Assembly (NCBI GenBank): GCA_025450235.1 | Contig: JANWHX010000117.1 | Span: forward strand, 1-32,793 | DNA from: Chitinophagaceae bacterium | GTDB lineage: Bacteria > Bacteroidota > Bacteroidia > Chitinophagales > Chitinophagaceae | DNA: 32,793 bases | Direction: 5' to 3' | Shown here: in pieces, positions 1 to 32,793 of the stretch | How the letters are laid out: the number at the start of each line of letters is the position of its first letter | Position numbering within the stretch: the stretch's first letter is position 1 | Notes under the pieces: generated by a model | The model's input: the letters and a program-made list of their open reading frames with translations, nothing else | Databases searched by the model: none | Told to the model about the DNA's origin: nothing | Made by a program: the position numbers and the translations under genes

Positions 1-489
1 GGTCATGTAAGGATTTTGCCATATCAGGTAGCAAGTTGGGAGCCGGGAATCAGGAGTGGGGAGTATGGAAATACCTGATTTAATTTGATCGATCAGTTCT
101 TTAGCGGCATGACTCTTACCTGTAAGCATCCCTACCTGGTCAATCATTGCGTAGGCGTCATCCAGGTTATTCACATTGCTTGTCCATACAGGATAGTGAT
201 CAGCTAATTCTTCAACCTGCTCTTTTACGTTTTCTTCTTTATTGGCAATTATAAGATCGGGTTTTAATTTATGAATGTCGTCAATTCTTAATTTTTTGGT
301 GCCGCCGATCTTTGTCTTATTCCGAAACCATGAGTCAGGATGAACACAGAATTTGGTAGTGCCCACGACCTCTTTGTCTAAACCGAGAGTGTACAAGAGC
401 TCTGTCTGGGAAGGCACCAATGAAATGACACGATGAGGTGTTTTATCCAGGATGATCTGTCTGCCGGTTTGGTCAGTAAAAGCGGGCAT
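1..489 (-). CDS. ABC transporter substrate-binding protein, helical-backbone metal receptor / BtuF-like (partial, C-terminus beyond window start)
   Basis: Manual minus-strand translation from ATG at 489-487, open to base 1: MPAFTDQTGRQIILDKTPHRVISLVPSQTELLYTLGLDKEVVGTTKFCVHPDSWFRNKTKIGGTKKLRIDDIHKLKPDLIIANKEENVKEQVEEL...YLIWQNPYMT. The 'RVISLVPSQTELLYTLGL..VVG' and 'KPDLIIANKEEN' patterns are typical of BtuF/FecB-like proteins. Missing from the ORF track because it is truncated. Confidence 0.85.
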   Translation of the reverse strand, partial: MPAFTDQTGRQIILDKTPHRVISLVPSQTELLYTLGLDKEVVGTTKFCVHPDSWFRNKTKIGGTKKLRIDDIHKLKPDLIIANKEENVKEQVEELADHYPVWTSNVNNLDDAYAMIDQVGMLTGKSHAAKELIDQIKSGISILPTPDSRLPTCYLIWQNPYMT

Positions 490-593
490 GCAAGAATTTG
501 CTCCGAAGGAGTCCTTTGGACCGCAAGTTACAATGGTAAAAAAATGTGTGTGAAAGGACTTAAAGGAAGGTTGGTAGCTGAATCATCACCGCG

Positions 594-623
594 CCTCCTG
601 CTAAATTTGAATTTAGCAGGAGG
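594..623. repeat. Perfect 13-bp inverted repeat with 4-nt loop (CCTCCTGCTAAAT-TTGA-ATTTAGCAGGAGG)
   Basis: Read directly; no adjacent T-run, upstream of the minus-strand substrate-binding protein gene. Confidence 0.8.
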
Positions 624-639
624 GTTCCGGATGTTTAAT

Positions 640-960
640 CTTTTCATGGATTTGGACACGGTGACTAATGAGGCTTTCAAGGATCTGGATGATTTTTCAA
701 CGGGATCTGGACTTCGAATTCTCTTTTGGACGGTTAGGTTTTTAAGGACCCGCTTTCAGTAGGACGGACATGATTCGTCTTTTCTAAGGAACTGGTTTTG
801 GTTTTTCTAAGGGTTGGTTTCGGTTTTCTAAGGTTCGGATTTAAAACGGTTTTTCAAAAAAAAAGGAAGTTGATTGATATTGGATTTCGTTTTGGTTTTT
901 CTAAGGATCTTGGTCGGTTTTAGTTTAGGACGGTTTTTTCGGTGATATTGGATTTTAAAC
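640..960. repeat. Degenerate direct-repeat region, core approximately TTTTCTAAGGATCTGG, several copies
   Basis: Copies include TTTCAAGGATCTGG, TTTTCAACGGGATCTGG, TTTTTAAGGACCC, TTTTCTAAGGAACTGG, TTTTTCTAAGGGTTGG, TTTTCTAAGGTTCGG, TTTTTCTAAGGATCTTGG. No convincing CDS in the interval. Confidence 0.6.
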
Positions 961-981
961 TTTTAACTATCAATCAACTTC
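866..981. repeat. Perfect 14-bp inverted repeat (GAAGTTGATTGATA / TATCAATCAACTTC) enclosing 88 nt; possible ncRNA or element end
   Basis: Left arm 866-879, right arm 968-981. A 13-nt direct repeat TGATATTGGATTT occurs at 875-887 and 943-955. Confidence 0.7.
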
Positions 982-1179
982 GGAGACAAATATAATTGGC
1001 GGTTTATTAAGATTAAAGAGCAAATTACCTCAACATTTCTACGACATTTTCTACTGCCGCCGTCGTAAAGTATCGGGTTTGATGTTGCGCCATTAACGCC
1101 TTAAAAAAGTATTTTTACTAAATCCCGTTTACGCAAACGGTGGATTTCTTGATATCAATCAAGCGGCAATTTATTGTGA

Positions 1180-2544
1180 TCAGTTTCCGAGTGCCTGCAG
1201 CACATCATACTTGGTGATGATATGATAATTGCCGCCCTCGTCTTTTGACAAGACGGCGCCATTTCCCTTATTGATTAGCGGACTTAACTTCTCCACGGGA
1301 GTATCGAACGCGACTACGGGAAGCGGGGGTTCAATCACATCTGCTATTTTGGAGTTCTTTATTTCAGGATTATCGAAAATTTTTTGGAATAAGCCACCTT
1401 CACTAATGGCACCGACCGGACCATTGCCATTCATTACCGGGATTTGTTCAATATCATACTTCTTCATTAATGCAACAGCTTCAGCAACGGTTTTTTCGGG
1501 CTCAATGGTTATTAATCTTTGTGTTCCCCTCGCGCTAATAACATCTTTAAAGGTCTTTACGTCCAGGAAGCCCCTTTCGATCATCCATTGATCATTATAT
1601 ATTTTTGCCACGTAACGGCTTCCGTGATCATGAAATATGCAAACCACAAGATCATCTTTTTTCAAACGGCCTTTCAATTGCATTAGTCCCTGTATGCAGC
1701 TACCCGCACTATAGCCACAAAACAATCCCTCTTCTTTTGCCAGCTTTCTTGCCATCACCGCTCCATCTTTATCGGTCACCTGTTCGAAATGATCGATCAC
1801 ACTCATATCATAATTAAGTGGCACAAAATCTTCCCCAAAACCTTCCGAAATATATGGATGCACTTGTTTCATATCTACTTCGCCGGTTCGGAAGTATTTT
1901 GTCAGCAAAGATCCATAGACGTCTATTGCCCAAACTTGTATGTTGGGGTTCTTTTCTTTCAAAAACATTCCTACACCGGTAATTGTCCCTCCGGTGCCGG
2001 CCGTGCAGACAAAATGGGTGAGCTTTCCATCTGTTTGCTTCCATATCTCGGGTCCAGTCGTTTCATAATGCGCAAGTCGGTTAGCGAGGTTATCATACTG
2101 GTTCATATGATACGAGTTCGGAATCTCCGTCGCCAATCTTTTTGCCACGCTATAATAACTTCTTGGATCTTCAGGCAAAACGTTTGTAGGACAGACTATC
2201 ACTTCAGCTCCTACCGCTTTAAGGATATCAGCTTTTTCCTTTGATTGCTTATCGGTAGTTACAAATATGCATTTATACCCTTTCACCACGGCCGTTAATG
2301 CAAGACCCATTCCCGTATTTCCGCTTGTACCTTCAATGATAGTTCCACCGGGTTTTAATTTCCCTTCCTTTTCAGCTACTTCAACCATCTTTAATGCCAT
2401 CCGGTCTTTAACCGAGTTTCCCGGGTTGAAATAGTCCACTTTTGCCAATACAGTGCAAGGAAAATCTTTCGTGATTTTGTTGAGACGAATAAGAGGGGTA
2501 TTGCCGATCGTTTCAAGGATGTTGTTCTTGATATCCATAGCCAA
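1180..2544 (-). CDS. Cystathionine beta-synthase / cysteine synthase-type PLP enzyme with C-terminal CBS domain pair
   Basis: 454 aa: NNILETIGNTPLIRLNKI...NPGNSVKDRMALKM...EGTSGNTGMGLA...CTAGTGGTITGVG...GLFCGYSAGS; C-terminal CBS-like region (TVAEAVALMKKYDIEQIPVMNGNGPVGAISEGGLF). Confidence 0.92.
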   Translation of the reverse strand: MAMDIKNNILETIGNTPLIRLNKITKDFPCTVLAKVDYFNPGNSVKDRMALKMVEVAEKEGKLKPGGTIIEGTSGNTGMGLALTAVVKGYKCIFVTTDKQSKEKADILKAVGAEVIVCPTNVLPEDPRSYYSVAKRLATEIPNSYHMNQYDNLANRLAHYETTGPEIWKQTDGKLTHFVCTAGTGGTITGVGMFLKEKNPNIQVWAIDVYGSLLTKYFRTGEVDMKQVHPYISEGFGEDFVPLNYDMSVIDHFEQVTDKDGAVMARKLAKEEGLFCGYSAGSCIQGLMQLKGRLKKDDLVVCIFHDHGSRYVAKIYNDQWMIERGFLDVKTFKDVISARGTQRLITIEPEKTVAEAVALMKKYDIEQIPVMNGNGPVGAISEGGLFQKIFDNPEIKNSKIADVIEPPLPVVAFDTPVEKLSPLINKGNGAVLSKDEGGNYHIITKYDVLQALGN

Positions 2545-2582
2545 CTTTATGGGTGTAAAGGTAAGTTTTTTTAACCCCCAAT

Positions 2583-2611
2583 AAAAAAGCCCCTCTGCGA
2601 ACAGAAGGACT
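2583..2611 (-). terminator. Intrinsic terminator downstream of the sigma/anti-sigma transcript
   Basis: Minus strand reads AGTCCTTCTG-TTCG-CAGAGGGGCT-TTTTT: 10-bp stem with two G-U pairs, UUCG loop, T-run. Confidence 0.75.
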
Positions 2612-2650
2612 TTACCGGACTTAATGATATAAAATCATCAAGCTTCTTTA

Positions 2651-2697
2651 CCTCAACCCGTACCCTTCTCCACTTGTGGAGGTGGGCAGGGATGAGG
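2651..2697. repeat. Imperfect ~22-bp-arm palindromic element flanked by 9-bp direct repeats AAGCTTCTT
   Basis: CCTCAACCCGTACCCTTCTCCAC-TT-GTGGAGGTGGGCAGGGATGAGG. AAGCTTCTT at 2640-2648 and 2700-2708. Confidence 0.65.
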
Positions 2698-3216
2698 CTA
2701 AGCTTCTTCTCTGAATTTCTTCCTTTTATTTGCCAGGTAGCGATCCAGCAAAAACAAACCAAGAACCACATTGATCATCATGAAAACATTCATGTATGTA
2801 TTGTTAAAAAACTTGCTGTAGTCTATTTTATTAACGTAATTCGAAATGGTCATATCGCCCTCGGCACTCCAATTTACCTGTCCAAATCCATAAACCAGGA
2901 AGCCAAGGATCATTGTAATAAAGAATATACCCAATCCCCAGATGATTCTTTTATTGATATACGTCCTGGTAGCCGGCGCAATATGCAGCCTGGAGATCTC
3001 TTCCATTACGTTCTTCGTAAAACGCATAGACGGAGCTTCCAATTCAGATGATCGGAGCAATTCATTTACTTCAAGCAATTCGTGGTACTTTACTTTCCAC
3101 TCAGCATTGCTTTGAAGCAATTGCTCAATCGCAGTCCTTTCTCCCGCTGCACCGGTTCCGTCGATGTAATTCCACAGACGTTCCTCTATTTCGGTGTAAT
3201 CTGGTTCCATAACCAA
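2698..3216 (-). CDS. Putative membrane-anchored anti-sigma factor-like protein (start may be 3210)
   Basis: 172 aa directly downstream of the ECF sigma gene. N-terminus resembles anti-sigma proteins (IEERLWNYIDGTGAAGERTAIEQLLQSNAEWKVKYHELLEVNELL); two hydrophobic segments. Confidence 0.7.
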   Translation of the reverse strand: MVMEPDYTEIEERLWNYIDGTGAAGERTAIEQLLQSNAEWKVKYHELLEVNELLRSSELEAPSMRFTKNVMEEISRLHIAPATRTYINKRIIWGLGIFFITMILGFLVYGFGQVNWSAEGDMTISNYVNKIDYSKFFNNTYMNVFMMINVVLGLFLLDRYLANKRKKFREEA

Positions 3217-3219
3217 TTT

Positions 3220-3804
3220 TTAATTATAAATATCTTTTACTTCTTCGCTAAAATGCTGCTGCATTTTCTCTTTCAATCTTGTTCTTGCCCTATGTAAACG
3301 CACTTTCGCAGTATTTGTTTCAAGTCCTAGTATCTGAGCAATCTCTTCTAATGTCTGCTCACTTTTATAAAACAAAGTTATGATCTCCGCATCGTCCGGC
3401 CCAAGCAGGCCTATAGCGCTATTGACCATTGCCACTCTTGATTTTTGTTCCACCAGGTTTGCCCTTAGGCCTGAATCCTGGCTGTCTGCCACTTCAAATA
3501 CTCCCTCATTGTCCAATGAATGGGTCTGCAACCTTTTCTTTCTCAAAAAAGTAATGCAGGTATTGTTCACAATCGTATAAAGCCAGGTGCTGAATTTTGA
3601 GGTCCCCTTAAAATCAGCGAGGGCCCTGTAAGCCTTGATAAATATGTCCTGGGAAACCTCTTCAGCGTCCTCCCGGTTCTTCGTAAATCGCAAAGCCAAC
3701 GTGAAAACATAGGTCTGATAGCGGTTAACTAACCCCGCATAAGCCTGCTGGTCACCACTTAGCACTTTGCTAATGATCTCGCTATCATTTAGTCCGGTCG
3801 ACAT
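3220..3804 (-). CDS. RNA polymerase sigma-70 family factor, ECF subfamily
   Basis: MSTGLNDSEIISKVLSGDQQAYAGLVNRYQTYVFTLALRFTKNREDAEEVSQDIFIKAYRALADFKGTSKFSTWLYTIVNNTCITFLRKKR...LEEIAQILGLETNTAKVRLHRARTRLKEKM. Start set to M16 of the listed ORF because a promoter-like motif overlies the longer start. Confidence 0.93.
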   Translation of the reverse strand: MSTGLNDSEIISKVLSGDQQAYAGLVNRYQTYVFTLALRFTKNREDAEEVSQDIFIKAYRALADFKGTSKFSTWLYTIVNNTCITFLRKKRLQTHSLDNEGVFEVADSQDSGLRANLVEQKSRVAMVNSAIGLLGPDDAEIITLFYKSEQTLEEIAQILGLETNTAKVRLHRARTRLKEKMQQHFSEEVKDIYN

Positions 3805-3814
3805 TCTACCTGTA

Positions 3815-3843
3815 TAAGACAACCCGTTTTGCCGGCAGGTTAC
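3815..3843 (-). promoter_or_regulatory. Putative ECF-type promoter for the sigma gene: GTAACC-N17-GTCTTA
   Basis: Minus strand GTAACC (3843-3838), TGCCGGCAAAACGGGTT (17 nt), GTCTTA (3820-3815), just upstream of ATG at 3804. Same architecture on the divergent gene. Confidence 0.65.
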
Positions 3844-3924
3844 ATACAAAATACGTTTATTTTGCCCTCCTAATAATATACATAAGAGGGAAAAAATGGC
3901 TTACAAAGAATTTTGGCCCCGCCT

Positions 3925-3953
3925 GTAACCACATTTCCCCGGGGGTAGTCTTA
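3925..3953 (+). promoter_or_regulatory. Putative ECF-type promoter (distal): GTAACC-N17-GTCTTA
   Basis: GTAACC 3925-3930, 17-nt spacer ACATTTCCCCGGGGGTA, GTCTTA 3948-3953. Confidence 0.6.
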
Positions 3954-3993
3954 GATCCTGTAAGCAGTTTTTTGAAAAAAGTTCACTGTGGCA

Positions 3994-4022
3994 GTAACCT
4001 GGGTTTAAAAGCTGTTGTCATA
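3994..4022 (+). promoter_or_regulatory. Putative ECF-type promoter (proximal): GTAACC-N17-GTCATA
   Basis: GTAACC 3994-3999, 17-nt spacer TGGGTTTAAAAGCTGTT, GTCATA 4017-4022. Confidence 0.65.
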
Positions 4023-4069
4023 GAAGAACAAGCACAAACAAAATATTTAAACTAATAAAAAATTAAATT

Positions 4070-4480
4070 ATGCACGGCGCAGAAATTTTGATACCCCTTA
4101 CCATGTTTGCAGGCGGATTTGCCATGATATTCGGTATCGTCTACCTAAGAACCCGCCAGAATATGGCGATGATTGAAAAAGGAATGAATCCAAAAGAGTT
4201 TGCCAATCGTCCGGCACCATATAAGAACCTCAAGTGGGCATTATTGCTCATCGGAGCGGGAGCCGGCTTATTCCTGGCATATATGCTCGATACCTACGTT
4301 ATAAAACATACTTATTTCACCGAGACCTTCGGCCAGAATACCTACCGTCATCGTAATGACGAAGGAACGCCTGCGATCTACTTTGCCCTAATCGCGATCG
4401 GCGGTGGTCTTGGATTGTTAGGTTCTTATAAAATGGAAAAGAAATGGTGGGATGATAATAAAATCAACAACCAATCATAA
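4070..4480 (+). CDS. Small membrane protein, DUF6249-like
   Basis: 136 aa with three hydrophobic segments; 'IVYLRTRQNMAMIEKGMNP' pattern; divergent from the ECF sigma gene. Confidence 0.75.
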   Translation: MHGAEILIPLTMFAGGFAMIFGIVYLRTRQNMAMIEKGMNPKEFANRPAPYKNLKWALLLIGAGAGLFLAYMLDTYVIKHTYFTETFGQNTYRHRNDEGTPAIYFALIAIGGGLGLLGSYKMEKKWWDDNKINNQS

Positions 4481-4520
4481 AAATCAGTTCTTATAGTTCC
4501 GCCCTGTAGGTGGTATCCTA

Positions 4521-4552
4521 AGCACTCGTGAGTTGGCGGGTGCTTTTTTTTT
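4521..4552 (+). terminator. Intrinsic terminator after the DUF6249-like gene
   Basis: AGCACTCG-TGAGTTGG-CGGGTGCT followed by a T-run; 8-bp stem with one G-U pair. Confidence 0.8.
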
Positions 4553-4553
4553 G

Positions 4554-4576
4554 CTTCGCTTCGCTCGCAATGACGC
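4554..4576. repeat. Short repeat-like sequence CTTCGCTTCGCTCGCAATGACG
   Basis: Resembles the widespread bacterial intergenic motif GTCATTGCGAGCGAAGCGAAG; single copy in this window. Confidence 0.4.
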
Positions 4577-4713
4577 CTGCTTCGTTTCTCTATGTGCTTC
4601 CTTCCATTGAGTTCTATTTGGCTATTGATTCCATCATTTAGTTCGTACAGACATCTTATTTATATCTATCCTGCGCCCATGGCAAATTCAAAAAATAGGC
4701 TATCGGACCGGCT

Positions 4714-6294
4714 TTATTTCTTGAACTCTTCCAAAGCTCTTACTACCACAGGATCGTCGTGATTGAGTACCTGGAAAAAACCATAATTTCTCCATTGGAA
4801 CCTTGCCAGGTACGCCTTTAGTCTTTCCTGTAGCGATGTTATTTGTTTTGGCGCAAGGGAAGTAAGGTCAACAGAGTCTTTAAGGGCGTAGGCCGTTAAC
4901 CGGCTCCATATATCTGCCTGGACAAAACGCTTCTCATAGTCGTCAGGAGATTTAAAAGACTCCATCTCTGATTTATGCTCCAAATAGTAACGATATACGA
5001 AATTATTGAACCGGCCATCGAACAACAGATTCCTGACACCGGCAGGATAACCAGAGGTGTCTATCGGAACAAAAATATCCGGCATGATGCCGCCGCCTCC
5101 ATAAACAAATTTGTCGCAATTTGTTTTAAAGACTTTCCCCTTGTCCACCTTATTAGAATCAGCGTATAAAGCCTCCCCGTTAGAAAACCGTTGCCATATC
5201 TCATCCATGTATTCTTTTTTACCATGGACATAAGGGCGCTGAATACTTCGACCAAGAGGGGTATAATACCGGGCAACAACCAGGCGAATGGCTGAGCCAT
5301 CACCTAAATCATACTGCTGCTGTACGAGGCCCTTTCCAAAAGTTCGGCGGCCTATGATCGTAGCACGGCACCAATCCTGCAATGCGCCGGTCAATACTTC
5401 ACTGGCGCTTGCCGACAACTCGTCAACCAACACTATTAGTTTACCTTCTTCAAATAACCCGGGTCGTTTGCAACGGTATTCTATCTTTGGCTTATTAGCA
5501 CCTTCTGTGTAAACAACCAATTTGTCGCTATCCAAAAATTCATCGGCCATATCAATAGCTTCATCCATAAATCCGCCACCGTTGCCCCGAAGATCATAGA
5601 TCAACTGCTGCATGCCCAGTTTTTGAAGATTCTCAACGGCCCGCATGAATTCCTCGTAGCTGGTGTTCGTAAACCTGTTCAGCTTTATATAACCCGTTAC
5701 TTTATCAATCATATAAGCGGCGTCCACTGATGGCACAGGAACAGTTCCCCGGGTTACTATGAATGTCTTCAAGTGGCCGTCTCTTAATAATTGTAATTCG
5801 ACCTTCGAACCTCTCTCACCACGTATATATTTCTTGATCGTATCAGTAGAGATATTTTTAGAGACAAGCGAGTAGTCATTCACTTTTATGATCTTGTCGC
5901 CTATTTGCAACCCTGCGTTATCACTTGGCCCACCGGGTATAACATATACTACGTTCACTGTATCGGCAAACACATTAAACTCAACACCGATACCTTCAAA
6001 GTTCCCCGCTAATTCTTCATTTGCTTCCTTTAATTCTACGGGGGGAAAATAAACGGAGTGCGGGTCCAAATGGCCCATCATTTCCTGTATGGCATCGCCT
6101 TGCAGTGAATCAACACTCACGTTGTCCACATAATTCCTGCGGATTATCTCTAGCGCTTTTTGTAAGGAGGTCGACTTATCCCGTTTAAAGAAATCAGTGC
6201 CCCCACCCAGCGCATAACCGAGGTACATCCCGACGACCAACACAATTGAAAATATCAGCGGCAACCAAACCTGCAATTTTTTATTTCCCGTCAT
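4714..6294 (-). CDS. S41 family carboxy-terminal processing peptidase with PDZ domain
   Basis: 526 aa: N-terminal TM; PDZ (FEGIGVEFNVFADTVNVVYVIPGGPSDNAGLQIGDKIIKVNDY); catalytic region (LIYDLRGNGGGFMDEAIDMADEFL...LSASASEVLTGALQDW...GRRTFGKGLVQQQYDLGDGSAIRLVVARYYTPLGRSIQ). Confidence 0.93.
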   Translation of the reverse strand: MTGNKKLQVWLPLIFSIVLVVGMYLGYALGGGTDFFKRDKSTSLQKALEIIRRNYVDNVSVDSLQGDAIQEMMGHLDPHSVYFPPVELKEANEELAGNFEGIGVEFNVFADTVNVVYVIPGGPSDNAGLQIGDKIIKVNDYSLVSKNISTDTIKKYIRGERGSKVELQLLRDGHLKTFIVTRGTVPVPSVDAAYMIDKVTGYIKLNRFTNTSYEEFMRAVENLQKLGMQQLIYDLRGNGGGFMDEAIDMADEFLDSDKLVVYTEGANKPKIEYRCKRPGLFEEGKLIVLVDELSASASEVLTGALQDWCRATIIGRRTFGKGLVQQQYDLGDGSAIRLVVARYYTPLGRSIQRPYVHGKKEYMDEIWQRFSNGEALYADSNKVDKGKVFKTNCDKFVYGGGGIMPDIFVPIDTSGYPAGVRNLLFDGRFNNFVYRYYLEHKSEMESFKSPDDYEKRFVQADIWSRLTAYALKDSVDLTSLAPKQITSLQERLKAYLARFQWRNYGFFQVLNHDDPVVVRALEEFKK

Positions 6295-6447
6295 TTATTT
6301 TAATGTAATTTGACGCAAAATAGAGAAAAGTTTCTGGTTGCTGATTTTCCGTCAGTGGTTTGCTTTATTAATTAACATGGTTAATACATTGCCCGATTTT
6401 ATGCGAAGACCATGACAGCCAGCCGCCATAAACAAGTATCCAGCAAC

Positions 6448-7293
6448 ATGCCCCTCACTAAACTAATTGCAGAAAGCGGAGCTACCAAAGCAGAGTGGTG
6501 CCTGGTTGGCAATGGGAAAAAGAAATCAGTGATAACGCAGGGAATCAGCCCGTTTTTTTTCAATGAAGAAAAGATCGTCGATTTAATACAGAAGGATCTA
6601 TTACCTCAATTCAGGAAATCTCCCGCAATAGACGAGATTCATTATTATGGAACAGGTATGCTCAACCCGGATAATGTGAAAATGATAAAAACCTCATTGA
6701 AGAATGTATTCCCCAAAGCCAGCATTGAAATAAGCGACGACATGCTTGCCGCTGCAAGAGCATTGCATGGGACAAAGAAAGGTCTTGCCTGCAACCTGGG
6801 AACCGGGTCCTTCTGCTGTTATTATGATGGTAAAAAGATTGTGAAGCAGTCGCCCGGTATAGGGTACATCCTGGGTGATGAAGGAAGTGGCGCTTACCTG
6901 GGAAAAAAAGCCATTCAATATTATTTATACAATACATTTGATGACGAGCTGAGATATAAATTTGACAATAAGTACCACACCAGCCGGGTTGAAGTGATTG
7001 AAAATGTATATCGCAAGCCGTTGGCGAACCGGTATCTTGCATCTTTTGCTTTATTCTTATCAGAGAACCGAGGGCATTATATGATCGAGAATATCATTGA
7101 AGATGGATTGAATGATTTTTTCTTTCAACATGTGTGCAAATACCGGGAAGCATGGAAATTACCGGTCAGTTTTGTCGGAAGCGTTGCATTTGGATTTAAG
7201 GATGTGTTGAAGGACCTTTGCGGCTCTTATGAATTTGAACTGGGGAAGATTTTAAAGAGTCCCATGGCCGGACTGGTAGACTTTCATAGCTAA
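6448..7293 (+). CDS. N-acetylglucosamine kinase-like BadF/BadG/BcrA/BcrD-family ATPase
   Basis: LIAESGATKAEWCLV (ASKHA phosphate-1 motif), ACNLGTGSFCCYYDG, IGYILGDEGSGAYLGKKAI, VSFVGSVAFGFKDVL. Likely start at the ATG giving MPLTKLIAESG; listed ORF starts at 6412. Directly upstream of murQ. Confidence 0.85.
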   Translation: MPLTKLIAESGATKAEWCLVGNGKKKSVITQGISPFFFNEEKIVDLIQKDLLPQFRKSPAIDEIHYYGTGMLNPDNVKMIKTSLKNVFPKASIEISDDMLAAARALHGTKKGLACNLGTGSFCCYYDGKKIVKQSPGIGYILGDEGSGAYLGKKAIQYYLYNTFDDELRYKFDNKYHTSRVEVIENVYRKPLANRYLASFALFLSENRGHYMIENIIEDGLNDFFFQHVCKYREAWKLPVSFVGSVAFGFKDVLKDLCGSYEFELGKILKSPMAGLVDFHS

Positions 7294-7300
7294 GCATTAC

Positions 7301-7308
7301 TATATTTG
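7301..7308 (+). promoter_or_regulatory. Bacteroidota-type -7 element TATATTTG upstream of murQ
   Basis: Matches TAnnTTTG 20 bp before the murQ ATG; no clear -33 TTG. Confidence 0.35.
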
Positions 7309-7327
7309 AGGATACAGAACCAATTCT

Positions 7328-8143
7328 ATGGCATTTAAAAAAATTACGGAGCAACCCAGCAATTACAGGCACCTGGAAAAGATGCCAATTGCTGAACTGC
7401 TGACCAACATCAATAAAGAAGACCAGGTAGTTCCGGCTGCTGTGGCAAAAGCGATCCCGCAGATTGAAAAATTAGTGGAAGTGATCAGCGATAAGATGCT
7501 GATGGGGGGCAGATTATTTTATATTGGTGCAGGTACGAGTGGCCGTCTGGGAATAGTAGATGCCAGTGAATGCCCCCCGACGTATGGAGTGCCAAAAGGC
7601 CTGGTGATTGGTATTATTGCGGGGGGTGAAAAGGCGATTACTTCTGCTGTTGAATTTGCTGAAGATGATAAGGACCAGGGATGGAAAGACCTTGAAAGCT
7701 GGAATGTTTCTGATAAAGACGTTGTCATCGGCATTGCCGCCAGCGGGACTACTCCTTATGTGATCGGTGCTCTTGAAGAATGCCAGAAAAAAGGAATTGT
7801 TACCGGCAGCATATCCTGCAACCCGGATTCACCCGTCAGCGCCGCTGCGGATTTTCCAATTGAAGTAGTGGTGGGGCCGGAATTTGTAACTGGCAGCACC
7901 CGGATGAAAAGCGGGACGGCGCAGAAATTAGTGTTGAATATGATCTCCACTTCCTGCATGATCCAGCTGGGACGAGTGGAGGACAATAAAATGGTAAACA
8001 TGCAACTTACGAACGATAAATTAGTTGACCGTGGCGTGAAAATGCTGATGGAACGATCGCCTATAAAAGACTATGAAGAAGCAAAAAAGCTTTTGCTAAA
8101 GTATGGGAGCGTAAAAAAGGCATCCGAATCAATGGTCCAATAG
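7328..8143 (+). CDS. murQ: N-acetylmuramic acid 6-phosphate etherase
   Basis: 271 aa: GGRLFYIGAGTSGRLGIVDASECPPTYGVP, VIGIAASGTTPYVIGAL, GPEFVTGSTRMKSGTAQKLVLNMIST. Confidence 0.95.
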   Translation: MAFKKITEQPSNYRHLEKMPIAELLTNINKEDQVVPAAVAKAIPQIEKLVEVISDKMLMGGRLFYIGAGTSGRLGIVDASECPPTYGVPKGLVIGIIAGGEKAITSAVEFAEDDKDQGWKDLESWNVSDKDVVIGIAASGTTPYVIGALEECQKKGIVTGSISCNPDSPVSAAADFPIEVVVGPEFVTGSTRMKSGTAQKLVLNMISTSCMIQLGRVEDNKMVNMQLTNDKLVDRGVKMLMERSPIKDYEEAKKLLLKYGSVKKASESMVQ

Positions 8144-8229
8144 TTTTTTTACAGATTTCTTCCCTATATTGTGACTTCAACTCTGCAGTGATAAATACTA
8201 ACAACCATACCGTTTCTTCTTTGATAGCG

Positions 8230-8283
8230 ATGTATGCGGCAGCAACTGCAGCCGTCACTACAACTATTACAACGATCCGCTAA
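8230..8283 (+). promoter_or_regulatory. Candidate threonine-attenuator leader peptide (MYAAATAAVTTTITTIR*) upstream of thrA
   Basis: ATG TAT GCG GCA GCA ACT GCA GCC GTC ACT ACA ACT ATT ACA ACG ATC CGC TAA: 6 Thr and 2 Ile in 17 codons, ~100 bp before thrA, with hairpin ATCCGC-TAA-GCGGAT across the stop codon. Confidence 0.75.
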
Positions 8284-8385
8284 GCGGATTGTACTACACT
8301 ATATTATACCCCGGGCTTCGGCTGATCAAACGAAAATCATATTTATTATTTAGCTTAATTAATTTTAATCATTAAATCGGGATAC

Positions 8386-10830
8386 ATGCAGGTCTTAAAA
8401 TTTGGGGGCACATCGGTTGCCAATGCGGAGAATATCAGTAAGGTGACGGAGATCGTAAGAAAATCAATTCAAAAAGACAAAACAGTTGTTGTCGTTTCAG
8501 CCCTGGGCGGAATTACGGACATGTTGCTTAAAGCCGCCGCGCTGGCAGCGGATGGGGAGGAGAGTTATAAGGAAGAACTATCCCAGATTGAACAAAGACA
8601 TTTGGATACTGTGAAACAATTGATCCCTGTATCACAACAAAGCCCAATGTTAAGCCTGGTGAAGGCAGCATGCAATGAAATTGAAGATATATGCAATGGA
8701 ATTTTTCTGCTCGGGGAGTTAACGGCAAGATCCAAAGACCGCATCGGGAGTTATGGAGAATGGATCTCATCACAGATTATTGCTGCAAAATTCAAAGCGG
8801 AACGGATTGACAATGTTTGGAAAGATGCAAGAGACCTGGTTGTTACCAATTCAAATTTCAGCGCCGCTGAAGTTGATTTTGACAGTACCAATAAAAAGAT
8901 AAAAGATTTTTTTTCAACCCAGAATTCTTCCTTATTTATCTTGCCGGGTTTTATTGCAAGCGATAAGAACGGGATCACGACTACCCTGGGACGGGGTGGT
9001 TCTGATTATACCGCGGCAATTATTGCATCTGCCCTGAATGCAAATAGTCTTGAAATATGGACCGATGTCAGCGGAATGATGACTGCCGATCCGCGGTTAA
9101 CCAGCAATGCACGGATCATCCCGCATATTTCTTACCAGGAGGCCATGGAACTGTCCCATTTTGGTGCTAAAGTCATTTATCCGCCGACAATACAGCCGGT
9201 AATGAATCAAAATATACCGGTGCGGATTAAGAACACGTTCGCCGCAGACGATGAGGGAACGCTAATCGAATCGGTAACAAACAGGAACGGAAACATCGTC
9301 AGGGGAATTTCCAGTATCAATAACATAGCCCTGATAAGTCTTGAAGGAAGTGGTATGGTAGGTATTCCGGGATTTTCTAAAAGATTATTCGAGGCATTAA
9401 GCAACGAAAAGATCAATGTTATATTGATCACCCAAAGCTCATCTGAACATTCTATCTGTGTTGGGATCGATGCTGCATTTTCCACAAAGGCGAAACATGC
9501 GGTTGATACGGCATTTTCCAATGAGATCGCTTTGCAGAAAGTAGATCCTTTACAAATTGAAGGGGACCTGTCAATTGTTGCCCTGGTCGGTGAAAACATG
9601 AAGAGCCATCCGGGCATCAGTGGCCGTATGTTCAGTGCAATGGGTAAAAATGGTATTAATATCCGGGCTATCGCCCAGGGATCTTCCGAGAAAAATATTT
9701 CGGCTGTTATTTCAACCAAAGATGTCCGTAAAGCTATCAACGTTTTGCATGAAGAGTTCTTTGAAACAACGTATAAGCAAATAAACCTTTTCATTGTCGG
9801 AACCGGTAATGTAGGCGCTAAACTTCTCGGACAATTAAATCAACAGGGAAAGTTCCTTTTTGATCAGATGAAATTGCAGTTACGGGTGGTAGGTATCAGC
9901 AACAGTCGAAAAATGCTGATCGATGAGGACGGAATTGGTCTTTCCAACTGGAAGGAGAAATTGGATGCGGCGCCCCCGGCCAATCTCCAAAACTGGGTGA
10001 ACGAAATTATCGCAAGGAATCTTCGTAACTCCGTTTTTGTCGATATAACAGCCAATGATAAGGTGGCTGCCGTCTATGATCAGTTGTTGACCAAAAGCAT
10101 TTCAGTGGTGGCCTGCAATAAAGTAGCCGCTTCTTCAGCATTTGGTAATTATAAAAAACTAAAGGACCTCGCTACTGAATACAACTGCCATTTTCTTTTT
10201 GAGACCAATGTCGGCGCTGGTTTACCGGTGATCGCTACATTGAATGATCTTGTCAGGAGTGGTGACAGGGTGCACCGGATGCAGGCAGTGTTAAGCGGCA
10301 CACTCAATTTTGTGTTCAATAATTATGATGGTACCAGGAAGTTTGCCGAAGTGGTAAAGCAGGCGCAGGACGAAGGGTATACAGAGCCTGACCCGCGTTT
10401 GGATCTTGGTGGGATCGATGTAATGCGAAAGATCATGATCCTGGCACGTGAAGCAGGTGAAAGAATTGAGATGAATGAAATCGCAAATAATTCTTTCATG
10501 CCACCAGCCTGTATGACAGGTGATGTTGATAATTTCTATAAAGAGATGGCGAAGGAGGAGGATCACTTTAAAAAGCTATTTGCCAAAGCCAATGCAGAAG
10601 GCACGAAGCTCAAGTTTGTTGCTTCCTATAATAACGGCCAGGCATCGGTAGGTTTACAGCATATTGATCCGAAACATGACCTTTATCATTTATATGGAAA
10701 AGACAATGTGGTGTTGTTTTATACAGATCGCTACAGCGAACAACCATTGGTCGTAAAGGGTGCCGGAGCGGGAGCGGATGTAACTGCAAGTGGTGTATTT
10801 GCAGATATTATCCGGGCAGCGAAAACGTAG
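8386..10830 (+). CDS. thrA: Bifunctional aspartate kinase / homoserine dehydrogenase
   Basis: 814 aa: MQVLKFGGTSVANAENI...TTLGRGGSDYTAAIIA, ACT region, then FIVGTGNVGAKLLGQL...ETNVGAGLPVIATLNDLVRSGDRVHRMQAVLSGTLNFVFN...EPDPRLDLGGIDVMRK. Confidence 0.97.
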   Translation: MQVLKFGGTSVANAENISKVTEIVRKSIQKDKTVVVVSALGGITDMLLKAAALAADGEESYKEELSQIEQRHLDTVKQLIPVSQQSPMLSLVKAACNEIEDICNGIFLLGELTARSKDRIGSYGEWISSQIIAAKFKAERIDNVWKDARDLVVTNSNFSAAEVDFDSTNKKIKDFFSTQNSSLFILPGFIASDKNGITTTLGRGGSDYTAAIIASALNANSLEIWTDVSGMMTADPRLTSNARIIPHISYQEAMELSHFGAKVIYPPTIQPVMNQNIPVRIKNTFAADDEGTLIESVTNRNGNIVRGISSINNIALISLEGSGMVGIPGFSKRLFEALSNEKINVILITQSSSEHSICVGIDAAFSTKAKHAVDTAFSNEIALQKVDPLQIEGDLSIVALVGENMKSHPGISGRMFSAMGKNGINIRAIAQGSSEKNISAVISTKDVRKAINVLHEEFFETTYKQINLFIVGTGNVGAKLLGQLNQQGKFLFDQMKLQLRVVGISNSRKMLIDEDGIGLSNWKEKLDAAPPANLQNWVNEIIARNLRNSVFVDITANDKVAAVYDQLLTKSISVVACNKVAASSAFGNYKKLKDLATEYNCHFLFETNVGAGLPVIATLNDLVRSGDRVHRMQAVLSGTLNFVFNNYDGTRKFAEVVKQAQDEGYTEPDPRLDLGGIDVMRKIMILAREAGERIEMNEIANNSFMPPACMTGDVDNFYKEMAKEEDHFKKLFAKANAEGTKLKFVASYNNGQASVGLQHIDPKHDLYHLYGKDNVVLFYTDRYSEQPLVVKGAGAGADVTASGVFADIIRAAKT

Positions 10831-10859
10831 GAAAGAAATCAACACGTAAGGGAAAGAAT

Positions 10860-10880
10860 GCGTGCCGATAGTCGGCATGC
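10860..10880. repeat. Palindrome in thrA-thrB gap (GCGTGCCGA-TAG-TCGGCATGC)
   Basis: 9-bp stem with one G-U pair, 3-nt loop. Confidence 0.7.
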
Positions 10881-10924
10881 CTCATGCATTTTCTATTTAT
10901 TTTAATTCAATAACACGATCGGAT

Positions 10925-11842
10925 TTGAACAAAATCACTGTAAAGAGTCCCGGGACGGTCGCCAACCTTGTATGCGGATTTGATATACTTGGCATGGCGC
11001 TGAATGAACCTTATGATATAATGCATTTAAAATTATTGAATGAGCCAATTGTCGTTATCATCAATAAAGATGATTTTAATTTGCCCACCGAACCCGAAAA
11101 AAACGTAGCCGGCGTTGTTTTGTTATCGATCATTGAAAGGATGAATCACAAAACAGGATTCGAAGTTGTAATTGAAAAGCATATTAAACCCGGAAGTGGT
11201 ATTGGATCAAGCGCCGCAAGTGCTGCAGGTGCTGCTGTGGCAGCGAATCATTTATTGGGAGGCATTTTTTCGCGCGATGAGGTGGTTCAGTTTGCCATGA
11301 ATGGGGAGAAGCTTGCGTCAGGTGTTAAACATGCAGACAATATCGCACCGTGTATTTTGGGTGGCGTCAGTTTGATACGAAGTATTCATCCATTGGACAT
11401 TGTTGCTATTCCTTCGCCTGATCTGTTTGTGACGGTGGTACATCCGCAAATCGAGGTAAGGACATCTGATGCAAGGCAAATATTGAAGAAGCAGGTATTA
11501 CTAAAAGATGCTATCAGGCAATGGGGAAATATTGCAGGTTTGGTAACAGGGTTTCTGAAGAACGACTATGAACTTATTGGCCGTTCGTTAGAAGATGTCA
11601 TCATAGAGCCGGTAAGAAGTATCCTGATCCCCGGATTTGATGAAATAAAAAGGAAGTGTAAAGATGCAGGCGCATTGGGTGGAGGTATATCGGGATCCGG
11701 GCCTTCTGTGTTCATGTTATCCGTAAGCGAAACTATTGCTAAAGCGACAGAAACGGTGATGAAGGAAGTGTACGACAGGCTCGGGATTGAAAACAATACT
11801 TACGTTACGACAATTAACAAGAAAGGGGTTGAAATAATTTAA
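10925..11842 (+). CDS. thrB: Homoserine kinase (TTG start at 10925 proposed; ATG at 10862 or 10877 are alternatives)
   Basis: LNKITVKSPGTVANLVCGFDILGMALNEPYD...EKHIKPGSGIGSSAASAAGAAVAANHLLGG...GALGGGISGSGPSVFMLS: GHMP kinase motifs. Conserved part begins at NKITVKSPGT. Confidence 0.93.
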   Translation: MNKITVKSPGTVANLVCGFDILGMALNEPYDIMHLKLLNEPIVVIINKDDFNLPTEPEKNVAGVVLLSIIERMNHKTGFEVVIEKHIKPGSGIGSSAASAAGAAVAANHLLGGIFSRDEVVQFAMNGEKLASGVKHADNIAPCILGGVSLIRSIHPLDIVAIPSPDLFVTVVHPQIEVRTSDARQILKKQVLLKDAIRQWGNIAGLVTGFLKNDYELIGRSLEDVIIEPVRSILIPGFDEIKRKCKDAGALGGGISGSGPSVFMLSVSETIAKATETVMKEVYDRLGIENNTYVTTINKKGVEII

Positions 11843-11844
11843 CG

Positions 11845-11871
11845 GGTCTGGCCGCTGGGAGCGGCCTGACC
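11845..11871. repeat. 27-bp palindromic element copy 1, thrB-thrC gap
   Basis: GGTCTGGCCG-CTGGGAG-CGGCCTGACC; arms complementary except a central T-T mismatch. Confidence 0.8.
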
Positions 11872-11879
11872 GTATACAC

Positions 11880-13208
11880 ATGAAATATTATAGCACAAAT
11901 AAACAATCTCCAGTAGTTGATTTCAGGGAAGCAACGATCAGCGGGCAGGCGCCGGATAAAGGGTTGTATTTTCCTGAAAGTATTCCTTCAGTCGATCAAG
12001 AGTTAATAAGAAACATTGAAAAATATTCAAATGAAGAAATCGCTTTTAGGGTGATCCATCCTTATGTGGCGAATTCAATCGCTGATGAAAAGCTGATGGA
12101 GATCGTGACCGAAACGATCAGCTTTCCTATTCCTCTTGTGCCTGTCAATGAATCCGTTTATTCTCTCGAACTGTTTCATGGACCCACATTGGCGTTTAAA
12201 GATGTGGGGGCAAGGTTCATGAGTCGCTGTCTTGGTTATTTTGTTAAAATGGGTGAGACCCTTCGTCACGGTCAGGCCGGCGGGAGCGGCCAGACCGTGA
12301 CTGTACTTGTTGCCACTTCAGGCGATACAGGCGGCGCCGTAGCAAATGGGTTTTACAATGTGGAAGGAGTTGAAGTAATAATATTATATCCTTCCGGTAA
12401 AGTCAGCCCGGTACAGGAAAAACAATTGACTACATTGGGAAAGAATATTCGTGCTCTTGAAGTCCTGGGAAGTTTTGACGATTGCCAGCAAATGGTAAAA
12501 AACGCATTTGCCGATAAAGAAGTAAACAAAAATCGGTTCCTGACCTCCGCCAATTCAATCAATGTGGCAAGATGGCTTCCGCAACAGTTCTATTATTTCT
12601 TTGCATATAAGCAGTGGCCTGATAGGAACAATCCGCCCGTAATAAGCGTCCCCAGCGGGAACTTTGGTAATATCTGTGCTGGTTTACTGGCAAAACGTTC
12701 CGGGTTGCCGGTAGAGCATTTCATTGCGGCCTGTAATGTCAATGATGTTGTTCCGGAATTCATGAAGACAGAAAGATTTGAACCAAAGCAGGCGATACCC
12801 ACCTTGTCCAATGCAATGGATGTAGGTAATCCAAGCAATTTCGTCCGTATACTGGAAATATTTGCTCATAGTTTTACCACGCTTGAGCAAAATCTCACTG
12901 CTGTCAGTATAACGGACAAAGAAACAACGGATACTATCAGTGACGCTTTTAAACAATACAATTACATACTTGATCCACACGGCGCAGTTGGGTACCTGGC
13001 GTTGAAACGATACATGGGAGCCCATCCCGGCAGTAAAGGTATCTTCCTTGAAACAGCCCACCCGGTCAAGTTTCCGGATGCAGTAGAAAAACATACCGGC
13101 ACCCGGCCGGATATCCCCGCATCGGTGTATAATATTATGAATAATAAAAAGGTAACTGTAAAAATGAAACCGGACTATAAAGCATTGAAAGATTACCTGA
13201 TGAGCTAG
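11880..13208 (+). CDS. thrC: Threonine synthase
   Basis: 442 aa: MKYYSTNKQSPVVDFREA...LELFHGPTLAFKDVGARFMSRCLGYF...TVLVATSGDTGGAVANGFY...SVPSGNFGNICAGLLAKRSGLP...LDPHGAVGYLALK. Confidence 0.96.
   Translation: MKYYSTNKQSPVVDFREATISGQAPDKGLYFPESIPSVDQELIRNIEKYSNEEIAFRVIHPYVANSIADEKLMEIVTETISFPIPLVPVNESVYSLELFHGPTLAFKDVGARFMSRCLGYFVKMGETLRHGQAGGSGQTVTVLVATSGDTGGAVANGFYNVEGVEVIILYPSGKVSPVQEKQLTTLGKNIRALEVLGSFDDCQQMVKNAFADKEVNKNRFLTSANSINVARWLPQQFYYFFAYKQWPDRNNPPVISVPSGNFGNICAGLLAKRSGLPVEHFIAACNVNDVVPEFMKTERFEPKQAIPTLSNAMDVGNPSNFVRILEIFAHSFTTLEQNLTAVSITDKETTDTISDAFKQYNYILDPHGAVGYLALKRYMGAHPGSKGIFLETAHPVKFPDAVEKHTGTRPDIPASVYNIMNNKKVTVKMKPDYKALKDYLMS
12270..12296. repeat. 27-bp palindromic element copy 2, in frame inside thrC (full palindrome 12265-12301)
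   Basis: GGTCAGGCCG-GCGGGAG-CGGCCAGACC; encodes the HGQAGGSGQT stretch just before the conserved TVLVATSGDTGG block. Confidence 0.8.
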
Positions 13209-13235
13209 GGCAGCGAAATCTGCAAAGATCATTAT

Positions 13236-13243
13236 TACCTTTG
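13236..13243 (+). promoter_or_regulatory. Bacteroidota-type -7 element TACCTTTG upstream of the 13260 gene
   Basis: Matches TAnnTTTG 16 bp before the ATG; -33 not clear. Confidence 0.35.
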
Positions 13244-13259
13244 CTATTGAGATTGAACA

Positions 13260-13823
13260 ATGCATGATATAGAACCTTTTTATAACTGGCGCCACATATA
13301 TGTGAGCGAAGAGGATGCTTTGTCACCTTTTTTTGGGCGGGACTATTCTGAATTTGAATACTCTCAAACCGTTTATAATTATTATATCCATCCGCAGTGG
13401 GATGATTTTGGAAGCCGCACCCTGTACTTAAAAGTGCTACTGGCCGATTACGAGGAAAAGTATGTCATAATAGAGTTGATAGGAGAATGGAATGATGCTG
13501 TAGAAAATGATATTATGGAACTGAAGCGGGAAGTACTCGAAAAGTTTACGTACGAAGGAATCAATAAAATCATACTGATCGCCGAGAATGTGTTGAATTT
13601 TCATAGTGGAGTAATTGATTACTACGAAGAATTGGCCGAAGAGTTAGCGGATGCCAATGGCTGGGTCGTTTGCCTCAATATGCCGGAACAAACCCAGTAT
13701 GATTTTCGGAAAGCCCATCTTGACAGGTATATTGAATTAATTGAACTTGAAAACTGGCGCACGTATAAACCCTTCCACCTGTTTAGGAAGATCGATGCTG
13801 AACAAAAGGCAAGATTGACCTGA
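13260..13823 (+). CDS. Hypothetical protein, acidic, 187 aa
   Basis: Full-length ORF on the same strand after thrC with a plausible start and promoter; no recognised domain. Confidence 0.75.
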   Translation: MHDIEPFYNWRHIYVSEEDALSPFFGRDYSEFEYSQTVYNYYIHPQWDDFGSRTLYLKVLLADYEEKYVIIELIGEWNDAVENDIMELKREVLEKFTYEGINKIILIAENVLNFHSGVIDYYEELAEELADANGWVVCLNMPEQTQYDFRKAHLDRYIELIELENWRTYKPFHLFRKIDAEQKARLT

Positions 13824-14019
13824 ACGTTTCCTGATATGAACATCATCCCCAGATACTATCTTCTTTCTTTTGACGGTTATTGCTTGTTCGTCTCATTGAA
13901 CACTTTTAGGAATAACTCAGCGAAAAACAGGTCCGCTAAAGCATTTATCTAATTATGATTATCAAATAGCTAGTCTCAACAATTGGCCGTTGAACCTTGT
14001 CAAATGCCTTTAAAGTTTT

Positions 14020-14051
14020 TTGCGCCATTTGATTTCCAGATACTACATTTG
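14020..14051 (+). promoter_or_regulatory. Putative Bacteroidota housekeeping promoter of sdhC (TTG-N21-TACATTTG)
   Basis: TTG 14020-14022 and TACATTTG 14044-14051, matching the TTG / TAnnTTTG consensus; 28 bp before the ATG. Confidence 0.5.
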
Positions 14052-14079
14052 CTATAATTAACCATCTTCACCATTCTAT

Positions 14080-14760
14080 ATGAAATGGTCCGAATTCTTC
14101 ACTTCGTCGGTTGGAAAGAAATTAGTAATGGCTTTAACCGGTTTGTTCCTAATTACTTTTTTGGTAGTTCATGTCAGTCTTAATGCCTGTATATGGGCCA
14201 ACGATGGCGGGATAATGTTTAACAACGCTGCTCATTTTATGAGTGGTATTGTGATCCGCATTGTTGAAGTCGGGTTATTCCTGGGGATCTTTCTTCATAT
14301 CATCCAGGGCTATGTATTAGTATTTTCCAATCGCACTAAACGAAATATCGGTTACAATGTACCGATGGGCAGTAAGGGAAGTGCCTGGTACAGGAAAAGC
14401 ATGGGACTACTTGGAACTATTCTCCTTCTTTTTTTTATTATTCACTGGTATCATTTCTGGATCCCGTCAAGATTTACAGGTGTTGAAGAGACTTTTATCG
14501 ATGGTAAACCTGTTCATAATCTTTATGCGCTAATGCAAATAACTTTCCAGGAATTATGGGTAGTCATCGTATATGTATTTGCTTGTTTTTCTCTTTGCTG
14601 GCATTTGATACACGGTTTTCAAAGTGCTTTCAGAACGATGGGAATAAGTAATCATCGCTACCTGGTAATCATAAAATCGGCAGGGATTGCTTTTGCGATC
14701 ATTGTATCAACGGCTTTTGCTATGATGCCTGTGAGTATGTATTTGGGATGGGTGAAGTAA
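14080..14760 (+). CDS. sdhC: Succinate dehydrogenase / fumarate reductase cytochrome b subunit
   Basis: 226 aa, five hydrophobic segments: SSVGKKLVMALTGLFLITFLVVHVSLN...HIIQGYVLVFSNRTKR...HLIHGFQSAFRTMG; upstream of sdhA. Confidence 0.93.
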   Translation: MKWSEFFTSSVGKKLVMALTGLFLITFLVVHVSLNACIWANDGGIMFNNAAHFMSGIVIRIVEVGLFLGIFLHIIQGYVLVFSNRTKRNIGYNVPMGSKGSAWYRKSMGLLGTILLLFFIIHWYHFWIPSRFTGVEETFIDGKPVHNLYALMQITFQELWVVIVYVFACFSLCWHLIHGFQSAFRTMGISNHRYLVIIKSAGIAFAIIVSTAFAMMPVSMYLGWVK

Positions 14761-14776
14761 GTTGGTAAAGACGGCA

Positions 14777-14853
14777 AAGTCCGGAAGACGGAAAGAAGCT
14801 GTCTTAAAAGCGAAATGTCTTTCAGTCTTTCCAGCTTGCGGACTTCCGGACTT
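14777..14853. repeat. Inverted repeat in sdhC-sdhA gap (AAGTCCGGAAG / CTTCCGGACTT) within GACGGAA-type short repeats
   Basis: 11-bp perfect arms at 14777-14787 and 14843-14853. Confidence 0.7.
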
Positions 14854-14914
14854 GTTGAGATGCGAACAGAGCGATGGCAAAATAAGATCACTAATCATTT
14901 AATCTGCGAAATCA

Positions 14915-16897
14915 GTGGTTATGCATGATTCAAAATCTCCTTCAGGACCTTTAGAAAGAAAATGGTCAGATTATAAAGGACATTGTAAACTGGTTAATCC
15001 TGCGAATAAACGCAAGCTCGAAATAATTGTAGTAGGAACGGGTTTGGCCGGAGCATCTGCTGCGGCATCATTAGGAGAATTGGGTTATAAAGTAAAAGCC
15101 TTTTGTTTCCAGGATTCTCCGAGAAGAGCTCACTCGATAGCTGCCCAGGGCGGCATAAATGCGGCAAAAAATTATCAGAATGATGGCGATAGTATCTATC
15201 GTTTGTTCTATGATACGATCAAAGGCGGTGATTATCGTGCCAGGGAATCGAATGTTCACCGGCTTGCTGAAGTGAGTGTAAATATCATTGATCAATGCGT
15301 GGCACAGGGTGTGCCATTTGCGAGAGAATATGGGGGTTTGCTGAATAACCGTTCATTTGGCGGTACACAGGTTAAAAGAACTTTTTATGCAGCCGGTCAA
15401 ACGGGCCAACAACTGCTGATAGGGGCTTACCAGGCATTGGAAAGACAAGTGGCACTTGGCAATGTGAAAATGTATAGCCGCCATGAAATGCTGGAAGTTG
15501 TTCTTGTAGATGGAAAGGCGAGAGGGATCATCGCAAGGGATCTGATCAATGGAAAACTGGAACGTCACTTTGGACATTCAGTGCTGCTGTGCACCGGTGG
15601 ATATGGCAATGTATTTTATTTGAGCACAAATGCGATGGGCTGTAATGTATCAGCCACATGGAAGGCACATAAGAAAGGAGCTTATTTTTCTAATCCATGT
15701 TTTACGCAAATTCATCCAACTTGTATCCCGGTCACCGGCGATCATCAAAGTAAGCTGACATTAATGTCTGAATCACTACGCAATGACGGACGTATATGGG
15801 TGCCGAAAACGAAAAATGATACCCGCAAGGCAAATGATATTCCTGAGGGGGAAAGGGATTACTACTTAGAGAGAAGATATCCCGCATTTGGCAATCTTGT
15901 GCCAAGAGATGTTGCATCAAGAGCCGCTAAGGAAAGATGTGATGCCGGATTTGGGGTCGGCAGCACCAAACAGGCGGTCTATCTTGATTTTAAGTTTAAC
16001 CTCATCAATAAATACGGAAAAACTGAAGCAAGCAAACAAGGCATTGAGAATCCCGATATGGAAACCCTGGTCCGTTTGGGTAAAGAAGTGGTGAAAGAAG
16101 AATACGGTAACCTTTTTGAAATGTATGAAAAGATCACTGGTGAGAATCCTTATGAAGTACCGATGCGAATATATCCGGCTGTGCATTATACAATGGGGGG
16201 ATTGTGGGTGGATTATGAATTGATGACGAATATTCCGGGTTTATATTCCCTGGGTGAAGCCAACTTCAGCGATCATGGCGCCAACCGGCTTGGAGCATCT
16301 GCATTGATGCAGGGTTTGGCAGATGGATATTTTGTAATTCCATATACCATAGGAAATTTCCTTGCCAATGAAATCGCGGTTAAACCAATTCCAGTTTCCC
16401 ATGAAGCATTTGAGGCGGCTGAGAAAGCTGTGAGTGAAAGGATCAATAAGTTGATGAACATAAAGGGAAAGCAATCCGTTGAAAGTTTACATAAGCGATT
16501 GGGCAAGATCATGTGGGAGAAATGTGGCATGGCGCGCAATGCGAAAGGCCTGGAAGAAGCGATCAAAGAAATACAGCAATTGAAAAAAGAATTCTGGAGT
16601 GATCTGAGAATACCCGGCGAGATAAATGAAATGAATCCTGAATTGGATAAGGCCGGCCGCGTGGCTGATTTTATGGAACTTGGTGAACTAATGTGTATCG
16701 ACGCATTGCAGAGAAATGAAAGTTGCGGCGGGCATTTCCGGGAAGAATATCAAACGCCGGAAGGTGAAGCGATGAGGCGGGATGATGAGTTTATGTATGT
16801 TTCGGCCTGGGAATTGAAGGGAGAAAGTAACTGGGAATTACATAAAGAGGAGCTGAAGTATGAGGAGGTTAAACCGACACAGAGGAGTTATAAATAA
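14915..16897 (+). CDS. sdhA: Succinate dehydrogenase / fumarate reductase flavoprotein subunit (start 14915 or 14921)
   Basis: 660 aa: [55 protein letters not shown]...[31 protein letters not shown]...[46 protein letters not shown]. Confidence 0.97.
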
Positions 16898-16899
16898 TT

Positions 16900-16947
16900 G
16901 TTGGATGTTTTAATTGCTTGATGGCTTGATGGTTTAATTGTTGGATG
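16900..16947. repeat. Octameric repeat block GTTGGATG-TTTTAATT-GCTTGATG-GCTTGATG-GTTTAATT-GTTGGATG
   Basis: Six contiguous 8-mers in A-B-C-C-B'-A order immediately after sdhA. Confidence 0.8.
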
Positions 16948-16976
16948 GTTGTCGTAAAACGAATCGAAGCTCTGGC

Positions 16977-17354
16977 ATGGCGGAAAAATATCTGAAACTT
17001 AATGATATTGATGCCTATAAGATAGCTTTTCATTTGAGTAACTACATATGGAATGTGGTAATAAAATGGGAACACTTTGCCAGGCGTACGGTTGGTGAAC
17101 AATTTGTAACAGCAGCGGATTCAATTTCAGCAAATATTGCAGAAGGATTTGGCAGATATTTTAAAAAAGATAAAATAAAATTCTATCAGTATAGCGCTGG
17201 CTCTGTAAAGGAGTGTTTTGATTGGAATGAAAAATCGAAAGTAAGGCTGTTGCTTAAAGAAGAAGAATACGTGCATATTTTCGGAGAACTGCAAAAGATG
17301 CCGGAGGCGATTAACAGACTAATAAAATACACAAATTTGAAACTGGTTAAATAA
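16977..17354 (+). CDS. Four helix bundle protein (23S rRNA intervening-sequence / S23-like family)
   Basis: MAEKYLKLNDIDAYKIAFHLSNYIWNVVIKWEHFARRTVGEQFVTAADSISANIAEGFGRYFKKDKIKFYQYSAGSVKECFDWNEKSKVRLLL...: characteristic 'TAADSISANIAEGFGR' and 'F...SAGSVKE' motifs. Confidence 0.9.
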   Translation: MAEKYLKLNDIDAYKIAFHLSNYIWNVVIKWEHFARRTVGEQFVTAADSISANIAEGFGRYFKKDKIKFYQYSAGSVKECFDWNEKSKVRLLLKEEEYVHIFGELQKMPEAINRLIKYTNLKLVK

Positions 17355-17372
17355 CAATCAAACCATTTTTTA

Positions 17373-18143
17373 ATGGAACATTATATAATGAACCTTACGC
17401 TAAAAGTCTGGAAGCAGAAAAATGCGGCTACTAAGGGCAGTTTTGAAACGTACCAGGTAAAAGAAATTTCCTCCGAAATGTCTTTTCTTGAAATGTTTGA
17501 TGTACTCAATGAACAATTGATCCACGAAGGAAAAGACCCGATTGCTTTCGATCATGATTGCCGTGAAGGTATTTGTGGTATGTGTTCAATGTATATAAAT
17601 GGCCGTCCCCACGGGCCGTGGCAAGGCACGACGGTCTGTCAATTGCACATGCGGGCTTTTAAGGATGGAGATACAATTGTAGTTGAACCGTGGAGAGCCA
17701 ATGCTTTTCCTGTTATCAAAGACCTGGTGGTTGATCGTACAGCTTTTGACAGAATAATTCAAGCCGGAGGATTTATCTCCGTTAACACAGGGGTGTCTTT
17801 AGATGGTAATGCCATCCCTATCGAAAAAGCGAAAGCTGATTTGTCTTTTGCTGCCGCTTCCTGTATTGGTTGCGGAGCTTGTGTGGCTTCGTGCAAGAAT
17901 TCATCCGCTATGTTGTTTGTCTCGGCAAAGGTGGCGCACCTGGCATTATTACCGCAGGGTGAATTAGAAAGAAAGACAAGAGTATTGGGGATGGTAGCGC
18001 AGATGGATAAAGAAGGATTTGGGAGTTGCACCTTTACCGAAGCCTGTGAAGCTGTTTGCCCGAAAGAAATATCAGTAACAAACATTTCGAGATTGAATGC
18101 AGAATATATGAAGGCGGGCCTTTCAGTTGATAACTCAGATTAG
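17373..18143 (+). CDS. sdhB: Succinate dehydrogenase / fumarate reductase iron-sulfur subunit (start 17373 or 17388)
   Basis: [34 protein letters not shown]; second cluster [19 protein letters not shown]...[15 protein letters not shown]. Confidence 0.96.
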
Positions 18144-18146
18144 GCC

Positions 18147-20261
18147 TCAGCGGATCAAAGTGACGGTGCCTTTCTTTTCTATTATTTTGCCTTGCGCATC
18201 AGCTACTTTAATTGTCCATATGTAGGCCCCTGGATCCTGTAAGCGGCCTCTCCATTTTCCATCCCAGCCTTTATTTCTTTCCCTCGTTGAAAAAACTCTT
18301 TCGCCCCAGCGGTTAAAAACACTGAATTCTTTAAGGACATATTGAAATCCCATTACCGGCCGGATAATATCATTCCTCCCATCGTCACCTGGTGTGAATG
18401 CTGTGGGCATATAAATACCGTCCAGCGGATTAACATGAATAAAAACAGAGTCAATATCGATACAACCGGCATCGTTCATTGCCGTGACAACATAAGTGAT
18501 ATTGTCTTCCGGTCTTGCTACCGGGCTGGCAATTGTTGGATCACTTAGCCATCTCGTGGGTGACCACTGAAACCTGCTGCCGCCGCCGGTTACAAAGAGC
18601 TGCACAGATTGCCCTGCATCAATGACCTGGTCAGAAGGCGCCTGTATACTAAATTGCTGCAGATCCAAAGTCTTTGAAGTTGAATCGTCAAGGCAGGCAA
18701 GACCCGTTATAATTTTTAGTTTTGCTGAATACAATCCCGACGCCGTGTAACTATGGACCGGATCTTTTTCAGTCGATGTATTACCATCGCCAAAATCCCA
18801 GATATATTGAACAGTGCTGTCGCCGGGATAAATGTTTGATTTATTTATAAACCTTACATAACCAGAATCACACTTGGCCACAAAATCAAAATCCGATTTT
18901 GAAAAGGCCCCTCCCGCAGCGATACTCTTGGTCCTTTCCAAATAACCGCATGCCGATAGTGATTTAATAGTAAGTTTTACCTGGTAAACCTGGTTGTAAG
19001 GTGTAAACGTGTGTGGGGGGCTTTGCAACACCGAAGTAGTACCGTCACCGAAATCCCATAACCACTGTATGCCACCGCTTAAATTGCCAATGCCGTTGAA
19101 CTGAACGACCCCATTGCAACTATCAATAACTGTGAAGTCAAAATTATTGTAAGGATCAGCGGGACCATCATTAATAGCAGAAGGCAATCCTAATGCCCCA
19201 TCCCTGTTACCTAAGCTGATTCTATCCAGTTCAAAACTGCATCCGGGTCCCTTTATATTCGGATAATTGATGACTGAAAGCGTATAATTGTGCCGATTCA
19301 GGTATATTTTTCTGTCGGGACCAGACTGGATACCATAAAACCCATAGCTAACCGGAATGGTTACCCGTGAGCTCCTGATCGCTGTCGCTGATCCCAATTT
19401 TGATTCGAACTGATCAATCGCGGACTCGAGAGCTCTTGTGACGTATAAGAGTTTTGAATCGGGTGAGTATTCGCAACTGAAGTAGCCGGAAGCCGGATTA
19501 CTGATTGCTCTTGCATTGCTAAGAATTCCTGTAGCATTGTCAAAATCAAAAAGCTGAAAGAAATTGCCAGCAGCATCGGGAAAATTTGTCTGGCAAAGTT
19601 GTTTGCCATCAGGACTAACTTTCATCATGCCGAGATCTTCGAAGCTTAAGATAGTTCCCACGGGCGATACGACAGGGGTTGGTTGCAATCCTGTACAGGT
19701 CATCAGCCAGGCTTTGAAAATGTTAGAATTCCTTTCATTAATTATGATCCACACGTCGATTCCGTTTGCATGTCGTGCGGCGGTAAGGCGCTCCGTCGAA
19801 GACGGATCAAGCAATACATTCTTTGTAACCACTTCACCCAATCCCCCGTCATGTTTCATATTCACAATAGAATAGCGGTAGCCGTTGGCAAAATTATTTT
19901 CAACCGCATCACAGGTAAAAACATAGAATATGCTATCGGTATTCGGCATAGGTATGATCAGCGAAGATTGTACTGCAGAAATATGACCCAGGATATTATC
20001 ACCGTTGGCCATTAGCTGGTGGGACCGGTTATAAATTGTTGTCCCATTCGTATAAAAAAGAATATTGCCATGTGCATCGCTAATACTGGCGTTCCCTTCA
20101 TAGCAAGTGTTTACTCCATCTGCAAGGGCATGAGGCAGCGTGAGGCCGCCGGCATTAAAGCTTAAGCCCGCAGACGCTCCAAAATACCAGGTATTAAACT
20201 GCTGCGCCCTGGCCTGAAGAAGCAATAAAAAAAGTGAAATAAGGAAAGAAAGATTTTTCAT
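18147..20261 (-). CDS. PKD-domain surface protein with gliding-motility-associated / T9SS-type C-terminal domain
   Basis: 704 aa; signal peptide; PKD repeats (IQWLWDFGDGTTSVLQSPPHTF, VQYIWDFGDGNTSTEKDPVHSY); C-terminus YMPTAFTPGDDGRNDIIRPV...FSVFNRWGERVFSTRERNKGWDGKWRGRLQDPGAYIWTIKVADAQGKIIEKKGTVTLIR. Confidence 0.92.
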   Translation of the reverse strand: MKNLSFLISLFLLLLQARAQQFNTWYFGASAGLSFNAGGLTLPHALADGVNTCYEGNASISDAHGNILFYTNGTTIYNRSHQLMANGDNILGHISAVQSSLIIPMPNTDSIFYVFTCDAVENNFANGYRYSIVNMKHDGGLGEVVTKNVLLDPSSTERLTAARHANGIDVWIIINERNSNIFKAWLMTCTGLQPTPVVSPVGTILSFEDLGMMKVSPDGKQLCQTNFPDAAGNFFQLFDFDNATGILSNARAISNPASGYFSCEYSPDSKLLYVTRALESAIDQFESKLGSATAIRSSRVTIPVSYGFYGIQSGPDRKIYLNRHNYTLSVINYPNIKGPGCSFELDRISLGNRDGALGLPSAINDGPADPYNNFDFTVIDSCNGVVQFNGIGNLSGGIQWLWDFGDGTTSVLQSPPHTFTPYNQVYQVKLTIKSLSACGYLERTKSIAAGGAFSKSDFDFVAKCDSGYVRFINKSNIYPGDSTVQYIWDFGDGNTSTEKDPVHSYTASGLYSAKLKIITGLACLDDSTSKTLDLQQFSIQAPSDQVIDAGQSVQLFVTGGGSRFQWSPTRWLSDPTIASPVARPEDNITYVVTAMNDAGCIDIDSVFIHVNPLDGIYMPTAFTPGDDGRNDIIRPVMGFQYVLKEFSVFNRWGERVFSTRERNKGWDGKWRGRLQDPGAYIWTIKVADAQGKIIEKKGTVTLIR

Positions 20262-20406
20262 TTGTACGATCGATGGCTGGTTTCCATCTGGTGCTTGATA
20301 TTTAAAGACATTAAAATATAAAAAATTGCGGCTTTAAATTAATATTTTGAGATATAAGGTGTCGACTATCATCCATATTGTTTCATAAATAAGATTAAGT
20401 CTGAAT

Positions 20407-20994
20407 TTAAAAAGAATATTCTACCCGTATACCAGCCGAGCAAAGCCCGGAAGCATCCTTGTATTTTAAGAAGCTAAAGCTTCCGGCCAGGCTGATCATT
20501 CCAGTGAGAAGATATCCGGCACCAAGTTTAGCACCCAATCCTGGATGAACGGCCTCTTTATAAATTCCTGCCGCGACGCCCGTTGTCAACGCTATATATC
20601 CTTTTTTTCCCGGATTAAATAGAGCCCCGCCAAATGCGTGCAGGAAAATATAGTTGCTGTACCGGTATTCATAACCGGCGATCAATGATCTTTTTCCAAA
20701 ATAACACCCAATTCCTCCATTGGCCGTAAAACCTATTGGTTTCTTTGGTGCTACCACCCCAAAGCGATGATGACTCCAGGAATAACCAAGGGTAATGCCA
20801 GCAAAATGTGTTTGAGAAAACTCACCGACAGGGATATCTATTCCAACTGAAGCGGCATTGCTCTTACCATTTGTAATTTTCGGGAGATTAGCGTTACGCT
20901 GGGCTAAAAGTTCTGAGGCGGTTAGTATGCCTGTTAGAAAAAATAAAACAGTTGTTTTCGTGCTCATTCTTATCAAATTTGCCTCTTTTTTCAA
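20407..20994 (-). CDS. Small secreted / outer-membrane beta-barrel-like protein (start may be at MSTKTT, ~20967)
   Basis: 195 aa; signal peptide-like N-terminus; glycine-rich alternating strands (GITLGYSWSHHRFGVV...GGIGCYFGKRSLIAGYEYRYSN); ends in aromatic F. Confidence 0.65.
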   Translation of the reverse strand: MKKEANLIRMSTKTTVLFFLTGILTASELLAQRNANLPKITNGKSNAASVGIDIPVGEFSQTHFAGITLGYSWSHHRFGVVAPKKPIGFTANGGIGCYFGKRSLIAGYEYRYSNYIFLHAFGGALFNPGKKGYIALTTGVAAGIYKEAVHPGLGAKLGAGYLLTGMISLAGSFSFLKYKDASGLCSAGIRVEYSF

Positions 20995-21006
20995 GAATTA
21001 ACAGCG

Positions 21007-24000
21007 GTGAATAGATTTAGGGCAATAAAAAGCACGAATTTTACGATTTTGAGCATAATGCTGCTGCTGTTGAGGGATTTGCGACCAATATCACTTATGA
21101 TCTTTTCCGTACTGTTGTCTTTGTGGAGCAGTGCGCAAAAACCCGTTACAATAAAACCGTTGTCCAACCTCCGGCAAAAGACCCTCAGAATAGCCGGTGA
21201 TACCTTGCAGATCGATACGTCCAGTATTATTTCCAAAACCTTTGTTGTTGACGGAGTTGCTCCCGCCGATTATCGCCTGGATTTTGTCAATGGCATTTTG
21301 TTTTGGAACAAAAGACCAGCCGCCGAAAGCGTCAGGGTCACTTACCGCGTATTCCCTTATAAATTGAATCCTGTTACGCAGCGAATGCGGTATGACAGCA
21401 TAATGAACAATATGTCGATCAAGCCCTATGAATTCAATAATGAGCTATCAGAATCGCAAAAAGGGATGTTCAATTTTGGTAATATCAAAGCAGAGGGGAG
21501 TTTTGGCAGGCAAATCTCTTTTGGGAACAGCCAGGATGCAGTATTTAATTCAACATTCAACCTGCAGCTAAACGGAATTCTTGGAGATAGCATTGAATTG
21601 CAGGCAGCTATCACCGACAATAATATTCCGGTGCAGCCGGATGGAACCACACAGCAATTAAATGAATTTGACCAGGTCTTCTTACAATTTAAGAAACGCA
21701 ACTGGCAGCTCAATCTTGGAGATATTGATATACGCCAATCCGAAAGTTATTTTATGAACTTTTATAAACGCCTGCAGGGCGTTTCTTTTCAAACAACTAA
21801 TCACTTATCAAGGAATATTACTTCCAAAACCCTGGCCAGTGGCTCGATTGCCAAAGGCAAGTTTACCCGCAACATTATAGAAGCATTGGAAGGAAACCAG
21901 GGACCTTACAGGCTAAGGGGAGCAAACAATGAATTCTACTTTATCGTTTTGGCAAATACCGAAAAAGTATTTATTGACGGAGAACTTATGCAGCGCGGAG
22001 AAGACCAGGATTATGTGATCAATTATAATACATCCGAAATCACATTCACACCCCGCCGGATGATCACGAAAGACAGTCGTATACAGGTAGAATTTGAATA
22101 TGCCGACAGGAATTATTTAAATGCAAACCTCTATTTAAAACAGGAATTTGACTTCAACCGGAAGGTAAAGCTCAAGTTCGGTTTTTTTAATAATAGTGAT
22201 GCAAAGAACTCGTCGATCAACCAGGTGTTGGATAATAACCAAAAACAATTCTTAGCCAATGTTGTCGGCGACAGTATTCACAAGGCATATTATCCTTCGG
22301 CGATACCGGATACGTTCGCCTCCGGAAAGATCCTTTATCAAAAAATATATTACACGTCAGGGACAGGCATTGACTCATTTTATCAATACTCTGCCAATCC
22401 CGACTCGGCAAAATACAATGTTTCGTTTACAGAAGTTGGCCAGGGCAATGGCAACTATGTGATTGACTTCAATGGAGCAAATGGCAAAGTGTACCGATAC
22501 ATAATGCCGGTCGGGGGGATAAAAACAGGCAATTATGAAGCTGCCATACTTTTAATTACACCAAAGAAACAACAGGTAATTAATCTTGGGCTCGACTATG
22601 CTATATCCAGGAACACACTCCTGAAAACTGAAATCGCAACGAGTATTTATGATGTTAATACTTTTTCAGAACTTGACGACGGCGATGACCAGGGATGGGC
22701 CGCAAAATTCCGGCTCACGAATAGCAAGCTACTACATACAAAAAATAGTCTCGAATTAAATACCTTGCTGGACTATGAGTATGTGCAGGATAAATTCAAA
22801 CCGCTGGAAAGGCTGAGAACAGTGGAATTTTCAAGGGACTGGGGATTGCCACTATTACCTGTTGCCGCTACCGAAAATATCATCCGGGCAGAAGCGGAGC
22901 TCAAAGACAATAAAAGTAATATATTAAGATACCGGTTCATTAATTACAATCGCAGCGACAATTATAATGGCTTTCAAAATGGCCTGGTCTATTTTGTCAA
23001 CTGGAAAGGTTGGCAGTTAAATAATGATTTTACGCTGACCAATTTCAGTACTGTCATTAATAAAGGATATTTTTTCCGGCCGATCATTGATATCAGCAAG
23101 CAGTTGAAGAAAATGGGCAACTGGAGGGCTGGTTTCAAATATTCATTGGAGAGAAATGCTTCCCGTGATAAATTAGCCGACACGCTGACCGCCGATGCTT
23201 TTTCGTTTGATAGCTATTCAGTTTATCTTAAGTCTGACGAAAGAAAAAAGAACCGGTATGGCATTTCATTTTTTACCCGCTCGGATAAATACCGGGTACA
23301 GACCGGGAAAGACTTTGGCCGGGGCGACCGGAGTTATAATTTGAACCTGCAAACCGAATTACTGGCAAACGCCAGGCGGCAATTCTACCTCAATGCCACG
23401 TTCCGGAAACTAAAGGTCAGCGATCCTGCGATCTCCGGTCAAAAGGAAGATGAGACGATACTGGGACGTGCGGAATATGTAATGAATGAATGGAAGGGAT
23501 TGTTATCAGGTAATGTTTTATATGAAGTAGGATCGGGACAGGAACAAAAAAGAGACTTTGCTTACCTGGAAGTGCCGCCGGGAACGGGACAATTTGCCTG
23601 GATAGATTACAACAATGACAACGTTCAGCAATTGAACGAATTTGAATTGGCCGCTTTTCCTGACCAGGCAAAATTCATCCGCATTCTTACTCCCACCAAT
23701 TTGTTTATTAAGGCGAATTATGTTACGTTGAATTATAGCCTTAGTCTCAATCCAAAGGCGGTGCTTAATTCAGCAGACCTGAAAGGCCTCAAGAAACTAA
23801 TATCCAGGCTAAGCTTTATCACTTCTTTGCAGATCAATAAAAAATCAGTGGCACAAGGAAGTTTTGAGTTCAATCCATTCAAATATGGAGTCGACGATAC
23901 GGCGCTGATCACATTGAATACGGTCTTGTTGAATACGTTCTCATTTAATCGGTTCAGCACGAAATGGGGATTTGACATTAGCAATCTTAAGAGCAGCGGC

Positions 24001-24573
24001 AAAGCGCTTTTGACTTACGGCTATGAAAGCAGGAAGGTAGCCGACTGGACCGCAAAACTCCGTTGGAATATCAGCAGGTCCCTTTCTGTCAATATCAATG
24101 GCAAGACGGGAATGAACGCACTTTATACTCCGAATGCGCAATTTGATAACCGCAATTATGAATTAGACATAAAAAGCACTGAGTCTAATCTTATTTTTAT
24201 CCGCGGCACGTCATTTCGGGTGATTACCGGGTACAAATTTGACATTAAAAAGAACCTGCCCCAATATGGCGGCGAACAAGCGGTATCCAATGCTGTGAAT
24301 GTCGAATCGAAATATAATATTCTTCAAAACAGTGCTATCGCCGGTAAGTTTACTTTCAATAAAATTGATTTCACTTCGCAGACGACTGCCACAACTACTG
24401 TCAGCTATATCATGCTGGACGGATTGTTGCCCGGTAAGAATTTTCTCTGGTCACTGTCATTTACGAAGAGACTTATAAACAATCTTGAAGTAAGTTTTCA
24501 GTATGATGGAAGAAAACCCGCGGGTGCAAAAACAATTAATACGGGAAGAGTAACGGCCATGGCACTATTTTGA
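21007..24573 (+). CDS. Large outer-membrane / surface beta-rich protein, possibly SprA-related (real start probably MIFSVLLSLWSSAQKP)
   Basis: 1188 aa; signal peptide; 'VFIDGELMQRGEDQDYVINYNTSEITFTPRRMITKDSRIQVEFEYADRNY' resembles SprA-like surface protein repeats; terminal F. Confidence 0.8.
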   Translation: MNRFRAIKSTNFTILSIMLLLLRDLRPISLMIFSVLLSLWSSAQKPVTIKPLSNLRQKTLRIAGDTLQIDTSSIISKTFVVDGVAPADYRLDFVNGILFWNKRPAAESVRVTYRVFPYKLNPVTQRMRYDSIMNNMSIKPYEFNNELSESQKGMFNFGNIKAEGSFGRQISFGNSQDAVFNSTFNLQLNGILGDSIELQAAITDNNIPVQPDGTTQQLNEFDQVFLQFKKRNWQLNLGDIDIRQSESYFMNFYKRLQGVSFQTTNHLSRNITSKTLASGSIAKGKFTRNIIEALEGNQGPYRLRGANNEFYFIVLANTEKVFIDGELMQRGEDQDYVINYNTSEITFTPRRMITKDSRIQVEFEYADRNYLNANLYLKQEFDFNRKVKLKFGFFNNSDAKNSSINQVLDNNQKQFLANVVGDSIHKAYYPSAIPDTFASGKILYQKIYYTSGTGIDSFYQYSANPDSAKYNVSFTEVGQGNGNYVIDFNGANGKVYRYIMPVGGIKTGNYEAAILLITPKKQQVINLGLDYAISRNTLLKTEIATSIYDVNTFSELDDGDDQGWAAKFRLTNSKLLHTKNSLELNTLLDYEYVQDKFKPLERLRTVEFSRDWGLPLLPVAATENIIRAEAELKDNKSNILRYRFINYNRSDNYNGFQNGLVYFVNWKGWQLNNDFTLTNFSTVINKGYFFRPIIDISKQLKKMGNWRAGFKYSLERNASRDKLADTLTADAFSFDSYSVYLKSDERKKNRYGISFFTRSDKYRVQTGKDFGRGDRSYNLNLQTELLANARRQFYLNATFRKLKVSDPAISGQKEDETILGRAEYVMNEWKGLLSGNVLYEVGSGQEQKRDFAYLEVPPGTGQFAWIDYNNDNVQQLNEFELAAFPDQAKFIRILTPTNLFIKANYVTLNYSLSLNPKAVLNSADLKGLKKLISRLSFITSLQINKKSVAQGSFEFNPFKYGVDDTALITLNTVLLNTFSFNRFSTKWGFDISNLKSSGKALLTYGYESRKVADWTAKLRWNISRSLSVNINGKTGMNALYTPNAQFDNRNYELDIKSTESNLIFIRGTSFRVITGYKFDIKKNLPQYGGEQAVSNAVNVESKYNILQNSAIAGKFTFNKIDFTSQTTATTTVSYIMLDGLLPGKNFLWSLSFTKRLINNLEVSFQYDGRKPAGAKTINTGRVTAMALF

Positions 24574-24578
24574 TCCTA

Positions 24579-24720
24579 ATCCGGGCAATCAGTAATCATA
24601 TGCGTGCCATCAGCGATCCAAATCTGTGCAATCAGTATTCTAAATCCGTGCAATCAGCGATCCCAATCCGTGCAATCCGTGATCATATCCCTGCAATCCG
24701 TGATCTTAATCCGTGATCAT
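24579..24720. repeat. Degenerate 22-bp tandem repeat (consensus ~ATCCGTGCAATCMGYGATCYNA), 6.5 units
   Basis: Units start at 24579, 24600, 24622, 24644, 24666 (21 bp), 24687 and 24709 (partial). Confidence 0.85.
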
Positions 24721-25814
24721 ACGTTAAACCTAAAATGCATCACATCTCCATCTTTCACCACATATTCTTTCCCTTCAATTCTTAGTTTACCCGCTTCACG
24801 GCATGCAGCTTCAGAGCCATACTGGACATAGTCATCGTAACTGATCACCTCAGCCTTAATAAATCCTTTTTCGAAATCGGTGTGTATAACACCGGCGGCT
24901 TGCGGCGCTTTCCACCCCTGATGAATTGTCCATGCTCTTACTTCCTGGACGCCTGCTGTGAAATATGTAAATAAGTTTAGAAGTTTATAAGCAGAATGAA
25001 TCAGTCGATCCAGGGCCGGCTCTTTCATTTTATATTCATCCATGAACAGCGTCTTGTCATCGGCGTTTTCCATTTCAGCAATTTGCGCTTCAATAGAATT
25101 ATTCATGACGATCATTTGGGCATCTTCATTTTTTATAGCTGCCTTTAAAGCTTCCGAATACTTATTGCCCTTATGCATCGACCCTTCATCTACATTGGCA
25201 ACATAGAGAACGGGTTTATCTGTCAAAAGAAAGAGGTCAGCAACAGCCGTCTTCTCTTCTTTTGATAATTTCAATTCGCGAATGCTCTTTCCCTTTTCCA
25301 AATGTTCCTTGCAACGAACCAATACTTCCAGTTCGGATTTTAGCTTGGGATCAATCCGGACCTGCTTTTCTGTTTTAGATATTTTTCGCTCAACTCCATC
25401 CAGGTCTTTCAGCTGCAATTCTGTATCGATTATCTCTTTATCACTAACCGGATTGATAGCGCCTTCATCCCGCAATATGTTTTCATCTTCAAAACAACGG
25501 ATCACATGAATGACGGCATCTACTTCACGGATGTTGGCGAGGAATTTATTACCAAGACCTTCGCCCTTGCTGGCACCGCGAACCAATCCGGCGATGTCTA
25601 CGATCTCGATCTGTGTCGGCACGATGCGATCCGGAATAACGAGTTCAGCCAGTTTGTTGAGCCGCGGATCAGGCACATCCACCAATCCCACGTTGGGATC
25701 AATGGTACAAAAGCGATAGTTGCTGGCCTGCGCCTTTGCACTACTGCTTACGGCATTAAATAAAGTCGACTTACCCACATTCGGTAATCCTACAATTCCT
25801 GCTTGTAAAGCCAT
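24717..25814 (-). CDS. ychF: Redox-regulated ATPase YchF (Obg-like GTPase family)
   Basis: 365 aa: [52 protein letters not shown]...[42 protein letters not shown]. Confidence 0.97.
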
Positions 25815-25831
25815 ATGTCAGTCTTTCAGTT

Positions 25832-25994
25832 GGCAGTCGGCAGTCAAAAGTCACGAAGCCGATGACAGAAGATTGCTTTAGCCAATGTAATCGGTTAAGT
25901 TTAATTAATTGTCATTATACATTTAGCTCCATTGCTTTTCCAGTTATTCATCCTTGAATATTGTTAGGTTGTGGACTGCCGACTGTCGACTGCC
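25832..25994. repeat. Heptamer-based inverted repeat (GGCAGTCGGCAGTC ... GACTGCCGACTGTCGACTGCC) upstream of ychF
   Basis: GACTGCC heptamers at 25974, 25981 (GACTGTC) and 25988; inverse at 25832-25845. Confidence 0.75.
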
Positions 25995-26078
25995 CGACTG
26001 ACTAACGGGGCGCAAAGATAAGGTTTGAGGGCTAAACAGAAATTGATTGTATAAAGGGTCGCGTGCTGTTTTTTAATT

Positions 26079-26151
26079 ACCGGTAAGACGAAAAGACGGT
26101 AAGAATTGATTTACAGATTACTTTTTCTTATCGCCTTCCCGACTTCCCGGC
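26079..26151. repeat. Imperfect 27-nt inverted repeat built from GACGGTAA/GACTTCCC-like short repeats
   Basis: Left arm 26079-26105 ACCGGTAAGACGAAAAGACGGTAAGAA; right arm 26125-26151 TTCTTATCGCCTTCCCGACTTCCCGGC. Confidence 0.65.
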
Positions 26152-26421
26152 AAAAACGGTCTTTAATGTGTAAAGATGATTTTGGTTTTTACCGGAAAAT
26201 CTGCAATCTTCAATCCGGAATCTAAAATCGGTAGTGGCTCAGTCGGAAAGAAATTTGAACCACATAACACATAGTGCACATAGACTGAAATACATGGTCT
26301 GTCCACGCCTTTGGCGGGACAAGTTGTGAACGACTATGTGTCTATTGTTTTTAAATGGTTTCAAAAAAAACACTTCAAAGCTTCTGGATTTCAGACTGAC
26401 CCGCTATCCTAAAATCTACTT

Positions 26422-27912
26422 ATGGCATTAAGTCGCATCTGGGCCGCCTTTATCATAGTTTCAATATTGGTGGCATGCATTAAGTGGATATCCTGGGGCG
26501 ATAATGATATTTTCAACCGGATGGTGACGGGGAAAGGAGACGATAGTTATGGATATTATATGTTGGGTAATGAAACAGGTGTGGATATTTCAAAGGATAG
26601 TTTTGCCCGCAAGATGAAAGAGATAGGCTACCAACCCAAAGACAACGTTGTAAGTAGCCGTTATATTTTTACTAGTGATCTTTCCTCTGATTCAATTCGG
26701 ATACTTAAGACTCAAAATTCATCTTTACAGGTTCTCAGCTACCAGCAGGCATTAAGCCGTTTGCAAAAACCTGTTGATGGCGTAATCGAAACCTGCTGGG
26801 TTTCGGTAAATATTGCTCTTAAGCTTATTGGCATTATGGCCCTGTTCATGGGATTCATGAGTATTGCTGAACGGGCCGGCGGTATTCGTTTGTTATCCCG
26901 TTTTATTGGTCCATTCTTTACCAGACTTTTCCCGGAAATTCCAAGGGGTCATCCGGCCATGGGACACATGATGATGAATTTTTCTGCTAATCTGTTAGGA
27001 TTAGATAATGCCGCTACTCCTTTTGGCATAAAAACAATGGAAAGCCTGCAGGAGATCAACCCGAATAAAGCGGTCGCCTCAAATCCACAGATCATGTTTC
27101 TTTGTTTACATGCATGCGGACCAACATTAATTCCGGTAAGTATTATCGCCGTACGTGCTTCCGCCAACGCAGCTAATCCGACAGATATATTTATCCCTTG
27201 TATGATCGTCACTTTTGTTGCAACGCTTGCAGCCATGAGTATAGTCGCTTTTAAACAAAGGATCAATCTGTTTCAACCTGTTATTCTCGCCTGGGTAATG
27301 AGCATTTCCGGTTTGATCGTATTATTAGTTTTATACCTTGTTTCATTGGATGCAAGGGGTTTACAATCTTTTTCAGGTTTGTTGAGCAATGGATTAATAT
27401 TGTTGATCTTCCTGCTTATTATACTGGGCGCATTGTATAAAAAAACAGACATTTTTGATGCATTCGTTACGGGAGCTAAAGGAGGATTTGAAACAGCAGT
27501 AAAAATTATTCCTTACCTGGTGGGCATGCTGGTAGCAATTAGTTTATTACGCACCAGCGGTACTTTTGATGTCATCATTGAAGGTATGAGAAGTTTTTTT
27601 AGCTGGTTAGGTGTAAACACACGTTTCGTGGAAGGATTGCCTACTGCGCTGGTGCGGCCTTTAAGTGCAAGCGGAGCCAGAGGAATGATGGTTAGTACTA
27701 TGACGACTTATGGAGCGGATTCGTTTCCGGGAAGGTTATCCAGTATTATGCAAGGCTCATCGGATTCTACCTTTTATGTGGTAGCGGTATATTTCGGTGC
27801 AGTAGCTGTTAAAAACACAAGGTATTCTATTGGTGCTATGCTATTGGCGGACTTGGTTGGAATAATAACGGCTATCTTAATGGCATATTTATTCTTTGGA
27901 AATACGGTATAA
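26422..27912 (+). CDS. Nucleoside recognition domain membrane protein, SpmA-SpmB-type fusion
   Basis: 496 aa; SpmA-like half (VIETCWVSVNIALKLIGIMALFMGFMSIAERAG...HMMMNFSANLLGLDNAATPFGIKTMESLQEIN) and SpmB-like half (FDAFVTGAKGGFETAVKIIPYLVGMLVAISLLRTSG...RPLSASGARGMM...TYGADSFPGRLSSIMQGSSDSTFYVVAVYFGAVAVKNTRY). Confidence 0.88.
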   Translation: MALSRIWAAFIIVSILVACIKWISWGDNDIFNRMVTGKGDDSYGYYMLGNETGVDISKDSFARKMKEIGYQPKDNVVSSRYIFTSDLSSDSIRILKTQNSSLQVLSYQQALSRLQKPVDGVIETCWVSVNIALKLIGIMALFMGFMSIAERAGGIRLLSRFIGPFFTRLFPEIPRGHPAMGHMMMNFSANLLGLDNAATPFGIKTMESLQEINPNKAVASNPQIMFLCLHACGPTLIPVSIIAVRASANAANPTDIFIPCMIVTFVATLAAMSIVAFKQRINLFQPVILAWVMSISGLIVLLVLYLVSLDARGLQSFSGLLSNGLILLIFLLIILGALYKKTDIFDAFVTGAKGGFETAVKIIPYLVGMLVAISLLRTSGTFDVIIEGMRSFFSWLGVNTRFVEGLPTALVRPLSASGARGMMVSTMTTYGADSFPGRLSSIMQGSSDSTFYVVAVYFGAVAVKNTRYSIGAMLLADLVGIITAILMAYLFFGNTV

Positions 27913-27942
27913 AAAAAATCCCCGGCTTCGGGGATCTTTTTT
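27911..27942. terminator. Bidirectional intrinsic terminator between convergent genes
   Basis: AAAAAAA-ATCCCCG-GCTT-CGGGGAT-C-TTTTTT. Confidence 0.85.
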
Positions 27943-27958
27943 ATACCATACTAACCTA

Positions 27959-28711
27959 TTAGTAATTTGCAAATGCAGCTAACGTTCTCGGAAAAAGTGC
28001 GCCACCTGCTTCATCATTTGTCGCTCTTCCACGGAAGATCAGGGTATAGCTTCTTTTTCTTGTAAAATTGAAAACGGCAGTATCAAGGGCGATTGCCGTT
28101 CCCGCTACTCTTACGATCATTGAATCAGCCACGGCCGCCGCATAAGGAATATACTCTGTCACCTGGGTAGGAGCGATATTTGAAAACACATTTGCACTTC
28201 GGAGTTTGGAATAAACATCAACCGCAGGGCCGGTGCCTGTCCTTGACCAAATAAAATTTGCAAACTTTACTCTGGCTGTTGTGTCCGCAGGAATAACGAT
28301 ATTGTTGACGACAGTTATTTGTTTTGCTGCAGTCGTAGTATCATACGTAAAAATCGTATACTGCTTGTTAACCTCCATATTTTCCGAAAAATTAATCGGT
28401 GCCTGGGTGGTACCTGCCGTAGTGTTCCTTATCGAAAATGCCCTTAGCCCTGCGTCCACGCTGAAAGCATAAGACGTAGAGGGGAACAACGTAGCATAAG
28501 CAAGCGCCGATCCTGTCACCTGTTTGGCATCGATAAACACATGAGTGGCGGCACCGTTGATTGTTGCATCGTAAACCTGCACCAATGTTTTGTTTGAAAA
28601 ATCATTATCCTCAATGGCTACTTCTTTACCTGTTTCCCGGGTGCATGATAAAGCCAGGATCGCGAGCGTAAGTGCAGCCCCGCCAACTTTTATTATTTTG
28701 ATTCGTTTCAT
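27959..28711 (-). CDS. DUF4397-like lipoprotein
   Basis: 250 aa; lipoprotein signal (LTLAILALSCTRE); VQVYDATINGAATHVFIDAKQVTGSALAYATLFPSTSYAFSVDAGLRAFSI. Confidence 0.8.
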   Translation of the reverse strand: MKRIKIIKVGGAALTLAILALSCTRETGKEVAIEDNDFSNKTLVQVYDATINGAATHVFIDAKQVTGSALAYATLFPSTSYAFSVDAGLRAFSIRNTTAGTTQAPINFSENMEVNKQYTIFTYDTTTAAKQITVVNNIVIPADTTARVKFANFIWSRTGTGPAVDVYSKLRSANVFSNIAPTQVTEYIPYAAAVADSMIVRVAGTAIALDTAVFNFTRKRSYTLIFRGRATNDEAGGALFPRTLAAFANY

Positions 28712-28735
28712 TTTAATTTGTTTTCAGTTTTACAA

Positions 28736-30427
28736 TTACGGCCTGGAGAACCATGTTTCTTTCGTGTGATAATCATTTCCTACCGGGTATGCACCAATAG
28801 CAGTCAATGACGGAATATTATACAGGTATTCGGAATTATACCGGGGCCTGGACCGATACACCATTTTGCCCAGATTTTGTGAGAACAGGCTTGTACCAGA
28901 AGGTGGAGTAAAGTTGACATACACCTGTGCATTGGTGGCAGGATCAATATCCGTATAATGGAAACGGCGCATATCGGCCCAGACATTATGTACGCCCCAG
29001 GCATACATTGCGATATATTTCTGCAGCATCACCTTGGTCAATGTCATTGTACTAGCCGTAGGAGCGTCTGGTACAACAAGTGGGTCTGCAAGATAAGCTG
29101 CCTTATTAGCGGCGTTAATTTCCCTGCCTGCCGGGATATTTGCAGTATACACGGTAGACAGCATATCAAAATTCAAACTGATACCATTCGTATAGGCCGT
29201 TTTTGCATTAGCGTAATCTGCTTTCCTGATTAATGCTTCTGCTTTCAGGAATTGAATTTCAGAAGCGGTCATGATTGGCCATTCAGCATTATCTCTAAAA
29301 ATATAACGACCTGTTTCCGGAGAATTATAGGTGGTAGAACTATAGGGTGTGCCGACAAAACTAAAAGGCTGATCTTTAGTTGAAAGTCCGCTGCTGCCTA
29401 GCCAGGGAGTGATCCCTTTGAATATTAAATTCGAATCTTCCCTGATAATGTACCAGGCCCTGGGATCAAATACGCCTGTAAATGCTCCTGAATTAGCACC
29501 ACTCAATAAATTAGCAATAAAAGCCGATTGCCGGATAGCAAAAGTGGAGGTATTGACATTTCCTCTTGCTGAACCGAAATAGTTAGACGTGCCGGTAATC
29601 CCTGTACTTTGAAACTTTGCTGTCGCATTATCGGCATTGGTTGTCATAGACAGATCACAATACTTGATGACAGAATCAGCACTATAAATCGTCTTATTGC
29701 TGATATAAGCATACGAACGTGCAAGAATACCATACACAAATTTTTTCCACCTGCCGAGATCGCCTTTATTAAAATAAAAATCACTGGCTCCAAACTTGGC
29801 GGGATCCATACCTCCGCCCGTCATGCTGAGGTAACCTATTGCACGGTGGCAAATTGCCCGTACTGAATCATACGATTCAGACTGATCTTCGTAGGTGAAT
29901 TGCTGAAGACTTGTATTAAATGCCTGCCGTAAAATTATTTCACCATATTGATTCGCACATTCAAATAAACTCCAGGCTCTCAAGGCCCAGGCCGCCCCAA
30001 CAAAATCCCATTTCTGCTCTTCATTGCCCCATTCTATTATACGGTTTAAATTCTGACCCATGCCATAATAGTGGGCAGCCCATACAGAACCTAAGTTATC
30101 ACTGGCTCCGACGGTGCCTCCCATCTGGTCATAGTTAGAAGCATTCGCCGCAGTTTGTGATACCGCGGAAGCTGTTGTTGAATACGTTCCCCAGAATTGA
30201 ATGTAACGACCGATCAATAAAGCGTCGCCCGCTAATCCATAAGCGCTTCCGGCGGCTGACGAGCTGCCGACAAGACTTCCTATCAGGCTGGGAAATATCT
30301 GCTCAATAGGTTGCTTGACCGCTGCATTGGGATTTGCATAGGCATCATCTATTTTCTGGGAACAGGAACTGAACGCTGCCAGGCCAATTATTCCGGCTGC
30401 AAAAAGATATATAGTATTACGTTTCAT
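28736..30427 (-). CDS. SusD/RagB family outer-membrane nutrient-binding lipoprotein
   Basis: 563 aa; lipoprotein signal (GIIGLAAFSSCSQKIDDAYANPNA); ASEIQFLKAEALIRKADYANAKTAYTNGISLNF; directly downstream of a SusC gene. Confidence 0.9.
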   Translation of the reverse strand: MKRNTIYLFAAGIIGLAAFSSCSQKIDDAYANPNAAVKQPIEQIFPSLIGSLVGSSSAAGSAYGLAGDALLIGRYIQFWGTYSTTASAVSQTAANASNYDQMGGTVGASDNLGSVWAAHYYGMGQNLNRIIEWGNEEQKWDFVGAAWALRAWSLFECANQYGEIILRQAFNTSLQQFTYEDQSESYDSVRAICHRAIGYLSMTGGGMDPAKFGASDFYFNKGDLGRWKKFVYGILARSYAYISNKTIYSADSVIKYCDLSMTTNADNATAKFQSTGITGTSNYFGSARGNVNTSTFAIRQSAFIANLLSGANSGAFTGVFDPRAWYIIREDSNLIFKGITPWLGSSGLSTKDQPFSFVGTPYSSTTYNSPETGRYIFRDNAEWPIMTASEIQFLKAEALIRKADYANAKTAYTNGISLNFDMLSTVYTANIPAGREINAANKAAYLADPLVVPDAPTASTMTLTKVMLQKYIAMYAWGVHNVWADMRRFHYTDIDPATNAQVYVNFTPPSGTSLFSQNLGKMVYRSRPRYNSEYLYNIPSLTAIGAYPVGNDYHTKETWFSRP

Positions 30428-30450
30428 AATAATTAGTTCATTTAATTAAA

Positions 30451-32793
30451 TTACTTAAGGGTTGCTCTTAAACCGAAGTTGAATGCCATCGGTGTAGGAA
30501 GACTGCCATAATCTATACCCATACCTCCAACGCCGTTTGAACCGGCAGTATTACCATTGGCAGCAGGATCTGCACCCCTGTAGTTTGACCAAAGGATCAG
30601 ATCATTACCTGTGATAAAAAAGCCCAGTGATTTGACGAAGCCCATTTTTTTAAGGGACTGCGAAGGTAATGTATAGCTCAAAGTAAGGTCTCTTAACCGC
30701 AGGTAATTAACATCTTGTTCAATAAATTCTTCTTCGGGCATGCCCGTATAATAGGTCTGCTGATACATGGGGACAACTACAATGGTATTTGCCGTCGGAG
30801 TTGCGCTGTTCTCTTTTCCATCCTGTAAAACACCCTGGATCACCCGGGGCTGTTCCCTGTCTGCAGTACGTACGCTTTTACCTTGCAGCGTTAAGTAATA
30901 ATCAGTGGCATTAAACACGTCGCCACCCACTTTCAAATCCCAAAGGAAACTCAGGTTCCAATTCTTAAAACGAAAGTTATTCAAAGTTCCTAACGTGAAA
31001 TCAGGCATCCTGTCTCCAATAACAGTAAATGTTCCTTCAACAACCGGAATTCCGGTCAAAGGACTGATCACTATTTGTCTCTTATTGTTACGCAAATAGT
31101 GGAAACCGGTGATAGTGGTTGCGGGCAGTCCCCGGATCATGCCGCCTCGTGCATTTCCATAGAGCCATGTATCGGCAATATAAGCTTCATAAGCGATCGC
31201 CTGTGGTAACGTCAGCACCTCACTCCACATGTGGTTAAAGTTGAAACGGATATTCCAGGACCAGGCCTGCTTTTGAACCGGTACAACGTCCGCCACCACT
31301 TCGACGCCCTGGTTCCTTGAAGATGCCGCATTTTGCGTATTTAAAATAAAGCCTGTTGCATAACTCGCCCTGAATTGATTTTGGATCTGGTCAGTGCATA
31401 AAGTATTGTAATAAGCCAGGTCAAATGAAAGACGGCTGTTGAACATTCTTATTTCCGTTCCTATCTCATACGTTTTTTGCCTTTCAGGTCTCAAATCAGG
31501 ATTGTTATTATCAAAGCCATAAGAATAGATTGCGCCGACCGCACTGCTTGTAAAATTATCTACGAATACAGACTGATTTTTATACGCGTCGGGATACCTG
31601 GCCGTTCCGGCACGTGATGCACGAAACTTCCAGTAATTAATGACCTTTCCTTTTAACTCAGGGAAAATGTCTGATATGATTACGCTGGCGCTGAAACCAG
31701 GATAATTAAACTTCCTGTTCTTTGTTGGAAACACAGAGGCTTCTTCAAAACGGTGCGTATAGCTAAGAAAAACAAGATTATTATAGCTTATGCCCGCTTC
31801 GCCGAAAAATGCGTTTTGCCTGAGCACCATTAAATTGGGCAATCCGAATTTGTTCCTTGCCAATCTTACCCGGGTGTTCAGTCTTGTGATACCGCTATCT
31901 GATTTCGAACCGACTGTTTGCTCAAAGTTTGCATCAGTTACAACCTGGCCATTCTTAAACAGTTTATTAAGATTCGATGGCTGCGTGCCGATGGAGTCAA
32001 CCAGGTTGGTTCCGGTAATAGAGAACATCTCTGTTTTATAGTCCTGCCACATCTGGCCCACCATCAACCGACCGGAGAATTTACCATAGTCTTTTTTAGC
32101 TGTGGCTGTAATAGTATGATTGTACCCTTTGTAATCTCTCCAGTAATTTGTCAACCTTCCAAAACCACCATTCTGAGCCTTGCTTGTAAGGTAAGACATT
32201 GGAGAGAAGAAGGTATAACCGACCGCCTCATAAGTATCGTATCCAAATCTTCCCGCAATGCTTAACCAACTAAATGGATTAATATTTACACCCCCGGAAA
32301 AGATCATCCTCTTATTCTTGTCATGGCTTACATTCTGCTTGACATTATACAATGGATTGTCTATCTCCACATAGGGATCTGATGAAAAAAGACTGATCTT
32401 ATTTCCATCCGCGTCAGTATAGCGCCGGATGTCATTATTTACCGGCCATGCATACAAACCTAAGAGATAACCGCCTGCGCTGCGTAAGGGTTTATCATTT
32501 GTTGAATTGATATATTGGAATGAAGGTGAAATATCGAGCCATTTGGTGATCCTCCAAGTATTGGCGATCCTTAAATTATATTTGGTAAATGTGTTGCCGG
32601 GAACAACCGCATCTTCATTGAAATAGGAACCGGATATTTTGAAGCCTATGTCTTTGTAACCCAGGTCAACACTCAGATTATGTGTCTGTGCTTTCCCTGT
32701 CCGGAAAAAATTGTCAATATTATCGTAGCGTTTTATTCCTGCAGGGTATTTCGGACCAAAAAAAGTTCCGGAGGTACCGCTGAACGTACTGGA
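30451..32793 (-). CDS. SusC/RagA family TonB-linked outer-membrane protein (partial; N-terminus beyond window end)
   Basis: Frame open without stop from 30451 to 32793. The upstream part (...STFSGTSGTFFGPKYPAGIKRYDNIDNFFRTGKAQTHNLSVDLGYKDIGFKISGSYFNEDAVVPGNTFTKYNLRIANTWRITKWLDISPSF...) continues the listed ORF, whose reported 'M' at 32457 is an internal TTG. Confidence 0.93.
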   Translation of the reverse strand, partial: SSTFSGTSGTFFGPKYPAGIKRYDNIDNFFRTGKAQTHNLSVDLGYKDIGFKISGSYFNEDAVVPGNTFTKYNLRIANTWRITKWLDISPSFQYINSTNDKPLRSAGGYLLGLYAWPVNNDIRRYTDADGNKISLFSSDPYVEIDNPLYNVKQNVSHDKNKRMIFSGGVNINPFSWLSIAGRFGYDTYEAVGYTFFSPMSYLTSKAQNGGFGRLTNYWRDYKGYNHTITATAKKDYGKFSGRLMVGQMWQDYKTEMFSITGTNLVDSIGTQPSNLNKLFKNGQVVTDANFEQTVGSKSDSGITRLNTRVRLARNKFGLPNLMVLRQNAFFGEAGISYNNLVFLSYTHRFEEASVFPTKNRKFNYPGFSASVIISDIFPELKGKVINYWKFRASRAGTARYPDAYKNQSVFVDNFTSSAVGAIYSYGFDNNNPDLRPERQKTYEIGTEIRMFNSRLSFDLAYYNTLCTDQIQNQFRASYATGFILNTQNAASSRNQGVEVVADVVPVQKQAWSWNIRFNFNHMWSEVLTLPQAIAYEAYIADTWLYGNARGGMIRGLPATTITGFHYLRNNKRQIVISPLTGIPVVEGTFTVIGDRMPDFTLGTLNNFRFKNWNLSFLWDLKVGGDVFNATDYYLTLQGKSVRTADREQPRVIQGVLQDGKENSATPTANTIVVVPMYQQTYYTGMPEEEFIEQDVNYLRLRDLTLSYTLPSQSLKKMGFVKSLGFFITGNDLILWSNYRGADPAANGNTAGSNGVGGMGIDYGSLPTPMAFNFGLRATLK

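Follow-up and report, generated by a model that had tools for sequence, protein, structure and literature searches.

A conserved threonine/isoleucine leader peptide upstream of thrA in Chitinophagaceae, a candidate attenuator with a non-canonical output

The 242 bases upstream of thrA in a Chitinophagaceae genome contain a leader ORF with a run of threonine and isoleucine codons and a hairpin enclosing its stop codon. Through this leader the translating ribosome very probably senses the supply of Thr and Ile, and the output is most likely transcriptional, yet not that of a classical switch. The original prediction of a Thr/Ile leader-peptide attenuator of thrABC is strongly supported by the codon run, the open frame, the promoter spacing, and four hairpins, all conserved over tens of genomes.

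Leader ORF and control codons

The window (the whole stretch of DNA analysed, 32,793 nucleotides, contig JANWHX010000117.1 of assembly GCA_025450235.1) contains the thr operon and, upstream of it, the following elements of the leader.

8165 to 8171, forward strand: TATATTG, a promoter -7-like element (TATMTTG) for the leader transcript; most of 68 relatives have the same element 13–19 nt 5' of the leader start
8188 to 8283, forward strand: leader ORF of 31 codons with a GTG start, VINTNNHTVSSLIAMYAAATAAVTTTITTIR followed by the stop codon
8206 to 8219, forward strand: 5' motif CATACCGTTTCTTC (consensus CATATCATTTCTTC), coding for HIISSS-like residues
8257 to 8277, forward strand: control-codon run, Thr Thr Thr Ile Thr Thr Ile
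8386 to 10830, forward strand: thrA, bifunctional aspartate kinase/homoserine dehydrogenase I (NF006959, 1033 bits against a cut-off of 726)
10862 to 11842, forward strand: thrB, homoserine kinase (TIGR00191, above the cut-off)
11880 to 13208, forward strand: thrC, threonine synthase (TIGR00260, above the cut-off)

Relatives were collected by way of thrA, which was matched in 138 of 200 whole Chitinophagaceae genomes and in 80 named contigs, among them those of Terrimonas, Niastella, Ferruginibacter, Puia, Pseudoflavitalea, and Segetibacter. A downstream motif, CATATYA, is present in 89 of the 92 distinct thrA upstream regions, nearly all of which also have a Thr/Ile leader; the exceptions are L111, which is devoid of the element, L037, which is cut by the contig end, and L103, which is degenerate. 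The alignment of relatives proposed with the original prediction showed a conserved short ORF with a Thr/Ile run, and stems that covary in the partner-swap test described below.

The leader frame is open in all 68 non-redundant upstream regions, with GTG (39), ATG (20), or TTG (7) as the start codon. A 17-codon ORF at 8230–8283 had been put forward as the leader, and it is present as described, but the frame stays open up to the GTG at 8188 and the N-terminus encoded there (VINTNNH.. in the window, VINTNSHK.. in genus relatives) is common to the sister sequences, so that 8230–8283 is the second half of the leader rather than an ORF starting at the ATG.

Where the stop codon occupies its usual place (64 genomes), Thr or Ile accounts for 84–98% of the residues at codons -2 to -9, and the run has a sharp edge at codon -10/-11. 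All four Thr codons occur in it (ACA, 182; ACC, 120; ACT, 107; ACG, 36), and selection therefore acts on the amino acid. The last sense codon specifies Arg in 51 of the 64, because CGT/CGC belongs to the hairpin around the stop codon. The mean Thr/Ile score of the last 12 codons is 6.75 for the real upstream regions versus 2.71 (s.d., 0.76) in dinucleotide shuffles, none of which reached the real median. The thr leader provides what is expected of an attenuator, namely a short, presumably translated ORF with a codon run for the product of its operon.

Hairpins and the CATATYA motif

The 8180–8400 region folds with a z-score of -2.1 relative to shuffles, and a prominent component of the fold is the hairpin spanning the leader stop codon, which had been noticed from the sequence and is in fact 9 bp long. 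The structural elements are arranged in a rigid order, i.e., H0, the Thr/Ile run, H1 around the stop codon, a gap of about 7 nt, CATATYA, H2, H3, and thrA.

8236 to 8256, forward strand: hairpin H0, just 5' of the control codons (-9.6 kcal/mol in the window; family z, -1.5)
8272 to 8292, forward strand: hairpin H1, 9 bp, with the TAA stop codon as the loop (z, -4.4 over 68 genomes)
8300 to 8306, forward strand: TATATTA, the window form of the single-stranded CATATYA
8313 to 8324, forward strand: hairpin H2, GGGC-loop-GCTG (z, -0.80; s.e., 0.11)
8320 to 8355, forward strand: weak hairpin H3, GGCTGA..TTTAGCT (-3.2 to -3.8 kcal/mol in the window)
8355 to 8368, forward strand: T-rich tail 3' of H3, with no canonical U-run

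In the partner-swap test, in which the two arms of a stem are exchanged between genomes and an identity filter removes relatedness only partly, all four hairpins passed as covarying (z, -6.5 for H0, -15.4 for H1, -4.2 for H2, and -4.7 for H3); two control segments were not weakened by the swapping. RNAalifold on the plain alignment recovered H1 alone, missing H2 and H3 because their lengths vary, and the partner-swap test was used instead; a first ad hoc score for H2 had differed only weakly from shuffles. H1 occurs in several sequence classes (ACAACCC/GGGTTGT, ACAATCCGC/GCGGATTGT, ACAATCCC/GGGATTGT, ACTCCGC/GCGGAGT, and ACCCTCA/TGAGGGT), and its compensatory changes include one pair that is U-A in 25 and C-G in 33. 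The leader stop is displaced in a few genomes (L004, L100, and L102), lying 3' of H1 or within CATATTAA, so what stays constant is the hairpin rather than the precise place of the stop. H1 is placed as the ORF-end hairpin of an attenuator should be, where a ribosome at the control codons could disrupt it.

The spacing from H1 to CATATYA is 6–9 nt, and that from the start of CATATYA to the GGG of H2 is 12–13 nt, in nearly all relatives. Sliding folding tests detected structure at H0 and H1, an open region at CATATYA, which is significantly unstructured (z, +0.92; s.e., 0.07), and local structure again at H2 and H3. In the window's genus H3 overlaps the 3' arm of H2, and it is more stable in two genus relatives (L005 and L036) than in the window. 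Near the start of the leader ORF, the 5' motif CATATCATTTCTTC of the window (8206–8219) and its relatives has CATATYA in common with the motif behind H1.

Two alternative pairings had also been suggested, CAGCCG with CGGCTG and TACCCCG with CGGGATA. The strings exist, but the pairings are not conserved, and the duplex tests gave no excess pairing; in the former, CAGCCG sits in the local hairpin H0 and CGGCTG in H2. Segment-by-segment duplex tests across the family likewise revealed no excess pairing of the CATATYA/H2 region with the thrA start or of the H1 arms with downstream RNA, and no alternative pairing by which either the codon run or an arm of H1 would be linked to H2 or H3. A mutually exclusive antiterminator of the E. 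coli thrL type was not found, the overlap of H2 and H3 being seen at the genus level only.

Terminators and the his and ilv leaders

A canonical terminator between the leader and thrA was detected in 10 of the 68 upstream regions, compared with 4.8 expected, and a first scan had given 12 of 89 compared with 9.2. The lack of a good hairpin plus U-run before thrA, already remarked on for the window, is correct and family-wide for thr, but does not extend to his and ilv. These were inspected directly, because leaders for other amino acids would escape a model built from thr arms. The his and ilv leaders of Chitinophagaceae conform to the textbook attenuator, with a run of His codons in the former and of Ile/Val codons in the latter; like the thr leader, they encode a peptide with a codon run for the product amino acid close before the operon, whereas they have strong canonical terminators in 24 of 24 (his) and 13 of 13 (ilv) cases by the same test, counts that exclude leaders without a clear codon run.

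The genome of the window itself has a his attenuator 5' of hisG (L236, positions 74–142; G000, contig C223) with the leader peptide MISTTHIHHHHLTQKVSRDGFM and a canonical terminator at 168–189, GGGCTTACCATATGGTAGGCCT-TTTTTATT. Leaders with an Ile/Val run, such as AIIIVVVVIIIPGTHGGGA, lie near ilv genes in L245, L247, L248, L250–L255, L258–L260, and L262, and have strong terminators (CCCGCCTCC..GGCGGG-T-run).

Across the family, T is enriched 3' of H3 in the thr leaders (p < 0.001), and the enrichment rises with the stability of H3: the 26 most stable H3 hairpins are followed by 4.08 T per 8 nt, compared with 2.96 in random windows taken from the same spacers. H3 looks like a weak, degenerate terminator.

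Distribution in the phylum

A covariance model of H1-CATATYA-GGGC gave 51.5 bits for the thr site in the window's own genome, the next best match (21 bits) lying in unrelated sequence. In a sample of 249 genomes of the phylum, all matches are 5' of thrA, and they include three in f23, a family outside the class. Upstream regions read directly contain Thr/Ile leaders 5' of thrA in families f1, f3, f4, f5, f8, f9, and f23, and none in the other families sampled; H1 and CATAT are present in f4, in most of f5, and in most leader-bearing members of f23.

Proposed mode of regulation

We favour, with a probability of roughly 0.5, a ribosome-mediated attenuator in which H1 and CATATYA pause the polymerase and transcription terminates prematurely at the weak H3. 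A nearly leaderless transcript would begin just after 8171, and the ribosome would initiate at the GTG at 8188 and read the Thr/Ile run at 8257–8277. When charged tRNA-Thr (or tRNA-Ile) is scarce, the ribosome would stall on the run; when the supply is ample, it would reach the stop codon inside H1, and its footprint should melt the hairpin. H1, together with the single-stranded CATATYA ~10 nt behind, may constitute a pause site at which the polymerase is held in step with the ribosome, as far as the geometry suggests. The readout would be premature termination of transcription in the short stretch after H2, at the A/T-rich H3 and the T-enriched tail that follows it, perhaps with the aid of a factor. 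We infer the stalling, the pausing at CATATYA, the termination at H3, and the derepression upon Thr/Ile starvation from the arrangement of these elements.

The reading as an attenuator is based on the conservation of the leader frame and of a codon run whose synonymous codons vary freely, on the covarying H0–H3, the fixed H1-CATATYA-H2 spacing, and the unpaired CATATYA, and on the position of the ORF, always 5' of thrA, as are the strong match in the own genome and the matches in the phylum. A Thr-rich small protein, or a chance ORF with no regulatory role, is scarcely credible: short ORFs are common and the peptide is a predicted one, but the conserved parts are only the Thr/Ile run, its place relative to H1, and the downstream motif, always 5' of the thr operon, and the RNA model gives a single strong site in the own genome and otherwise only sites 5' of thrA.

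A transcriptional output is indicated by the T enrichment behind H3 and the unstructured thrA start, and by the classical transcription attenuation used by the thr leaders of f3 and by the his and ilv leaders of the family. The original prediction had allowed for a translational output, but the lack of structure around the thrA start argues against masking of the start codon. Control of ribosome access to that codon by the leader structure is thus very unlikely, even though in some genomes the 3' arm of H1 is complementary to ATGCAGGTTTTAAA at the thrA start (segment z, -0.67); this pairing was rejected as a candidate, being lost in other H1 classes and hence not covarying. The thrA start region also has no conserved structure, and the distance from the leader stop codon to the thrA start is long, about 70–130 nt.

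Termination at H3 has points against it, in that canonical terminators are close to chance frequency and no pairing coupling the ribosome position to H2 or H3 is seen, so that control of H3 is not visible; H2 and H3 lie side by side in most genomes and do not exclude each other. A classical attenuator with an overlooked antiterminator switch, for example between H2 and H3 both using GCTG in the window's genus, is quite unlikely. H3 is real across the family by the partner-swap test, and in this genus (GCTGAT..ATCAGC plus the T-rich tail) it overlaps the 3' arm of H2, but it begins early enough to do so in only 18 of 65 genomes; the H1 arms show no excess pairing to downstream RNA, and H2 is geometrically too far 3' of the stop codon to be masked by the ribosome.

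The main rival to termination at H3 is Rho or another factor. With ample Thr, the ribosome would leave at the stop codon and Rho would load ahead of thrA, a stalled or slow ribosome preventing this. The stretch from H2 to thrA lacks structure and is poor in G (A, 39%; T, 34%; C, 18%; G, 9%), with no canonical terminator, yet a low G content may be common to 5' regions throughout the family, the T enrichment at H3 suggests intrinsic-like termination, and upstream stalling would leave the same stretch equally exposed; we consider a Rho-dependent output unlikely on balance. Tentatively, the leader might belong to an attenuator class specific to the phylum, devoid of a canonical terminator and antiterminator, in which the target of the ribosome is the polymerase that H1 has paused at CATATYA and termination is weak or factor-assisted. 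It is conceivable, with similar caution, that such a non-canonical output has been kept for thr in a family whose his and ilv leaders rely on classical terminators.

Comparison with known systems and other families

Attenuators in Bacteroidetes were reportedly predicted by Vitreschak et al. in 2004. The element of the window shares with E. coli thrL (Rfam Thr_leader) a short leader peptide with a Thr/Ile run 5' of thrABC and a hairpin close to where the leader ORF ends; in contrast to thrL, it has neither a canonical U-run terminator before thrA nor a visible antiterminator, and it has the stop codon in the H1 loop and the invariant CATATYA behind. No match for the thr leader at the curated score was obtained with Rfam release 15, nor any relevant match in a permissive scan of 7950–8600.

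Attenuation or cis-regulation of amino acid operons has already been proposed in the phylum: the Flavobacterium psychrophilum transcriptome gave clues for leader-peptide attenuation 5' of such operons, mentioned in the main text without detail (PMC9723704), PMC2864571 includes the Bacteroid-trp motif (RF01692), and a Bacteroides thetaiotaomicron map mentions that some long 5' UTRs hold short ORFs resembling leader peptides (PMC7366714). In the main texts, supplements aside, we found no description of the thr element, its stop-codon hairpin, or CATATYA. In Bacteroidota, the cis-regulation of amino acid synthesis has received little attention, and the leader offers a conserved thr attenuator that can be tested there. 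The his and ilv attenuators of the same family are built-in controls for asking what sets thr apart and whether the terminator has given way to polymerase pausing or to a factor. Because the spacing between H1 and CATATYA is rigid and persists even in a second class of the phylum, it offers a concrete handle on pausing by Bacteroidota RNA polymerase.

The thr leaders of f3 (L161–L165), a sister family in the same class, likewise encode a Thr/Ile leader 5' of thrA but have, immediately 5' of thrA, strong T-run terminators with antiterminator partners, e.g., GGAGGAAG with CTTCCTCC, and no CATATYA; judged by sequence, they are the classical counterpart of the window's element. A further variant is seen in f8 (L166–L171), where the stop codon of the Thr leader lies in ACGGGG-TAA-CCCGT-like hairpins, without a canonical terminator. 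In f5 (L133–L143), a TTATAT(C)TTTTTT stretch 3' of CATATAATCC has two possible partners, CATATAAT and a purine-rich segment further downstream, and these alternative pairings may constitute a family-specific switch.
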